A stretch of DNA of 64,000 nt from Candidatus Puniceispirillum marinum IMCC1322 (GTDB lineage Bacteria > Pseudomonadota > Alphaproteobacteria > Puniceispirillales > Puniceispirillaceae). Location: the NCBI RefSeq assembly GCF_000024465.1, contig NC_014010.1, forward strand, positions 186,001 to 250,000. The letters are read 5' to 3'. Below, in pieces: positions 1 to 64,000 of this stretch. Within the stretch, counting starts at the first letter, position 1. Every line of letters begins with the position of its first letter. Below the pieces are notes generated by a model that did not search any database, had not been told where the DNA came from, and saw only the letters and a program-made list of their open reading frames with translations. Both the position numbers and the translations under genes were made by a program.

Positions 1-1221
1 CAATTTAATACAGATCTGGCGATGAAACTTGGAGATCACATTGAAACAGCTGTAACATCGGCAATGAGCCCTGTTGTAGATAAGTTGAGTTCAATGGGAG
101 AGAATATGGGGCAAAGTAACATTAAGGCAATGCAGGAAATTGGCGACGCTATTGCCAAAAATGTTCAAGGAGCTGCAGGCGAAAGTTTAGGCCACTTGTC
201 TGATAGGCTTGATAACCTAACAACTGTACTTGGCGATATGTCATCAAACCTTTCCAAGAGCACAAGTGAGTTTGAGAATGATATAGCCAATGCACTGACG
301 AGTATGAAATCAGGTTTAGAGGCTATGGCGTCAGATCTGCAAAGTAATGCCGCGCAAACATCCGATATACTTTCTGAAAAGCTTGAGGGTCTTGCTGATA
401 GCCTATCAAATGCAGCTGAGAACATTAAGGTTAGCCTTGAAGCAGGGGCAGGAGAGGTGTCTGGTGAGCTTGAAAGAGCAATCGAAAGGCTAACTGAGGC
501 CACTGATAGAAGTGCAGACAAGATGGGCTCTGCTGTTGACGGTATTAACGATGCAGTGAAGGGCATTGCCAGCTCTCTCGAAGATGCTTCGGGGCAAGCT
601 GGTGAATTAGCAAAGGCCCGAATGGAGGAAGCTGGAGCCTCCGCAGCAAATACGTTTTCAGAAGCGGGGCAAAAAATGTCTGACGCGCTCGAGGTGGGTA
701 TGGAAGAGCTCAGTACTGCAATGGCAGGCTTTGAGCAGAGTCTCGGTCAAGCCTCAGAAAATATGCTTAAAATGAATGATGAACTGGGCAACACATCTAA
801 AGTGGTTTCAAAGACTAGTTCAGATTTAGATAGTAGCGTAAAGGCTCTTAAAGAGGCATCAGGTAGCGTAAGCGGCGCAATTAGTCCAGCGTTAAATGCT
901 GTTGAAAGTATTCAGTCTGCGGTGAGGCAGATGGATGAAAAGGTGAGTTCAGCAGCTAGTCGTGTCAGCGAAGCTGTTGAGAGGCTTGAGACGGAAATGC
1001 GCCTCAGCGGGGAGTCTTGGGAAGAGCATTCGAAAAAGTTTGACGGGGTTAATGAGAACCTTGGGGCAGTGTTCAGTAAAGTTAACTCTCAGATAGAAGA
1101 GAGCCAGAGCAGGATGAGAGATTTCGTGATTGGTGTTGACGGCGCATTCAGAAACGCCTTGGCTGGTCTCCAAGAGGCTGTAGAAGAACTAGCTGATGAA
1201 CGAAAAGCTGGAAGAGATTAG
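1..1221 (+). CDS. zorA: ZorA, motor-tail subunit of type I Zorya (5'-truncated by window edge)
   Basis: The frame is open from base 1 to the TAG at 1219-1221, so the visible ATG at 22 is probably internal. What remains (about 400 residues) is a low-complexity, Ala/Ser/Glu-rich helical coiled coil with no membrane segment. That matches the long cytoplasmic tail that follows the MotA/ExbB-like membrane domain in ZorA. In the family, ZorA and ZorB form a proton-driven inner-membrane motor that senses phage entry and signals through this tail. Identity rests mainly on the following genes: zorB starts 6 bases after the stop, then zorC and zorD follow with overlaps. The MotA-like domain must lie to the left of the window. 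On its own the tail could be any coiled-coil protein. Confidence 0.85.
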   Translation, partial: QFNTDLAMKLGDHIETAVTSAMSPVVDKLSSMGENMGQSNIKAMQEIGDAIAKNVQGAAGESLGHLSDRLDNLTTVLGDMSSNLSKSTSEFENDIANALTSMKSGLEAMASDLQSNAAQTSDILSEKLEGLADSLSNAAENIKVSLEAGAGEVSGELERAIERLTEATDRSADKMGSAVDGINDAVKGIASSLEDASGQAGELAKARMEEAGASAANTFSEAGQKMSDALEVGMEELSTAMAGFEQSLGQASENMLKMNDELGNTSKVVSKTSSDLDSSVKALKEASGSVSGAISPALNAVESIQSAVRQMDEKVSSAASRVSEAVERLETEMRLSGESWEEHSKKFDGVNENLGAVFSKVNSQIEESQSRMRDFVIGVDGAFRNALAGLQEAVEELADERKAGRD

Positions 1222-1227
1222 TGTTAG

Positions 1228-2040
1228 ATGGGTGGGGCAAGAAGAAATAGAAAATCACGCAACGAGGCAGACGAGTCTTATTTTGTGTCTATGACTGATA
1301 TTATGATTGGTATGCTGTTCGTTTTCATTCTGATCATTATGTACTTTTCTTACCAATTGAAGATTCAATCAGAGGCTCAAGATGATTATGCGCAGTCGGC
1401 AACAGATCATCGCACGCAGATTCTTGACGAGTTGAAAGATTATTTAGAGGGTAACGGTCAGATTAAAATTGAGATAGATGCAGAGCAGGGTATCCTAAGA
1501 GTTCCAGAGGGGGTGTTGTTTGACTCTGGTGTTGCCGATATTCTGGAAGGAAGCAATGCAGACTTCTTCTCGGCCAAGCTGGCAGCAGCTTTTGCGGCTG
1601 TCATTAGGTGCTCCGTTCTAAATGAAGGGCTAAAAGTTTTTGATGGTTCAGAAAAATGCAGGTCTAAAAATGTTAACCGAGCATTTATTGAGTCAATATT
1701 TATTGAAGGGCATACTGACAACAGCCCCATAAGGGGCGGTCTTAGAGGCAACGTCAAGATCAATTCAAATCTCCGATTATCAGCGCGGAGAGCTACAAAT
1801 ACCTACGAAAATATGATTGCGAAAAAGCCAGTCCTTGAAGCGTTTAAGTCGCCTAAAAACGAACCCGTGTTTGCGGTGTCAGCATATGGTAAGACACGCC
1901 CAATTGACACTAATTCCACATCCTCAGGTAAAGCAAACAACCGCAGGATTGATATTAGGTTACTGATGTATATTCCAGAAAACAGTGCGGCGTTATTTGA
2001 TTACAGGAAAAGGTTGGAGACTTTCTATGAGCTCAACTGA
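1228..2040 (+). CDS. zorB: ZorB, MotB/OmpA-like stator subunit of type I Zorya
   Basis: This 270-residue protein has a short basic N-terminus, one membrane helix (about residues 21-42) and a C-terminal OmpA-like peptidoglycan-binding domain (about 150-245). Visible OmpA motifs are GHTDNSP at 161-167, LSARRA at 184-189 and NRRIDIR at 238-244. Asp24, at the start of the helix in SMTDIMIG, is at the position of the proton-carrying Asp of MotB and ZorB. The protein should anchor the ZorAB motor to the cell wall and provide its ion path. It is co-directional with zorA (6-base gap), and its 3' end overlaps zorC by 14 bases. A flagellar MotB is unlikely because no flagellar gene is nearby and the partners are zorC and zorD. 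Confidence 0.93.
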   Translation: MGGARRNRKSRNEADESYFVSMTDIMIGMLFVFILIIMYFSYQLKIQSEAQDDYAQSATDHRTQILDELKDYLEGNGQIKIEIDAEQGILRVPEGVLFDSGVADILEGSNADFFSAKLAAAFAAVIRCSVLNEGLKVFDGSEKCRSKNVNRAFIESIFIEGHTDNSPIRGGLRGNVKINSNLRLSARRATNTYENMIAKKPVLEAFKSPKNEPVFAVSAYGKTRPIDTNSTSSGKANNRRIDIRLLMYIPENSAALFDYRKRLETFYELN

Positions 2041-3415
2041 TATCTCTGAAATTGACGTAAGCTTTAAGCTACATTTGCCGACGTTTTCTGCAAGATCAGA
2101 ATCTACAGCGAAGGCAGAGAAAATTATCAAAAAATATGGCTCTATTGTGCCAAATGTACCTGAAAACATAGAACATATTATTCAGAAGGCAAAAGAATAT
2201 TTCAGTTCAAGTAACGCGGAAAAATTGACTGAAAAAGAGTTGAGAGCAGTTGCATTTGAAAGTTTGTCTAGAGACGAGGGTGATAGGTTTTTCTTTAACC
2301 TTTTAAAAGCTGTTGATGAAGCCAAGTCACGCCGGGTTTTTTCTGCTTTGTTTTCCTCTTATATCATGAATTTTAATAAACATGATGAGCGTATTGCTCA
2401 AGCTGCCAAACTCCTAAAAAAGCACCAAAAGACTTTGTCAAAAAGCTGGGTGAGACGGCTTGAAAACTTTGATTTGCTGGCATTCAAAACTATTGAAACA
2501 TCGCTTGCCAAAAAAATTATGGAAGAGGGCAATGACCACTCAGTGTTTGATCGTGCTGGCCTTACTGGAGCATTTTCAGCGAGTCGACTGGTTCAGAGCA
2601 GCCTTATCGAATTGGCTAACCAAGTTGCCAAGCGGATAAAAGGTGGCAATACAGACGCCTTATATGATTTTTTAAAGATAGTATGTGTTGGGGACAAAAT
2701 TAAACAGCATGCTGGTGCGGCAGCTATGATTGCATCACTTAAGCCTTTTATCGACTCTTCGCCGCCAGTGCATTTAAAAGGTCTACTGCAGAAAGTGTTT
2801 ATCGGTTCTTTCTCTGACCCAAGGATCACTCTAAACCAGTGGCCTGAAATTCCGGCCCATTTGGGCGGCACTAATTTGCGAACCTCATGTATTGGACTTA
2901 TTAAGAAATGGTTAAATTTTGAGGCGATTGAATTATTCTTCAAGGTTATTGCTGAACACGCTCCTGACGAGCAGTTCGAGCCTAGAAGAAACCTTTGGAA
3001 GTCATACTTTGATCAAGAGTTTGTGGTGGATGCTCATATTATTTTAGGACAGAGCGCCGCCTTGACGGCTAAGCGATTAAAAAGAACGGATGATGCTGCT
3101 CACGGATTAATATGGGGTAACCTGTCAGGGGCAAACCCTGATCAATCTGTTTTATTGATGCAAATTGGAGATTTAACTGTTGCCGAGTGGAGTCATAATG
3201 GAAAATTTAGAGCTTGGGATCCTGACTCACCTAAAAAGCCGAGGTTTTACCGCAACTCTTACAGCGCTTCAGAACTTAGGCTGGGTTCAAACAAAATTAG
3301 AAACAAGAATGGTTCTTATGGAGACGGTATAGTTCATCTGGGTGATTGGGTGCCAAGAGCTAAGGCCTACGTTAACCAAGCAACTGGAATTCGCTTGTCG
3401 AGGAAAATACGATGA
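2027..3415 (+). CDS. zorC: ZorC, type I Zorya cytosolic protein (EH-signature family)
   Basis: A 462-residue soluble protein placed between zorB and zorD, as in type I Zorya operons. I chose ATG 2027 (MSSTDISE) because GGAG at 2016-2019 sits 7 bases upstream; an in-frame start at 1985 would run deep into zorB. The C-terminal third carries the R-N-L-W-K-S-Y stretch followed by the D-Q-E-F-V-V-D-A-H segment, which fits the EH-signature proteins to which ZorC belongs. In studied systems ZorC binds DNA and is needed for defence, probably passing the motor signal to ZorD. Its stop overlaps the zorD start by 4 bases (ATGA). I assign it largely by operon position and overall character; no enzymatic motif is visible. 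Confidence 0.85.
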   Translation: MSSTDISEIDVSFKLHLPTFSARSESTAKAEKIIKKYGSIVPNVPENIEHIIQKAKEYFSSSNAEKLTEKELRAVAFESLSRDEGDRFFFNLLKAVDEAKSRRVFSALFSSYIMNFNKHDERIAQAAKLLKKHQKTLSKSWVRRLENFDLLAFKTIETSLAKKIMEEGNDHSVFDRAGLTGAFSASRLVQSSLIELANQVAKRIKGGNTDALYDFLKIVCVGDKIKQHAGAAAMIASLKPFIDSSPPVHLKGLLQKVFIGSFSDPRITLNQWPEIPAHLGGTNLRTSCIGLIKKWLNFEAIELFFKVIAEHAPDEQFEPRRNLWKSYFDQEFVVDAHIILGQSAALTAKRLKRTDDAAHGLIWGNLSGANPDQSVLLMQIGDLTVAEWSHNGKFRAWDPDSPKKPRFYRNSYSASELRLGSNKIRNKNGSYGDGIVHLGDWVPRAKAYVNQATGIRLSRKIR

Positions 3416-6400
3416 AACAATTTCACTCTTCAATCCAAAGTGACTGTGTCGAGCTGAGGCTCAAGACTGTTTCAAAAAAAATTTTACGAAAAGATAGCGA
3501 GTCAATCGAAAACGTTTCAGAGTGGATCGGTTTGTCTCGCTTTGATCAGGTAGAGGCACTTGGCACACTCTTCGCTGCAATGGAAGAAAACTCGGGTAGT
3601 TTTGAAAGGTTGGATAGTGACGAAGGGTATCGCGTTTCATTTGATTTTGTCTCAACTCTTAACGAAGCGCAGGCATTGGCTTTAGGTCTTCCAAAATCTT
3701 TTCCCTATTCAATAAGAATAAAAAGTATCAGTAATATAGGGTCAAAGAACTATTCGCTCGACTGGATTGCCTATGGTAATGGGCGCCAGTTAAACGTGAG
3801 TAGAGTTGGCTGTTTCTTGTATCAGGGTAATGAGGTTTTCAAGTTAAACGCTGATATATGGAAGATCATTGAATGTATAGATGAATTTAACTCAAGTGGT
3901 TTAGATGACTTTGACTCAAAGACTTCCTTTGTGTCTGAACTGAGGTCACTTTTGCCCGAGACCCCAGACGGGCGCGTGTACTTCGATGGTGAACTTGCTG
4001 AGGTCTCCCTTCAACACGCTGTTGCGTTTTCACTTCAAATTACAGGTGATAAAAATTCGATTAACTTTAATCCAGTCCTTTTTAATAAAATAACAAAAGA
4101 TAGAGCATCAGAGACTGACACGCTGATAGAAGAAGATGAGCAAGTACTTACTCCCAATGACGCTAGGACCTTTTCTGCTGCTTTTAAAAAGTCAGGGAAG
4201 GTCAGCGCATCATATCTTTTAGGTAAGGGGAAGTATGTCTTTATCGATAAGTCGCTAAGGCCTGCACTTGGCGCAGTTAAGACTGCGATCGCGTCCCCAA
4301 AAGATGCTCGAGTTGAGTTCGCCAAGGCTCCACAAAAGTTTATCAAAAATATTCTAGAGAGAGATTTTGAAGGCCTTCCTGATGTCGATATAGAAATAGC
4401 CTCAGCGAATATTGATAGGATATTTATTGAAACGAGGCAGTTTTCTGACAGGGTGACAGGAATTGGGCTTTGGGAGGCTCCTGACCTGCCTTGGCTGGAG
4501 ATTGAGCCGCAAGATTGGCGAGCTGATAGCTATTCTTTTTATGTGCAGGGAAAAACGATTTCTATACCAACGCCGGATCTGGAAAAGGAGGTTGAGAAAT
4601 TAAGATTAGCCGTTCAAACGGGTACCACTCAGGTTGAGATTGGTGGCCAAATCGTCAGACCAGATCAGTCTTTTTTGAATTTTTTGATGGGGCTATTACC
4701 CGTTAAGCCAGAAGATCCACCGGAGCCAGAAGATCCACCGGGGCCAGAAGAGCCGCCGGAACCCGTGAAAGAAAAGGGAACATTTGTTCTTCTAACCAAA
4801 GAAAATTTTGAGTCGGTGCGGTACAACAGCCGCCTTGCGTCTCGTTCAGGCGCCCTGAGTGCAGAGCCACCTTCTTGCAAAAGCCCAAAAATAGTTTTGA
4901 AGGCCCATCAAACATCAGGGCTTAACTGGCTAGTTGAGTCATATAACCGCGGGTATCCCGGTGTGCTTATGGCCGATGATATGGGTCTGGGTAAAACTCT
5001 TCAGGCGCTTATGTTTTTGGCAATAATGGTTGAAACAGGGAAAACTGAGACAGGAGAGCCAATTTTAATTGTCGCTCCCGTGGGATTGCTAAAGAATTGG
5101 GAAGAGGAGCACTCCAAACACCTCTCCGGTGAGGGGCTTGGTTCCTTTGCAAGGCTCTACGGCAACAGCCTAAAGGGCTTTAAAGTTGCAAAGGGTAGAG
5201 ATATAGAAAGCGGAAACGCTAGTCTTAATACTGATAAAATAAGGGGTCATGATTGGTTGCTTACCACTTATGAGACCCTTCGTGATTATCAGGCTTCATT
5301 CGGGCAAATTAGATTTTCTTGCGTAGTTTTTGATGAGATACAAAAGGCAAAAAACCCGCGTGGTTTGATTTATAACGGCGCTAAAGGTCTTAATCGGGAC
5401 TTTGTTTTGGGCTTGACTGGCACCCCAGTGGAGAACTCGTTATCAGATTTGTGGACAATTATGGATGTTATTAGCCCCGGGAGATTAGGTGATCTAAAAA
5501 CATTCATGAGTAGCTATCCTGAGCCAAGGTCTGAGAATGCTCAAGAGGCGCTTGAAAACCTAAAACAATTGTCAGTCCAACTTTTGGAGCCCTCAGCGAA
5601 TGGCCCGGCTCCAGTGATCCGAAGAATGAAATCTGACCTGTCAGATGCGGGGCTCCCAGAAAAAATTCTTGTGCCATCTCTAGAAACAACAGTTTTGATG
5701 CCAAGGATCCAAGATGATGAATATATTGCCCGTTCTAATAAGTTAAACAGCGGGCAGACTTCAATGATTGAGGCTCTTCATGCTTTCAAATCTATATCAC
5801 TGCATCCCATATCCCCCGTTCAGTTTGAGCAGTTTTCGATTGATGAATACATCAAGGCATCAGCTCGACTTTCTAAAACATTTGAAATTCTTGAACGCAT
5901 CCATAAACAAAATGAAAAAGTGTTAATTTTTTTGGAGAGTAGAAAATTTCAAGTAGTTCTGGCGTCCCTAGTTAGAGAAAAATTCAAAATGGACCACAGT
6001 CCATTAATCATTAATGGTCTGATTAGTGGTGAGGCGCGACAGGAAAGGGTGAATACTTTTCAGTCCAACCCAATTGGATTTGACGTGATGATTATATCTC
6101 CAAAGGCTGGTGGTGTCGGTTTGACTTTAACTGCGGCTAATAATGTCATTCATCTAGAACGCTGGTGGAACCCCGCCGTAGAGGATCAATGCACCGACAG
6201 GGCTTACCGGATAGGCCAGACAAAAACAGTTAATGTTTACACTCCAATTGCAAAGAATGGATCCTTTGGGGAAAAATCATTTGATTGTATCTTAGACAGG
6301 TTGCTCAACGAGAAGAGGTCTATTGCAAAGGGCCTTTTTGTTCCAACTTCTGTTACTGGCGATGAGTTTGGAGGGGCGTTTAAAGAGGGGGTGCGCGGGC

Positions 6401-6804
6401 GCGAACTAAGCCTTGAAGAAATTGATTGTTTTGAACGTGGTGAAGAGTTTGAGAATTATATAATTAGCCAGCTAAACTCAGTGGGACTGAAGGCGTCTAA
6501 AACTCAATCGAGTTATGATTATGGAGCCGACGTGATAGTAAAAAATGAGAAGACTGGTCGCTCTGCCATAGTTCAGTGCAAACATAGGTCCAGTGGTTCA
6601 AAATCTGTTTCACAGGATGCGGTCGATGAGGTGCTAAAAGCTGTCTCATATTATGATTTAGGCGCTCCCAAACTATTTGTTGTTACAAATGCAGGGTCAG
6701 CTACTTCAGGGTGCAGGAGCGTAGCGAATGAAAATGGTGTAACACTTGTATTGCGAGATGACTTATTGACAGTTCAAGGTGTTTTAGGTTCTAAACTTAA
6801 TTAG
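3412..6804 (+). CDS. zorD: ZorD, SNF2-family helicase with C-terminal Mrr-like nuclease domain
   Basis: 1130 residues. Residues 1-430 are unassigned. A proline/acidic repeat linker follows (about 433-450, from three 18-bp repeats at 4708-4761). The SNF2 ATPase core has Walker A GLGKT at 525-529, DEIQ at 641-644, a GLTGTPVENSLSDLW motif III, and motif VI around DRAYRIGQ at 929-936. The C-terminus (about 1010-1125) is a restriction-endonuclease-like Mrr domain with Asp1040 in GADV and Gln1055-x-Lys1057 in VQCKH, so the nuclease site looks intact. In type I Zorya, ZorD is the effector that translocates on and degrades incoming DNA. It overlaps zorC by 4 bases, and its stop codon touches the 38-base repeat at 6804. 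Confidence 0.93.
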   Translation: MKQFHSSIQSDCVELRLKTVSKKILRKDSESIENVSEWIGLSRFDQVEALGTLFAAMEENSGSFERLDSDEGYRVSFDFVSTLNEAQALALGLPKSFPYSIRIKSISNIGSKNYSLDWIAYGNGRQLNVSRVGCFLYQGNEVFKLNADIWKIIECIDEFNSSGLDDFDSKTSFVSELRSLLPETPDGRVYFDGELAEVSLQHAVAFSLQITGDKNSINFNPVLFNKITKDRASETDTLIEEDEQVLTPNDARTFSAAFKKSGKVSASYLLGKGKYVFIDKSLRPALGAVKTAIASPKDARVEFAKAPQKFIKNILERDFEGLPDVDIEIASANIDRIFIETRQFSDRVTGIGLWEAPDLPWLEIEPQDWRADSYSFYVQGKTISIPTPDLEKEVEKLRLAVQTGTTQVEIGGQIVRPDQSFLNFLMGLLPVKPEDPPEPEDPPGPEEPPEPVKEKGTFVLLTKENFESVRYNSRLASRSGALSAEPPSCKSPKIVLKAHQTSGLNWLVESYNRGYPGVLMADDMGLGKTLQALMFLAIMVETGKTETGEPILIVAPVGLLKNWEEEHSKHLSGEGLGSFARLYGNSLKGFKVAKGRDIESGNASLNTDKIRGHDWLLTTYETLRDYQASFGQIRFSCVVFDEIQKAKNPRGLIYNGAKGLNRDFVLGLTGTPVENSLSDLWTIMDVISPGRLGDLKTFMSSYPEPRSENAQEALENLKQLSVQLLEPSANGPAPVIRRMKSDLSDAGLPEKILVPSLETTVLMPRIQDDEYIARSNKLNSGQTSMIEALHAFKSISLHPISPVQFEQFSIDEYIKASARLSKTFEILERIHKQNEKVLIFLESRKFQVVLASLVREKFKMDHSPLIINGLISGEARQERVNTFQSNPIGFDVMIISPKAGGVGLTLTAANNVIHLERWWNPAVEDQCTDRAYRIGQTKTVNVYTPIAKNGSFGEKSFDCILDRLLNEKRSIAKGLFVPTSVTGDEFGGAFKEGVRGRELSLEEIDCFERGEEFENYIISQLNSVGLKASKTQSSYDYGADVIVKNEKTGRSAIVQCKHRSSGSKSVSQDAVDEVLKAVSYYDLGAPKLFVVTNAGSATSGCRSVANENGVTLVLRDDLLTVQGVLGSKLN
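4708..4761 (+). repeat. 18-bp tandem repeat inside zorD
   Basis: Three imperfect 18-bp units (4708-4725, 4726-4743, 4744-4761) encode repeated P-E-D/E-P-P-E/G. They form the flexible linker between the N-terminal region and the SNF2 core of ZorD. The unit length is a multiple of three, so copy-number changes would keep the frame. Confidence 0.85.
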
Positions 6805-6841
6805 CGGAATGCCAAGGCGAACAAGTTGGTATTAAATGCCT
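6804..6841. repeat. Dispersed direct repeat, left copy (38 bp)
   Basis: Begins with the last base of the zorD stop codon: GCGGAATGCCAAGGCG, then ACAAGTTGGTA, then TTAAATGCCT. A near-identical copy lies at 12512-12550 in the same orientation. Each copy can fold as TGCCAA-N10-TTGGTA (one G-U pair). It could be the transcription end of the Zorya operon, since a T-rich run follows at 6845, or a recombination junction. Confidence 0.8.
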
Positions 6842-6891
6842 AGATTTTTTGATAGTGATTTTTTTTAATCTGAAAAGAAAAAATATATAGC

Positions 6892-7266
6892 TTATGGCAA
6901 AACCTTGTCACACGCCTCACAATTGCACTTCAGCTTATTTCTATCTGACATAAACTCGCTAATAGTCGCTGGTTTTTTGCATTTCAAGCAGAGCATTTTA
7001 TCTTTGTATGGGCGTCCCCATTTTTTGTAGACCGGGTCAGCATCGATTTTCAGTAACCAATGTAGAGGTAATGCAACATATCCGGGGGAATAATTGACCC
7101 AAAATACCCTTTTGTTACTGAGCCGTTTATTGCTAGTGCAATTTTTACATTCCTCACCCTCCAGCGGCTCTAAATAGGGAACAGGGTGTTTATGAGGCCA
7201 ACCCTTCCATTTAGAGAGCTTCTGCTCAGCACATTCGTAACAGTAGAAAATTTCTGGGTCTTCCAT
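6892..7266 (-). CDS. Small cysteine-rich (zinc-ribbon-like) protein, intact copy of gene B
   Basis: 124 residues with four close cysteine pairs: CYEC near the N-terminus, C-K-N-C near residue 42, C-L-K-C near 93, and C-N-C-E-A-C near the C-terminus. This suggests two zinc-binding ribbons. No catalytic motif or membrane segment is visible, and I do not recognise the family. The ATG (7264-7266) overlaps the stop of the upstream gene (7266-7769) by one base in a TAATG junction, so the two are probably translationally coupled. A degraded copy of this gene sits behind the paralogous partner at 10494-10708. A DNA- or RNA-binding role is possible but not shown. Confidence 0.7.
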   Translation of the reverse strand: MEDPEIFYCYECAEQKLSKWKGWPHKHPVPYLEPLEGEECKNCTSNKRLSNKRVFWVNYSPGYVALPLHWLLKIDADPVYKKWGRPYKDKMLCLKCKKPATISEFMSDRNKLKCNCEACDKVLP

Positions 7267-7322
7267 TACGTCTCCTCGAAGGTGACGTAATCAGCTTGTT
7301 CGATGGCTTTTTGGGCGTCGGC
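7206..7322. repeat. 117-bp direct repeat, copy 1
   Basis: From TCCATTTAGAGAGC to TTGGGCGTCGGC, this segment matches 10648-10764 base for base as far as I can read. It spans the start of gene B, the TAATG junction and the last codons of gene A (7266-7769). Outside it the two copies diverge quickly. That means either a recent duplication or gene conversion confined to the junction. Confidence 0.9.
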
Positions 7323-7769
7323 ATCGTTGGCAAAGAACCCAATGAAGTTGATGACGTGGATGCCGAGTTGTCCCCAGATTTGCTGAACAGTGACTGCTAT
7401 GATTTCATCAGTGCCATTAGAAAATGTGCTAATCACCATAAAGGTATGATCGTGGTCAAAAATATTCTCGTTCAGAGACCGTTCTTCTTTTTGGGTAAGG
7501 ACGGCACCTGCTTTTATCTCTTCAGAGCGCTCTTCAGTTTCGCAAATTCCATAATCTGCAGGGTTTTCTAATCGCTCTTTGCGCTCACTCTCATAGCGCT
7601 CTCGTTCCATTACAACAGAGTCGTATCCCCAAACTACATCAGAGTCGCATCCTCCCTCATACTCATATGGGTCAAAATCAAGGGCATTGAATATGGCTTC
7701 CTGAGCCTCGTGGCCATTTCCAACGACAGCTTTGATTTGTACCATTTGTTCTGGTGATATTTTATACAT
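7266..7769 (-). CDS. Hypothetical acidic cytosolic protein, gene A copy 1
   Basis: 167 residues, acidic, no signal peptide or membrane segment, no recognised domain. The ATG at 7769 follows a good GAGGG ribosome site. It is paralogous to the 161-residue protein at 10708-11193. They share the N-terminal pattern I-x-x-E-Q-M-x-Q-I-K, the central YGICETEERSEEIKAGA, V-Q-Q-I-W-G-Q-x-G-I, and the C-terminus A-D-Y-V-T-F-E-E-T. Copy 1 alone carries the insert EYEGGCDSDVV. It lies in a probable three-gene operon with 7806-8687 (36 bases upstream) and 6892-7266 (one-base overlap). The function is unknown; duplication within a defence island would fit an immunity, antitoxin or defence accessory. Confidence 0.75.
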   Translation of the reverse strand: MYKISPEQMVQIKAVVGNGHEAQEAIFNALDFDPYEYEGGCDSDVVWGYDSVVMERERYESERKERLENPADYGICETEERSEEIKAGAVLTQKEERSLNENIFDHDHTFMVISTFSNGTDEIIAVTVQQIWGQLGIHVINFIGFFANDADAQKAIEQADYVTFEET

Positions 7770-7805
7770 TGTTTTCCCTCAATGGGTTTTTATCTCAGAG
7801 CAGGT

Positions 7806-8687
7806 TCAACTGAACAAAACCAAGAAACGGTCAATAAATCGAGCCTCTTTCATCCAAGAGGCGCCAAGGTATATGAGGAATAAAAAAATCACCCACGAGA
7901 GAAGGCTATAAATTAGCTGAGAAAAGGTTTTGAAATAACTTCTCGAGTGCGGGTCCGACGCTATTGCTGCCAGTCTATCTTCTTCATCAATAATTTCGTC
8001 GGCAGTCTGTGGAATTACAAAATCTCGTGTTCTATCTATCTGAAGTTTTACATTTTTTTGACGTTTCGGAGAGATAGCACCAAAGTGCTCCGGCATTTCT
8101 GAAGCGTTTTCAACAAGATTTACTGATGGTAACAGATAATAATCAAATCTGTTGAAGTAACCATAAACACCGGGGTGCCATTCTTGATAAATGTACGGCA
8201 CGTCTTTGGTGTCGATGGAAATTTTGCCACTTAATGGGAAGCCAGCATCAACAAAGCGCTCAATTTCTTCATACTGAGTTTTGGAAACAAATAAGGATAA
8301 GTATAACCGCTCATCACTGTATTCGTCTGCTTCAAACCAGTCGAACTCAAAGCCAGCAGGTTCATTACCTGTTTCGTAGACACACAAGTTAATAGAGGTT
8401 ACCGTACCCTCTTGGCCAAGAATGTGGATGGTATCGTTGCTTTGCCGATCATTTATTGGCCTGACGACCCCGCGCAAAAACCGTTTCAGCCTATCAGTCT
8501 TTTTTATCCCATTAGAACTTGAAAAATACTCGCCAAGTTCACGCCCAATGGTAAGTTTATCAATAGTAAATTCTACATAAGAATTCGCTGGAATTATTGA
8601 TAGCGTTCGGCCTTCAAGGACTTCAATATCAAGGCTCTCATTGTACAAACTTTTGTATTCAGGATTTGAGTTGTATGTGATTTTCAT
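7806..8687 (-). CDS. Hypothetical protein with a C-terminal membrane helix
   Basis: About 293 residues. I start it at ATG 8687 (MKITYNSNP) because GGAG lies 9 bases upstream; a TTG at 8702 would extend the frame but has no ribosome site. Residues 1-220 are soluble and beta-rich. A single hydrophobic helix near the C-terminus (FSQLIYSLLSWVIFLFLIYL region) is followed by a short positively charged segment, so the protein is tail-anchored in the membrane. The central part weakly resembles the plus-strand gene at 12636-13349. No known domain is recognised. It heads a likely operon with gene A and gene B (7769 to 6892). Confidence 0.7.
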   Translation of the reverse strand: MKITYNSNPEYKSLYNESLDIEVLEGRTLSIIPANSYVEFTIDKLTIGRELGEYFSSSNGIKKTDRLKRFLRGVVRPINDRQSNDTIHILGQEGTVTSINLCVYETGNEPAGFEFDWFEADEYSDERLYLSLFVSKTQYEEIERFVDAGFPLSGKISIDTKDVPYIYQEWHPGVYGYFNRFDYYLLPSVNLVENASEMPEHFGAISPKRQKNVKLQIDRTRDFVIPQTADEIIDEEDRLAAIASDPHSRSYFKTFSQLIYSLLSWVIFLFLIYLGASWMKEARFIDRFLVLFS

Positions 8688-8922
8688 TGGTAAATTCTCC
8701 AAAGAAAATATTCGGAGAAATATAGTCCAATGTCACGTCAGTTTTTAGTGTTTTTGTGTATATTGTGACGATAATATAGAAAGTATTTATTAAGCTATTG
8801 TTTTTGCCTGTAAGTTGTTCGAATGCATCATTGGGGCAAATATACCAATTTTACTATTTTTCAACCTTTTCTAAGCACTCTGTATAATGTTTCCTCTCGT
8901 AGGAAGCCCGCTTCGAAACAAG

Positions 8923-8940
8923 GCCAGCGCAAAGGCTGGC
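8923..8940 (-). terminator. Small GC-rich hairpin, possible minus-strand terminator
   Basis: GCCAGC, loop GCAAAG, GCTGGC, a 6-bp perfect stem. Read on the minus strand it is followed by CTTGTTT, a weak T-run. The core CCAGCGCAAAGGCTGG is identical to the core of the stronger hairpin at 12268-12291, so this is a repeated element within the island. Confidence 0.45.
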
Positions 8941-8996
8941 TAACACTCACTGGTTTAACCTTCCGTATTGGCTAGTGCTGGTGGGTACGGCACAAA

Positions 8997-9042
8997 ATGT
9001 GGGTTAGTGGGTACCCCCTATTGAGTACCCAGTAACCCACAT
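8997..9042. repeat. 46-bp imperfect palindrome
   Basis: Arms ATGTGGGTTA (8997-9006) and TAACCCACAT (9033-9042) pair perfectly. After one G-G mismatch, TGGGTAC (9008-9014) pairs with GTACCCA (9025-9031), leaving a 10-base loop. With no adjacent T-run it is not a classical terminator. It could be a transcription-end structure for the protease gene, a protein-binding site or a recombination site. Confidence 0.8.
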
Positions 9043-9195
9043 GTGCTAAACTTAGAGTATAAGAATTCATCAAAGCTTGACACACTCATAAGATTGCTAA
9101 ACATCAGCTCTGCGCCTTCGTCTATCTATGGACATTTCAAATATTTTGGGGAGGCTGGCAAATTCGCCGAAGAGTTTTGATTAAATGGGTTGGGT

Positions 9196-10467
9196 TCACA
9201 TTGCATTTTTTAACTCGATTTCATCAGGCTTATAAACAACCTCGTAAAAGTCATACAGATACTGATCACGAGAAGACCAAGTGCGAAGCATTAGTTTCAC
9301 TTCTTTATCCACATTCAATGATTTGTAAATTTCACTTATGGTCTCGGGCTTTTTTCCATTTATTGCCATTATATAAGCGTATGCAAATAATCCCGCTCTA
9401 GAGCCATATGATCCATTCTCAAGTGAATGTATCTGGAATAAGCTATCGTTATATCTAAACTCGTTGAAGCGGGCTTCCGCGATTAGCGCGCCATCAACTA
9501 ATACATACGGCTCTGAGAGATACTCTTCCTCGAATGGGAATTCGATTTCGATATCACTCTCGGTATTATCATGCTCAATGGTGAATATTGCCTTGCCTTC
9601 GCCACCTCTTAGCATTGTATGGACTTCTGTTGGAGATTTGACCTCGATACCATTGACCTTGGTAACTAAATCACCAATCTGGATGCCTTTGGGCAATTCA
9701 CCATAGCGGTTACCAGCGACGATCATATATTCTTCAGTCTCTTCATTTTCAGCAAACGAGATGGGCAAGCGCGGTGGCAACGGCGAACCACCTGATCTTA
9801 TGATCTCAAGTATTCTACAGATTGGTTTTGCAGGAACTGCGAAGTTGAGACCTTCTGTATCCTCAAGCGCCATAGAATTAACACCCAACACTTTACCTGT
9901 TTCAAGGTCAATCAAGGGGCCGCCAGAATTACCACTATTTATGGCTGCATCAGTTTGGATCCAGTCTACACGGTCGTAAACACGGACCTGAGATATAATA
10001 CCCCGGCTGGCTGAATAACTAAGCCCTTCTGGATGGCCAAATGCGGCAACCTCACGGCCATTTAATATCATGTTTGAGCATTCAAGCTTAGCCTCAATCG
10101 CATTATTCGGTATCTTTCGTTTTGATACCATAACTAAAGCTAGATCAAGTTCGTTGTCAGCATATAAAACTTGGGCGGTGCTGTATCGTTCATCTTTGAA
10201 AGATACTTCCAGCTCGGCTGTCCCATATCCAGAAACATGTGCATTAGTTATCACCCAGCCGCGTTCTTTATCGACCAAAAACCCAGCACCATTTGAGGTG
10301 CCAGCTCCACCATCATAGTAAATCGAGTTGTTGATAGATGATTTAATACGAACAGCATAACTATTGGCGTCTTCAATTGGATCCGCGTTAGAAAAACTTA
10401 AACCGCATAAGATAAATATGACTGCACAGGTAAAAGTATTTCTGAAGAATAACGAAAAATTGTTCAT
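9196..10467 (-). CDS. Secreted trypsin-like (HtrA/DegP-type, S1C) protease with two PDZ-like regions
   Basis: 423 residues. A Sec signal peptide spans about residues 1-28 (hydrophobic core 13-23), so the protein acts in the periplasm. The chymotrypsin-fold domain has the complete triad: His77 in TNAHVSG, Asp108 in NELDLAL and Ser181 in GNSGGPL. A first PDZ-like segment lies near 260-310 (IQIGDLVTKVNGIEVKSPTE) and a second near 345-400 (SRAGLFAYAYIMAINGKKPE). Core DegP proteins have the same layout, but this one is short, divergent and embedded in an accessory island. It lies between the tail-anchored protein gene and the degraded gene B copy, with no close operon partner. The substrate is unknown; it may process the small secreted proteins encoded nearby. 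Confidence 0.85.
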   Translation of the reverse strand: MNNFSLFFRNTFTCAVIFILCGLSFSNADPIEDANSYAVRIKSSINNSIYYDGGAGTSNGAGFLVDKERGWVITNAHVSGYGTAELEVSFKDERYSTAQVLYADNELDLALVMVSKRKIPNNAIEAKLECSNMILNGREVAAFGHPEGLSYSASRGIISQVRVYDRVDWIQTDAAINSGNSGGPLIDLETGKVLGVNSMALEDTEGLNFAVPAKPICRILEIIRSGGSPLPPRLPISFAENEETEEYMIVAGNRYGELPKGIQIGDLVTKVNGIEVKSPTEVHTMLRGGEGKAIFTIEHDNTESDIEIEFPFEEEYLSEPYVLVDGALIAEARFNEFRYNDSLFQIHSLENGSYGSRAGLFAYAYIMAINGKKPETISEIYKSLNVDKEVKLMLRTWSSRDQYLYDFYEVVYKPDEIELKNAM

Positions 10468-10493
10468 GCTGGATTACAGACTTTCATAGTAGT

Positions 10494-10708
10494 TTATGAG
10501 AACGGTGATTTCTGTTTGGATGTCTTCTCTGGACTCAAGCATCCTCTTGCATTGTTCGACAGCCTCTTGCCTGAGCCGCAGGCCTCGCAGTTGTCATCTC
10601 CAAGAGGGCGCAAAAATGTAATTGGAGGTGACCGATGAGGCCACACCTCCATTTAGAGAGCTTCTGCTCAGCACATTCGTAACAGTAGAAAATTTCTGGG
10701 TCTTCCAT
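10494..10708 (-). pseudogene. Degraded second copy of the cysteine-rich gene B
   Basis: From the ATG at 10706-10708 the first 20 residues equal those of the intact copy at 6892-7266 (MEDPEIFYCYEC...). A one-base loss just after K-L-S-K-W then shifts the frame. In the shifted frame the similarity resumes as W-P-H-R-S-P-P, D-N-C-E-A-C and K-R-L-S-N-N, then ends. The reading stops at 10535 in the original frame and 10494 in the shifted frame, so the C-terminal two zinc pairs are absent. It keeps the TAATG junction with gene A copy 2 upstream. Confidence 0.8.
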
Positions 10709-10764
10709 TACGTCTCCTCGAAGGTGACGTAATCAGCTTGTTCGATGGCTTTTTGGGCGTCGGC
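10648..10764. repeat. 117-bp direct repeat, copy 2
   Basis: Same orientation and sequence as 7206-7322, about 3.4 kb away. It spans the 3' end of gene A copy 2 and the 5' end of the degraded gene B copy. Homologous recombination between the copies would delete or amplify the protease gene and its flanks. Confidence 0.9.
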
Positions 10765-11193
10765 GTCATCGGTGAAGAAGCCAAGAAAGCTGATGATTTG
10801 AATACCAGCTTGTCCCCATATCTGTTGGACAGTGAGGGCTAAAATTATTTCGTTATCATCGGTAAGCTCTTCGATAACCATAAATGCATCATCACCATCA
10901 AAAATACTCTCGTCTATGGCTCTCTCTTCGCCGTCAGTGAGAGCGGCACCTGCTTTTATCTCTTCAGAGCGCTCTTCAGTTTCGCAAATTCCATAATCTG
11001 CCGGATATTCTAATCTCTCTTTTCGTTCGCCATCATATTTTTCCCGATCCATAACAACTGAGTGATATGGCTTAAAAACATCTGAGCCATAGGGATTAAA
11101 GTCAAGTTTGTTAAAAATAATTTCCTGCTCAGCAACACTGTTGTTGAGTGTGGATTTTATTTGAGTCATTTGTTCAGTTGTTATCTCGAACAT
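10708..11193 (-). CDS. Hypothetical acidic cytosolic protein, gene A copy 2
   Basis: 161 residues, paralogue of the protein at 7266-7769. The last 20 or so residues and the central YGICETEERSEEIKAGA are the same, while the N-terminal half has diverged more. No signal peptide, membrane helix or known domain. It is the last intact gene of a probable minus-strand operon (12229 to 10708), starting 7 bases after the stop of the secreted-protein gene 11201-11593. The gene B partner behind it is broken, so if A and B act together this copy may now work alone or with the other locus. Confidence 0.75.
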   Translation of the reverse strand: MFEITTEQMTQIKSTLNNSVAEQEIIFNKLDFNPYGSDVFKPYHSVVMDREKYDGERKERLEYPADYGICETEERSEEIKAGAALTDGEERAIDESIFDGDDAFMVIEELTDDNEIILALTVQQIWGQAGIQIISFLGFFTDDADAQKAIEQADYVTFEET

Positions 11194-11200
11194 TCAAATC

Positions 11201-11593
11201 TCACTGCACCCAACATTTGCCAAATGATATTGTTCCGCGCCCGTTATTTTCTATGAACATATTGTTGTTGAAAACTTGAACATCAAATTGGCCGCGGTAG
11301 TAATAGAATTTTCGGTGACCCGTGTAGTTATCAATCTCAATTTTATCCACCGTATATTTGTCGCAACTCCACTTACCCGAAGACCCATATGAACATCGGG
11401 ACAGGGTGGCCCCAGAAGTTCCCGTTCTTACAAATACACCGGGCTGGTATTTGTCTAAATTTTCACGGCTGTACTCACGCTCACTGTCAAGTTTTCTGGT
11501 TACTTTACACCATAGTTCTTCAGCGTTGACGCTAGCCGCCCCGAAGCAAGCAATCAGTAAAAAACTTAATGTGCAGTTTTTTAATATGAACAT
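11201..11593 (-). CDS. Small secreted cysteine-containing protein, gene C copy 1
   Basis: 130 residues with a clear signal peptide (cleavage likely after A-S-V-N-A, near residue 24). The mature part has four cysteines (L-W-C, S-R-C, W-S-C, G-K-C), enough for two disulphides, so it is probably a small periplasmic or exported beta protein. The family is not recognised. A paralogue with an internal stop lies at 13346-13729. The start is uncertain: the ATG at 11593 lies beside a run of eight A on the minus strand (11593-11600), and GGAG is placed better for an out-of-frame ATG at 11603. Loss of one A would join that ATG to the gene. Confidence 0.75.
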   Translation of the reverse strand: MFILKNCTLSFLLIACFGAASVNAEELWCKVTRKLDSEREYSRENLDKYQPGVFVRTGTSGATLSRCSYGSSGKWSCDKYTVDKIEIDNYTGHRKFYYYRGQFDVQVFNNNMFIENNGRGTISFGKCWVQ

Positions 11594-11609
11594 TTTTTTT
11601 CATAATCTC

Positions 11610-11957
11610 CTACCTCAATGGTTGAACGCACTGCCACACACCCACGTCAGCTTTAGAGGGGTTAACCTCGCTTGATAAGACCACCAACTGCAAACTCAGG
11701 GTATCTTTGGCAAGAACAAACGATGCCACATCTAACGAGTCACTATCAAGTCTCGAAACTGACCAGCCAATGGCACTTTTGTTCTCGGTGTATTTTACAA
11801 TTGGCCACATAGCAAACTGCACCTGTTTTGCTTCTGTATTTATTTCAAGAACTCCAGAGATTGATGACGTTCCTGATGAGCAATTGAGGTTTACTGTGCT
11901 AGCAACTGTTATTTGACTGAACAGAACCAAGCTTAAAATGAAAATTAGAGCGCGCAT
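11610..11957 (-). CDS. Small secreted hypothetical protein, gene D
   Basis: 115 residues, starting at ATG 11957, which overlaps the TGA of the upstream gene by one base (TGATG). A GTG at 11960 would add one residue. It has a signal peptide (about 1-20, cleavage near T-V-A-S) and only two cysteines in the mature part, one near each end (L-N-C-S-S and W-Q-C-V). Predicted periplasmic. It is second in the operon 12229-10708 and 16 bases ahead of gene C copy 1. No family is recognised. Confidence 0.7.
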   Translation of the reverse strand: MRALIFILSLVLFSQITVASTVNLNCSSGTSSISGVLEINTEAKQVQFAMWPIVKYTENKSAIGWSVSRLDSDSLDVASFVLAKDTLSLQLVVLSSEVNPSKADVGVWQCVQPLR

Positions 11958-12229
11958 CACCTACTAGTCTCCTTACAAATCATCGGCATTGTTGAGCGAT
12001 TACAATTTAGCCCACACTCAAAATCACCTTTTGTTGACCAACCATTATTCTTCATCGTTAAGATTGCAACGTTTCTGCACTCCTCAAGTTTTTTGAAGGT
12101 GCCAATCTCGATATGCTGGGCAAGGTTAATTTGGTCGGGATAAACAAAGCCTGTCCACTCATCAAACCACCACGAATGAGCAGGGGCGCAAAAGAGCAGC
12201 AAAAATATGGATACAATGGCAACGCGCAT
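11957..12229 (-). CDS. Small secreted hypothetical protein, gene E
   Basis: 90 residues. The ATG at 12229 follows a clear GGAGAG ribosome site. A signal peptide (about 1-19, ending A-H-S) precedes a tryptophan-rich start to the mature protein (WWFDEWTGF) and four cysteines (E-E-C, F-E-C, L-N-C, I-C-K). It is the first gene of a tightly packed run (E, D, C, A) on the minus strand. Function unknown; probably periplasmic, stabilised by disulphides. Confidence 0.7.
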   Translation of the reverse strand: MRVAIVSIFLLLFCAPAHSWWFDEWTGFVYPDQINLAQHIEIGTFKKLEECRNVAILTMKNNGWSTKGDFECGLNCNRSTMPMICKETSR

Positions 12230-12267
12230 CTAACTCTCCGATTGATAGTAAAAACTTGCCACAAAAA

Positions 12268-12291
12268 CAGACCAGCGCAAAGGCTGGTCTG
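12268..12291 (-). terminator. Intrinsic terminator of the 12298-12483 gene
   Basis: CAGACCAGC, loop GCAAAG, GCTGGTCTG, a perfect 9-bp stem. On the minus strand it is followed by TTTTTG, giving the usual hairpin plus T-run just after the stop codon at 12298. Its core recurs at 8923-8940. Confidence 0.75.
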
Positions 12292-12297
12292 TTCCGT

Positions 12298-12483
12298 TTA
12301 CATTAGGCTTATTGGCTCGCTCTCAAAGCTGCTATTGACCGCGTCCCCAGAGAAACGTCGCTTGAGACGGGTTATTCGGATGCCGTCGGGTGTTTGCTCT
12401 AAGGTTACCAGTTCCTGTTTGAGGACGCCATTAGGCGCTGGGTTTGTCTTGTCATCATATAGGGAAGTGTGGTGCGTAGTCAT
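12298..12483 (-). CDS. Small hypothetical protein (61 aa)
   Basis: 61 residues, hydrophilic, with a basic stretch T-R-L-K-R-R-F. The ATG (12481-12483) has a strong GGAGG site 8 bases upstream, and an intrinsic terminator follows the stop, so this is a self-contained small gene. The start lies 29 bases from the 12512-12550 repeat. No known domain; possibly a small regulator or antitoxin, but nothing shows this directly. Confidence 0.65.
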   Translation of the reverse strand: MTTHHTSLYDDKTNPAPNGVLKQELVTLEQTPDGIRITRLKRRFSGDAVNSSFESEPISLM

Positions 12484-12511
12484 AACGCTATCCTCCGCTT
12501 TAGTGCTTTAG

Positions 12512-12550
12512 GCGGAATGCCAAGGCGCACAAGTTGGTAGTTAAATGCCT
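12512..12550. repeat. Dispersed direct repeat, right copy (39 bp)
   Basis: Differs from the 6804-6841 copy by one substitution (A to C) and one inserted G. Same orientation, and the same TGCCAA-N10-TTGGTA fold. Together the copies bound a 5.7-kb block holding all the small-gene operons between zorD and the gene at 12636. Confidence 0.8.
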
Positions 12551-12560
12551 TCAGTTAAAC

Positions 12561-12590
12561 TTTACCACACCTCTTAGCAGCGTGTATAGT
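12561..12590 (+). promoter_or_regulatory. Candidate promoter of the 12636 gene
   Basis: TTTACC (12561-12566), an 18-base spacer and TATAGT (12585-12590) approximate a sigma-70 promoter 46 bases ahead of the ATG at 12636. The -10 is good and the -35 weak. Confidence 0.4.
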
Positions 12591-12635
12591 AGAGGCGCAC
12601 TTAATAAATTGCGTTAGTTAATCTGGGTTCAAAAC

Positions 12636-13349
12636 ATGCAAACACATTTGGATAAGGAATTTGGCTACACAGAAAACACAGCCCCTTTTAAGAGCTCTGG
12701 CCACGCTCTGTATGAGTCTGTTCCGGATGGAGGAGGCCCATCTCAGCTTCTATTCCCGTTTCGACACTCTTGTCATTTTATCGGCCAAGAAATTGAGCTG
12801 AACACCGGAGTTTTCTACCACGGTGCAAAATCTTCAGAACCTGATCTTTCTCAAGATGGCTATAAAGAGTTCTTCAGAATCAAATTACGGGACAATGGGC
12901 GCGCCGCCTATGGACTAGCAGTTGAATACCAGATGCTTGGGTCGAGCAAACCAATCGAAAAAATCGAACTTGTGGTCCGAAAAGGTAAGAGCGAGCATTT
13001 TGACTGCTATGCACGTATTCAGCATGAATCAGAAGGTCCCGAGTATCAGAAAGTTATCGAACCGGACTTTATAATATTCGAGATAACGCTTGGGCCAGCC
13101 GAGTTTGCTCAGGTCAAAGACCATTTTCTTTCCTCTAACGCTCCAGTAGCAATTTTTGATATCGCCGGTGTTGATGGTTTTTTGGCGCCTTGGACCCCAA
13201 CAATTGTGCCCGACGGTATAAAAATCTTGACCGATGGTGAAAACCATCAAATTGAGATGCCTGACGATGCCAAGGAAATATTCAAGCATTTTGGAGAAGA
13301 AAATTCAGTTCGGCACTGGTTCTTTTCAATTCAAACACAGAAGAGCTAA
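12636..13349 (+). CDS. Hypothetical protein (237 aa)
   Basis: 237 residues, soluble, beta-rich by composition, without signal peptide or membrane segment. Residues about 140-205 (pattern I-I-F-E-I-T-L-x-P-A-E-F through W-T-P) show weak pattern similarity to the central part of the tail-anchored protein at 7806-8687, so the two may share a domain. It is alone on the plus strand and its last codons overlap the end of the facing pseudogene by 4 bases. No known family is recognised. Confidence 0.65.
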   Translation: MQTHLDKEFGYTENTAPFKSSGHALYESVPDGGGPSQLLFPFRHSCHFIGQEIELNTGVFYHGAKSSEPDLSQDGYKEFFRIKLRDNGRAAYGLAVEYQMLGSSKPIEKIELVVRKGKSEHFDCYARIQHESEGPEYQKVIEPDFIIFEITLGPAEFAQVKDHFLSSNAPVAIFDIAGVDGFLAPWTPTIVPDGIKILTDGENHQIEMPDDAKEIFKHFGEENSVRHWFFSIQTQKS

Positions 13350-13729
13350 TGTTCCACGCATTGACCAAAGGCAATGGTTCCACGCCCGTTATTCTCTACG
13401 AACGAGTTGTCTGCAAAAACTTGGACATCGAACTGACCTCGAAGGTAGTAGTATTTCGTGATGTTTGAGTTTGTGTTACGCTCAACAAAATTGACTTCAT
13501 AATGGTCGCAGGTATATTCGCCACTTCTGCTCTCAACCGAACATCTTGACAGCTAAACCGTTGTCCCAGCATCCCGAATAAACACACCCGGCTTGTATTT
13601 CTTAAAATGCGCCGCGTCATATGTGTAATCCTGCGACAGCTTTTTGGTCACTTCACAATACAACTGTGCGCCAAACGCTGAGGCATTGTTTGTAATGCAT
13701 ATTACTGCTGCCATCAAAGTCCACTTCAT
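13346..13729 (-). pseudogene. Gene C copy 2, interrupted by an internal TAG
   Basis: Reading from ATG 13727-13729 gives a 127-codon frame that aligns along its length with the secreted protein at 11201-11593: Y-C-E-V-T-K-K-L, Y-K-P-G-V-F-I-R, L-S-R-C-S, Y-Y-Y-L-R-G-Q-F-D-V-Q-V-F and E-N-N-G-R-G-T-I-A-F-G. An in-frame TAG at 13553-13555 falls one residue before L-S-R-C-S. Downstream similarity is fully kept, so the stop is recent, a sequence error, or read through. The start overlaps the upstream gene by 4 bases (ATGA). Confidence 0.8.
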
Positions 13730-14217
13730 ACAAACTCTCCATTATCCAAGAACTGCTTGTGATGTGGCTCATAAAACTTGCGGTATTTTTCTGGTAATTT
13801 GGCCATCAGCTCGGCAGACGTCATCTCGTAGGTGGCTAGGCAATCGTACCAGTCAACTTCGTCAAACACAGCCTGCAAGGCACTATCTTTATCCTTAATC
13901 TCACTTAGTCTAGTGGATTGATCATTAGGATCAGAGTGCCAATGCCATTTCCACTGGTCGACTTCAGGGTGCAACCGCATCTCGAGTATGAAGGTCCATA
14001 TAGATCCTGTGAGGTCTTGTCCGGCGAATAATTCCTCAACATCGTCGAGGTTCAGGATCGTTTGTTCAATGATGGCGACTATTTTGTTCTCGGTGATTTC
14101 CTTTGAAATAACTTCCACAAAACAGTCGACCATAGGATGTTCAACGTACCATAAGCCTCCAAAGCTATGGATTAGCTCTGCGATCAGCTCGTCATCAGTC
14201 GGTATGGGCTTCGCCAC
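13726..14217 (-). CDS. Hypothetical acidic protein (163 aa)
   Basis: I start it at GTG 14217 (M-A-K-P-I-P-T-D), with GGAG 8 bases upstream; a TTG at 14241 would extend it without a ribosome site. The protein is soluble and acidic with tryptophan- and histidine-rich stretches (W-K-W-H-W-H). No domain is recognised. It is coupled by an ATGA overlap to the interrupted gene C copy 2, much as gene A neighbours gene C copy 1, so a cytosolic/secreted gene pair recurs. Confidence 0.65.
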   Translation of the reverse strand: MAKPIPTDDELIAELIHSFGGLWYVEHPMVDCFVEVISKEITENKIVAIIEQTILNLDDVEELFAGQDLTGSIWTFILEMRLHPEVDQWKWHWHSDPNDQSTRLSEIKDKDSALQAVFDEVDWYDCLATYEMTSAELMAKLPEKYRKFYEPHHKQFLDNGEFV

Positions 14218-14259
14218 AGCAGTACTCCAATCACACTGCAAAATTTTAGTCTAATATGG

Positions 14260-14265
14260 TATAAT
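14260..14265 (+). promoter_or_regulatory. TATAAT -10 box directly ahead of the DUF5681 gene
   Basis: A perfect TATAAT ends 6 bases before the ATG at 14272, so transcription should begin at or next to the start codon, giving a leaderless mRNA. No good -35 is visible. Confidence 0.5.
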
Positions 14266-14271
14266 GCCTGC

Positions 14272-14589
14272 ATGCAAAAACTTCAATTGAACCGCATGAA
14301 ATCTGGCCAATTCGCACCCGGTCAATCGGGCAACCCCGGCGGTCGTCCTAAAGACGAACACCGTGTTGCTGAGTTAGCTCGCTCATACACAGTTGAGGCT
14401 ATAGACACGCTTGTTGAGTTGATGCGTGACGGCAAGGATGAACGTGTGCGCGGTACAGCTGCTCAAGCACTTCTAGATCGAGGCTGGGGCAAGGCTAAGG
14501 TTGAGGTGGTTACAGATACTGAGGGCAGCTATTTGGACGTATTGAGGGTGGTTAATGAGCAACTGCTACTGAGGAGGGCTGACGATTAA
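14272..14589 (+). CDS. DUF5681-domain protein
   Basis: 105 residues. The N-terminal motif S-G-Q-F-A-P-G-Q-S-G-N-P-G-G-R-P-K is the hallmark of DUF5681, a short domain found in proteins of phages, integrated elements and their hosts. The rest is helical. In phages similar proteins can precede terminase genes, but none is here. It is the last gene before the tRNA attachment remnant, so it belongs to the island. An alternative start is ATG 14296 (M-K-S-G-Q). The function is not established. Confidence 0.75.
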   Translation: MQKLQLNRMKSGQFAPGQSGNPGGRPKDEHRVAELARSYTVEAIDTLVELMRDGKDERVRGTAAQALLDRGWGKAKVEVVTDTEGSYLDVLRVVNEQLLLRRADD

Positions 14590-14663
14590 CCTGAAAACAG
14601 AGTGATTTCAGGGATTTTTAGCTGATTTTGACGCTAATCAAGTTTGTTTAGATATCATCTAAC

Positions 14664-14684
14664 TGTAGACATAGTGTAGACATA
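14664..14684. repeat. Two TGTAGACATA direct repeats near the island end
   Basis: TGTAGACATA at 14664-14673 and again at 14675-14684, an 11-base period, about 80 bases left of the tRNA fragment. Short direct repeats at this distance from an att core resemble the arm-type sites of tyrosine recombinases. Confidence 0.55.
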
Positions 14685-14761
14685 ACTACCTATCGTTTTT
14701 ATTACACTTACATAAGTTATTGTTTTATAATTACTAATTGCGTTACTTTATTGCTTGCCCA

Positions 14762-14811
14762 CTATACTGGGGGTGTAGGGGTCGTGAGTTCGAATCTCGC
14801 CGCTCCGACCA
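14762..14811 (+). other. Island attachment site: 3' half of tRNA-Pro(GGG)
   Basis: From 14762 the sequence folds as a tRNA 3' half. Anticodon stem CTATA / TGTAG (14762-14766, 14774-14778) encloses the loop CTGGGGG with anticodon GGG. Then come a 5-base variable region, the T-arm GTGAG-TTCGAAT-CTCGC (14784-14800), acceptor strand CGCTCCG, discriminator A and encoded CCA (14809-14811). The D-arm and 5' acceptor strand are missing; upstream bases are unrelated. This is the duplicated 3' piece left when an element integrates into a tRNA gene. The intact plus-strand tRNA-Pro should be at the far left end of the island. Confidence 0.9.
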
Positions 14812-15271
14812 TTTCAAATCTCATTAAATATCAATAAAACAAAGACATACAGGTGTGTTTTTGTTTTGTCTTCAGATGCTGAAAAGGTCATGAGTCACAA
14901 TTTCACCGTGACAGGGAGTTTTTCAGTGATGGTGAGATGCGTTTTATTTCTTTTAACACCATAGACCAGGATATTTACAATTCACTTGATTGATTTCATC
15001 CTCAGTCCGTGAGGTGATCCTAAAACACATTGATTTTTGTAGTTTGCATCAGTCTTGCACCTAGTGGTTAGTTTGTCATATATTTGTCACGCACATCCCC
15101 CGAAGCATATGAGTTCAGCTCAGTGTTGTTCCCTTAATAGGGCATAGCTGTATAAGGATAGATAAGTCCTATTATGCGAACGCAAATAAAGGGCTATTAA
15201 TTAATTACGTCATTTCCGGATTTAAGATTGCAAAAGCAACCATCTGGTCATGGTCGCCGCTAAGGAGGTAA
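14812..15271. other. 460-bp non-coding region right of the island
   Basis: First chromosomal sequence after the attachment site. It holds a candidate Pho box (15073-15090), an imperfect hairpin near 15143-15179 and the AAGGAGG ribosome site of the permease gene. I see no coding sequence here. Confidence 0.6.
15073..15090 (+). promoter_or_regulatory. Candidate Pho box upstream of the TauE/SafE gene
   Basis: TTGTCAT, four bases, TTGTCAC: two 7-base direct repeats with 11-base period, matching the PhoB pattern CTGTCAT-N4-CTGTCAT with one change per half plus a terminal C. It lies 182 bases ahead of the permease gene. A single site found by eye. Confidence 0.35.
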
Positions 15272-16282
15272 GTGGTGCCCCGCATATTAACAAAAATACC
15301 TGAGCTTTCATTGCTTTTGTTGCTGACAATCATTGCTTACGCTTATGTTGAATATGCAGCAGTGGTTGGAAACACGCCAATCGGGTCATCATTAACCAGT
15401 ATTGATATGATTGTGCTGTCTTTCGTCATCAGTATGGCGATAGCGATTATTGCCGTGATTGCGGGTGTTGGAGGGGGCGTTATATTCACCCCCATCATGC
15501 TTGCTTTCACTTCAATCGATACGTTGGTAATCCGATCGACGGGGCTTGTTGTGGCGATGTTCAGCGGTTTGGTATCCACTGGGCCATTCATGCGCAAGGG
15601 ACTCGCTGACGTTAAAATTGTTTTCTTTGGCGCACTACCAATTATCATTGGCGGTTTAGGTGGGGCCTTTGCTGCGATTATTCTGGCGCGATATCTTGGT
15701 GAGACAGGCGATGCGATTGTGCGCCTTTTACTGGGGGTTACTCTGGTCATGATTGCGTTGCTTTTTATTTTCAGCGGTTCCAATAACGAATATCCACAAA
15801 CCGATAAGTTTGACTCCTTTGGCAATGATCTGAAACTCCGCAATACCTACTGGGAAGAGTCCCTAAACACCTATGTTCGCTATCGTGCCGTCAATGTAAA
15901 ACTTGGCGGCATTTTGTTTTTTGTTGTTGGCTTTACCGGAGGTTTCTTTGGTCTTGGTGGCGGCTGGGCTGTTGTGCCTGTTTTGAATCTTGTTATGGCG
16001 GTACCGTTGAAAGTGTCTGCGGCATCAAGCGGTGTGTTGCTGGCCATGGGTAATGCGGCAGCAATCTGGCCCTATATTAATGCGGGTGCATTGATTGGTC
16101 TGGTGGCGGCACCTTGGATGCTTGGACAGGTCATCGGGGGCATTATTGGTGCGCATATTCTGGTATCGATCAAAGCCGGTTTTGTGCGCAACCTTCTCAT
16201 TATTCTCTTGTTGCTAACCAGTGTGAAACTAATGGTTCGTGGACTAGAGACGTTATTAAGTATAGATATACCTATATTCTGA
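15272..16282 (+). CDS. TauE/SafE-family membrane permease
   Basis: 336 residues, very hydrophobic, with about eight membrane segments. It shows the duplicated glycine motifs of the family: G-V-G-G-G-V-I-F-T-P in the first half and G-F-F-G-L-G-G-G-W-A-V-V-P in the second. TauE/SafE proteins export sulphite, sulphoacetate or other small anions; the substrate cannot be told here. The start is GTG 15272 or GTG 15275; AAGGAGG at 15262-15268 fits 15275 better. A small membrane protein gene follows after 15 bases and is likely co-transcribed. It is the first core gene after the island. Confidence 0.85.
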   Translation: MVPRILTKIPELSLLLLLTIIAYAYVEYAAVVGNTPIGSSLTSIDMIVLSFVISMAIAIIAVIAGVGGGVIFTPIMLAFTSIDTLVIRSTGLVVAMFSGLVSTGPFMRKGLADVKIVFFGALPIIIGGLGGAFAAIILARYLGETGDAIVRLLLGVTLVMIALLFIFSGSNNEYPQTDKFDSFGNDLKLRNTYWEESLNTYVRYRAVNVKLGGILFFVVGFTGGFFGLGGGWAVVPVLNLVMAVPLKVSAASSGVLLAMGNAAAIWPYINAGALIGLVAAPWMLGQVIGGIIGAHILVSIKAGFVRNLLIILLLLTSVKLMVRGLETLLSIDIPIF

Positions 16283-16297
16283 TAGGAAAAGAATAGA

Positions 16298-16732
16298 ATG
16301 GCTAAATTCAAAAGAACGCTGATTCCACTCTCTGGTATTGTATATGGTGAAATCATTTACTGGACGACCATCAGTTCAGCCATTGTGGTTCTGTTTGGAA
16401 CCATCAAAACCTTTATCGAACCGCATAGTGCCTTGCCACCGGCTTATATGTTGAATGCGGTGTTAAGCGGCGAGTCAGTGACCAATATTTGGATGGGGTC
16501 ACCAATGGGTGCCGTGCCAAATGGTCATTGGTATCTGTCTATTCTATCAAGCGGTGAGGGGATGACAACTGCCGGGCTGGCCCTGGGTGTGTTTAGCATT
16601 ATCCCAGGCACCTTTATTTCGTCGTTCTTTTTATGGCGTTCCAATAACCGTTTTTTTGCTAGATTGGCGCTTGCGGCTGCCTTTATCACCATCACCTCGA
16701 TGGTTGGGGTTATCCCTCTACCTATCGGCTAG
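16298..16732 (+). CDS. Small integral membrane protein next to the TauE/SafE permease
   Basis: 144 residues with three or so membrane segments (about 17-37, 87-113, 120-141) and a polar middle containing N-G-H-W-Y. It follows the permease by 15 bases. Small membrane proteins often accompany TauE-family permeases, so it may be an accessory subunit, but I do not recognise the family with certainty. Confidence 0.65.
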   Translation: MAKFKRTLIPLSGIVYGEIIYWTTISSAIVVLFGTIKTFIEPHSALPPAYMLNAVLSGESVTNIWMGSPMGAVPNGHWYLSILSSGEGMTTAGLALGVFSIIPGTFISSFFLWRSNNRFFARLALAAAFITITSMVGVIPLPIG

Positions 16733-16762
16733 GCGTTTAGCGAACCTTTAAATCAAGCACAT

Positions 16763-17728
16763 CTAAGCTGGTTTTCGCTTTCGCGATTTTGCATTTACAT
16801 GCTCTCGCCACGCCGTCAAAATACCGGCAGATGCGATCATACACATGCCCGCAACTGTAAAAGCGCTTGGCCAACTCCCAAAAAGAACTTTGCCCCAGAT
16901 AATGGCAAAAAGCAGGTAAGAAAAATCAAGCGGAGCCAGTCGGCTGCTTTCGGCGGTCTGATAGGCTCTGTTCAGAAAGATATTACCAGATAGGTTCAAG
17001 ACTGAAGAGATAATTGCGAAAACCAGCACGGTGAGCGTTAGCACCGGCCAGCCAATAGCCACAAAGGGCATGGCGTCTTGAAGGGCTTGTTCTGGTGCAA
17101 ATACGGTCAGCAATAGACTGCCCATGGCGCCCGAAACAATGAACATCACCGCCACCGCAAAAGTCAGCGTAACCGGGCTTTCGCCTCGGCAATAACGCCG
17201 CAATATCAGAATATTTATGGCATATAGCAAACCAGCGCAGATCGGCAAAAGCTGGACTAAAGTGAAGTCACTAGTCCATGGTCGTAAAATCGTCATGGCG
17301 CCACAGACCCCAAGAAGCAAAGCAATAATACGCCATATGCCAACCCGTTCACCAAGAACTGGTGCCGCCAGTAAAGTGACGAATAATGGATAGGTATAAA
17401 GTCCTGCTGCCATCTGTGCGACAGACAGAAAAGGTGCGCCGGCAAAAAAGCAGAACATGCACATTGTCATGACTGCTGCGCGTAAGAAAACCATACGCGG
17501 GTTCAGCGGAATGAGCAGGGTAAAGCCGCTACCAATAGCGCATAGACAAAGCAGCAAAAACCCGTTGCCCATTGATCGTAACGTCTGAAATTGCCAGAAT
17601 GACGTTTCTGACGCCATATATTTGACCAGTGAATCCTGCAAGGCCAGGATCAGAACACCACTTAAAACGAGGATCATGGCGGTGACAGGACGATCCTCAG
17701 TTGGTCGTTCAAGAAGCTTTATTTTCAT
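16763..17728 (-). CDS. DMT-superfamily transporter (two EamA domains)
   Basis: 321 residues with about ten hydrophobic segments in two EamA-like halves; the first ends near the R-P-W-T-S-D loop and the second near L-F-G-S-W-P-S. The terminal L-x-P-L/F pattern in the last helix pair and the short basic tail are typical of drug/metabolite transporters of the inner membrane. The family exports amino acids, purines or other metabolites; the substrate cannot be predicted. It lies downstream of the acyl-CoA synthetase gene on the same strand with a 49-base gap. Confidence 0.85.
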   Translation of the reverse strand: MKIKLLERPTEDRPVTAMILVLSGVLILALQDSLVKYMASETSFWQFQTLRSMGNGFLLLCLCAIGSGFTLLIPLNPRMVFLRAAVMTMCMFCFFAGAPFLSVAQMAAGLYTYPLFVTLLAAPVLGERVGIWRIIALLLGVCGAMTILRPWTSDFTLVQLLPICAGLLYAINILILRRYCRGESPVTLTFAVAVMFIVSGAMGSLLLTVFAPEQALQDAMPFVAIGWPVLTLTVLVFAIISSVLNLSGNIFLNRAYQTAESSRLAPLDFSYLLFAIIWGKVLFGSWPSAFTVAGMCMIASAGILTAWREHVNAKSRKRKPA

Positions 17729-17777
17729 TGCCTAAACATTCCTGCGACAGGTGCAGTGTTGATATCGTGCGCGATAG

Positions 17778-19553
17778 CTATCTTTTGCCATATAGCGCAT
17801 CGATCTGATCACCATAAATATCACGCACCATATGCCGGCGAACTTTCAAAGTAGCAGTCATTAAGCCATTTTCTGTGGTGAATTTTTCATCAGCAATGAC
17901 AAACCGCCTTACGCGCTCAATTTGTGATAGACGGCTATTGGCACGTTCAACAGCATCGGCAATAAGTGCTTTTAAATGCGTAGGGTCTTTTGCCATGTCA
18001 TAGGTGTCTTGCGAAGGGACAATGACCGCAGAAAGCCATGGGCGACGATCCCCATCGACCATGGTTTGTTCGATTTCAGGTTCTATCGTCAGCAAGGCCT
18101 CGACGCGCCCAGGGGCGATGTTTTCACCACCAGAATTGACAATAATATCTTTCTTGCGTCCGGTGATCGTGATCATGCCGTCTTTGTCAATTGAGCCAAG
18201 GTCGCCTGTATAAAGCCAGCCATCACGAATGGCGGCGGCTGTGCTAGCTTCATCCCGCCAATAACCCTTCATCAGCAAATCACCAGCCACCAGAATTTCG
18301 CCATCACTTGCAAGTTTCACTGTGACCCCGCTGACAGCAGGGCCAACAGTTTCTATTTTGATATTCTGGGGGCGGTTGGCAGAAATAAGCGGCGAGGCTT
18401 CTGTTTGACCATATCCCTGAAGCAATTTAACCCCCAGTGCCATGAAAAAAGATCCGATTTCAGGATTCAATGCCGCCCCGCCGGACACAAAGTATTTTAG
18501 GTTTCCACCAAGCCGTGCATGCACTTTCTGCCTTACCAGCCTGTCCAATATCCGGTTAAGCAAAAATTCATGCGGCATCAATAGCCGCCCTTCAAGCTCT
18601 TTACGGCCTAGTTTAACAGCCATATCGAACAGCTTTGCCGAAATACCGCCTTTGATCCTTACCCCTCGTGTTATGCGCTCATAAAGTACTTCATAAAGCC
18701 TAGGCACCGCCGTCATCAAGGTTGGCGACACTTCAACAAGATTCGCCGCGATTTGATCGGTACTTTCGCAATACCAGACTTCAGAATTGCTCTGGAATGG
18801 CAAATGCATGCCTGCTGTATGCTCATAGGAATGTGAAAGTGGAAGAAGTGACAGGAAACGCTGGTTTTCAGATACATTACCCTCGGCAAGCAGTTCAATT
18901 GCCGCGTCAATATTAGCTTGTATTGATCGATGTGTAAGCATCACCCCCTTGGGGCGACCACCGGTTCCTGAGGTATATATGAAACAGCATACGTCATCAC
19001 TATCAATGGCACTAATGCGGCTGTCGATATCAGCCAGCGGTACCGACTCTTTCATAATGTCTGGCCAGAACAGAACATCGGCGTCACCCATATCTGGCAG
19101 GGTGGTGGTCTTATCCATAACGATCAAGGTATGAAAATTAGACGTACGCGCCGCCGCCATGCCCACACGCAAGGCAAGGTTGCCAGATGAGGTGATCGCA
19201 ATATGTGCCGATGAATGATCTATAATGTAATGATGATCTTGTTCGGTGTTCGTTGTATAGGCAGGCACAACAATCCCACCGATTGCCATAATGGCAATAT
19301 CGGCAATAGCCCATTCGGGACGGTTTTCTGCCGATACCACAACACGGTCACCTGATTTGACACCCTGTTTGACTAGCGTGCTGGCAAGCTTGCAAACCTG
19401 TTCCGAAATTTCGGCCCAGCTTTGTCCGTGCCATGTTCCACCAGCTTTATGAAACAAAAGTGGTTTGTCTGGCGATTGTTGTGCGGCTTTAAAAAAGGCG
19501 GCTGGCAAATTTGCCGAGGTTACATAATGATCCGAGGTCGGCACGGCTGGCAT
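17778..19553 (-). CDS. Long-chain acyl-CoA synthetase (AMP-forming)
   Basis: 591 residues from ATG 19553 (M-P-A-V-P-T-S-D); a TTG at 19571 would add six. Visible ANL-superfamily motifs are Y-T-S-G-T-G-G-R-P-K-G (phosphate loop), G-Y-G-Q-T-E-A-S-P, Y-T-G-D-L-G, G-R-K-K-D-I-I-V-N-S-G-G-E-N, and the terminal T-A-T-L-K-V-R-R lysine region. It activates fatty acids to acyl-CoA for lipid synthesis or breakdown, and the long-chain type is favoured by length and the FadD15-like T-G-G variant of the loop. No beta-oxidation genes adjoin it. Confidence 0.9.
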   Translation of the reverse strand: MPAVPTSDHYVTSANLPAAFFKAAQQSPDKPLLFHKAGGTWHGQSWAEISEQVCKLASTLVKQGVKSGDRVVVSAENRPEWAIADIAIMAIGGIVVPAYTTNTEQDHHYIIDHSSAHIAITSSGNLALRVGMAAARTSNFHTLIVMDKTTTLPDMGDADVLFWPDIMKESVPLADIDSRISAIDSDDVCCFIYTSGTGGRPKGVMLTHRSIQANIDAAIELLAEGNVSENQRFLSLLPLSHSYEHTAGMHLPFQSNSEVWYCESTDQIAANLVEVSPTLMTAVPRLYEVLYERITRGVRIKGGISAKLFDMAVKLGRKELEGRLLMPHEFLLNRILDRLVRQKVHARLGGNLKYFVSGGAALNPEIGSFFMALGVKLLQGYGQTEASPLISANRPQNIKIETVGPAVSGVTVKLASDGEILVAGDLLMKGYWRDEASTAAAIRDGWLYTGDLGSIDKDGMITITGRKKDIIVNSGGENIAPGRVEALLTIEPEIEQTMVDGDRRPWLSAVIVPSQDTYDMAKDPTHLKALIADAVERANSRLSQIERVRRFVIADEKFTTENGLMTATLKVRRHMVRDIYGDQIDALYGKR

Positions 19554-19689
19554 AGGCTGATTTTTCCTCAAAACTGAGCGCTGTAATTTACAATATCTAA
19601 ATTCCTATTCATTGCAAATTAAATGAAACGAGATGATTAATCCTATCATCTGTAATCATATAAGCGACCAAGACATGCAATCATGTCAT

Positions 19690-20910
19690 TCAGTTTGCAG
19701 CTGTCACGAAGCAGCCAAAACGCTGTTCCCACAAAGAGTTACAGATATCTTCTATATCTGCACGATCGCTTTTTTCGGTAACAAGATCATATACTCGTTG
19801 ACCAGTGCGCGAGGTCTTGGAAACGATGGATAGTTCCAGCACCTTGAAGGTATCTTTAAAAGTGGTTTTCAGATAATGGATGCCATCATTGGCTTGCTGG
19901 GAGGATGCGTAGGAACCAAGTTGCGCTATAAACAGATTAGTTATATTCCGATTGCGCATCACCTCAACCCTAACCGGCGGGCTGGTTGCTTGATCTATAG
20001 TCGCTGTTTCTTCTTGCTGTTGGCCCTCATCAGGTATCACGATATCAAAAGCAGGAGTTGTATGCTTACTTCTGCCTGCCAATGCGGTGCGGGCGTCATG
20101 GTCGATTTCAATGCTGATATTCCTGCCTAACTTTGTGTCTGCAATCGGTTCAGAAGCGGCAATATTTGTATAGTCTGGGTTTGTATAATCGGGCGATGTC
20201 TTATCATGTTCGATATTGGTGGGCATGTTGTTGCTTGATGCGGGTGTCGCCATTTCAAATTCTAATGTGGATGCTCGCAATGTTCTTAATTTTGCTCGTA
20301 ATGATTTGTTCTGCGCTGCCAACATGGCGACTTCGTCACGGGCACGTTTGAGTTCATGTGCATCATGGGTCATATCTGTAGCGTTAACATTTTTAGGCTC
20401 TGTTACTGTTGCGGTTGTGCAGACCAGTGGATCGGGCGTTTTTACAATAGAGCAGGTGGCGAGCTCAGGATGCGCCTGCATAATGCTTTTGTCTGCACGT
20501 GCATAAAGACCAGAACAGACATCATTGATCATCTCGCTTGCCGCGGAATGGGCTTCGTTATCCAGACTCTGTGTGGTGTCTTGATTGCTGAGATTTGCAA
20601 TCAACCAGCTTGCATAGCTATCTACCAAATCATTGATCGCGTCCTGTCCAGCAGCAGGTATGCCTTCGAGAATGCTAGCCTGTCGAATGAGCGATCCTGC
20701 AAATTTGCGACGCTCAAACCATAATGCGCCATGTTTTGCATCAATTGTGGATTGTAATTCCATCAGGCGGGCAAAAGCCGCGCATACACTGCCTTGTTCA
20801 GCCATGGCACCATATGTTTTCCATGTATCAAGACGTAATTCGGCAAATGCCGTGCGTAACGGCATTATGATCACTATAAGGACATGAAAAATCAAAATAA
20901 GACGGCGCAC
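19690..20910 (-). CDS. Secreted SPOR-domain protein
   Basis: 406 residues from GTG 20910 (GGAAAG just upstream). The signal peptide spans about 1-22 (ending T-A-F-A). A helical region, a short coiled coil (around R-D-E-V-A-M-L-A-A-Q-N) and a polar Thr/Pro-rich linker lead to a C-terminal SPOR-like domain (about 325-405, beginning F-I-A-Q-L-G-S-Y-A-S). SPOR domains bind denuded peptidoglycan glycan strands, often at the division septum. Several cysteines occur in the first 170 residues. No close homologue is recognised outside the SPOR part. Confidence 0.7.
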   Translation of the reverse strand: MRRLILIFHVLIVIIMPLRTAFAELRLDTWKTYGAMAEQGSVCAAFARLMELQSTIDAKHGALWFERRKFAGSLIRQASILEGIPAAGQDAINDLVDSYASWLIANLSNQDTTQSLDNEAHSAASEMINDVCSGLYARADKSIMQAHPELATCSIVKTPDPLVCTTATVTEPKNVNATDMTHDAHELKRARDEVAMLAAQNKSLRAKLRTLRASTLEFEMATPASSNNMPTNIEHDKTSPDYTNPDYTNIAASEPIADTKLGRNISIEIDHDARTALAGRSKHTTPAFDIVIPDEGQQQEETATIDQATSPPVRVEVMRNRNITNLFIAQLGSYASSQQANDGIHYLKTTFKDTFKVLELSIVSKTSRTGQRVYDLVTEKSDRADIEDICNSLWEQRFGCFVTAAN

Positions 20911-21030
20911 AGATAACTTTCCATTGCATAGCAGGCACCCTCGGCGCCAAACATACTATTGTGCCGTCATTAACCTTTAGGCTGAACATAATATTAGATT
21001 AATTTAATGGAAGTGCAGACTCGCTTTTAC

Positions 21031-22527
21031 TTATTTTTTGAAGCGCAAAGCCTCACCAGCTGCCCTAATCAAAGCAAGGGCTTTATTCTGCGTTTCTTCA
21101 TATTCAGCTTCAGGATCACTGTCATACACAATACCCGCACCAGCCTGCACATGCATTTTCTGGTCTTTGATCACGGCGGTGCGAAGCGCGATACATGTAT
21201 CAAGCTCGCCAGCGACAGAAATATAGCCAATCGCGCCAGCATAGATGCCTCGCCGATCAGGCTCCATATCATCGATGATTTCCATCGCTCGAATTTTGGG
21301 TGCACCCGATACAGTGCCAGCGGGAAATCCAGCAATCATGGCATCAAGAGCATCAAGATCGTCACGTATTGTGCCTTCGACTTGAGAGGCTATGTGCATA
21401 ACATGCGAGTAATATTCGACATCGTAGTTTGATTTAACCCGGACTGAACCTGGCTTGGACACGCGCCCGACATCATTGCGGCCAAGGTCAAGGAGCATCA
21501 AATGTTCTGCCCGTTCTTTTATGTCAGCCATAAGGCTGGCGGCGTTGGCTTCGTCTTCTTCTTTTGTCAGGCCACGTTTGCGGGTGCCTGCTATTGGGCG
21601 GATTGTGACCTCTTTATTGCGAAGACGTACCAGAATTTCGGGACTAGAGCCTACAATCGAAAGATTGCCAAAATCAAAAAAGAACAGAAATGGTGATGGA
21701 TTTAGACGACGTAAAGATCTGTAAAGATTGATCGCTGGCAAATGAAACGGAATTGTAAAGCGTTGCGATAAAACAACCTGAAAGATATCTCCTGCCCTTA
21801 TATGTTCCTTGGCTTTGCGCACCATATCGAGAAAGGCCGGCTTCACCATATTTGTTTCAGGCGCAGGCAAATTGGCATTGGCATCGCCGTCCTCGGTCTG
21901 CGGTATAGGTGCATCAAGTGCGTTTACCGCGTCTTGTAAGCGGTTTTGTGCGGCGTCCCATGCTGTTTGCGCGTCTGTCCATTCGGATGGGCGCACTTGT
22001 GTGACCAATGTGATTGTGTCTTTCAAGCGGTCAAAAATAGCGACAATTGAGGGGCGTATAAGGACGGAGTCATAGACATCAAACGCTGCATCATTCTGGT
22101 CTGGGATATTTTCGATATGCCGGATCATATCATAGCCAAAATAGCCGAATAGGCCTGCTGACATAGGTGGTAAATCGCCCATATCATCCATGGCGGATTC
22201 AGCAAGAAGCATGCGCAACGAACTCAGAGGTGCTGCGCTGTCAGCGACAAAATGATCACTGTTGGCCGGGTCGCGGTTGCATTCGGCCACATTGCCACGA
22301 CACCGCCAGATCAGATCCGGGTTCATGCCGATGACAGAAAACCGTCCACGCACTTCGCCGCCTTCAACTGACTCGAGCAGAAAACAGTTGCTCTTGTCAT
22401 TGCCCAGCTTCAAAAAGGCAGATACAGGTGTTTGGGTGTCGGCAATAAAGACGCGGTGAAGCAAGGACGGTTTGTTGGCTTCAAAGCGGCCAACAAAACT
22501 GTCAAAGCTATCGGATATAGCCGACAT
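21031..22527 (-). CDS. trpE: Anthranilate synthase component I
   Basis: 498 residues. It has the chorismate-binding core with P-A-G-T-V-S-G-A-P-K-I-R-A-M-E and G-I-Y-A-G-A-I-G-Y, and the N-terminal L-L-E-S-V-E-G region that binds the tryptophan inhibitor in this family. It makes anthranilate from chorismate with a TrpG glutaminase subunit, the first step of tryptophan synthesis. The start overlaps the ppiD stop by one base (TAATG), so trpE is translated behind ppiD. No leader peptide or attenuator can lie directly before it, and no trpG is adjacent. Confidence 0.95.
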   Translation of the reverse strand: MSAISDSFDSFVGRFEANKPSLLHRVFIADTQTPVSAFLKLGNDKSNCFLLESVEGGEVRGRFSVIGMNPDLIWRCRGNVAECNRDPANSDHFVADSAAPLSSLRMLLAESAMDDMGDLPPMSAGLFGYFGYDMIRHIENIPDQNDAAFDVYDSVLIRPSIVAIFDRLKDTITLVTQVRPSEWTDAQTAWDAAQNRLQDAVNALDAPIPQTEDGDANANLPAPETNMVKPAFLDMVRKAKEHIRAGDIFQVVLSQRFTIPFHLPAINLYRSLRRLNPSPFLFFFDFGNLSIVGSSPEILVRLRNKEVTIRPIAGTRKRGLTKEEDEANAASLMADIKERAEHLMLLDLGRNDVGRVSKPGSVRVKSNYDVEYYSHVMHIASQVEGTIRDDLDALDAMIAGFPAGTVSGAPKIRAMEIIDDMEPDRRGIYAGAIGYISVAGELDTCIALRTAVIKDQKMHVQAGAGIVYDSDPEAEYEETQNKALALIRAAGEALRFKK

Positions 22528-24389
22528 TACTGCTGACTTCCGACCAACAATTGCCTTACTGGCTCAATGTTGATTTGCAGATCATGCTCTTGTGACAATT
22601 TGATGGCCATAAAGCTGATGACATCTTCTGTGATTGCATTTTTCATTATATCAGCAACCATCTTGTTGGTGTCGTCGATCTCGCTTTGCTCGGCCTCAAT
22701 GATTTCACTCGTCATCACAGCGATAGCTTCGGTGCCTGTTTCCACAACATCAAAATCACCATTTGCTTGCGCAAAAGCCGTGTTAGCGATCAGCCGTGCC
22801 GCTTCGTGATCAAGGCCAAGACCATTGCGACGGAATTTTGAACTTGCCGCAATATTGTCAAAGCTGGCAGGATTGGCAATGGCGGCATCAGCTGCTGCAC
22901 GTGCGGATTTTATAGCCTGTACAAGCTTCCAATCTTTGATTGCGCGTTGTTTAACTTCATCCAGCGTACGAGGCCGTGCCTCGGTTTCTGTGGTCACATC
23001 CACCATGAAGAAGATATCTGCGCTGGCTTCCTGCAAGACACTTAACGTGCCAATATCATTCGTCCATATAGCTTCGATGATGGCACTTTCTTGGGCGATT
23101 TCGGAATCGTCCACCATCGGCTGTCCATCAATATCAAGCCCATTACGGTCAATATCGTTAATCGTCACGATCTTGCCACCAGCCTTGCCAAGCGCTTCGT
23201 CAAGGCTGGCACCCGAAGCAATCTCGTCTTCAAGGAGATTGGCGCGTTCATAGAGCAGGTCAATAGCTTCTTCGCTACGTAATGTACGGGTGATTTCATC
23301 ACGAACATCTTCAAGTGTTGCGTTTCCACCCTCGGTAATGTCATCAACGATCAATATATGCTGACCAAACAATGTCTCTACCGGTCCGGTCACAACGTTG
23401 ACGCTAGCATCAAATACCGCATCGGCGATTGCACCATCAAGCCCATCACGCGTCACGGTTCCCAACATAACGTCAGTATCCGTCCAATTCAGCATATCAG
23501 CAGCAACTGCGTTAAAGTCTTCACCCTGATCAACGCGCGCGCGCGCTTCGTTAGCCTTTTTGGCATCTTCAAACACCATTTGACGCACAACACGTGTTTC
23601 AGGTGTGGAAAATTCATCAATACGCGTGCCAAAAGCGTCTTTGATCATATCTTCTGAAATATCGACATCAGCTTCGATGAGCGTGGCTGAGATAAAACCA
23701 ACCCGCGCCGAACGAACTGTAGGGGCGTCGTAGCTGGATTTGTTCTCGGAAAAATATGTATCCAGATCAGCGTCGGATGGTGTTCCAATATTATCAGCGT
23801 CAACAGCAAAGCTTTGCATCTTTACCACCCGTTGCTGAAGCTCATATTTGGTCAACAAAGTATCAGCGGCTTTGTTGGAGACAACACCTGCAACAAGGGC
23901 GCGGGTCAATTGGTCACGCTTTAATGCACTATCAACGCGGCCTAGATATTCAGCTTCGCTAATGCCTGCGCTGGCTAGCGTCTGCATGAAGCGCCCTTCA
24001 GAAAAGCTTCCCATTTCATCCTGAAAATTGGTTTCATTGGCAACGGCGTCACGTTGCATCGCGCGCGTGACTGTCAGGCCAAGGGTATTATTTTCAGCGT
24101 TGAAGATGACCGCACGAGAGAGCGAACCAACAATTTCAGACAAAAGTCCGGTTTGCAACGCCTCACCAGTAGATGAATTCGGCATATAATTGCGACGGGC
24201 GCGCTCAAACTCAAGCGCCACTTCGCGAGGTGACAGGCTTTCTTCACTAGCTGAAACAGCTTTATCACTACCGCCGATCAAGCCGGTTGTTATGTCGCCG
24301 ACGCCCCAGAGCGCGAAACCGCCTGCAAGAAACACAAGGAAGGCTTTCATTATGGGGGATTTAGCGCCGCTACGCATGGCCTGAAGCAT
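22527..24389 (-). CDS. ppiD: Membrane-anchored peptidyl-prolyl isomerase/foldase PpiD
   Basis: 620 residues: a short cytoplasmic N-terminus, one membrane helix (about 14-34, A-F-L-V-F-L-A-G-G-F-A-L-W-G-V-G), a SurA_N-like helical domain (about 45-230), a parvulin-like segment (about 245-355, with F-G-Q-H-I-L-I-V-D) and a C-terminal helical part. This is the PpiD layout of a periplasmic chaperone sitting at the Sec translocon exit. trpE follows with a one-base overlap. The parvulin part is divergent, as in E. coli PpiD, so isomerase activity may be weak or absent. Confidence 0.88.
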   Translation of the reverse strand: MLQAMRSGAKSPIMKAFLVFLAGGFALWGVGDITTGLIGGSDKAVSASEESLSPREVALEFERARRNYMPNSSTGEALQTGLLSEIVGSLSRAVIFNAENNTLGLTVTRAMQRDAVANETNFQDEMGSFSEGRFMQTLASAGISEAEYLGRVDSALKRDQLTRALVAGVVSNKAADTLLTKYELQQRVVKMQSFAVDADNIGTPSDADLDTYFSENKSSYDAPTVRSARVGFISATLIEADVDISEDMIKDAFGTRIDEFSTPETRVVRQMVFEDAKKANEARARVDQGEDFNAVAADMLNWTDTDVMLGTVTRDGLDGAIADAVFDASVNVVTGPVETLFGQHILIVDDITEGGNATLEDVRDEITRTLRSEEAIDLLYERANLLEDEIASGASLDEALGKAGGKIVTINDIDRNGLDIDGQPMVDDSEIAQESAIIEAIWTNDIGTLSVLQEASADIFFMVDVTTETEARPRTLDEVKQRAIKDWKLVQAIKSARAAADAAIANPASFDNIAASSKFRRNGLGLDHEAARLIANTAFAQANGDFDVVETGTEAIAVMTSEIIEAEQSEIDDTNKMVADIMKNAITEDVISFMAIKLSQEHDLQINIEPVRQLLVGSQQ

Positions 24390-24588
24390 ATTAATCTCTA
24401 TCTTTTAGTTGGTTAGGGATGCACCATGCCATACAGCAAGCCGCGCCCCGCATGAACGCATTATTGTTGAACTTGTCCCATTAATACTTGCTGACGTGCC
24501 TATCGGCAACTTGATTTGAACAATACTGCATAAAAACAGCTTGATTTTGGTAATGTTAGTGGGCTTTTCAACATTTCCCAAGCCTTTT

Positions 24589-24603
24589 ACAGTAAAATAC
24601 TGT
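24589..24603. promoter_or_regulatory. Inverted repeat upstream of tpiA
   Basis: ACAGTA-AAA-TACTGT, a perfect 6-bp inverted repeat with a 3-base centre, 45 bases before the tpiA start and in the 258-base divergent region shared with ppiD. It could be a repressor site, but no regulator is implied by the sequence itself. Confidence 0.4.
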
Positions 24604-24648
24604 TACGCTAACATCGTTTAGTGATGATTAAAAAATGGAATTGAACCA

Positions 24649-25392
24649 ATGATTATAGCAGCAAATTGGAAAATGAATCCTGACCTTGAAACGGCTGGTA
24701 TGTTAGCTAGCCGCCTTGCGGGTATTTCCTTTGGCAATGTAAAGCGTGTTTTGTTTGCACCGCATCCCTATATCATCCCCATGTCAATAAGGCTGGCGCA
24801 AAGTGACATAACGCTGGGTGGACAGGATTGCCACACCGCCGAGTCTGGTGCCCATACGGGTGATGTTTCGGCACTCATGCTGCGCGACAGTGGTGCTACA
24901 ATGGTTCTTGTCGGGCATTCTGAACGGCGTAGCGATCATGGTGAAGATGATGCACTTATCATGGCCAAGGCCAATGCAGCGCTTGCGCATAATCTGGATG
25001 TCATGATCTGTGTTGGCGAAACCCGCAATGATCGGGAAGCTGGTAATGCCGAATCCGTTGTGCTTGCGCAATTACAAGGCTCGATTCCCAAGGCTATGGA
25101 TCCGGCTAGGTTGATTGTCGCTTATGAACCCGTATGGGCGATTGGCACCGGCCTGGTGCCATCATCAGAAGATATTGCGGCAATGCATGAAAACATTAGC
25201 AGTTGGCTTTCCTCGGCATTTCCGAACAGGGGTGATACTCATATTCCGGTACTTTATGGCGGTTCGGTAAAGCCCGGCAACGCTGCTGAAATTCTATCAT
25301 TGCCAGCGGTTGACGGGGCATTGGTTGGCGGTGCTAGCCTAGATGCTGATGGATTTGAGGCCATTTGCGCGGCCGCATCTAATGTTGCATAG
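24649..25392 (+). CDS. tpiA: Triose-phosphate isomerase
   Basis: 247 residues, normal length. Catalytic residues are all present: Lys8 in N-W-K-M-N, His90 in V-G-H-S-E-R-R and Glu160 in Y-E-P-V-W-A-I-G-T-G. It interconverts dihydroxyacetone phosphate and glyceraldehyde 3-phosphate in the cytosol. It heads a co-directional run with secG, pyrG, kdsA and eno, an order common in alphaproteobacteria. ppiD is divergent on the left. Confidence 0.96.
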   Translation: MIIAANWKMNPDLETAGMLASRLAGISFGNVKRVLFAPHPYIIPMSIRLAQSDITLGGQDCHTAESGAHTGDVSALMLRDSGATMVLVGHSERRSDHGEDDALIMAKANAALAHNLDVMICVGETRNDREAGNAESVVLAQLQGSIPKAMDPARLIVAYEPVWAIGTGLVPSSEDIAAMHENISSWLSSAFPNRGDTHIPVLYGGSVKPGNAAEILSLPAVDGALVGGASLDADGFEAICAAASNVA

Positions 25393-25471
25393 CGATTATG
25401 AGTATTTTGTTGAAATAATCGCGATTTCGCCCTATAACCGCGCCATTAAGTGTTGATGCAGGAAAATAACG

Positions 25472-25783
25472 ATGCAAACCTTGGTTTTAACCATACATAT
25501 TTTGATTGCCCTTGGCCTTGTTGGTGCTGTTCTATTGCAACGAAGTGAAGGTGGTGGTCTTGGCATCGGTGGCGGCGGTTCAGGCGGTGGTTTTATGACC
25601 GCACGCGGCACGGCAAATCTTATGACACGTGTGACTACCGTTCTGGCTGCAGGATTTTTCACGACTTCGATCATTCTTGCGATCATGGCGGGTGCTGGCA
25701 AAGAGTCAGTGTCGATTGTTGATGATGTTATCAACAACACACCTGCACCTGTAAGTGGCCCAGCTGTTCCAACTGACAAATAG
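25472..25783 (+). CDS. secG: Protein translocase subunit SecG
   Basis: 103 residues with two membrane helices (about 3-22 and 50-72) joined by the glycine-rich loop G-G-G-L-G-I-G-G-G-G-S-G-G-G-F-M, as in SecG. It is an auxiliary subunit of the SecYEG inner-membrane channel. The tail is short and polar. It sits between tpiA and pyrG, the usual alphaproteobacterial position. Confidence 0.93.
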   Translation: MQTLVLTIHILIALGLVGAVLLQRSEGGGLGIGGGGSGGGFMTARGTANLMTRVTTVLAAGFFTTSIILAIMAGAGKESVSIVDDVINNTPAPVSGPAVPTDK

Positions 25784-25845
25784 ACATGCGTGAATGTTGG
25801 TGATTTCATCGTCAAAATAGTCACGAAGTTAGTTGTCAATCCTAA

Positions 25846-27549
<1,704 letters not shown>

Positions 27550-27558
27550 GAGGTATGT

Positions 27559-28374
27559 ATGAACATATCTATCGGCAATGTGTCTTGTGGTGATAACCAT
27601 CCTCTTTTGCTTATAGCTGGGCCTTGTCAGATTGAGAGCCTTGATCACGCCCTTTATTGCGCTGAAAAGCTGTCAAAAGCGGCGGCGGATGCCGGAATGG
27701 GCTTTGTGTACAAGTCATCATATGACAAGGCGAACCGCACGTCTGCTGGCGCGGCACGAGGTATTGGCATGGATGAGGGTCTGGCCATTATGGCTAAGGT
27801 CAAAGATACTTTTGGCTGTCCGGTGCTGAGCGATGTACATCTGCCAGATCAATGCGCAACAGCTGCCGAGGTGCTGGATGTTTTGCAAATTCCAGCCTTT
27901 TTATGTCGGCAGACCGATTTATTGTTGGCGGCTGCCCAGACCGGCGCCGTAGTGAATATTAAAAAGGGACAGTTCCTGGCGCCGTGGGATATGAAACATG
28001 TAGCCGCAAAAGTAACAGGTGCGGGCAATGATCGGGTCATGCTGACTGAGCGCGGCACGTCATTTGGTTATAATACATTAGTATCTGATATGCGTGGCTT
28101 GCCGGAAATGGCATCGCTGGGTCATCCGGTGATTTTTGATGCAACCCATTCCGTTCAACAGCCTGGTGGTAAGGGTGGTAGTTCGGGAGGGCAGCGCGAA
28201 TTTGTTCCCGTATTGGCGCGCGCGGCGGTTGCTGTTGGTGTCAATGGCCTGTTTATGGAAAGTCATCAGGACCCGGACAATGCGCCGTCAGATGGTCCAA
28301 ATATGTTACCACTTGACGCCATGTCAGACATTCTTGCCGCCTTGATGCGGATTGATGCGGCGCGGCGCGGGTGA
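27559..28374 (+). CDS. kdsA: 3-deoxy-8-phosphooctulonate synthase (KDO-8-P synthase)
   Basis: 271 residues. It shows G-P-C-Q-I-E-S, L-S-D-V-H, K-K-G-Q-F-L-A-P-W-D-M-K, G-T-S-F-G-Y-N and D-A-T-H-S-V-Q-Q-P-G-G, all KdsA signatures. It condenses phosphoenolpyruvate with arabinose 5-phosphate to give the KDO precursor of lipopolysaccharide, so this organism probably makes LPS. It lies between pyrG and eno, linking a PEP user to the PEP-forming enzyme. Confidence 0.96.
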   Translation: MNISIGNVSCGDNHPLLLIAGPCQIESLDHALYCAEKLSKAAADAGMGFVYKSSYDKANRTSAGAARGIGMDEGLAIMAKVKDTFGCPVLSDVHLPDQCATAAEVLDVLQIPAFLCRQTDLLLAAAQTGAVVNIKKGQFLAPWDMKHVAAKVTGAGNDRVMLTERGTSFGYNTLVSDMRGLPEMASLGHPVIFDATHSVQQPGGKGGSSGGQREFVPVLARAAVAVGVNGLFMESHQDPDNAPSDGPNMLPLDAMSDILAALMRIDAARRG

Positions 28375-28411
28375 TGATAAAGTGTAGCCCAAATTCAAAC
28401 CACTAGATTGA

Positions 28412-29704
<1,293 letters not shown>

Positions 29705-29872
29705 GTTGACTTTATCAGCTTTGACGCGCGCTCACCTATTAATGCTTATTGCTGGAAATATCATATTTTCCGGCGATTCGCATTTAACTTGACGCGGTGA
29801 ATCAGCTCTGATTCAATGAAATACAATCAAGGGCATGCCGTCTTGATGGACGTAACTATATAGGTGTTGATC

Positions 29873-30193
29873 ATGTATGTTATGAAAAAGTCACTTGCTT
29901 TCATTGGTAGCCTTCTTCTGCTTGCCACTATGGCTTCTTTTTTTATGTTTCATACCATCGCAGGTGAACGTGGCATACTGGCTCAGCCCGAACTTGAACG
30001 CAAAATTCTGATTGCTGAAGAACAGCTGGCTTTGCTTGAAAAGCATCAATCTCACCTTCATCAACGCATTTCGCTGATGCAAAATGATGCTATAGATGCT
30101 GATATGTTGGCAGAAACAGCGCGCGCCGAACTTGGGCTCTACACGCCGAATGATGTGATTGTTTCAATTGATATGTCTGAATTGAAATTTTAA
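29873..30193 (+). CDS. ftsB: Septum formation initiator (FtsB/DivIC family)
   Basis: 106 residues from ATG 29873 (AGG 8 bases upstream); GTG 29864 and ATG 29882 are alternatives. One membrane helix (about 7-27) is followed by a coiled coil (E-L-E-R-K-I-L-I-A-E-E-Q-L-A-L-L-E) and a small terminal domain containing A-R-A-E-L-G-L-Y, as in the family. It acts in the inner membrane with FtsL and FtsQ at cell division. The eno-ftsB-pdhA order supports the call. Confidence 0.87.
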   Translation: MYVMKKSLAFIGSLLLLATMASFFMFHTIAGERGILAQPELERKILIAEEQLALLEKHQSHLHQRISLMQNDAIDADMLAETARAELGLYTPNDVIVSIDMSELKF

Positions 30194-30384
30194 GTCGCAT
30201 AGAAGCGCTTGTTAATTAACCGAAATACGGTTTATTCAAATAAAATATAATAAAATCAAGATAATAAAATAGTTGCAAAAAACTCATTTTGGCTAAATCT
30301 TAGTGTTTATACTGTGAGGCGCAACCGACTTGTTGCATGCTTATCGGTAGCGGGGGAACGCGACCAATTAAGATGGAGCTTAAG

Positions 30385-31455
30385 ATGGCCACTAAAACTG
30401 AAAGCAAACGGAAAAAAGGCCCAGGAAGGCCGCCCAAGTCAGTTGGAACCGGTGTGAATGATATGCCGGCAACGGATGATCTGGTTAAAATGTTTCGCGA
30501 TATGTTGCTGATCCGACGTTTTGAAGAAAAAGCAGGTCAAATGTACGGCATGGGTCAGATTGGTGGTTTTTGTCATCTTTATATCGGTCAGGAAGCTGTT
30601 GTTGTTGGTTTGCAATCGGCCTCGGTGGAAGGCGATACGGTAGTGACATCTTATCGCGATCATGGACATATGCTGGCTTGTGGCATGGAGGCAGATGGTG
30701 TCATGGCTGAGTTGACTGGTCGTGAGGGTGGCTATTCGCGTGGAAAAGGCGGATCGATGCATATGTTCAGCCGTGAAAAGAACTTCTTTGGTGGCCACGG
30801 CATTGTTGGCGCGCAGGTGCCTATCGGTGTTGGGCTGGCTTTTTCGCATAAATATAAAGGCCAGAAAAACGTCTGCATGACCTATCTAGGTGACGGTGCA
30901 GTCAATCAGGGTCAGGTTTATGAAAGCTTTAACATGGCGGCCTTATGGGACTTGCCGTGCCTGTTCATCATTGAAAACAATCAATACGGAATGGGTACCG
31001 CGGTTACCCGTGCGGCGGCTGGCCGGGCGCTAGCTGATCGCGGCATGGCCTATGGTATTCCTGGCAAACAGGTTGACGGTATGGATGTGCTGGCTGTCCG
31101 CGCTGCAGCGCTTGAGGCTCTAGATCATTGCCGTTCAGGCAAAGGCCCCTATATCCTTGAAATGAAGACCTATCGTTATCGTGGTCATTCGATGTCCGAT
31201 CCGGCAAAATACCGTACCCGCGAAGAAGTGGATACTATGCGTAAGCAACATGATCCAATCGATCAGCTTCGCGAAATATTACAAAATCAGAATGTGAAGG
31301 ATGAAGAGCTGAAAGCTATTGATTCTGAGGTAAAGGCCATTGTGACTGACGCGACTGAATTCGCCCAGACAAGCCCGGAACCGGATGCTTCGGAATTATT
31401 CACCGACATATTACTGCCTTTACCATCCGAAACAACAGACGCGGTGGAGGCATAA
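30385..31455 (+). CDS. pdhA: Pyruvate dehydrogenase E1 component, alpha subunit
   Basis: 356 residues from ATG 30385 (M-A-T-K-T-E-S-K), with GGAG 6 bases upstream; an earlier GTG-like frame start at 30337 has no ribosome site. The thiamine-diphosphate motif is G-D-G-A-V-N-Q-G, with E-N-N-Q-Y-G-M-G-T after it; the phosphorylation-loop region [11 protein letters not shown] is present. With PdhB it decarboxylates pyruvate. The N-terminal 25 residues are a basic, low-complexity extension. It starts the operon pdhA-pdhB-pdhC-lpd. Confidence 0.96.
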
Positions 31456-31457
31456 TC

Positions 31458-32858
31458 ATGGCAATAGAAATTAAAATGCCTGCTTTGTCGCCAACGATGG
31501 AATCTGGAACCTTGGCCAAATGGCTTGTTGAAGAAGGGGCGGATGTTCGCTCTGGTGATGTGATTGCCGAGATTGAAACCGATAAGGCGACAATGGAAGT
31601 TGAAGCAGTAGATGATGGCACGCTGGGTAAGATCCTTGTTGCGGCAGGCACCGAAAATGTTGCCGTGAATGCGCCGATCGCTGTTTTACTTGAAGAGGGT
31701 GATGCGGCAGACGCTGCGCCGTCTAACAGCTCGACACCTTCTGAGGCGCCATCAGCTGAAACATCATCTACCAGTGCAGAAGCACCAACAGCAGATATGC
31801 CGTCTGAAACGCCATATGCACCTGCCGCCCCTGTGATTATTGCAGAAGCCGAATGGACAGGCGCATCAACATCAATCACGGTTCGTGAATCCTTGCGTGA
31901 TGCCATGGCCGAAGAAATGCGTCGTGATGAAAATGTATTTGTCATGGGTGAAGAGGTTGCTGAATATCAGGGTGCCTATAAAGTTACGCAAGGTCTTCTT
32001 GATGAATTTGGTGCCCGTCGTGTCATCGATACGCCTATTACCGAACAGGGCTTTGCCGGTCTTGGGGTTGGTGCGGCCTTTGGTGAATTGCGTCCGGTCA
32101 TTGAATTCATGACCTTTAACTTTGCCATGCAGGCCATTGACCAGATCATCAATTCAGCCGCCAAGACATTATATATGTCAGGTGGGCAGATGGGATGTCC
32201 GATTGTGTTTCGGGGGCCAAATGGTGCCGCCAGCCGCGTTGCTGCCCAGCATTCGCAATGTTATGCAAGCTGGTACGCACATTGTCCGGGATTAAAGGTG
32301 GTTTCACCATGGTCAGCGGCGGATGCCAAAGGCCTACTTAAATCAGCCATCCGCGATCCCAATCCAGTGATTTTTCTGGAAAATGAGGTTATGTACGGCC
32401 AGTCCTTTGATGTGCCAGATGATGATGATTGGACTGTGCCGATCGGCAAGGCCAAAATCGTTCGTGAAGGCAGTGATGTAACATTGGTTGCCTTTTCAAT
32501 CATGGTTGGACGCTCTTTGCAGGCGGCGGATACGCTAGCCGAAATGGGCATCAGCGCCGAAGTGATTGATCTGCGCACCATTCGCCCACTTGATATCGAT
32601 ACGATTGTGACCTCGGTCAAGAAAACATCGCGTCTTGTGACCTGCGAAGAGGGCTTTCCTTTTGCGGGTATCGGTTCGGAACTGGCCATGCAGGTTATGG
32701 AACAGGCCTTTGATTGGCTTGATGCACCAATTGCCCGTGTGACTGGCAAGGATGTGCCGATGCCCTATGCCGCCAACCTTGAAAAACTAGCACTGCCGCA
32801 GGTGGATGATATCGTCGCGACGGCGTTTGCCACATGCGAAGGCTTTAAGGGAGCATAA
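31458..32858 (+). CDS. pdhB: Pyruvate dehydrogenase E1 beta subunit with N-terminal lipoyl domain
   Basis: 466 residues. Residues 1-78 are a lipoyl domain with the lipoyl lysine in E-T-D-K-A-T-M-E, then an Ala/Ser/Thr/Pro-rich linker (about 80-130), then the transketolase-like E1-beta domain ([28 protein letters not shown]). The lipoyl fusion is typical of alphaproteobacterial PdhB. It follows pdhA by 2 bases and precedes pdhC by 2 bases. Confidence 0.96.
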
Positions 32859-32860
32859 TC

Positions 32861-34174
32861 ATGGCTATTGAAATCAAAATGCCAGCTTTATCCCCCACGA
32901 TGGAAGTTGGCACATTATCAAAATGGATGGTGGCTGTTGGCGATGATGTGCGTTCAGGGGACGTGATCGCCGAAATTGAAACCGATAAAGCGACTATGGA
33001 AGTTGAAGCTGTTGATGATGGTAAAATGGCGCAAATAGCAGTGGCTGACGGAACCGAAAATATACCTGTGGGCACGGTGATTGCCTTACTTGCTGAAGAT
33101 GGTGAAGATGTTGCCACTGTGTCATCGGCATCGCCAAAGCCAGCCGCATCAAAACTCGCTCCGCCCAAAGAAGATGCCGCGGGTGAAGAAAGCGGATCTG
33201 CCGCAAAAGAAGCGGTCGCAGATGACGCTACCAAACAAGAGCCTGCTATGGACACATCCAAGCCAGCACCTGTTTCTCCGCGCACTAGCGCGGATACGAA
33301 ACGTATTTTTGCAAGCCCATTAGCGCGGCGCATAGCGGCGGATAAGGGCGTTGATCTGGCTAGCCTGACCGGCAGTGGCCCGCATGGTCGTATTTTGCGG
33401 CGTGATGTTGAGGGCGCGCCAGCATCGATGCAGGCATCGCTTGCGACCACCGCGCCGTCACGGGCTGTTACGTCGTCTGCCGAAAAAGGGGCGAGCACGT
33501 TGGTGCCGAACAATCAGATGCGCAAGATCATCGCATCGCGTTTGCAGGAATCCAAACAGACAGCCCCACATTTCTATCTGACGATTGATTGCAATATTGA
33601 CACGCTACTCGAATCACGCAAGGCGCTGAACGCACTAGCAGACGAGGGGATCAAGATTTCGGTCAATGATATGGTGATCCGGGCGGCGGCAATGGCTCTA
33701 ATGAAGGTACCAGCGGCGAATGCCTCATGGGAAGGTGACAACACACGCCTGTTCCATAATGCCGATATCTGCATGGCGGTGGCGGTTGATGGCGGTCTGG
33801 TTACGCCGGTGATCTGGGCCGCTGAAAGCAAAGGCCTGTCTGAATTGTCAACCATTAGCAGCGATCTGGCTACGCGTGCGCGTGATGGCAAGCTTGCGGC
33901 GGAAGAATTTACCGGTGGTAGCTTTACCATTTCTAACCTGGGCATGTTCGGGGTGCGCGAATTTGCGGCAGTGATTAATCCGCCACAGGGCGCAATACTG
34001 GCAGTCGGCGCGGGCGAACAGCGTCCGGTAGTCATTGACGGTGCATTAAGTGTGGCGACGATGATGACGGTAACCTTGTCCTGCGATCACCGTGCAGTTG
34101 ATGGTGCAGTAGGTGCAGAATGGTTGCAGGCCTTTAAGGGCTTTGTCGAAAATCCGGTAACGATGTTGCTGTAA
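32861..34174 (+). CDS. pdhC: Dihydrolipoamide acetyltransferase (E2 of pyruvate dehydrogenase)
   Basis: 437 residues: a lipoyl domain (1-78, E-T-D-K-A-T-M-E), a long charged linker, the peripheral-subunit binding domain (about 147-182, A-S-P-L-A-R-R-I-A, G-S-G-P-H-G-R-I), and the acetyltransferase core ending with His410-Arg-Ala-Val-Asp414 in C-D-H-R-A-V-D-G. It transfers the acetyl group from lipoate to CoA. The lipoyl domains of PdhB and PdhC are close copies of each other (same first 15 residues), implying duplication. Confidence 0.96.
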   Translation: MAIEIKMPALSPTMEVGTLSKWMVAVGDDVRSGDVIAEIETDKATMEVEAVDDGKMAQIAVADGTENIPVGTVIALLAEDGEDVATVSSASPKPAASKLAPPKEDAAGEESGSAAKEAVADDATKQEPAMDTSKPAPVSPRTSADTKRIFASPLARRIAADKGVDLASLTGSGPHGRILRRDVEGAPASMQASLATTAPSRAVTSSAEKGASTLVPNNQMRKIIASRLQESKQTAPHFYLTIDCNIDTLLESRKALNALADEGIKISVNDMVIRAAAMALMKVPAANASWEGDNTRLFHNADICMAVAVDGGLVTPVIWAAESKGLSELSTISSDLATRARDGKLAAEEFTGGSFTISNLGMFGVREFAAVINPPQGAILAVGAGEQRPVVIDGALSVATMMTVTLSCDHRAVDGAVGAEWLQAFKGFVENPVTMLL

Positions 34175-34208
34175 ATTCTGTCACGAATACCGGCTTTGAG
34201 GGATTAAA

Positions 34209-35621
34209 ATGGCTGAAACAAAATCTGACACTAAGTCTTTTGATATTATCGTGATTGGTGGTGGCCCTGGTGGCTATGTCGCAGCGATCCGTGCATCACA
34301 GCTGGGCATGAAAGCCGCTGTTATTGAGCGTGAACATCTTGGTGGTGTCTGTCTGAACTGGGGCTGTATTCCGACCAAGGCGTTATTGCGTGCGGCTGAA
34401 TTACGCCATTCGATCGATGAGATGAAGGAATTTGGCATCACCATTTCGGGCGAAGTCGGTATCGATTTACCAACAGTGGTCAAACGCTCGCGTAAGGTGG
34501 CTGGACGATTGTCGATGGGGGTGTCGCACCTGCTCAAGAAGAACAAAGTTACGGTGTTCGAAGCTGAAGCCAAGATTGGTGCCAAAAAGGGCGATATACG
34601 CACGGTTACGCTGGCAGATGGCACAATACTGCAGGCCAAGCATGTGATTATCGCCACCGGCGCCCGGGCGCGGTCATTGCCCGACATCACGCCGGATGGC
34701 AAAACCATCCTGACCTATAAAGAGGCGATGGTTCCGGAGTCCATGCCAGAATCCTTGATCATTATCGGGTCAGGGGCAATCGGTTCCGAATTTGCGTCCT
34801 TCTATCATGATATGGGCGTTAAGGTGACATTGGTTGAGGCGGTAGATCGTATTCTGCCGGTCGAGGATCCCGAAATTTCGGCAATCGTGCAAAAGGCCTT
34901 TGTCAAACGCGGCATGCAGGTGATAACCGGTGTCATGATGGCATCGCTGAAAAGCAACGGGAAAAGCGTTACCGCGACCTTTGACGGGACGCAGGAACCC
35001 GTAACGGCTGATCGCGCCATTCTGGCGGTTGGCATTATTGGCAATACCGAAAATCTGGGTCTGGATGGCACCAAGGTCAAAGTCGATCGCGGCCATATCA
35101 CAACTAATCAATGGGCAGAAACTGGCGAGGCCGGTATCTATGCGATTGGCGATGTGACAGGGCCGCCATGGCTGGCACATAAGGCCAGTCACGAAGGGAT
35201 CATCTGCGTTGAAAAAATCGCTGGTCAAAAGGATGTCCATGCGATTGGGGCAGGGGCGGTACCTGGATGTACCTATTGTCGCCCGCAAGTTGCATCAGTC
35301 GGCATGACCGAAGCGGCGGCCAAAGAAGCGGGGCATAAGATCAAGGTTGGACGTTTTCCGTTTATCGGCAATGGCAAGGCGATTGCGATGGGTGACGATC
35401 AGGGGCTTATCAAAACAATCTTTGACGAAAAGACCGGAGAATTGCTGGGCGCGCATATGGTCGGACCCGAAGTAACCGAACTGATTCAGGGCTATGCAAT
35501 CGCCCGAACATTGGAAGCCACCGAGGCGGAATTGATGCAAACCATCTTCCCGCATCCAACACTTTCTGAAGCGATGCATGAGTCAGTCCTTGACGCCTAT
35601 GGCCGCGCTATCCACATGTAG
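34209..35621 (+). CDS. lpd: Dihydrolipoamide dehydrogenase (E3)
   Basis: 470 residues. FAD-binding G-G-G-P-G-G-Y, redox disulphide Cys48/Cys53 in C-L-N-W-G-C-I-P-T-K, NAD-binding G-S-G-A-I-G-S-E-F, and the terminal His-Glu pair in H-P-T-L-S-E-A-M-H-E. It reoxidises dihydrolipoamide with NAD. It lies 34 bases after pdhC and completes a full pyruvate dehydrogenase operon; it may also serve other 2-oxoacid dehydrogenases. Confidence 0.96.
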   Translation: MAETKSDTKSFDIIVIGGGPGGYVAAIRASQLGMKAAVIEREHLGGVCLNWGCIPTKALLRAAELRHSIDEMKEFGITISGEVGIDLPTVVKRSRKVAGRLSMGVSHLLKKNKVTVFEAEAKIGAKKGDIRTVTLADGTILQAKHVIIATGARARSLPDITPDGKTILTYKEAMVPESMPESLIIIGSGAIGSEFASFYHDMGVKVTLVEAVDRILPVEDPEISAIVQKAFVKRGMQVITGVMMASLKSNGKSVTATFDGTQEPVTADRAILAVGIIGNTENLGLDGTKVKVDRGHITTNQWAETGEAGIYAIGDVTGPPWLAHKASHEGIICVEKIAGQKDVHAIGAGAVPGCTYCRPQVASVGMTEAAAKEAGHKIKVGRFPFIGNGKAIAMGDDQGLIKTIFDEKTGELLGAHMVGPEVTELIQGYAIARTLEATEAELMQTIFPHPTLSEAMHESVLDAYGRAIHM

Positions 35622-35674
35622 GGTAGAGATTATAATATCGACCTCTAATAAAAGTCATATGCAAGGTAGGTTCC

Positions 35675-36628
35675 ATGCCCCAGGTCAATCACACGAAAGG
35701 TGCTACACGGCATCCAGAAAAGCGACGTAACGAGGATCGCCCACAGCCACGTCGACCTGAATGGTTGCGTGTAAAGGCTCCAGTTTCAGCTGAATATCAG
35801 GAAACACGTGCCTTGATGCGTGATTTGAATCTGGTAACCGTATGTGAAGAAGCGGCCTGTCCTAATATTGGTGAATGCTGGGCGCAAAAGCACGCAACGA
35901 TGATGATTCTGGGTTCGGTATGTACGCGAGCATGTGCCTTTTGCAACGTTGCTACAGGTCGCCCTGATCTGCTTGATCCGCATGAGCCTGAAAATGTTGC
36001 ATCAGCCGTTGCCAAGCTGGGGTTGCAGCATGTGGTGATCACATCGGTTGACCGCGATGACCTTGACGATGGCGGGGCTACGCATTTTGCCCAGACCATT
36101 TCGGCGATCCGCGCGGCATCGCCCAACACCACAATCGAAGTTCTGACCCCTGATTTTCTGCGCAAGGACGGGGCATTGGAAATTGTCGCCGAAGCGCGTC
36201 CAGATGTGTTCAACCATAATATGGAAACGGTGCCGCGGCTTTATCCGACCATTCGTCCTGGCGCTCGTTATTTTCATTCGCTGTCTATCCTGCAAAAAAT
36301 AAAGGAATTAGACGGGTCGATCTTTACCAAATCAGGCATCATGGTTGGTCTTGGTGAAACCGATGAAGAAGTTGGGCAGATAATGGATGATCTGCGCACT
36401 GCCGATGTTGACTTTATGACCATCGGCCAATATCTACAGCCAACACCAAAACACGCCCCACTTGATCGGTTTGTTGAGCCGGAAACATTCGCGCGTTATG
36501 CAAAACAGGGCAAGGCCAAAGGGTTTCTTTTAATGTCATCGACACCACTTACCCGTTCATCCTATCACGCTGATGCCGATTTTGCGGCCCTGCAAAACGC
36601 ACGAAACGCCTCGCTTGCCACAGCCTAA
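35675..36628 (+). CDS. lipA: Lipoyl synthase
   Basis: 317 residues. The radical-SAM motif C-T-R-A-C-A-F-C binds one iron-sulphur cluster, and the family's N-terminal motif [12 protein letters not shown] binds the auxiliary sulphur-donor cluster. The terminal arginine/serine motif R-S-S-Y is present. It inserts sulphur into octanoyl groups on lipoyl domains, the cofactor needed by the PdhB and PdhC encoded just upstream. Its stop overlaps ratA by one base (TAATG). Confidence 0.96.
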
Positions 36629-37077
36629 TGACGGTTCATGCTGAAAAACGCGTGGTGTCACACACGCCTGAACAGCTTTATGCTCTGGTTCTTGATGTAC
36701 AGAAGTACCCTCAGTTTTTGCCGTGGTGTTTGGCCGCACGGGTAAAATCACAAACTGAACATGAATTAGCTGCTGATCTTATCATCGGCTTCAACATGTT
36801 CCGTGAGACCTTCACATCCTATGTAGAGTTTGATGCTGACACGCTCGAAATTAACGTGCGGTATGCCGAAGGGCCATTCAAGCACCTTACAAATAACTGG
36901 CGATTTTTGCCGCATGAAGACGGATGTGAGATCGATTTCTATGTTGATTTCGAATTTAACTCGCGTCTTTTGCAATCAGTTATAGAAACATTATTTACCG
37001 AGGCTGTACGCCGGATGGTGCGCGCGTTCGAGTCGCGCGCTGATGAATTATATAGTAAATCTGATAAATTAAATTAA
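36628..37077 (+). CDS. ratA: Coq10/RatA-type START-domain protein
   Basis: 149 residues, one polyketide-cyclase/START fold with the opening H-T-P-E-Q-L-Y-A-L-V-L-D-V-Q-K-Y-P-Q-F-L-P-W-C. In alphaproteobacteria and mitochondria this family (COQ10) binds coenzyme Q and aids respiration; the E. coli homologue is also called RatA. The lipA-coupled position is common. The C-terminus and stop codon lie within the AAATT repeat at 37066-37095. Confidence 0.88.
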   Translation: MTVHAEKRVVSHTPEQLYALVLDVQKYPQFLPWCLAARVKSQTEHELAADLIIGFNMFRETFTSYVEFDADTLEINVRYAEGPFKHLTNNWRFLPHEDGCEIDFYVDFEFNSRLLQSVIETLFTEAVRRMVRAFESRADELYSKSDKLN

Positions 37078-37095
37078 ATTAAATTAAATTAAATT
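37066..37095. repeat. Pentanucleotide repeat (AAATT) x6
   Basis: Six tandem AAATT units fill the space between the converging stop codons of ratA (37075-37077) and the CinA-like gene (37094-37096). The repeat provides the ratA stop, since TAA recurs in each frame, so copy-number change would alter little coding sequence. Confidence 0.9.
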
Positions 37096-37591
37096 ATTTC
37101 AATTTCTTAATAATTAAATCTAATGCAAAAAATGAAGCTTTATTGCGGATGTTTGCGCGGTCACCTTCAAAAATCTGTTTTACAGATTGCGCTGGCTTGT
37201 CGCGTGTTTGAATGCCGAAATAGACAAGCCCGACTGGTTTGTCGGTACTGCCACCACCAGGGCCAGCGATGCCTGTAATCGATATAGCGATCATTGATTT
37301 TGGTGCCTGTTTGAGAACACCCGTCACCATTTCGATGGCGGTTTCAGATGATACGGCGCCATGCGCTTTAAGCGTCTCGCCTGTAACACCAAGCATATCC
37401 ATTTTGGCATCATTGCTATAGGTTACAAAGCCGCGGTCGAAAACGGCTGATGATCCGGCAATATCGGTTAAGCTGGCCGCAACCATACCGCCAGTACAGG
37501 ACTCAGCCAACGCAATCATCACATTCTGATCTTGCGCTGTTTTAATAACAGCTTGCGCATGTGCATTGATATCTTTTGTTATGGCACTCAT
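37094..37591 (-). CDS. pncC: Nicotinamide-nucleotide amidase (CinA C-terminal domain protein, PncC)
   Basis: 165 residues, only the C-terminal CinA domain. Motifs are A-E-S-C-T-G-G-M-V-A-A with the nucleophilic serine, and G-I-A-G-P-G-G-G-S-T-D-K-P-V-G. It deamidates NMN to nicotinate mononucleotide in NAD salvage. Its start overlaps the pgpA stop by 4 bases (ATGA), so it is the third gene of the operon ispDF-pgpA-pncC. Confidence 0.93.
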   Translation of the reverse strand: MSAITKDINAHAQAVIKTAQDQNVMIALAESCTGGMVAASLTDIAGSSAVFDRGFVTYSNDAKMDMLGVTGETLKAHGAVSSETAIEMVTGVLKQAPKSMIAISITGIAGPGGGSTDKPVGLVYFGIQTRDKPAQSVKQIFEGDRANIRNKASFFALDLIIKKLK

Positions 37592-38073
37592 ACAGCTATT
37601 CCCTGCCAGAGGTGATAGAATGTCAAAACACCAATCCCTGCAAAAACGCCAGCGACAAGATCATCTGCCATGACACCAGTGCCGCCTGCAATCTTTTCGG
37701 CCATCGCTATGGGGCCAAGTTTGGTGATATCAAAGAACCGGAACAGAGCAAAGGCAAGCGCAACCCATGCGCAATATGCGGGCCAGCCTAGATCGTTCGG
37801 AATAACAAGAAGCGGTAACCATTGCCCGGCAACTTCGTCGATGATCACTTCAGGTGCGTCTTTCTTACCTGTATCGCGACAATAGATATCAGCAGCCTTG
37901 ATTCCAATGAAAATGACAATCAGAATTGCAAATTCAAGCAGGTAGGGTGATAGCTTTATGAAAGCAACCCCGCTGATCACGCCCGCAAGTGATCCCCATG
38001 TCCCGGGCGCAGGGCGCATATGCCCTATAGGGCCTAATGTGGCAATCTGATGCCAGATATTATTCGATGTCAT
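37588..38073 (-). CDS. pgpA: Phosphatidylglycerophosphatase A
   Basis: 161 residues with about three membrane segments and the family motifs G-T-W-G-S-L-A-G near the N-terminus, D-E-V-A-G-Q-W in the middle and D-D-L-V-A-G near the end. It removes phosphate from phosphatidylglycerol phosphate in the inner membrane. It overlaps ispDF and pncC by 4 bases each, so all three are translationally coupled. Confidence 0.94.
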   Translation of the reverse strand: MTSNNIWHQIATLGPIGHMRPAPGTWGSLAGVISGVAFIKLSPYLLEFAILIVIFIGIKAADIYCRDTGKKDAPEVIIDEVAGQWLPLLVIPNDLGWPAYCAWVALAFALFRFFDITKLGPIAMAEKIAGGTGVMADDLVAGVFAGIGVLTFYHLWQGIAV

Positions 38074-39344
38074 GATGGTTCAGCACTGTTGTAACAGATG
38101 GTTGCGGTTGCCTGTGCGGCGATGCCTTCGCGGCGTCCGGTAAAACCGAGACCTTCGGATGTTGTTGCTTTTACCGCAATCCGGCTTATGTCCAACCCGG
38201 TGATTTCGGCTATCCGCTTTCGCATAGCGTCACGGTGTGGGGTGATTTTTGGATATTCACATATCAATGTCAGATCAAGATGCATGATGGTCGCCTTTGC
38301 ATTGTGGCATTTTTCAACCGCATAATGCAAAAATCTGGCGCTATCGGCATCTTTCCATTTGTCGTCGCTGGGCGGGAAATGTGATCCGATATCGCCATCG
38401 GCTAATGCCCCAAAAAGCGCATCGCATAAGGCGTGCAGGCCAACATCACCATCCGAATGCGCCGTTAACCCAAATTCACTGTCTATCTTTATGCCGCAAA
38501 GGGTAATAGGGCCGGGTGTGTCGCCAAACTTATGTACATCAAAGCCGTTTCCAAGTCGTATATCCATAAGCGATCCAGTATTTTGTCCCTTGCCAGCGGC
38601 GCGGGAAAGATGTTCCAGAAATGTGAAATCGTCTTCATAGGTCAACTTCATAAGTGACCTTGAACCCGCAATAGTTGCCACATTCAACCCTGCCGACATG
38701 GCAATACTTGCATCGTCGGTAACATTTTCATGTGCTAGATTGTCGTATAATGGGGCAATCTGTTGAAAGTGAAATAGCTGTGGCGTTTGCGCCGCGCTGG
38801 CTTTGTCCCGGTCAATGACATCTGTGATCAGATTATCTTTGACCTGTTTCAGGCTATCAGAGACAGACAAGACAGGAATAACGCCAGCCACGTCTTTTGC
38901 TGATGAGATGGCGAGTTTGCCTATCAACGCGTCAAGAGTGCCTTGTTGTAAAAGCGGGCGCGCGGCGTCGTGAATGGCGACAAGACCGTCAAAACCAGCG
39001 TCTGAGAGTGTAGCCATGCCATTGCGGACAGACTGCATGCGGCTGGCGCCACCTTTGACGATCGTAACCATTTCAGAATGCTTACTGTGATGCTGGTTAA
39101 TGATCGCCAGTGCGTGCGCTTCCTGTCCTTGGCCGACAACCAGAATGATGCGGGTTATATTTTCATGTTGGGCAAAGGCATCAAGTGACCAGCAGATCAC
39201 CGGCTTGCCACCTAATTGACGGAATTGTTTGGGAATATTTTCACTCTGCGGCTTATCTGGCGCGGTCATGCGCTGTCCATAACCAGCCGCAACAATAATG
39301 GCAGCAACAGTCGGAGAGGCGGATGTGGGCGCAAAATCAGACAT
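38070..39344 (-). CDS. ispDF: Bifunctional IspD/IspF isoprenoid synthesis enzyme
   Basis: 424 residues. The N-terminal IspD cytidylyltransferase (about 10-240, A-A-G-Y-G-Q-R-M-T, H-D-A-A-R-P) makes CDP-methylerythritol. The C-terminal IspF cyclodiphosphate synthase (about 262-420) has G-N-G-F-D-V-H-K-F-G and A-H-S-D-G-D-V-G-L-H-A-L-C-D-A-L with the metal-binding residues. The two act in non-consecutive steps of the methylerythritol phosphate pathway; the fusion is characteristic of alpha- and epsilonproteobacteria. First gene of the operon with pgpA and pncC. Confidence 0.96.
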   Translation of the reverse strand: MSDFAPTSASPTVAAIIVAAGYGQRMTAPDKPQSENIPKQFRQLGGKPVICWSLDAFAQHENITRIILVVGQGQEAHALAIINQHHSKHSEMVTIVKGGASRMQSVRNGMATLSDAGFDGLVAIHDAARPLLQQGTLDALIGKLAISSAKDVAGVIPVLSVSDSLKQVKDNLITDVIDRDKASAAQTPQLFHFQQIAPLYDNLAHENVTDDASIAMSAGLNVATIAGSRSLMKLTYEDDFTFLEHLSRAAGKGQNTGSLMDIRLGNGFDVHKFGDTPGPITLCGIKIDSEFGLTAHSDGDVGLHALCDALFGALADGDIGSHFPPSDDKWKDADSARFLHYAVEKCHNAKATIMHLDLTLICEYPKITPHRDAMRKRIAEITGLDISRIAVKATTSEGLGFTGRREGIAAQATATICYNSAEPS

Positions 39345-39619
39345 GATTAAGCTTTATCACCAAAGCGGACCTGCTTGTCTATGTCTTTTTCTGATGTTGC
39401 GCAGGACATGCCGATATGTGGTGCTTAACAAGGGTTTTCATCGTGATCATTCAGGCGTTTATACAGGCCTTTCTGAGGCGTTTCTGAGGCTTTTCTTGCT
39501 TTACGCAGAGGATCACGATAAACATAATCTAACAATGCTTATTTTTTAGGCGATATTTCAAATCTGCTTAATTTTCAGGCAGATTACACTATGTGACTTT
39601 GCTGGTGATGGAGACATAA

Positions 39620-40606
39620 GTGGCTGTTCAGCTATGTGATATTGATTTGCCGCATGCTGTCATTCTGGCACCAATGTCAGGCGTGACGGATTGGCCTTTT
39701 CGCCGTGCTGTCCGCCGTGCGGGTGGTGGTCTTGTAGTCACTGAAATGATCGCCAGTGCGGCTATGCTTGCCGAAGTCAAAACTGAAATGCGGAAGCTGA
39801 AAACCGAAGTCGCTACCGAAGCCCCGCTTTCTATTCAACTGGCTGGCTGGGAGCCATCAGTGATGGCTGATGCGGCAAAAGTCAGTGCAGATCTTGGCGC
39901 CAGCATCATAGATATAAATATGGGGTGCCCAGCTAAAAAGGTGACGGGAAAACAGTCGGGTTCGGCTTTAATGCGGGATGAGCATCATGCGGCAGCAATT
40001 CTTGACGCGGTGGTCAAAGCTGTCGATATACCTGTAACGCTTAAAATGCGGCTCGGCTGGGACGATGCGTCTCTTAACGCTCCACAATTGGCAAAGATAG
40101 CCCAAGATGTTGGTATCCGCATGGTTGCCGTGCATGGGCGCACACGCTGTCAGATGTACACAGGCAGTGCTGACTGGCAGAAAATAGGTGAAGTTGTTGC
40201 TGCGGTTTCTATTCCGGTCATAGCGAATGGTGATATCCGCACGCTAGATGATGTGCGTATGGCGCTACACCATAGCCATGCAGCAGGCGTCATGATCGGG
40301 CGGGGTGCGCAGGGCAGGCCGTGGTTTGTCGCACAAGCAGGCGATCTTTTGAATGGGCAACAAGTGCGCCCGGAGCCTAGTATAGCCATACGGCATCAAT
40401 TCATGTTGGCGCATCTTGAGGATATGCTTACGCATTACGGGTCAGCGGCGATGCGCCTTGCCCGTAAACATATCGCTTGGTACGCTCACGGCTTACCAGG
40501 ATCAGCAGAATTACGTGACGTGGCCAATAACACGACCGATAGCACAGAGGTCTTTGCCGCGGTTGATGCCTTTTTTGCAGCACTTATCGAGCAAGAGGCA
40601 GCATAA
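39620..40606 (+). CDS. dusB: tRNA-dihydrouridine synthase DusB
   Basis: 328 residues, TIM-barrel flavoprotein. It shows A-P-M-S-G-V-T-D-W-P-F-R, the catalytic cysteine in M-G-C-P-A-K-K-V, and H-G-R-T-R-C-Q-M-Y-T-G. It reduces uridine in the tRNA D-loop. Placement just before ntrB is the standard alphaproteobacterial order (nifR3-ntrB-ntrC), and the 5-base gap suggests one transcript. Confidence 0.95.
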   Translation: MAVQLCDIDLPHAVILAPMSGVTDWPFRRAVRRAGGGLVVTEMIASAAMLAEVKTEMRKLKTEVATEAPLSIQLAGWEPSVMADAAKVSADLGASIIDINMGCPAKKVTGKQSGSALMRDEHHAAAILDAVVKAVDIPVTLKMRLGWDDASLNAPQLAKIAQDVGIRMVAVHGRTRCQMYTGSADWQKIGEVVAAVSIPVIANGDIRTLDDVRMALHHSHAAGVMIGRGAQGRPWFVAQAGDLLNGQQVRPEPSIAIRHQFMLAHLEDMLTHYGSAAMRLARKHIAWYAHGLPGSAELRDVANNTTDSTEVFAAVDAFFAALIEQEAA

Positions 40607-40611
40607 GCATC

Positions 40612-41784
40612 ATGTCAGGTAACGCCAGTAATTTTGAAAGTGATGATGATTTCGGGATCAACCATGATGCGCGGCATGTGCAAGGTAACCCCGTTGCAAG
40701 TCAAATCCTGGCCAGTTTGCCCAATCCGGTGTTTGTTCTGGATCGTGATAATCAATTCCAATTTTTGAACCATGCGGCTGAGATGTTTTTCCAATCGAGC
40801 CAGTCAATAATCTTTGCACAGGCCTTGCAGAGCTTTATAGCATCAGATTCCCCGCTATTTTCAATGTTAAGCCGGGCTCGAGACCAGAACCGTTCAGTTG
40901 CCGATCAGGGGCTTGAGCTAGCTGGGCCACGGGTGGGCTATAAGCTGGTCAATGTTCAAATCACACCTTTTGAAAATAATGGGTCTTTGCTGGTGACTAT
41001 GCAGGAACGCGCTCTAGCTGAACGGTTGCGTGGACAGTCCTTGTTTCGCGGCGCTGCCCGTTCGGTAACATCAATGGCGGCGATGCTGGCACATGAAGTT
41101 AAAAATCCATTGGCCGGTATCAAAGGGGCGGCACAATTGCTGGAGGCTGATCTTGAAGCCAGTGAGACCAACCTAACACGCATGATTGTCGAGGAAACAG
41201 ATCGGGTTACAGCCCTGCTGGATCGTATGGAAGGCTTTGCCGGTGGTGCCAGTGTGGTCATGACAAGTGTCAATATTCATGAAGTGCTTGATCACTGTTT
41301 AGAACTGGCGGCCGCCTCATATGGCGTTCATCTTGACATGAAACGTGCTTATGACCCGTCTCTGCCTTTTGTTGAAGGGCATCGTGATCTTCTTATTCAG
41401 GCATTCATTAATATTATTAAGAATGCATCAGAAGCTACTGATAAAAATGGTGAATTAATTATAAGAACATCATATGCGCCTGGACGACGATTATCATCAG
41501 CATCGATTGCTGGACAATTACATGTGCCGATCCAGGTCGAGGTTATTGATAATGGCAGAGGTATCCCCGAAGATATTCGTGATCATTTATTTGACCCATT
41601 TGTTTCAGGGCGCATAGGGGGTAGCGGCCTTGGTCTGGCGATGGTGGCAAGCGTTATCGCTGATCATGGGGGGTTGATGGAGGTTGAAACTGTTCCCGGA
41701 GAAACTGTTTTCCGTCTCAATTTTCCTGCTACAACATCTGCGCAGGCTTTGCATATAACCAAGAATGAAGAAACGACTATATAA
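40612..41784 (+). CDS. ntrB: Nitrogen regulation sensor kinase NtrB
   Basis: 390 residues, soluble: a PAS domain (about 30-135, P-N-P-V-F-V-L-D-R-D), a HisKA domain with His161 in A-H-E-V-K-N-P-L-A-G-I-K-G, and a HATPase domain (about 265-380, D-N-G-R-G-I-P-E and G-G-S-G-L-G-L-A). It phosphorylates or dephosphorylates NtrC according to nitrogen status, usually through PII. It overlaps ntrC by one base (TAATG). Confidence 0.95.
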   Translation: MSGNASNFESDDDFGINHDARHVQGNPVASQILASLPNPVFVLDRDNQFQFLNHAAEMFFQSSQSIIFAQALQSFIASDSPLFSMLSRARDQNRSVADQGLELAGPRVGYKLVNVQITPFENNGSLLVTMQERALAERLRGQSLFRGAARSVTSMAAMLAHEVKNPLAGIKGAAQLLEADLEASETNLTRMIVEETDRVTALLDRMEGFAGGASVVMTSVNIHEVLDHCLELAAASYGVHLDMKRAYDPSLPFVEGHRDLLIQAFINIIKNASEATDKNGELIIRTSYAPGRRLSSASIAGQLHVPIQVEVIDNGRGIPEDIRDHLFDPFVSGRIGGSGLGLAMVASVIADHGGLMEVETVPGETVFRLNFPATTSAQALHITKNEETTI

Positions 41785-43223
41785 TGGCTGAGAAGCAAAA
41801 ACATATTCTGGTGGCTGAAGATGACAAGTCGGTTCGGCTTGTGGTCCAGCAAGCGTTGGCGCGTCAGGGATATACGGTGCATTCCAGTGGCAATGCGTCT
41901 GGACTATGGAAGCTGATTGAAGCTGGTAAAGGAGATGTTCTGATCACTGATGTCGCCTTACCGGATGGCGATGCGCTGGATTTATTGCCGCGTATCAAAG
42001 AAAAACGGCCAGATTTGCCGGTCATTGTCATGAGTGCGCGATCAACCTTACTAACAGCGGTAAAAGCCCAGCAGATTGGCGTCTTTGAATATTTGCCAAA
42101 ACCATTTGAATTGCGCAACCTTGTGGATGTCGTCGCACGGGCTTTTTCCGTTATTTCAGGCTCTTCTGGCGCACCACGAAGCGTGATGCCACCGCAGTTT
42201 GAGGACGGGGGGCCGCTTGTTGGGCGGTCTCGTTCGATGCAGGATATTTTCAAGGCGGTGGCGCGCGTTGTTAGTACAGACCTGACTGTCCTCATAACAG
42301 GTGAAAGTGGCACAGGTAAGGAACTTGTTGCGAAAGCTGTGCATGACCTTGGTGACCGACGACAAAATCCTTTTATAGCTGTGAATTTGGCAACAATTCC
42401 TCATGATAATGTTGATGCCGAGCTATTCGGTGTTGAAAACAAATCGGCGATTGTAAGCATGATCAACCCCGGACGTTTTGAGCAGGCGGTTGGTGGCACT
42501 TTGTTTCTTGACGAAGTGGGTGATATGCCTCTGGAAACGCAAACACGCCTACTTCGGGTTTTACAGGACGGGACCTATGTGCCATCGGGATCGACGATGC
42601 CAGTGACATCGAATGTGCGGATTATTGCAGCGACTAATAAGAATCTTCAACATCTGATGGATCAAGGTCTGTTCCGTGAGGATCTTTTCTATAGATTGAA
42701 TGTTGTGCCGTTGCGTTTGCCACCCTTGCGTGACCGTTTGGAAGATATCACGCCGCTTGTTAATCATTTTTTGACTAAATCTTCAGGAAATGGTTTGCCT
42801 CACAAGGTGTTTTCGGCGGATGCAAAAAGATTGTTGAAAACATGGCACTGGCCAGGAAATGTACGCGAATTAGAAAATATGGTGCACCGACTTTTGGTGT
42901 TACATAACGAAGATGTCATTGATGTTGATGCCGTAGCCACAGAATTGTCCCAGCATGATAAAGGTGAAGAAGAACATCAGGAAAGCGATAATTTATCGCA
43001 GTCGGTTGATGCGCATATAAGGCGCTATTTTGATGCTTTGAAAGGTGGGTTGCCTGCCCCAGGACTATATGGACGTATTTTGCGCGAAGTTGAATTACCA
43101 CTGATTACGGCAACGTTGGAAATTACACGGGGTAATCAGGTCAAGGCAGCTGATATTCTAGGCATGAACCGAAATACGCTTCGTAAGAAAATCAAAGAAC
43201 TTGGTATTACGGCAGGACGATGA
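41784..43223 (+). CDS. ntrC: Response regulator NtrC lacking the GAFTGA loop
   Basis: 479 residues: a receiver domain with phospho-acceptor Asp56 (L-I-T-D-V-A-L-P-D), an AAA+ domain with Walker A G-E-S-G-T-G-K-E at 173-180 and F-L-D-E-V-G-D-M, and a Fis-type helix-turn-helix at the C-terminus (N-Q-V-K-A-A-D-I-L-G-M-N-R-N-T-L). Where sigma-54 activators have G-A-F-T-G-A, this protein has K-S-A-I-V-S-M (220-226). The R. capsulatus NtrC also lacks the loop and works with sigma-70 polymerase. The same mode is likely here. ntrY follows after 11 bases. Confidence 0.93.
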   Translation: MAEKQKHILVAEDDKSVRLVVQQALARQGYTVHSSGNASGLWKLIEAGKGDVLITDVALPDGDALDLLPRIKEKRPDLPVIVMSARSTLLTAVKAQQIGVFEYLPKPFELRNLVDVVARAFSVISGSSGAPRSVMPPQFEDGGPLVGRSRSMQDIFKAVARVVSTDLTVLITGESGTGKELVAKAVHDLGDRRQNPFIAVNLATIPHDNVDAELFGVENKSAIVSMINPGRFEQAVGGTLFLDEVGDMPLETQTRLLRVLQDGTYVPSGSTMPVTSNVRIIAATNKNLQHLMDQGLFREDLFYRLNVVPLRLPPLRDRLEDITPLVNHFLTKSSGNGLPHKVFSADAKRLLKTWHWPGNVRELENMVHRLLVLHNEDVIDVDAVATELSQHDKGEEEHQESDNLSQSVDAHIRRYFDALKGGLPAPGLYGRILREVELPLITATLEITRGNQVKAADILGMNRNTLRKKIKELGITAGR

Positions 43224-43234
43224 CGTGTTAGGTT

Positions 43235-45478
43235 ATGTTAGATATTTTGATGGACGTTCATCCAAGAACTTGGTTGCAGGATCACGTGATGAGTGCAGAT
43301 AAACAATCACAGATAAGGCGGCGTCTGTTCAGCGAAAATCGTCTTGCCTATATGTCAATCTTGTTCACCGTTTGCATGGGGGCAGCAACCGCCTTTACAC
43401 TTTCGCGGGTTGATTACCTTTCTCAAGGTCCTCGTGCGCTGAAATTGTTGCTTTCAATCGATGTTGTTGCCTTGGTGGTTCTCAGCTTCTTTGTTGTTCG
43501 TCATATTATGCAATTATGGGCCGACCGTCGCCAGCAAGTGGCTGGACATCAACTACATTGGCGGCTTGCGGTATTATTTGGCGGGATCACGACCTTACCG
43601 GTTCTCATCATTGCGCTGTTTTCGCTATTTGTTGTCGATTATTCATTGCGTGGATGGTTTGCTGACAGAATTTCCGTTGCCATCAACGAGTCAGTTAAGG
43701 TTGCCGATTCCTATTTTCAGGAACATGCCCAATCGGTGACGGGCGATGTGTTGACGATCGCAAATGATGTTAACCGAGAAGCGCTCAAGCTTGGTGGCAA
43801 TAACGAAATCATGGGTCAATATCTGAGCAATCAGACAGCTTTGCGTAATTTGTCGGAGGCCATCATTCTCGATGGAACGGGTGAGGTGATTGCAAAGTCA
43901 CGTTTCGCCTTTGCTGTGACCTTTACAAATCTTGATGAAGATTGGGTTGAGAAAGCCCGTGCTGGTGAAGTCGTTGTCCTGCGTGCCGATGATACGAACA
44001 AGATACGCGCCGTTGTTAAATTGAATAGCTATATTGATGCTTATTTGCTGGTGGGACGATTCATTGACCAGAATGTCCTGGCGGCAGTTGACCGCACACG
44101 CCTGGCCGCGTCTGATTACCAGCAATTAGGCATTCAGCAATTTGATTTACAACTAAGCTTTGCGGTTTTGTTTGGTGTCGTGGTTCTGTTGCTATTGATT
44201 TCGGCTTTATGGGTTGGCCTGAATCTGGCAACAGCGATTATCGGGCCATTATCGGCGGTTATAAATGTAGCTGATAAAGTACGTGGAGGAGATTTGCGCG
44301 AACGTGTGCCAGGTGGTGCCGGTATTGACGAGATATCACGCCTTGGCCTGTCTTTTAATAATATGCTGGATGAACTGGCGCGAAGCCGTCAGCAACTTGT
44401 TCAGGCCAATATGCAAATTGACCGGCGGCGTGAATTTACCGAAGCGGTTCTTGGTGGTGTATCGTCAGGTGTGATTGGTCTTGATAAAGATGGGCGCATT
44501 AACTTGCCCAATGCGGCGGCTCGTAATCTTCTTGGATTGACCGATGTCGACATGATAGGCAAAAAACTGGAAAATCTGGTGCCAGAATTTAACCACCTGT
44601 TATCGATTGTTGGGCAGAAAAGACGCCGTTTTATGGAAGATCAAGTGGTTTTAGAGCGTCCCACAAGTCGTTTGACCTTGCGTTCCCGTATCGCCAGCGA
44701 ACTGGTTGATGACCGGATTATCGGTTATGTCGTAACATTCGATGATGTAACCGATCTGCTAACCGCGCAGCGCAAAGCCGCATGGGCTGATATTGCGCGC
44801 CGCATCGCGCATGAAATCAAGAATCCATTAACGCCTATTCAACTGGCCTCGGATAGATTGCGGCGAAAATTCAAACCCAAGGATGCCATAGAAGCGGAAC
44901 GGTTTGAGGAATATGTGACGATTATTTCACGTCAGGTTGACGATATAGGCCGCATGGTTGACGAATTTTCATCATTTGCCCGTATGCCGCAACCGACGAT
45001 GGAACCGGTAAAGCTTGATGAATTGGTGGAAGGTCAGATTGATCTGTTCGCCAGCGATGATGTGTCCTATAGCTATGAACATGATGACGATGTGTCATTC
45101 ATAATCATGGGTGATGCCGGTCTGTTGCGTCAGGCAATTACCAATTTGCTGCAAAATGCCAAAGACAGTTTGCGCGAACATAATGTTGCCACACCGCAAA
45201 TATACATATCGCTAACCTATGGTGATGGTGAAATTACAGTTGTTATCAAAGATAATGGACCCGGCTTTCCTGATATGAATTTGGATGATTTGCTGGAACC
45301 CTATGTGACAACACGCGAGAAGGGAACCGGGCTAGGTCTCGCGATTGTCTCAAAAATTGTGCAGGATCATAACGGGACGCTTGCACTGAAAAATGATGAT
45401 CAAGGTGGCGCCGTTATTGTGCTGACCTTTCCAAGTGATAATGATGCCCAAAGTGGCGGCAAGAATCTGGGACGTTAG
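43235..45478 (+). CDS. ntrY: Membrane sensor kinase NtrY
   Basis: 747 residues. About four membrane helices lie in the first 330 residues with an extracytoplasmic sensing part between, followed by a HAMP linker (about 330-390), a PAS domain, HisKA with His526 in A-H-E-I-K-N-P-L-T-P-I-Q-L-A, and a HATPase domain (D-N-G-P-G-F, G-T-G-L-G-L-A-I). It is the partner of NtrX, which controls nitrogen, redox and envelope genes in alphaproteobacteria. ntrX starts 2 bases after its stop. Confidence 0.94.
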   Translation: MLDILMDVHPRTWLQDHVMSADKQSQIRRRLFSENRLAYMSILFTVCMGAATAFTLSRVDYLSQGPRALKLLLSIDVVALVVLSFFVVRHIMQLWADRRQQVAGHQLHWRLAVLFGGITTLPVLIIALFSLFVVDYSLRGWFADRISVAINESVKVADSYFQEHAQSVTGDVLTIANDVNREALKLGGNNEIMGQYLSNQTALRNLSEAIILDGTGEVIAKSRFAFAVTFTNLDEDWVEKARAGEVVVLRADDTNKIRAVVKLNSYIDAYLLVGRFIDQNVLAAVDRTRLAASDYQQLGIQQFDLQLSFAVLFGVVVLLLLISALWVGLNLATAIIGPLSAVINVADKVRGGDLRERVPGGAGIDEISRLGLSFNNMLDELARSRQQLVQANMQIDRRREFTEAVLGGVSSGVIGLDKDGRINLPNAAARNLLGLTDVDMIGKKLENLVPEFNHLLSIVGQKRRRFMEDQVVLERPTSRLTLRSRIASELVDDRIIGYVVTFDDVTDLLTAQRKAAWADIARRIAHEIKNPLTPIQLASDRLRRKFKPKDAIEAERFEEYVTIISRQVDDIGRMVDEFSSFARMPQPTMEPVKLDELVEGQIDLFASDDVSYSYEHDDDVSFIIMGDAGLLRQAITNLLQNAKDSLREHNVATPQIYISLTYGDGEITVVIKDNGPGFPDMNLDDLLEPYVTTREKGTGLGLAIVSKIVQDHNGTLALKNDDQGGAVIVLTFPSDNDAQSGGKNLGR

Positions 45479-45480
45479 AT

Positions 45481-46917
45481 ATGGCTGGTGAAATTCTGAT
45501 TGTTGATGATGAACGTGACATTCGCTCGCTTATCAGCATGACACTGGAAGATGAGGGCTATCAGTCGAAGACAGCTGCCAATGCAGATGAAGCGCGTAAT
45601 ATTCTGTTGAGTCGGCCACCTGTGCTGGCCATTCTCGATATCTGGATGCGTGATTCTGATATGGATGGTCTGCAATTGCTGGAATGGACAAAGGGGGTTT
45701 ATCCTGATTTGCCGGTCTTGATGATTTCGGGGCATGGCACAATCGAAACAGCCGTTCAGGCGATACGCCAAGGTGCCTATGACTTCATCGAAAAGCCATT
45801 TAAAGAAAACCGTCTTGTTTTGATGGTTGAGCGCGCGCTTGAAGCTGCGCGCCTGACGCAGGAGAATGCCGAATTACGAACCCGCATCAGTGAAGATATG
45901 GCGCCCGAACTGATTGGTAACTCGCAGGCGATGCGTGTAACACGTCAGGCGATCAGCAAAATTGCCCCAACGGCAAGTCGTGTGATCATCAATGGACCAG
46001 GTGGAAGTGGCAAGGAGTTGGCGGCAAGGGTCATACATGACCAGTCGCAGCGCCGAGATGGCCGGTTTGTTGTTGCTAATTGTGCACGTTTGGCACCCGA
46101 ACGCGTCGATGCGGAGTTGTTTGGGTCGGAAAGCATGCAAGCAAGCCGCCGTATAGTCGGGCTGTTCGAGCAAGCCCATGAAGGTACGCTCTATTTTGAT
46201 GAAATCTGTGATTTGCCGCTGGAAACGCAAGGCAAGATTGTTCGTGCTGTTACCGAACAGAGATTCCGTCGGGTTGGTGGTAACGCAGAAGTGGTTGTCG
46301 ATGTCAGGGTGATTTCGGCGTCAAGCCGTGATCTGGTTACTGAAATTCAGGCTGGGCGATTGCGTGAGGATCTTTACTATCGGCTGGGCGTGGTGTCGTT
46401 AAATGTCGCGCCAGTATCAGAACGGCGTGAAGATATTCCGCTTATGGCCAAGCATTTTGTCAAGAAGATCGCTGACCGTCTTGGCGTGGCACCGATCAAG
46501 CTGTCCGATGAAGTGTTGGCGGCTATGCAAGGCTATGAATGGCCTGGTAATGTGCGGCAAATTCACAATACCATCGAAAGCATGTTGATTCTGGCACCGC
46601 CTGATCGGCGTGAACCGGTAGGGCTAAGCTTGCTTCCGGCAGATATTCAGAATATACCCCGTGGCAGTTCGCGGTCAGGGCTTGATGAAATGTTCTCATT
46701 ACCGTTGCGGAATGCGCGAGAAGATTTTGAACGGGTTTATCTGGCCACGCAATTGCGCCGGTTTGATGGGAATATTTCGCGAATGGCCAATTTTGTCGGT
46801 ATGGAGCGGTCTGCATTGCATCGAAAGTTGAAAGCGCTGAACATAGATAATATGGAGGCGGCAGAACATGCAGTTGTCGCGCATACCATAGACAGTGAAA
46901 AGGGGGCAACCTCGTGA
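45481..46917 (+). CDS. ntrX: Response regulator NtrX lacking the GAFTGA loop
   Basis: 478 residues: a receiver with Asp53 (A-I-L-D-I-W-M), an AAA+ domain with Walker A G-P-G-G-S-G-K-E, and a Fis-type helix-turn-helix (N-I-S-R-M-A-N-F-V-G-M-E-R-S-A-L-H-R-K-L). The sigma-54 contact loop is absent: after F-G-S-E the sequence is S-M-Q-A-S-R-R-I-V-G (218-227). NtrX proteins of several alphaproteobacteria share this loss, so it probably regulates independently of sigma-54. trkA overlaps its 3' end by 4 bases (GTGA). Confidence 0.94.
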   Translation: MAGEILIVDDERDIRSLISMTLEDEGYQSKTAANADEARNILLSRPPVLAILDIWMRDSDMDGLQLLEWTKGVYPDLPVLMISGHGTIETAVQAIRQGAYDFIEKPFKENRLVLMVERALEAARLTQENAELRTRISEDMAPELIGNSQAMRVTRQAISKIAPTASRVIINGPGGSGKELAARVIHDQSQRRDGRFVVANCARLAPERVDAELFGSESMQASRRIVGLFEQAHEGTLYFDEICDLPLETQGKIVRAVTEQRFRRVGGNAEVVVDVRVISASSRDLVTEIQAGRLREDLYYRLGVVSLNVAPVSERREDIPLMAKHFVKKIADRLGVAPIKLSDEVLAAMQGYEWPGNVRQIHNTIESMLILAPPDRREPVGLSLLPADIQNIPRGSSRSGLDEMFSLPLRNAREDFERVYLATQLRRFDGNISRMANFVGMERSALHRKLKALNIDNMEAAEHAVVAHTIDSEKGATS

Positions 46918-48293
46918 AAATCGTGATTTGTGGTGCTGGGCTTGTGGGAAGCGCTATTGCAGGGCATCTGGCTGAAGAACAGAATGATGTCACCGTTGTT
47001 GATGCGTCCGCCGAAAATATTCAGCGCATTACTGACCAGCATGATGTGACTGGTGTGATTGGTGTAGCCTCGCATCCGGAAAGACTGAATGAAGCTGGCA
47101 TGCGTGATGCCGAATTATTGATCGCGGTGACAGAGTCTGATGAAGTCAATATGGTCGCGTGCCAGGTGGCGCATACTATTTTCGATACGCCGGTGAAAAT
47201 CGCCCGTATCAGAGGAAGCTCCTATCTCGATGAGAATTATGCCGACCTCTATAGTCCAGCGCATCTGCCAATTGATCATATCATCTCGCCGGAAGCAGAA
47301 GTATCGGCGTCTATCAGCAATCAATTACGCGTACCAGGTGCTTTTGACATTAAAAATCTATGTGATGGCAAAATGAATCTGGTAGGGGTGGTGTGTACCG
47401 AGGATAGTCCAGTTCGTGATACGCCCTTGCGGCATCTGACCAATCTGTTTCCAGACCTTGCCATGACAGTATTGTGTATCATTCGGGATAATGCCGTGAT
47501 TCTGCCCCGACGTGGCGTTGAAGAAATGCATGCCGGTGATCGTATTTATTTTGTCTGTGACAGTGCACATCTTGATCGGGCGATGGCTGCCTTTGGGCAT
47601 GAAGAACCCGAGGCCAGATCTGTGGTGATTGCGGGTGGTGGTAATATTGGTTTGATGCTGGCGCGCGAGATTGCAACCAATTTTTCAAATACACAGGTGC
47701 AACTTATCGAAATGGATAATAACAGGGCGCGTGAACTTGCCGAAGAATTACAAGGCACGGGCATTATTCATGGTGACGCCCTTGATGAGTCGATCCTTAA
47801 AGAAGCCGGTGTACATACAACCGAGACCTTTGTGTCAGTGACTGAAGATGACGAGGTCAATATCTTGTCGGCATTGTTGGCCAAGCGCACGGGAGCCAAA
47901 CATGCGGTGGCATTGGTGAATATGCCTGGCTTTATTCCGCTGGTGGGGACTCTGGGTGTCGATGCGGTGATTAATCCATCACAAATTACAGTTTCGTCAA
48001 TTCTCGAGCATGTGCGCCGTGGCCGTATCCGTGATGTGCACCCGATTATTGAAGATCTTGGTGAAGTGCTTGAAGCCGAGGCCTTGCCCTCATCTTTGCT
48101 GGTCGGCAAGCCTTTGCGGACAGCCAAAATACCAAAGGGCATTTCAATCGGTGGTATTGTAAGGGATGAACAAGTTATTGCCGCCCGCGGTGATAGTGTG
48201 ATCGAGGCTGGTGATACGGTGATTATCTTTGCCGAACGTGGAAAGATCGTTCAGGTTGAAAAGATGCTATCCGTGCGGCTAGATTTCTTCTAA
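46914..48293 (+). CDS. trkA: Potassium uptake regulator TrkA
   Basis: 459 residues, two repeats of an NAD-binding KTN domain (I-C-G-A-G-L-V-G-S near residue 4, and I-A-G-G-G-N-I-G-L near 238), each followed by a TrkA-C domain. It is the cytoplasmic gating subunit of Trk potassium channels. The start GTG 46914 overlaps ntrX. No trkH/trkG membrane subunit lies in this window. Position between ntrX and hfq is the standard alphaproteobacterial order. Confidence 0.95.
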   Translation: MKIVICGAGLVGSAIAGHLAEEQNDVTVVDASAENIQRITDQHDVTGVIGVASHPERLNEAGMRDAELLIAVTESDEVNMVACQVAHTIFDTPVKIARIRGSSYLDENYADLYSPAHLPIDHIISPEAEVSASISNQLRVPGAFDIKNLCDGKMNLVGVVCTEDSPVRDTPLRHLTNLFPDLAMTVLCIIRDNAVILPRRGVEEMHAGDRIYFVCDSAHLDRAMAAFGHEEPEARSVVIAGGGNIGLMLAREIATNFSNTQVQLIEMDNNRARELAEELQGTGIIHGDALDESILKEAGVHTTETFVSVTEDDEVNILSALLAKRTGAKHAVALVNMPGFIPLVGTLGVDAVINPSQITVSSILEHVRRGRIRDVHPIIEDLGEVLEAEALPSSLLVGKPLRTAKIPKGISIGGIVRDEQVIAARGDSVIEAGDTVIIFAERGKIVQVEKMLSVRLDFF

Positions 48294-48397
48294 TCACATT
48301 TTACCTCCAAAAATTAGACATAAATGCCGGTTATCGCGTGACATGGCATTGTGAAGTCATGCCCAAGAGGGTAAGTTGAAAAAAAAGGGAGGGAAAA

Positions 48398-48661
48398 ATG
48401 GCCGCAGATAAGAGCCGAAATCTTCAGGAAGTGTTTCTCAACAACATCCGTAAATCACATTCACCGGTAACCGTTTTTCTGGTTAGCGGAGTTAAGCTTC
48501 AGGGTGTTATCACCTGGTTTGACAATTTTTCAATTCTGCTTAAGCGTGATCAACATGTTCAGCTGGTTTATAAACATGCCATTTCAACGATCATGCCATC
48601 TGTTCCTGTTCATCTTCAGGGTTTTGAAGATACGGATGAGACTACCCCCGATCAAGGCTGA
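48398..48661 (+). CDS. hfq: RNA chaperone Hfq
   Basis: 87 residues. The Sm1 motif ([10 protein letters not shown]) and Sm2 motif (Y-K-H-A-I-S-T-I) are complete, so a hexameric Sm-like ring is expected. It pairs small RNAs with mRNAs and controls stability. A strong GGGAGGG site lies upstream. It follows trkA by 104 bases, a gap that may hold its own promoter. The short acidic C-terminus (D-T-D-E-T-T-P-D) is typical of alphaproteobacteria. Confidence 0.97.
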
Positions 48662-48702
48662 GTCAGACCTTTGGTATCTTCTAACCCATAAAGAGTTTTT
48701 TA

Positions 48703-49527
48703 ATGACCGTTTTTGATAGTTTTGCCCAGCAGGTTGCCCAATTGATGCAACAGGCTACCGCCGAACTTGTGCTTCCGCGTTACCGGAATCTTGTGGCTGG
48801 GCAGATAGATACCAAGTCCGGACCCGATGATCTGGTTACGGTAGCAGACCGTGAAGCCGAAGAATGGCTGACCCCCCGTCTGCTTGCCTTGAAACAAGGG
48901 GTATGTGTAGGTGAAGAAGCTGTCGCCAAAAGCCCAGCACTACGTGATCAGGCCGGTCGCGGCACCGTCTGGACAGTTGATCCGGTTGATGGCACCCATA
49001 ATTTTGTTCATGGCAAAGACCATTTCTGTATGATGGTTGCTTTATTGGAAGATGGTATCCCTCAGCAAACATGGCTGTGGCACCCGTTGAAGGAGGTGCT
49101 GTATTATGCAAAGGCTGGCGCTGGCGCTTTCAGGATCGATGGTCGTGATATAGTCCGCCTTTCGGTCAGTGACACGCTTCCTGATATTGAGCAACTTGTA
49201 GGTGAGGGAAGTACCAAATTTCTTAAACAACCATTTCGAGGTGAATTTATTGACCGGTTGAAGCACTTTGAAAACCGGATTTCTTTAAGGTGCGCTGGGG
49301 TGTTGGCGATGAAACTTGCCGGTGGTGATATCCATTTCATTATGCACGGGACTTGTACGCCATGGGATCATGCCCCGGTTGATCTCTTATGCCGTGAGGC
49401 AGGCGCACATGCAGGCATGTCGGTTGATGGGCGACCGTTTAACGCCGCCTATAACGAAGCTTTTATGGTGGCCGCGTCCAAAACCATTTGGGATCAGCTT
49501 AATCGTGAAATATGGCGTGGCGAATAG
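48703..49527 (+). CDS. Inositol-monophosphatase-family phosphatase (histidinol-phosphatase-like)
   Basis: 274 residues with the metal-binding motifs G-E-E-A (near residue 69), D-P-V-D-G-T-H-N-F (near 90) and W-D-H-A-P-V-D-L. The fold hydrolyses small phosphate monoesters such as inositol-1-phosphate, histidinol phosphate or 3'-phosphoadenylate. No histidine-biosynthesis gene is adjacent, so the substrate is unclear. It starts 41 bases after hfq. Confidence 0.85.
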   Translation: MTVFDSFAQQVAQLMQQATAELVLPRYRNLVAGQIDTKSGPDDLVTVADREAEEWLTPRLLALKQGVCVGEEAVAKSPALRDQAGRGTVWTVDPVDGTHNFVHGKDHFCMMVALLEDGIPQQTWLWHPLKEVLYYAKAGAGAFRIDGRDIVRLSVSDTLPDIEQLVGEGSTKFLKQPFRGEFIDRLKHFENRISLRCAGVLAMKLAGGDIHFIMHGTCTPWDHAPVDLLCREAGAHAGMSVDGRPFNAAYNEAFMVAASKTIWDQLNREIWRGE

Positions 49528-49564
49528 CTGTAAGACATCATCGGTTGCAAGCACACCATTATGA

Positions 49565-50173
49565 CTAGTCGTTTTTCTGGAATAAGAGGCTAAGACCAAG
49601 TGACACGAGAATGACGCTGGCACCTCGATCAAGATATATTTTAGCCCGCAAATAACTTGTTCGAATGGTTTGGGTGCTCATCACGTAAGCAAGGATCGTA
49701 TAAAAAGTAACTTCTATAGCCAGGTGATTTATAACAATAAACCCTATCTCCCAAGCTGCCATATTTGCTGGAAAAATGACAATCAGTATGGCAGCGGCAA
49801 ACAGAACTGATTTTGGGTTCGACAGGTTGATCAGGACACCATCTCTGAAGGCATTGATAAGCGTTCGGGCATTGTTTTGAATAGGAGACGTGGCATGTCG
49901 CCATGTGATCAGCGCGATATAGAAAAGATATAGGGCTCCACAAATCTTCGCCGTTGTATAAGCCCATGGCACCAGAAAGAAAATACTTTCCAGCCCAAGC
50001 AATGCCAGCAATGTCCAAAATGCTGCGGTCAGCCCAAGTCCAAAACCAAGCATGATTCCCGATCTGGTGCCAGCGGTTAAGGTGGTGCGCACAGACACCA
50101 AAAATGCCGGACCCGGACTGGCAAGTGCTACCAAAAGGGCAATGTTAAAGGCAATGAGTTGGGCGGTAGTCAT
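49565..50173 (-). CDS. LysE/RhtB-family amino-acid exporter
   Basis: 202 residues, about six membrane segments, with the N-terminal pattern A-S-P-G-P-A-F-L-V-S-V-R-T of the LysE/RhtB superfamily and N-L-S-N-P-K-S-V-L-F in the middle. It exports amino acids or related metabolites; the substrate is not predictable. It lies just behind mazG on the minus strand (2-base gap). Confidence 0.85.
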   Translation of the reverse strand: MTTAQLIAFNIALLVALASPGPAFLVSVRTTLTAGTRSGIMLGFGLGLTAAFWTLLALLGLESIFFLVPWAYTTAKICGALYLFYIALITWRHATSPIQNNARTLINAFRDGVLINLSNPKSVLFAAAILIVIFPANMAAWEIGFIVINHLAIEVTFYTILAYVMSTQTIRTSYLRAKIYLDRGASVILVSLGLSLLFQKND

Positions 50174-50175
50174 CT

Positions 50176-51006
50176 TTATTTTGTCTCACTTTTTTTGGCA
50201 TCTTGCCAAAATGATTCCATCTCACCTAAAGGTATAGTGTTGATATTTTTCCCATTTTTGTCAACTTGTTCTTCTATATACCTAAAGCGACGCTCAAATT
50301 TTTTATTGCACCCCATTAAGGCCGTTTCGGGATCAACACCGGCTTTGCGAGCAAGATTTATAGCAACAAACAGAATATCGCCAATTTCATCTTTGATAGC
50401 ATCATGATCTGGTTCGTCTGCAGCTAACTCAATTTTTAACTCGTCCGTCTCCTCAACCATTTTAGCGAATACATCATTGATATGATCCCAGTCATAGCCA
50501 ACACGGGCGGCACGTTTTTGTAGCTTGAGGGCGCGTAACATTGGCGGTAGTCCGACAGCCACATCGTCAAGCACACCGTTTTTGCCTTTCTGCGCACGCT
50601 CGGTAGCTTTAATATCTTCCCAGTTTATTTTTTGCCTCTCTGCATCATGTGATTGCGCTTGTGCAGGAGGGCTGTCAGATTTTGTCTCATCACCAAAGAC
50701 ATGAGGGTGACGACTAATCATTTTATCGCTGACGCTGCGGGCAACATCTGCCACGTTAAAGCAACCTTCTTCCTCGGCTATGCGAGCGTGAAAAACAACC
50801 TGTAGTAATAAATCGCCTAACTCGTCGCGGATATCTTCGCGCGTACCGTTATGTATAGCATCCGCCACTTCATAAGCTTCTTCGATCGTATAAGGGGCAA
50901 TGGTTTCGAAAGTCTGTTTCACATCCCACGGACATCCGTTTTCAGGATTGCGCAGACGAGCCATGATTTTTACGAGATGTTCAAATTCGGTGCTTGCTTT
51001 AGACAT
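50176..51006 (-). CDS. mazG: Nucleoside triphosphate pyrophosphohydrolase MazG
   Basis: 276 residues with two MazG domains: the first with C-P-W-D and E-E-A-Y-E-V-A-D, E-L-G-D-L-L-L-Q-V-V, the second with E-E-T-D-E-L-K and E-I-G-D-I-L-F-V-A-I-N-L-A. It hydrolyses (d)NTPs to monophosphates and cleans non-canonical nucleotides. The length suits the two-domain form. An ExxE metal site is present in each domain. Confidence 0.93.
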   Translation of the reverse strand: MSKASTEFEHLVKIMARLRNPENGCPWDVKQTFETIAPYTIEEAYEVADAIHNGTREDIRDELGDLLLQVVFHARIAEEEGCFNVADVARSVSDKMISRHPHVFGDETKSDSPPAQAQSHDAERQKINWEDIKATERAQKGKNGVLDDVAVGLPPMLRALKLQKRAARVGYDWDHINDVFAKMVEETDELKIELAADEPDHDAIKDEIGDILFVAINLARKAGVDPETALMGCNKKFERRFRYIEEQVDKNGKNINTIPLGEMESFWQDAKKSETK

Positions 51007-51195
51007 GTAGCCATCGTAACAGTCGTTAGCAGTCTGACCAAGCTGAATAACAAATTGTAAGCACTTTGTAATATTTTTATGTTTTAAAGTTGTTTTTTAT
51101 ATAGCAATGATGTTTCTGAAGGTCGTAATTTATTAAATATATTACTGTGTGAACACGTCTTGAAGCTGTTTATATAGATCAAATAGGGGATTAAG

Positions 51196-51999
51196 ATGGG
51201 GCGCATTAGATCATGGTTTTTCACTGGGCTGGTTGTTACAGCGCCAGTTTTGCTGACGATTTACATTACCTGGTCAGCAATTGAGATCATTGATGGACAA
51301 GTGGCTAATTTACTGCCGCATTTTGCCGAGACAGCCTATAGCGAGATTCCAGGTATTGGATTGTTGATCGGGGTCGCGCTGATCACAGTTATTGGCGCGT
51401 TGGCTGCCGGCTTCATGGGGCGCTGGCTAATTAGTTTTGGCGAATCACTGTTGAACCGTATGCCGGTTGTACGATCCATTTACGGGGCAACTAAACAGAT
51501 ACTGGAAACGGTTGTTTCAGCCCAATCAGACGCGTTTCGCGAAGTTGTGCTGGTTGAATATCCACGTAAGGAGTTGTGGGTTATCGGGTTTGTTACGGGC
51601 AATACCAAAGGTGAGGTCGATACGTTGATTGATCATGATATGGTCAATGTCTTTATCCCGACAACACCTAACCCAACATCAGGGTTTTTGCTGTTCTGTC
51701 CTAAAAAGGAAGTCATATTTCTGGAGATGGAAGTTGAAGAAGCTGTCAAGATGGTGGTGTCTGGAGGCATTGTGACACCGCCTGACCGCAGTGGTGGCAA
51801 GCCAATAGCCGAGAAAGCGGCGTCTACAAAAGCCGCACCTAAAAAGGCAAGCATGAAAAAGACTGGCTCTGCGAAAGTGGCGGTTAAAAAAACCACAGCT
51901 AAAGCCGTGACCAAGAAAACCACACCCAAGAAAGCCGTGACCAAGAAAGCCGTGACCAAGAAAGCCGCGCCCAAGAAAGCCGCGCCCAAGAACCGTTAA
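51196..51999 (+). CDS. DUF502 membrane protein with a histone-H1-like lysine/alanine tail
   Basis: 267 residues. Two membrane segments (about 9-29 and 51-73) and a conserved soluble part (I-Y-G-A-T-K-Q-I, Y-P-R-K-E-L-W-V-I-G-F-V-T, V-F-I-P-T-T-P-N-P-T-S-G-F) define DUF502. From about residue 205 the protein continues as an Ala/Lys/Thr/Pro tail of K-K-A repeats, encoded by near-15-bp repeats at 51900-51995. Such tails bind DNA or RNA in histone-H1 and AlgP-type proteins. DUF502 proteins usually end near residue 200, so the tail is an addition. Confidence 0.85.
   Translation: MGRIRSWFFTGLVVTAPVLLTIYITWSAIEIIDGQVANLLPHFAETAYSEIPGIGLLIGVALITVIGALAAGFMGRWLISFGESLLNRMPVVRSIYGATKQILETVVSAQSDAFREVVLVEYPRKELWVIGFVTGNTKGEVDTLIDHDMVNVFIPTTPNPTSGFLLFCPKKEVIFLEMEVEEAVKMVVSGGIVTPPDRSGGKPIAEKAASTKAAPKKASMKKTGSAKVAVKKTTAKAVTKKTTPKKAVTKKAVTKKAAPKKAAPKNR
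51900..51995 (+). repeat. Coding repeats for the K/A-rich tail
   Basis: Repeated AAGAAAGCC(G)-(TGACC or CGCCC) units in frame with the DUF502 gene, each giving K-K-A-V-T or K-K-A-A-P. Units are 15 bp, so gain or loss keeps the frame. Confidence 0.75.
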
Positions 52000-52075
52000 A
52001 ACGCGACATTATAGCTTGATGATGGCTTATGTTTGATTGCTGCATTTGATTGGGTGGCTGATTGTGGTGCCAACC

Positions 52076-54166
52076 CTATCCTGCGGCAAGATAGCGAACA
52101 GCGCTATCACGTTCAAACAGGCTTAGTAACATATCGCTATAGGTCAAAGCGGTGCCATCAGTGGCCATGCGGCGCGCTTCGGTTCGGGCTAGTGAAAGCA
52201 GATCAGCATGAGCGCCAAGATCAGCAAGGATGAATTCGGGGACGCCAGATTGACGTTGCCCCAGAAATTCACCAGGACCGCGTAATTTTAAGTCTTCTTC
52301 TGCAATCACAAAGCCGTCTTCGGTATCACGCATGACCGTCAGCCTTGTTTTTGATGTATCGCTGATCGGGGGGGCATAAACCAGAATACAGCTTGATTTA
52401 TCTGCGCCCCGTCCCACACGACCACGAAGCTGATGGAGTTGGGCAAGGCCAAAGCGTTCGGCATGTTCAATGATCATGATACTGGCTTCAGGCACATCAA
52501 CGCCAACTTCGACGACGGTTGTCGCCACCAGAAGTTGCGCGCTTCCATCACGAAATGCCTGCATGGCCTCGTCGCGCTCGGGGGCTTTCATTTTTCCATG
52601 TGCAAGGGCAACCTTGTGTGCAGGTAAAGCGCGAACAAGGCTGGCAAAACGGTCTTCGGCGGCGGCGATATCGAGTTTGTCGGATTCTTCGACAAGTGGG
52701 CAAATCCAGTAGGCGCGTTTTCCGGCATCAAGGGCGCGTCTAATGCCATCAATCACCTGATCAAGACGGTCATTAGGCATTACCCGTGTGTCAATGGCGA
52801 GGCGACCAGCTGGTTTTTCATTCAGCCTCGATTGCTCAAGGTCGCCATAGGCTGTCATGGCCAGGCTGCGTGGGATTGGCGTGGCGGTCATAACGAGGAC
52901 ATCGACGCCATTTCCCTTTTGCCCAAGAATAAGACGCTGGCGAACGCCAAAGCGATGCTGTTCATCAACCACGGCGAGCCCAAGATCGGCAAAAGCAACA
53001 TTCTCGGATAAAAGCGCATGTGTACCGACAACAATATCAATAGTGCCGTCAGCAAGCCCAGATAGCGTGTCTTTGCGGCCTGATCCGGTACGCCCCTGAC
53101 CCAGTAACAGGCTGGCACTTTTGCCGATGGGCGCAAGCATCTTATTCAGACTTTGATAATGCTGGCGCGCCAACACTTCGGTCGGTACCAGCAAGGCCGC
53201 TTGTGCTCCGCTTTCAACGACATGCAGCATTGCCGCCAGCGCAACGAGCGTTTTACCAGAGCCAACATCACCTTGAAGCATGCGTAACATGCGTTTGCCA
53301 GATTCCTGATCAGATTTAATTTCCGCAATCGCATTTGTCTGGGCCTTGGTTAAGGCAAAAGGCAGGTTATCCATAAGAGCCCTAGTAAGCGTGCCTGTGC
53401 CAGCAAAGATACGACCTGGCACCGTATCGGCAGCTTGTTGGCGCACCATGTTGAGCGCGATTTGATTGGCCAGCAACTCGTCAAATGCCAGCCGCGCGCG
53501 GGCGGGGTTGTTTGGCAGTAAATCGGCTTCATTTTGGGGTGCATGAACAGTGCGCATGGCGCTGGCAAAGTCTGGCCAGTTATTTGTGGCCATGATTGAA
53601 GGCGGGATCCATTCGGGCAAAGTGGGTATCGTGGCCAATGCCGCGGTGATAGCGCGACGCAGAACCTTTGGTGTCAGGCCAGCGGTGAGTGGGTAAACTG
53701 GCTCAATTTCGGGCATGCTAGCCATTTCATCTGGTTTAACCACATAATCGGGATGCGCCATCTGCACACGGTTATTAAAAATTTCGGTGCGGCCACTGAT
53801 AATGCGGCGCTCGCCAACTGGAAGAAGCCGTTGGATATAATCATCCCGCGCATGAAAAAAAACCAGCTCTATCGATCCTGTGTCATTCTGGCAAAATACA
53901 CGCCATGGCCGACGGACGCCCCGTGGAGGTTTGTCATGCTTTACGACAATAATGTCAAATGTCGCAATGGCACCATCAATTACAGCATCCAGCGGCGGTT
54001 TCTGGCTACGATCAATTATAGCGATAGGCAGATGCCGCAATACATCAATCACATAGCTGCCAACACGCTTTTCCAGAATGGCGGCAAGCTTAGCGCCGAC
54101 ACCCGGCAAGGACGTGGTCGCCGCGAAGAGCTGAAACAGTTCCTGTGGTCGCTTTGGATGCACCAT
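52076..54166 (-). CDS. recG: ATP-dependent DNA helicase RecG
   Basis: 696 residues, full length. An N-terminal wedge/OB domain (about 60-200) is followed by helicase motifs Q-G-D-V-G-S-G-K-T (Walker A), V-V-D-E-Q-H-R-F-G, M-T-A-T-P-I-P-R-S, G-V-D-V-P-E-A-S and Q-L-R-G-R-V-G-R-G. It remodels stalled replication forks and Holliday junctions. sdhE and mfd are divergent on its upstream side. Confidence 0.96.
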   Translation of the reverse strand: MVHPKRPQELFQLFAATTSLPGVGAKLAAILEKRVGSYVIDVLRHLPIAIIDRSQKPPLDAVIDGAIATFDIIVVKHDKPPRGVRRPWRVFCQNDTGSIELVFFHARDDYIQRLLPVGERRIISGRTEIFNNRVQMAHPDYVVKPDEMASMPEIEPVYPLTAGLTPKVLRRAITAALATIPTLPEWIPPSIMATNNWPDFASAMRTVHAPQNEADLLPNNPARARLAFDELLANQIALNMVRQQAADTVPGRIFAGTGTLTRALMDNLPFALTKAQTNAIAEIKSDQESGKRMLRMLQGDVGSGKTLVALAAMLHVVESGAQAALLVPTEVLARQHYQSLNKMLAPIGKSASLLLGQGRTGSGRKDTLSGLADGTIDIVVGTHALLSENVAFADLGLAVVDEQHRFGVRQRLILGQKGNGVDVLVMTATPIPRSLAMTAYGDLEQSRLNEKPAGRLAIDTRVMPNDRLDQVIDGIRRALDAGKRAYWICPLVEESDKLDIAAAEDRFASLVRALPAHKVALAHGKMKAPERDEAMQAFRDGSAQLLVATTVVEVGVDVPEASIMIIEHAERFGLAQLHQLRGRVGRGADKSSCILVYAPPISDTSKTRLTVMRDTEDGFVIAEEDLKLRGPGEFLGQRQSGVPEFILADLGAHADLLSLARTEARRMATDGTALTYSDMLLSLFERDSAVRYLAAG

Positions 54167-54408
54167 GAATTTCCTTGTTTAACCGAGCTTAACCGGGCTT
54201 ATCCGGCGCTTTCTTTCTGTCCGGTATTATCAGTCTAACGCATTCTCTGCCTTGTTTCAAAAGATATGCCATCCATATATAGGCATCAATCAACGGCGTA
54301 TTACCATCTCGAAAAACCATGCAAGGCTTTGCAGTGCTAGTGCGTTTCATGCTATGGCAATTGCGGTGATGAATGAAACTGTCCGAACCTAAGTTAAGTG
54401 AGTTTATA

Positions 54409-54672
54409 ATGACATCAGAAAAGCTTTCCAATCGTGCCCGTCGTCTGATTTATCAGGCCAGCTATACCGGTATGAAGGAGACTGATCTGCTGCTGGGGCA
54501 TTTTGCCAAGGTGCATCTGCCAGATTTGAATGATAATGAACTGGATGATTTCGAAGCCTTGCTCAAGGTTGGGGATCCCATTATTTACGCATGGGTAATG
54601 GAAAAAGAACCTGTTCCCATGCACTATAATACACGTGTCTTTCAGCTTATTAAAAAGTTTAAAAAAATATAG
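54409..54672 (+). CDS. sdhE: Succinate dehydrogenase assembly factor SdhE (altered motif)
   Basis: 87 residues from ATG 54409 (M-T-S-E-K-L-S-N), the usual family length; ATG 54373 would add 12. The sequence follows the SdhE/SDHAF2 pattern R-A-R-R-L-I-Y-Q and E-T-D-L-L-L-G-H-F-A. The conserved R-G-x-x-E motif that helps attach FAD to the succinate dehydrogenase flavoprotein reads T-G-M-K-E here, so the arginine is replaced. mfd starts 8 bases after its stop; sdhE-mfd adjacency beside recG is common in alphaproteobacteria. Confidence 0.88.
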   Translation: MTSEKLSNRARRLIYQASYTGMKETDLLLGHFAKVHLPDLNDNELDDFEALLKVGDPIIYAWVMEKEPVPMHYNTRVFQLIKKFKKI

Positions 54673-54679
54673 CAAGCAA

Positions 54680-57600
54680 ATGAATTTCATCAATAAAATT
54701 GAATTAAACAGCTCGTTATGGGGCTGTCCTGATGGTGCGCATATGCTGGCGGTCGCTGCACTTGCCGAAGCCAAGGGGCAGATTCTATTTGTGGCACGTG
54801 ATGATGCCAGGCTGGCTTTGATGCGGGATGCGCTGGCGCGGCTGGCACCGTCATTAGATATTCTGGTGTTTCCGGCGTGGGACTGTCTTCCCTATGATCG
54901 TTTATCACCCCAAGGTGCGCTGGTTGGGCAACGGATTGAGACGTTGGCAAGACTGGCGTCAGAGCCGGCAGCATTAACGGCAAACACCATCGTGCTGACA
55001 ACTGTAAATGCCTTTCTGCAACGTGTACCACCACAAAGTTATTTTGCGGAAAGTTCGCTTCATATCACTGTTGGGCAGACCATCGAGCCATCAGCTTTGG
55101 CGACGTTTCTGGTCAATAATGCGTATCTGCGGACTGACACGGTGCGCGAAACAGGTGAATTTGCTGTGCGAGGGGGCATTGTTGATGTGTTTCCCCCTGG
55201 CCATGCTAATCCAGTTAGGCTTGATTTCTTTGGCGATGACATTGAGACAATGCGTAGTTTTGATCCATCGAACCAGCGCAGTATTGGCAAAGCGGATCGT
55301 TTGACCTTACATCCTGTCGCTGAATTCAGGTTGAATAGTCAGACTGTGGAACGGTTTCGTACCAGCTATCTGGCAACATTTGGCGCCACTGCCAGTCGTG
55401 ATGCGTTGTATGAGTCAGTATCGGCAGAACGAATGCATCCCGGAATCGAACATTGGTTGCCGCTTTTCCATACTGAGATGGTGCGCTTGACTGATTATTG
55501 CCCAGACTGGCCAATCATTCTGGATCATGAGGCTCAAGCCGCCTGTGTTGTACGGTTTGAGCAGATCGCCGATTTTTATGAGGCGCGCGCTGATAGCGGA
55601 GATGATGGAAGCAGCCCCTATCGCCCGCTTGATAGTGAGGCGCTTTATCTTGGTGCAGATGAGCTGGAAGAGCTTTCGGCAAAACAACATGTCTGCAGTC
55701 TGCAACGCTTTGCCGCCCCCGATGGTAGCGGATCGCATCAGGATGCAGGCGGCCGACCCGGGCTGACATTTACCACCGCTATGGCGCGTGGGCAGAGTGC
55801 GGTAGTCGAAGTTGTCGAAGCCATGCAGGCCGAAATGACCGGTCAGCGTCGCCCAATTGTTATCGCCGCGGCAAGTGAAGGCGCGGCTGTCCGGCTAGAC
55901 GAATTGATTGGTGAACAGATGGGCCCAGGGCATGTCACGCGAATCGACAGCCTTAATGCAGCAAAGCCAGGCGGCATTTATATCATCATCTGGTCACTTG
56001 ATGCCGGCTTTCAAAGTGATCAGCTACTGGTTATTGCCGAAGCGGATATATTCGGCCAGCGATTATCGAGGCCACAATCCAAGCGTGGTAAAGGTGATGA
56101 CTTCCTTCGCGAGGTTAGCGCGCTTGAAACAGGCGATTTGGTGGTACATGCCGAACATGGTATCGGCCGCTATGATGGTCTGGTTACCATCAATAGTGCA
56201 GGCGGCGATCATGACTGTTTGCATCTTGTCTATCATGGTGGCGATAAGCTTTATCTACCGGTTGAGAATATTGAATTACTGTCACGTTATGGTAGTGGCG
56301 GTAGCGGTAGTGGCGGTAGCGGTAGTGATGCACAGCTAGATAAGCTTGGTGGTGCCGCATGGCAGGCGCGCGTTGCACGTATCAAGGGCCGTGTCAGAAT
56401 TATGGCCGAACAGCTGATCAAGATTGCTGCCCAGCGGCACACGGCCAAGGCCGAGCCCTTGCTGGCTACTGATGGGCTGTTTGCTGAATTTTGTGACCGC
56501 TTCAGCTTTGTCGAGACGGATGACCAATTGAATGCCATTCAAGATGTGATTGATGATCTGGCTTCAGGTAAGGCAAGTGACCGTCTGATCTGCGGTGACG
56601 TTGGTTTTGGTAAGACCGAAGTCGCTTTGCGCGCGGCGTTTATTGTGGCGATGGCAGGGTATCAGGTTGCATTGGTAGCCCCCACAACGCTTTTAGCGCG
56701 CCAGCATGGCAAGGAATTTACCGAACGCTTTGCCGGTTTCCCGCTTAAGCTGGGGGTTTTGTCACGCATGACATCAACAAGTGATGCCAAGCAGATCAGA
56801 GAGGATCTTGCGTCGGGTGATGTGCAAGTCGTTATCGGGACGCATGCTTTGCTGGCTAAATCACTGTCATTCAACAATCTTGGTTTGCTGATTGTTGATG
56901 AGGAACAGCATTTTGGCGTTGGTCAGAAAGAACGCCTCAAGGAAATGCGCGGTGATATACATGTGCTGACTTTATCTGCAACGCCTATCCCGCGTACCTT
57001 GCAAATGGCGTTATCGGGTGTCCGTGAAATGTCATTAATCGCGACACCACCAGTTGACAGGTTGGCGGTACGAACCTTTGTTGGGCCATGGGATGGTGTC
57101 GTACTGCGGGAAGCCATTCTGCGTGAGATGTTCCGTGGCGGTCAGATATTTGTCGTATGTCCGCGAATTGACGATTTACAACGGGTCTATGACCGTGTGC
57201 GCAAACTTGTGCCAGATGCCCGCATATTGTCGGCGCATGGGCGGATGCCTGCTGCCGAGCTAGATGATGTGATGACAAAATTCGCCGATGGTGAGGCCGA
57301 TATACTGCTTTCAACCAATATCATTGAGTCTGGTATCGATATTCCATCGGCAAATACAATGATTATCCATCGGGCTGATATGTTTGGGCTTTCGCAATTG
57401 TACCAACTGCGGGGACGTGTCGGGCGTGGGCGACAGCGTGCTTATGCTTATCTGACATCGGATCCAAACCGCATTCTGACGCCACAAGCGCGGCGGCGGC
57501 TGGAGGTGATGCAAACACTTGATACATTGGGTGCCGGATTTACCCTAGCATCTTATGATATGGATATCCGTGGTGCGGGCAATCTGCTTGGCGATGAGCA

Positions 57601-58156
57601 GTCAGGTCATGTGCGTGAAGTTGGTGTGGAGCTTTATCAGGAAATGCTTCGCCAAGCGGTCGATGCCGCAAAAGCAGGTGATGTAAAAGACGATGAAGAT
57701 ACGGTAGTCGAATGGACGCCGCAGATTAACCTTGGGCTGGAAGTACGCATACCCGAAGCCTATGTCCCTGATCTTACCGTGCGTCTGTCACTTTATCGTC
57801 GTATTGCCGGGTTGAGTGATATGTCCGAAATTGATGCCATTTTGGCAGAGCTTGTTGATCGGTTTGGGACGATGCCGGACTCAGTACGTAATCTGTTTGC
57901 GGTGATCGAGATCAAGCAATTATGCAAATTGTCGAATGTTGAAAAAATCGATGCAGGGCCAAAAGGGCTTTCAATCGGTTTCCGTGACAATCAATTTGCC
58001 AATCCAGAGCAGCTTGTTGGCTGGATCGCAGCCCAACAGGGGCGAGTACAGTTACGTGGCGATCATAAATTAATTATCAAACAGACATTGCCGCAAGCGT
58101 CTGGACGTGCGCCAGTATGTAAAGGGATTGTGCAAGAGCTCGTTGCGCTTGTATAA
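54680..58156 (+). CDS. mfd: Transcription-repair coupling factor Mfd
   Basis: 1158 residues from ATG 54680 (M-N-F-I-N-K-I-E); an in-frame ATG at 54635 would overlap sdhE. UvrB-like N-terminal part, RNA-polymerase-interacting domain (V-V-H-A-E-H-G-I-G-R-Y), then helicase motifs C-G-D-V-G-F-G-K-T, D-E-E-Q-H-F-G, S-A-T-P-I-P-R-T, E-S-G-I-D-I-P-S and Q-L-R-G-R-V-G-R-G, and the C-terminal TRCF domain. It removes stalled RNA polymerase and recruits UvrA. A Gly-Ser repeat insert lies after L-L-S-R-Y. Confidence 0.96.
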   Translation: MNFINKIELNSSLWGCPDGAHMLAVAALAEAKGQILFVARDDARLALMRDALARLAPSLDILVFPAWDCLPYDRLSPQGALVGQRIETLARLASEPAALTANTIVLTTVNAFLQRVPPQSYFAESSLHITVGQTIEPSALATFLVNNAYLRTDTVRETGEFAVRGGIVDVFPPGHANPVRLDFFGDDIETMRSFDPSNQRSIGKADRLTLHPVAEFRLNSQTVERFRTSYLATFGATASRDALYESVSAERMHPGIEHWLPLFHTEMVRLTDYCPDWPIILDHEAQAACVVRFEQIADFYEARADSGDDGSSPYRPLDSEALYLGADELEELSAKQHVCSLQRFAAPDGSGSHQDAGGRPGLTFTTAMARGQSAVVEVVEAMQAEMTGQRRPIVIAAASEGAAVRLDELIGEQMGPGHVTRIDSLNAAKPGGIYIIIWSLDAGFQSDQLLVIAEADIFGQRLSRPQSKRGKGDDFLREVSALETGDLVVHAEHGIGRYDGLVTINSAGGDHDCLHLVYHGGDKLYLPVENIELLSRYGSGGSGSGGSGSDAQLDKLGGAAWQARVARIKGRVRIMAEQLIKIAAQRHTAKAEPLLATDGLFAEFCDRFSFVETDDQLNAIQDVIDDLASGKASDRLICGDVGFGKTEVALRAAFIVAMAGYQVALVAPTTLLARQHGKEFTERFAGFPLKLGVLSRMTSTSDAKQIREDLASGDVQVVIGTHALLAKSLSFNNLGLLIVDEEQHFGVGQKERLKEMRGDIHVLTLSATPIPRTLQMALSGVREMSLIATPPVDRLAVRTFVGPWDGVVLREAILREMFRGGQIFVVCPRIDDLQRVYDRVRKLVPDARILSAHGRMPAAELDDVMTKFADGEADILLSTNIIESGIDIPSANTMIIHRADMFGLSQLYQLRGRVGRGRQRAYAYLTSDPNRILTPQARRRLEVMQTLDTLGAGFTLASYDMDIRGAGNLLGDEQSGHVREVGVELYQEMLRQAVDAAKAGDVKDDEDTVVEWTPQINLGLEVRIPEAYVPDLTVRLSLYRRIAGLSDMSEIDAILAELVDRFGTMPDSVRNLFAVIEIKQLCKLSNVEKIDAGPKGLSIGFRDNQFANPEQLVGWIAAQQGRVQLRGDHKLIIKQTLPQASGRAPVCKGIVQELVALV
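56291..56327 (+). repeat. 15-bp tandem repeat inside mfd
   Basis: GGTAGTGGCGGTAGC twice (56291-56305, 56306-56320) and a partial third unit to 56327. It encodes G-S-G-G-S-G-S-G-G-S-G-S, a flexible insertion just behind the polymerase-interacting domain of Mfd. Length changes of one unit keep the frame. Confidence 0.9.
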
Positions 58157-58171
58157 ATCATGACTATTCGG

Positions 58172-58825
58172 CTAGCTGGCAGCGGCATCAATCGCCGGTA
58201 GCAGATGATCAGCTTCATGGGCACCAGCAACGGCGTATGAACCGCCAAAAACAAAGTAAGGCACACCATCCATATTCAGCCTTCGTGCCATAGCCAGATC
58301 ATGATCTAGTTGGTGCTCAAAGCTTATATCGTGCCGTGCTTCGATAAGTTCAGCATGTCCAGATTCGGTCGCTATCCTATCGAGAACATCGTTATCACCG
58401 ATATCCAGCCCTTCGATAAAATAGGCAGAATATAGACGTTCACTGAGGCTTTGACTGTCTGACCCTGCTGCTAAAAGCAATTTATGGGCGTGTCGACTAT
58501 TGGGTGTTTTGTCGATTGCATCGAAGTTGAAGTTGATACCTGTATCAAGTCCGGCTTCGGCAATACGACCATAGACTGCATGAGCTGAATCACCAAATTT
58601 CGCATGAAGATAGGCCTGACGATTCATGCCATCGACAGGCATATTAGGATTGAGCAGAAAACATCTCCAGATATATCGCGGGGTTATATGTGGCCGTCTA
58701 GCAAAGGCAGCGTCAAGACGTCGTTTGCCTATAAAGCACCAAGGGCACACAATGTCGGCATATATTTCAACATCGACCTGTATAGTCTTGTCGTACATAG
58801 TGGTCATATTGGTCATTTCAGTCAT
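58172..58825 (-). CDS. FrnE-like DsbA-family oxidoreductase
   Basis: 217 residues, thioredoxin fold with active site C-P-W-C-F-I-G-K-R-R-L near residue 28 and the helical insert typical of FrnE/2-hydroxychromene-carboxylate-isomerase-like proteins (F-L-L-N-P-N-M-P, S-R-H-A-H-K-L, G-V-P-Y-F-V-F). No signal peptide, so it acts in the cytosol as a disulphide isomerase or oxidoreductase. ATGs at 58825, 58807 and 58798 are all possible starts. It faces mfd tail to tail. Confidence 0.88.
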   Translation of the reverse strand: MTEMTNMTTMYDKTIQVDVEIYADIVCPWCFIGKRRLDAAFARRPHITPRYIWRCFLLNPNMPVDGMNRQAYLHAKFGDSAHAVYGRIAEAGLDTGINFNFDAIDKTPNSRHAHKLLLAAGSDSQSLSERLYSAYFIEGLDIGDNDVLDRIATESGHAELIEARHDISFEHQLDHDLAMARRLNMDGVPYFVFGGSYAVAGAHEADHLLPAIDAAAS

Positions 58826-58944
58826 TAATAATGGCCTATAATTGCTTTTGAAAATTCAAGGATACATGGAAATCCAATCTCCAAGATGGTAAAATGCGAC
58901 GGTCTTTCACGGCAAGTTAAATTCGTAGCGCGAATGAGGCGATA

Positions 58945-59451
58945 ATGGATAAAAATGACTCAAAAGATATTGATCACGTCAGTATTGCTCGTGATATAGA
59001 TCGTCTTCTAGCGTGTAAAAGCCTGATTGTCACAACGGCTTTAGCAAATGAGATACCTGAAATTGGTACGGCGCCTTTTATAAATCATGATGAATCTTTA
59101 TACATATATTCTAGTCATTTATCAAAACATACTCGTGTCTTACTTGAAACAAAAAAGGCGCATTTCATGTTATGCCAAGATGAATGTGATACACAGAATA
59201 TCTGGGCACGGCACCGGCTGAAATTCACTGCGGGCATAAATGAGATTGCCCGTGATGATGCTGACTTTCCCTTGCTGTGTGATAAGTTTGAAAGTGCGTT
59301 TGGTCCGACCATGGGCTTGATCCGTGACTTTGCCGATTTTCATATGCTAAGACTGAAACCGGTTTCAGGCGTTCTGGTGCTTGGTTTCGCCAAAGCCTTT
59401 GAGGTAAAAGGGCCTGATTTTGAAATTGTGTCGCATTTAAGAAGCGCATGA
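58945..59451 (+). CDS. HugZ-like pyridoxamine-phosphate-oxidase-fold protein
   Basis: 168 residues, split-barrel FMN-binding fold. Patterns are T-T-A-L-A-N-E-I-P, A-P-F-I, Y-I-Y-S-S-H-L-S-K-H-T-R and G-V-L-V-L-G-F-A-K-A-F, as in HugZ/HutZ-type haem-utilisation proteins. It may bind haem or flavin and degrade haem or reduce a cofactor. The GST gene overlaps its stop by 4 bases (ATGA). Confidence 0.8.
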   Translation: MDKNDSKDIDHVSIARDIDRLLACKSLIVTTALANEIPEIGTAPFINHDESLYIYSSHLSKHTRVLLETKKAHFMLCQDECDTQNIWARHRLKFTAGINEIARDDADFPLLCDKFESAFGPTMGLIRDFADFHMLRLKPVSGVLVLGFAKAFEVKGPDFEIVSHLRSA

Positions 59452-60131
59452 CAGGCAAACTGCATGACCGGAATAGAGCAAAGGATATGAGGATGCCTAT
59501 TCTCTGGAGTTTTAGACGATGTCCCTATGCGATGCGGGCGCGCCTTGCTATTGATGCTAGCCAGCAACAAGTAGAGCTTCGTGAAATTCTGTTGCGCGAT
59601 AAGCCTGATAGATTTATTGCGGTATCGCCAAAGGCGACGGTGCCTGTTCTGCAATGTGATGAGGGAAAAATCATTGAAGAAAGCCGTGATATCATGTTCT
59701 GGGCATTGAAACGCAATGATCCTGAGGGCTGGCTGGATATCTGGCGGCAGAATCCGGCTTATGTCACCGCGTTTCTTGATCGTCTAGATGGTGCATTTAA
59801 GACCAATCTTGACCGCTATAAATATGCAAGCCGCTATGACGCGGATGCGGCACTCAAACATCGTGATGCTGGCGTTGTGTTTATCGCTGAGCTTGATAAT
59901 ATTTTGGCGCAGAAACCCGCATTGTCGGGGGACAGGCTTGGGGTGCTTGATTTTGCATGTCTGCCATTCATTCGGCAGTTTCGTATTGCTGATAGTATGT
60001 GGTTTGATAAACAGAACTGGCTAGCTTTACATAAATGGCTGCAAACCTTTTTAACCTCGTCGCGCTTTGAAAGGGTGATGAAAAAATATTCTCCATGGCA
60101 CGAGGGTGAACAAGGTGTAGATTTTCCATAA
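59448..60131 (+). CDS. Glutathione S-transferase family protein
   Basis: 227 residues; the frame starts at ATG 59448, which overlaps the preceding stop, but ATG 59493 (M-P-I-L-W-S) fits the family start better. N-terminal thioredoxin-like domain with R-R-C-P-Y-A-M-R-A-R and P-K-A-T-V-P-V-L plus the glutathione-binding E-E-S-R-D-I-M, then an all-helical C-terminal domain. The R-C-P-Y/A motif has a cysteine, as in beta/omega-type GSTs that act as thiol transferases. Confidence 0.85.
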   Translation: MTGKLHDRNRAKDMRMPILWSFRRCPYAMRARLAIDASQQQVELREILLRDKPDRFIAVSPKATVPVLQCDEGKIIEESRDIMFWALKRNDPEGWLDIWRQNPAYVTAFLDRLDGAFKTNLDRYKYASRYDADAALKHRDAGVVFIAELDNILAQKPALSGDRLGVLDFACLPFIRQFRIADSMWFDKQNWLALHKWLQTFLTSSRFERVMKKYSPWHEGEQGVDFP

Positions 60132-60200
60132 CAGTGCATCTAATTAGATGCTAAGCGAATTTGATATGCCATTTTATGAATTTCCTGCCAGTTTGAGATT

Positions 60201-61445
60201 GTGATGATGTCTTCATATTTAAATACATTGCGCGCACCGCTTCCATTTGTCCTTCTTGATGCCAATTATCACGATGATGATATATCCCACCTATTTCGGG
60301 ATCCGGTCGAGGTTGTTTCGGTCACCGGTGATTGCGATATTACCGCGGCAATGGCACAGCTCGAACAGGGGCTTGATAACGGATTGTTTGCCGCGGGTTT
60401 TATTTCCTATGAAGCTGCACATCAATTTGATCCAGCATTAATTACCGCAGGTGCTGGTGATGCGGAGGAGGTGACAATCTGCTTTGGCCTGTTCCGAGAG
60501 CATATAGAGTTAACCCGAATTGAGGCTGACAGTTTGATGGCAGCAGCGGCCAAAGGCGGTGAGTTTCATCTATCATTGCCCCATAGTAGCCGCGATATAG
60601 AAAGCTATCTGGATGATATAGCTGTATTACAGACGCATATAACGGCTGGTGATACCTATCAGACAAATTATACCTACCGCATGTCGGGTGATATGCATGG
60701 TGACCGGCTGGCGCTTTATGAAGAAATGCGCCAACAGCAACCTGTATCCTATGGTGCCTTTGTTCAATTGCCTGATGTGCCGGTATATTTATCGCGCTCG
60801 CCAGAGTTGTTTTTCCGGAAAAATGGCAACCGGCTTGTAACACGTCCGATGAAAGGTACGGCACCTCGTGGGGCTAATGATGCCGCAGATCACGATATTG
60901 TGCATGCCATGTTGGAAGATGGTAAAACCCAATCGGAAAATACGATTATTGTTGATTTGCTTCGGAATGATTTTGGCCGTGTGGCGGTCACCAATAGCGT
61001 TTCTGTTGACGCTTATCTTTCACCTGAGCGCTATAAATCTGTGCATCAACTTACCTCTACAATTAGCTGTGAGGTGCCGGCTGATTTGTCGATAAGCGAT
61101 CTGTTTGCAGGTGTCTTTCCCTGTGGTTCGGTCACCGGTGCGCCAAAAGTGCGAACCATGCAAATTATCAGTGATTTAGAAAAGGATAAGCGCGGCATCT
61201 ATACCGGATCGATCGGCTATATTCTACCTAACCGTGATATGTGTTTCAATGTTGCTATACGGACCTTGTCAGTCAGTGTTGATGGGTATGCAGAGGTTGG
61301 TGTTGGTGGCGGTATTGTGCATGAATCCGACGGGGACAGCGAATTTGCCGAATGTGCGGCTAAAATGGCCTTCCTTGAGAGGGTGATGATCGCCAGTAAG
61401 CCCGAAACACATCTGTCACCTCTTGCCAAGCTACAGGCCAGTTGA
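60201..61445 (+). CDS. pabB: Aminodeoxychorismate synthase component I
   Basis: 414 residues; GTG 60201 or ATG 60204/60207 start. It shares the chorismate-binding fold with trpE: R-P-M-K-G-T-A-P-R-G (PabB-type, with the lysine that forms the covalent intermediate), G-S-V-T-G-A-P-K-V-R-T-M-Q and G-I-Y-T-G-S-I-G-Y. With PabA it makes 4-amino-4-deoxychorismate for folate. It overlaps pabA by 4 bases. Confidence 0.94.
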   Translation: MMMSSYLNTLRAPLPFVLLDANYHDDDISHLFRDPVEVVSVTGDCDITAAMAQLEQGLDNGLFAAGFISYEAAHQFDPALITAGAGDAEEVTICFGLFREHIELTRIEADSLMAAAAKGGEFHLSLPHSSRDIESYLDDIAVLQTHITAGDTYQTNYTYRMSGDMHGDRLALYEEMRQQQPVSYGAFVQLPDVPVYLSRSPELFFRKNGNRLVTRPMKGTAPRGANDAADHDIVHAMLEDGKTQSENTIIVDLLRNDFGRVAVTNSVSVDAYLSPERYKSVHQLTSTISCEVPADLSISDLFAGVFPCGSVTGAPKVRTMQIISDLEKDKRGIYTGSIGYILPNRDMCFNVAIRTLSVSVDGYAEVGVGGGIVHESDGDSEFAECAAKMAFLERVMIASKPETHLSPLAKLQAS

Positions 61446-62035
61446 TGATCTCTATTATCGATAATTACGATTCTTTTACCTATATCATCGCCCAATATTT
61501 TGCTGCGACAGGCATGCCCGTTGAAGTGCGTAAGAATGATGTGGCGACAGTTCAAACAGTCATCGACAGTGCGCCGATAGGGGTGGTGTTATCGCCGGGG
61601 CCAGGCCGACCAGAGGATTCGGGCAATAGTTTTGATATTCTGGCGGCAATCCGTGGTCGGGTGCCAGTGCTAGGTATTTGTCTGGGGCATCAGATCATAG
61701 CCCGCTCAATGGGTGTTGAAGTCACTGCAGCAGCACGGATTTCACATGGCAAGGCAAGTGCGATTACACATCATGGTAAAGGGTTGTTTACAAATATAAA
61801 GCAAAACACAAAGGTTGGACGTTATCACTCTCTTTCTATTGATAAAAATACAATAAATAAATCTCTTTCTATTGTTGCTGAAACAGCCGATGACATAGCA
61901 GAAACCATGGCTGTAGAAGACCTGTCAGCACATATTTATGGGGTGCAATTTCATCCTGAATCAATCATGACCGAGGATGGTATGACGATGATCAAGAATT
62001 TTGTTCATATATGTCGAAACGCCAAGCTTAGTTAG
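61442..62035 (+). CDS. pabA: Aminodeoxychorismate synthase glutaminase subunit
   Basis: 197 residues, class I glutamine amidotransferase with the catalytic cysteine in L-G-I-C-L-G-H-Q, and His/Glu in V-Q-F-H-P-E-S. It supplies ammonia to PabB, and since no trpG is next to trpE it may also serve TrpE. The stretch encoding residues about 115-140 is AT-rich compared with its surroundings. It lies between pabB (4-base overlap) and pabC (11-base gap). Confidence 0.93.
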   Translation: MMISIIDNYDSFTYIIAQYFAATGMPVEVRKNDVATVQTVIDSAPIGVVLSPGPGRPEDSGNSFDILAAIRGRVPVLGICLGHQIIARSMGVEVTAAARISHGKASAITHHGKGLFTNIKQNTKVGRYHSLSIDKNTINKSLSIVAETADDIAETMAVEDLSAHIYGVQFHPESIMTEDGMTMIKNFVHICRNAKLS

Positions 62036-62046
62036 GCGGTCAGGAC

Positions 62047-62700
62047 ATGGTGGATTTTCATATTTTCGAAACCATGCGTTGGCGTCCAGCTTGCGAGTTT
62101 GACCCAGGAGGTTTTGACCGGGGAAATGCGCATTTACGTCGGATGGCTTCGTCTGCCCGGCGTTTTGGCCTGCCATTTGATCCGCATGCTATTCATGCAA
62201 CGCTTGATAATGAACTGAACGGTATGCTTGTTGATAAGCGGGTGCGCGTCGCCTTATATGAGGATGGTGAGTTGGTCGTAGATGTTGCGGATGCGCCGTC
62301 TGAGGTTGCGTCAAGATGGCGACTGGGGCTGGCCGCAACACGGCTGGATGCTGGCGATATGTGGCTACGGCATAAAACTAGCAACCGACAGCGCTATGAA
62401 GAGGATAGGGCGGCATTTTGCAGTGGCGCGTCAGCTCAATTTGACGAATTGATTTATCTTAATCAAAACGGTGAAATATGCGAAGGGACGATCACTTCGC
62501 TATTTATTGGCGATGGCAGTGGAATGCTGAAAACACCTTCACTTGAATGCGGACTTTTGCCCGGTATCCTGCGTGAGACAATGGTGCAAAATGACAAAGC
62601 AGTTGAGGCGGTGCTCACGCTGGACGATGTTCGTGGCGCAACCGAAGTGTTTGTCGGTAATTCGTTGCGCGGATTGATACAGGCGGAACTAGCATTTTAA
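62047..62700 (+). CDS. pabC: Aminodeoxychorismate lyase-like class IV aminotransferase
   Basis: 217 residues, PLP fold-type IV, with H-K-T-S-N-R-Q-R-Y (lysine region) and L-N-Q-N-G-E-I-C-E-G-T-I-T-S. It should split aminodeoxychorismate into p-aminobenzoate and pyruvate, completing the pathway begun by pabB and pabA. The short length, about 50 residues less than E. coli PabC, is normal for the alphaproteobacterial form. Confidence 0.88.
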   Translation: MVDFHIFETMRWRPACEFDPGGFDRGNAHLRRMASSARRFGLPFDPHAIHATLDNELNGMLVDKRVRVALYEDGELVVDVADAPSEVASRWRLGLAATRLDAGDMWLRHKTSNRQRYEEDRAAFCSGASAQFDELIYLNQNGEICEGTITSLFIGDGSGMLKTPSLECGLLPGILRETMVQNDKAVEAVLTLDDVRGATEVFVGNSLRGLIQAELAF

Positions 62701-62717
62701 CAAATGCTACTGTGATG

Positions 62718-63062
62718 TCAGGGCACCTGTGGGTAAGAAATGACCGACAGATAGCGTGAGATTGATGCGCCCAGAAACAGCAAATCATCAAAATGCAAAA
62801 CAGCATGCGTATCTTTGGCATCCAACGACACAGTGCATCCAAGCGTTTTTGAAAGATCAGCAGACAATGTTGCAAAGTCTGCCACGGGATTATCCGACTG
62901 AATTGTCAATTTGCCATGTTCTTTGCTGTTTTGGCCATAAATCGCAATACCAGCACTGTCAGGCCCACGATCAGTCATTGTAACCAGCATATCGGTAAGC
63001 ATGGCGCCAAGATCAGCTCCAAGTTTTTTGTCTTTGAGAAAAAGGCCGACGATACCGCACAT
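62718..63062 (-). pseudogene. Truncated class-II glutamine amidotransferase (GlxB-like)
   Basis: The 114-residue frame begins M-C-G-I-V-G-L-F-L-K-D and continues G-A-M-L-T-D-M-L-V-T-M-T-D-R-G-P-D-S-A-G-I-A-I-Y-G, the N-terminal nucleophile (Cys2) domain of GXGAT proteins of glutamate-synthase type. Similarity stops near T-H-A-V-L-H-F and the frame ends 23 residues later. Intact homologues are near 300 residues, so about 60 % is missing. It is probably a remnant of a cluster with the GcvT-like gene to its right. Confidence 0.75.
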
Positions 63063-63129
63063 GCTAAAACTTCATTTATCAATTGAAACCTTAACAGCAA
63101 AAAAACTATGTTTTACTAAGGTGAAAATA

Positions 63130-63143
63130 ATTATCATGATAAT
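63130..63143. promoter_or_regulatory. 14-bp perfect palindrome
   Basis: ATTATCATGATAAT in the divergent region. It could be an operator for the flanking genes; AT-rich sequence makes chance occurrence possible. Confidence 0.35.
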
Positions 63144-63263
63144 AAATTTTTAGCCCATTTAATAGACGAGGCTATATTAGATTTATTATTTATAAGAAAC
63201 TTTTTTTCTTAATATGCAAAAATTACTAGCCTTTAAACCTTTTTTGTTGAAGATTATATGTAT

Positions 63264-63291
63264 GGCTATATGCCCGATGGGCGTCATAGCC
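63264..63291 (+). promoter_or_regulatory. Nested hairpin in the leader of the GcvT-family gene
   Basis: GGCTAT pairs with ATAGCC (63286-63291), enclosing GCCC-GAT-GGGC (63272-63282). It lies 84 bases ahead of the ATG and would be in the mRNA leader if transcription starts upstream; a structured regulatory leader is possible. No known riboswitch class is recognised. Confidence 0.4.
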
Positions 63292-63374
63292 CAATCGTTT
63301 ATAAGCTCCGATTGTTCAAGATCTTACATATGAGTGTAATTCATCTGAGCGCCATTTTTGGAAGGAGATTAGTC

Positions 63375-64000
63375 ATGACTGCATCATGGAGATTTTCTAC
63401 ATTGGCCGATAGGCATCGTGCTTTGGGGTCTGAATTGGAAGACTGGAGTGGGATGGGAACGGCTTGGTCCTATGATAAAGATCAGGAAGAGGAATATCTG
63501 GCGATCCGCACAAAGGCGGGATTTATGGATGTTTCGGGGCTAAAAAAAGTTCATGTAGCTGGCCCGCATGCCAGCCATGTGATTGATAGAGCCGTCACCC
63601 GCGATATTGAAAAACTTCGGCCTGGGCGTTCGACATATGCCTGTATGCTGAATGATGAAGGAAAATTTATTGACGATTGTGTGATTTACCGAATGGGCCC
63701 AAATAGTTTTATGGTTGTGCATGGATCAGGGCAGGGGCATGAACAGCTAACCATGGCGGCAACTGGCCGTGATGTGTCACTGCGGTTTGATGACAATTTG
63801 CATGATATTTCTTTGCAAGGGCCGCTGGCGGTTGAGTTTCTTGATAAGTATGTCGATAGCATACGCCAGTTGAACTATTTCAATCATACGCAAACCATGC
63901 TGTTTGATTGCCCCGTTATGATTTCTAGAACTGGTTATTCGGGTGAGCGCGGTTATGAGCTTTTTTGCCGTGGTCAGGATGCGCCAAAGATATGGGATAC
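63375..64000 (+). CDS. GcvT-family aminomethyltransferase (3'-truncated by window edge)
   Basis: ATG 63375 follows AAGGAG at 63362-63367. The 208 residues visible begin M-T-A-S-W-R-F-S-T-L-A-D-R-H and show the folate-binding GcvT fold: G-F-M-D-V-S-G-L-K-K-V-H-V-A-G-P, C-M-L-N-D-E-G-K-F-I-D-D-C, I-S-L-Q-G-P-L-A-V and R-T-G-Y-S-G-E-R-G-Y-E-L. Members transfer one-carbon units from glycine, sarcosine, dimethylglycine or DMSP to tetrahydrofolate. The exact substrate cannot be told, as the C-terminus is off the window. A truncated GlxB-like gene is divergent. Confidence 0.85.
   Translation, partial: MTASWRFSTLADRHRALGSELEDWSGMGTAWSYDKDQEEEYLAIRTKAGFMDVSGLKKVHVAGPHASHVIDRAVTRDIEKLRPGRSTYACMLNDEGKFIDDCVIYRMGPNSFMVVHGSGQGHEQLTMAATGRDVSLRFDDNLHDISLQGPLAVEFLDKYVDSIRQLNYFNHTQTMLFDCPVMISRTGYSGERGYELFCRGQDAPKIWD

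What the first reader, a model, noticed from the sequence alone, without database searches (positions are those of the whole stretch)
14762..14811. Right attachment site: a 3' half of tRNA-Pro(GGG) bounds the island
The tRNA fragment runs from anticodon stem to encoded CCA with all stems paired, while the 5' half is missing. Core genes begin right after it, accessory genes stop right before it. This pins the right edge of the element and predicts an intact tRNA-Pro(GGG) with an integrase gene at the left end.
Basis: partly seen in the sequence, partly recalled or inferred. Interest (0 to 1): 0.7.

Follow-up and report, generated by a model that had tools for sequence, protein, structure and literature searches.

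The report
Defence island inserted in proline-tRNA gene
A 21.6 kb mobile island carrying an anti-phage (Zorya) system sits in a proline-tRNA gene of a marine SAR116-like bacterium: the cut-off old tRNA end marks its right edge and a rebuilt tRNA plus integrase its left, a well-known kind of insertion at a site that some related bacteria and marine viruses also appear to use.

Summary
Window 14760-14811 is a 52-nt 3' half of tRNA-Pro(GGG). The direct repeat is 113 bp (7 mismatches) and runs 61 bp past the tRNA. A 19-bp double repeat occurs exactly twice in the 2.75 Mb genome, once inside each end (probable integrase arm sites). Joining the flanks in silico restores a good tRNA-Pro(GGG). The island (43.1% G+C against 47-48% outside) carries integrase, primase-helicase, alternative oxidase and type I Zorya; the oxidase family and the ZorC family were found in 0 of 60 relatives. 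The site is reused: 9 of 61 genomes hold an internal remnant, and six virus contigs carry the same tRNA half near an integrase ORF. New member of a known kind (tRNA-gene genomic island). Twist: remnant and rebuilt gene differ by one exactly base-paired T-stem change, and two relatives show other paired T-stem changes, so islands may swap tRNA 3' halves. Correction: the first gene to the right (TauE) is not syntenic in relatives; EamA and acyl-CoA synthetase are, within the family.

The parts
14760..14811 (+). Displaced 3' half of tRNA-Pro(GGG), anticodon stem to encoded CCA (attR); the given finding
   Evidence: 50 of 52 nt identical to the 3' half of the intact gene at G000:C1:179034-179110
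14760..14872 (+). Full direct repeat attR: tRNA 3' half plus 61 bp downstream; the other copy is G000:C1:179059-179171
   Evidence: 113 bp, 7 mismatches
14834..14869 (+). 16-pair hairpin in the downstream part of the repeat, fully paired here, weaker in the left copy
   Evidence: -14.5 kcal/mol, z -4.18, against -7.7, z -2.05 for the left copy
14664..14682 (+). Double repeat TGTAGACATAGTGTAGACA inside the right end; probable integrase arm-type sites (role inferred)
   Evidence: exactly 2 places in the genome with up to 2 mismatches, the other at 179215-179233 inside the left end
1..1221 (+). zorA (type I Zorya, MotA-like), C-terminal part; the ORF starts left of the window at about G000:C1:185182
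   Evidence: PADLOC ZorA1 E 5e-83 on the whole ORF
1228..2040 (+). zorB (MotB/OmpA-like)
   Evidence: PADLOC ZorB1 E 1.1e-85; Pfam OmpA
1985..3415 (+). zorC (EH_Signature); the true start may lie a little inside
   Evidence: PADLOC ZorC1 E 2.7e-58; Pfam EH_Signature E 3.6e-100
3412..6804 (+). zorD (SNF2 helicase with C-terminal Mrr-like nuclease)
   Evidence: PADLOC ZorD1 E 0, 1372 bits; SNF2-rel_dom, Helicase_C, Mrr_cat
9196..10467 (-). Trypsin-like serine protease with PDZ domain (cargo)
   Evidence: Pfam Trypsin_2 E 7.4e-26, PDZ_6 E 4e-10
14272..14589 (+). Last ORF of the island seen, DUF5681; weak resemblance to phage terminase small subunit
   Evidence: Pfam DUF5681 E 1.1e-9; PHROG 2538 E 2.5e-6
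15272..16282 (+). TauE/SafE-type transporter, first gene outside the island; not syntenic in the relatives searched
   Evidence: Pfam TauE E 2.2e-33; its close homologues in relatives lie on other contigs than the tRNA
16763..19571 (-). EamA transporter and AMP-binding acyl-CoA synthetase: right neighbourhood of the tRNA site, conserved within part of the family
   Evidence: Pfam; linked to the tRNA or its remnant in relatives; linked to each other in 7 of 19 loci

Best explanation
A 21.6 kb integrative genomic island lies between attL (G000:C1:179059-179171) and attR (window 14760-14872). A tyrosine integrase coded at its left end recombined a circular attP, carrying its own tRNA-Pro(GGG) 3' half plus about 60 bp, with the host tRNA gene. 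The exchange fell upstream of the first T-stem difference, in the 27-nt identical block around the anticodon loop. The host 5' half joined to the island's 3' half keeps an intact tRNA at the left; the host's old 3' half was displaced to the right and is the fragment. Shown: both repeats, gene order, unique repeats inside both ends, a valid rejoined tRNA, and marker families absent from the relatives searched. Inferred: that this integrase did it, the exact crossover, the arm-site role, and whether it still moves. The main benefit to the host is probably phage defence by the Zorya genes (inferred).
For: Intact tRNA-Pro(GGG) at 179034-179110 + and integrase ORF 179259-180437 + (Arm-DNA-bind_3 above its cut-off; PHROG integrase E 6.9e-41). 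113-bp direct repeat in the same orientation. 19-mer double repeat only at 179215 and 200664 in the genome. The in-silico rejoined site gives a full tRNA-Pro(GGG) while the fragment alone gives none. Island 43.1% G+C against 47.4% left and 48.5% right. EH_Signature (ZorC) and AOX each found in 1 of 61 genomes, the own one, in the island. Site reuse: internal remnants in 9 of 61 genomes including the own one; 6 of 6 virus contigs matching the tRNA half carry a Phage_integrase ORF near it.
Against: The integrase scores below Pfam's cut-off for PF00589 (24.8 against 27.1 bits), and the PF00589 scan whose 15 own-genome matches are all printed does not include it (the list is capped). No natural empty site was available: no same-genus genome among the relatives, and none of the 19 loci found with the right-flank EamA protein holds the tRNA half. 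Homology 61 bp beyond the tRNA end is more than a minimal att core needs and was not seen in relatives. In 23 of the 26 genomes scanned with PF00589 (the own one among them, its integrase being missed) no match lies beside the tRNA or its remnant, so most relatives give no direct support for an integrase there. No excisionase was recognised beyond a sub-threshold HTH_17 match (E 0.081).
Confidence: 0.95

Rival explanations
1. The fragment is the old end of an earlier, related element (tandem integration): both 113-bp repeats would be int-side ends of two elements, the right one since emptied.
For: The repeat continues 61 bp past the tRNA, and in attL that stretch is island DNA. In one relative (G017) a short integrase-like stretch follows the remnant.
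Against: The arm repeats that should follow at the right of the remnant are absent (TGTAGACA, either strand, occurs in the window only at 14664 and 14675), and no ORF of 80 aa or more lies wholly in 14812-15271. The hairpin is more perfect in the right copy, as expected of a native flank.
Confidence: 0.12
2. Chance or a degenerate tRNA pseudogene unrelated to mobile DNA (partial duplication).
For: tRNA pseudogenes exist; no natural empty site was seen.
Against: Same orientation, integrase beside the intact gene, repeats unique to both ends, low G+C and marker absence in relatives all coincide with the two copies.
Confidence: 0.02
3. The element is a phage satellite or a decayed prophage rather than a plain genomic island.
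For: Integrase and primase-helicase near one end and a terminase-small-subunit-like last ORF (PHROG 2538, E 2.5e-6).
Against: No capsid, portal, large terminase or tail family among the 20 cargo ORFs scanned with Pfam or the 10 scanned with PHROGs; smaller ORFs were not scanned. Zorya, oxidase and protease make up much of the cargo.
Confidence: 0.2

Closest known systems
tRNA-gene genomic islands as collected in Islander (PMC4383910; passages seen)
   Same: Regenerated tRNA at one end, displaced fragment in the right orientation at the other, integrase inside; anticodon-centred exchange is one of its two main classes (2083 islands, against 1836 with T-stem-region sites)
   Different: Nothing essential; the repeat is longer than the tRNA part, and the rebuilt gene differs from the displaced half by one base-paired change
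Type I Zorya defence system
   Same: zorA, zorB, zorC and zorD in order, each best matched by type I models
   Different: No difference was looked for; it resides in a tRNA-Pro island, and its EH_Signature marker was not found in the 60 relatives searched
Phages carrying the tRNA-Pro(GGG) 3' half, e.g. Sinorhizobium phage phiLM21
   Same: 95.6% identical over 45 nt at positions 6-50 of the phage record
   Different: A phage of another host group. Its use of this tRNA is only inferred; a paper on Sinorhizobium integration sites reports phiLM21-like prophages mostly in tRNA-Lys(CUU) and does not contain the term tRNA-Pro (PMC11476347, passages)

Membership tests
tRNA-gene genomic island (Islander definition) | Intact (regenerated) tRNA gene at one end | tested here: met
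   tRNA-Pro(GGG) G000:C1:179034-179110
tRNA-gene genomic island (Islander definition) | Displaced tRNA fragment in the correct orientation at the other end | tested here: met
   Window 14760-14811, same strand
tRNA-gene genomic island (Islander definition) | Integrase gene between them | tested here: met
   PHROG integrase E 6.9e-41, Arm-DNA-bind_3 above cut-off, Phage_integrase just below its cut-off
tRNA-gene genomic island (Islander definition) | Absence from relatives / empty site (my added criterion) | tested here: inconclusive
   ZorC and AOX families in 0 of 60 relatives, many of them incomplete drafts, and the in-silico rejoined site is a valid tRNA, but no same-genus empty site was available
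Type I Zorya | ZorA, ZorB, ZorC and ZorD encoded together | tested here: met
   All four by PADLOC type I models
Type I Zorya | Protects against phage | not testable with these tools
   Needs an assay
Integrative and conjugative element | Relaxase and transfer apparatus | tested here: not met
   No such family among the 20 cargo ORFs scanned with Pfam; smaller ORFs not scanned
Prophage | Structural and large-terminase genes | tested here: not met
   None among the 20 cargo ORFs by Pfam or 10 of them by PHROGs
Phage satellite (P4/PICI-like) | Integrase, primase-helicase and packaging-hijack genes; mobilised by a helper phage | tested here: inconclusive
   First two present; only a weak terminase-small-subunit-like match for the third; mobilisation not testable here

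The most novel reading that the evidence does not exclude
Integrative elements at tRNA-Pro(GGG) in SAR116-type bacteria act as a shuttle for tRNA 3' halves: each insertion replaces the host's T-arm and acceptor 3' strand with the element's version, so the working tRNA is a mosaic whose halves have different histories, and base-paired T-stem variants spread between genera with the islands. Here the displaced half (A-U) and the rebuilt half (G-C) differ at exactly one T-stem pair; in G015 and G006 the rebuilt gene has another T-stem (GCAGG/CCTGC) and a G-U in the acceptor stem, while the displaced half keeps the common GTGGG/CCCGC.
Probability: 0.35. Interest if true: 0.45.

Novelty: new member of a known kind. 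Interest (0 to 1): 0.3.

Why it matters
It fixes the exact ends of a defence island in a single-contig SAR116-type genome, so excision, the empty site and Zorya-dependent phage resistance can be tested directly. It also shows that tRNA-Pro(GGG) is reused by islands in this order and probably by viruses, which may help to pair unknown marine viruses with hosts. The paired T-stem differences give a small natural test of how mobile elements reshape an ordinary tRNA gene.

Tried and rejected
The island's integrase found no relative in viral contigs and only distant ones (all below 60% identity; 27.0-28.5% in the ten rows listed) in 102 phage records. A genome-contig scan with the right-flank EamA protein returned 19 loci, best identity 60%; none holds the tRNA half or a TauE relative at the thresholds used, and 7 of 19 hold the acyl-CoA synthetase. 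A local iterative HMM from this integrase reached only its own copies and one virus ORF, so integrases of relatives were sought with PF00589; the full list misses the own integrase, so absence there is weak evidence. One search also lists integrase matches beside weaker tRNA matches in other genomes (for example G039, G045, G053, G059); those tRNA genes were not identified or followed.

Decay alone as the cause of the differences: 5 of the 7 are C/G to T/A in the remnant, which fits decay; but both changes inside the tRNA part are partners of one T-stem pair. The chance is 0.0095 for two G/C-to-A/T hits and 0.0023 for two random substitutions, computed after seeing the data, so only a hint. 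A promoter and terminator scan round the intact tRNA found no promoter-like site and one terminator-like site, on the other strand upstream of the tRNA. Weaker partial tRNA matches that belong to other tRNA genes, or were cut by contig ends (G005, G010, G023, G026 and one of two in G054), are not in the count of nine remnants; the one in G034 may be a decayed whole gene. A search for papers on chimeric tRNA genes found none with three of the six terms; one search gave a listing only. No claim is made that the mosaic idea is unprinted; I recall, from no call, that Williams wrote on such traffic at the tmRNA gene.

Full report
What was checked. The window is G000:C1:186001-250000 of a single-contig genome of 2,753,527 bases. 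I recall, from no call, that this is the length of Candidatus Puniceispirillum marinum IMCC1322; the genome paper was not held. Of the 19 loci found with the right-flank EamA protein, three are titled Candidatus Puniceispirillum sp. (one of them 'uncultured') and three SAR116 cluster. The fragment reads CACTATACTGGGGGTGTAGGGG... to the encoded CCA at 14760-14811. ARAGORN finds no complete tRNA in the window.

The left end. The 34-nt 3'-end pattern with up to 3 mismatches occurs twice in the genome, both on the + strand: here and at 179077-179110. ARAGORN reads the latter as an intact tRNA-Pro(GGG), 179034-179110. An integrase ORF follows in the same direction, 179259-180437, with a likely ATG at 179280. 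It has Arm-DNA-bind_3 (31.1 bits, cut-off 27), Phage_int_M (26.3, cut-off 27) and Phage_integrase (24.8, cut-off 27.1), a PHROG integrase match at E 6.9e-41, and an HDNRRTF box. Against: the PF00589 scan prints all 15 of its matches in this genome and this gene is not among them, which fits its sub-threshold score.

The repeats. Left and right copies align without gaps over 113 bp with 7 mismatches: 52 nt of tRNA (2 mismatches) and 61 bp beyond it (5 mismatches). The first 27 nt are identical; the first difference is in the T-stem, so the exchange must have fallen before it (inference). The double repeat TGTAGACATAGTGTAGACA lies about 105 bp beyond the tRNA on the left (179215-179233) and 77 bp before the repeat on the right (window 14664-14682). 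With up to 2 mismatches it occurs nowhere else in the genome. Such sites flanking an att core resemble arm-type integrase sites (general knowledge of tyrosine recombinases); binding was not tested.

The rejoined site. Joining the chromosomal 5' half to the fragment gives a full tRNA-Pro(GGG) by ARAGORN; the fragment alone gives none. The two differences inside the tRNA, at positions 53 and 63 of the 77-nt gene, are partners of one T-stem pair: G-C in the rebuilt gene, A-U in the rejoined one. By chance this has probability 0.0095 for two G/C-to-A/T hits (computed afterwards). The downstream flank folds into a 16-pair hairpin in the right copy (-14.5 kcal/mol, z -4.18) and a weaker one in the left copy (-7.7, z -2.05). 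Both facts suggest that the right copy is the host's former, once working 3' end rather than a merely decayed duplicate; they do not prove it, and 5 of 7 differences also fit C/G-to-T/A decay.

The cargo. Between the tRNA end and the right repeat lie 21,649 bases (179111-200759) at 43.1% G+C, against 47.4% in the left flank 170001-179033 and 48.5% to the right in the window. In order: integrase; an unknown ORF; a small ORF with a sub-threshold HTH_17 match (E 0.081), perhaps an excisionase; a primase-helicase (AAA_25 E 8.8e-38; PHROG primase families); an alternative oxidase (E 5.3e-79); zorA, zorB, zorC and zorD of type I Zorya; several ORFs without a family; a trypsin-PDZ protease; and a DUF5681 ORF ending at 14589. 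Of the 20 cargo ORFs given to Pfam, none is a relaxase, transfer or structural phage protein. The EH_Signature (ZorC) and alternative-oxidase families each occur in 1 of 61 genomes, the own one, inside the island; many of the relatives are incomplete drafts.

The neighbourhood in relatives. In 58 of 61 genomes (own included) the tRNA query matches something. A relative of the upstream MerR gene lies beside the intact tRNA in 24 of 29 loci (L008-L036). Downstream, an acyl-CoA synthetase relative lies on the same contig as the intact tRNA within 28 kb in nine relatives (G001, G007, G013, G015, G018, G020, G022, G027, G028) and near a remnant or contig-edge half in three more (G003, G006, G026) (compared by me); in G006, G015 and G027 it is on the other strand relative to the tRNA and only 51-52% identical. 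In the other 48 relatives no such link was seen, because of contig breaks or because the genes are far apart, as in the single-contig genomes G037 and G043 of another family. The EamA relative is linked to the tRNA site in G003, G013, G020 and G026. The space between is variable: about 5.5 kb in G007 with no mobile gene obvious to me among the ORFs listed (these were not scanned), and 27.7 kb in G013. Close homologues of TauE, the first gene right of our fragment, lie on other contigs than the tRNA, so it is not part of this conserved order.

Reuse of the site. Remnants whose upstream sequence is not an intact tRNA half and which are not cut at that side by a contig end were read in 9 of 61 genomes: G000, G003, G006, G011, G013, G015, G017, G034, G054; that of G034 may be a decayed whole gene. 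In five (G000, G013, G015, G017, G034) the intact gene is on the same contig and strand. Among the 26 genomes scanned with PF00589, a match lies beside the intact tRNA in G013 and G009 and beside the remnant in G003; none was seen there in the other 23, the own genome included since its integrase is missed. Six contigs of the viral collection carry the 45-nt tRNA half; no complete tRNA was found in the parts held, and each has an ORF matching Phage_integrase within about 0.6 kb. One (L105) also encodes a single-subunit RNA polymerase and a T7-type helicase-primase. Their hosts were not determined. Sinorhizobium phage phiLM21 has the same 45 nt at 95.6% identity near the start of its record, but a paper on Sinorhizobium sites places phiLM21-like prophages mostly in tRNA-Lys(CUU) and does not contain the term tRNA-Pro (PMC11476347, passages).

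Rebuilt genes against displaced halves. Where both could be read (7 genomes: G000, G003, G006, G013, G015, G017, G034; in G003 and G006 on separate contigs, in G003 the intact gene cut by a contig end), the T-stem differs at paired positions in 3 (G000, G006, G015), on one side only in 1 (G034), and not at all in 3 (G003, G013, G017) (read by eye). The GCAGG/CCTGC variant with a G-U in the acceptor stem also occurs in intact genes of G020, G021, G032 and G046, in three genera and two families. This is consistent with 3' halves travelling with elements; lineage-specific evolution of the tRNA is not excluded, and G046 appears by eye to have a native-type flank.

Comparison with what is known. 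[quoted passage not shown] PMC9897764 (passages) describes such fragments as pervasive and often misannotated. PMC8547437 on SAR116 phylogenomics has the word island once, for metagenomic islands in two other genomospecies, and no mention of integrase (passages). In the listings of the four searches run for this I saw no paper on this island; only the listed rows were looked at. The finding is ordinary in kind, precise in detail, and confirmed.

Noticed in passing
L039 1348-1424 and 3072-3156; L042 3092-3168; L041 1154-1231: In G015 and G006 the intact tRNA-Pro(GGG) carries a T-stem GCAGG/CCTGC and an acceptor G-U pair, while the displaced half keeps the common GTGGG/CCCGC sequence: possible chimeric tRNA genes.
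   Followed up: partly
L105 2201-2245 and 2266-10940: A virus contig with a T7-type RNA polymerase and helicase-primase carries the tRNA-Pro(GGG) 3' half next to an integrase ORF: a probable temperate T7-like phage; host not determined.
   Followed up: partly
window 14834-14869 and G000:C1:179133-179168: The repeat includes a 16-pair hairpin just after the tRNA, fully paired in the displaced copy and weakened in the rebuilt copy; perhaps a tRNA terminator or processing signal carried by the element together with the tRNA end.
   Followed up: partly
G000:C1:184018-184620 (left of the window): Alternative oxidase as island cargo; the family was found in none of the other 60 genomes searched.
   Followed up: partly
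window 7266-7769 and 10708-11193: Two similar ORFs of unknown family in the island (both ending ...ADAQKAIEQADYVTFEET), on the minus strand on either side of the protease gene.
   Followed up: no
L038 9687-9988: In G017 a short integrase-like stretch follows the displaced tRNA half, hinting at a second, tandem element.
   Followed up: no
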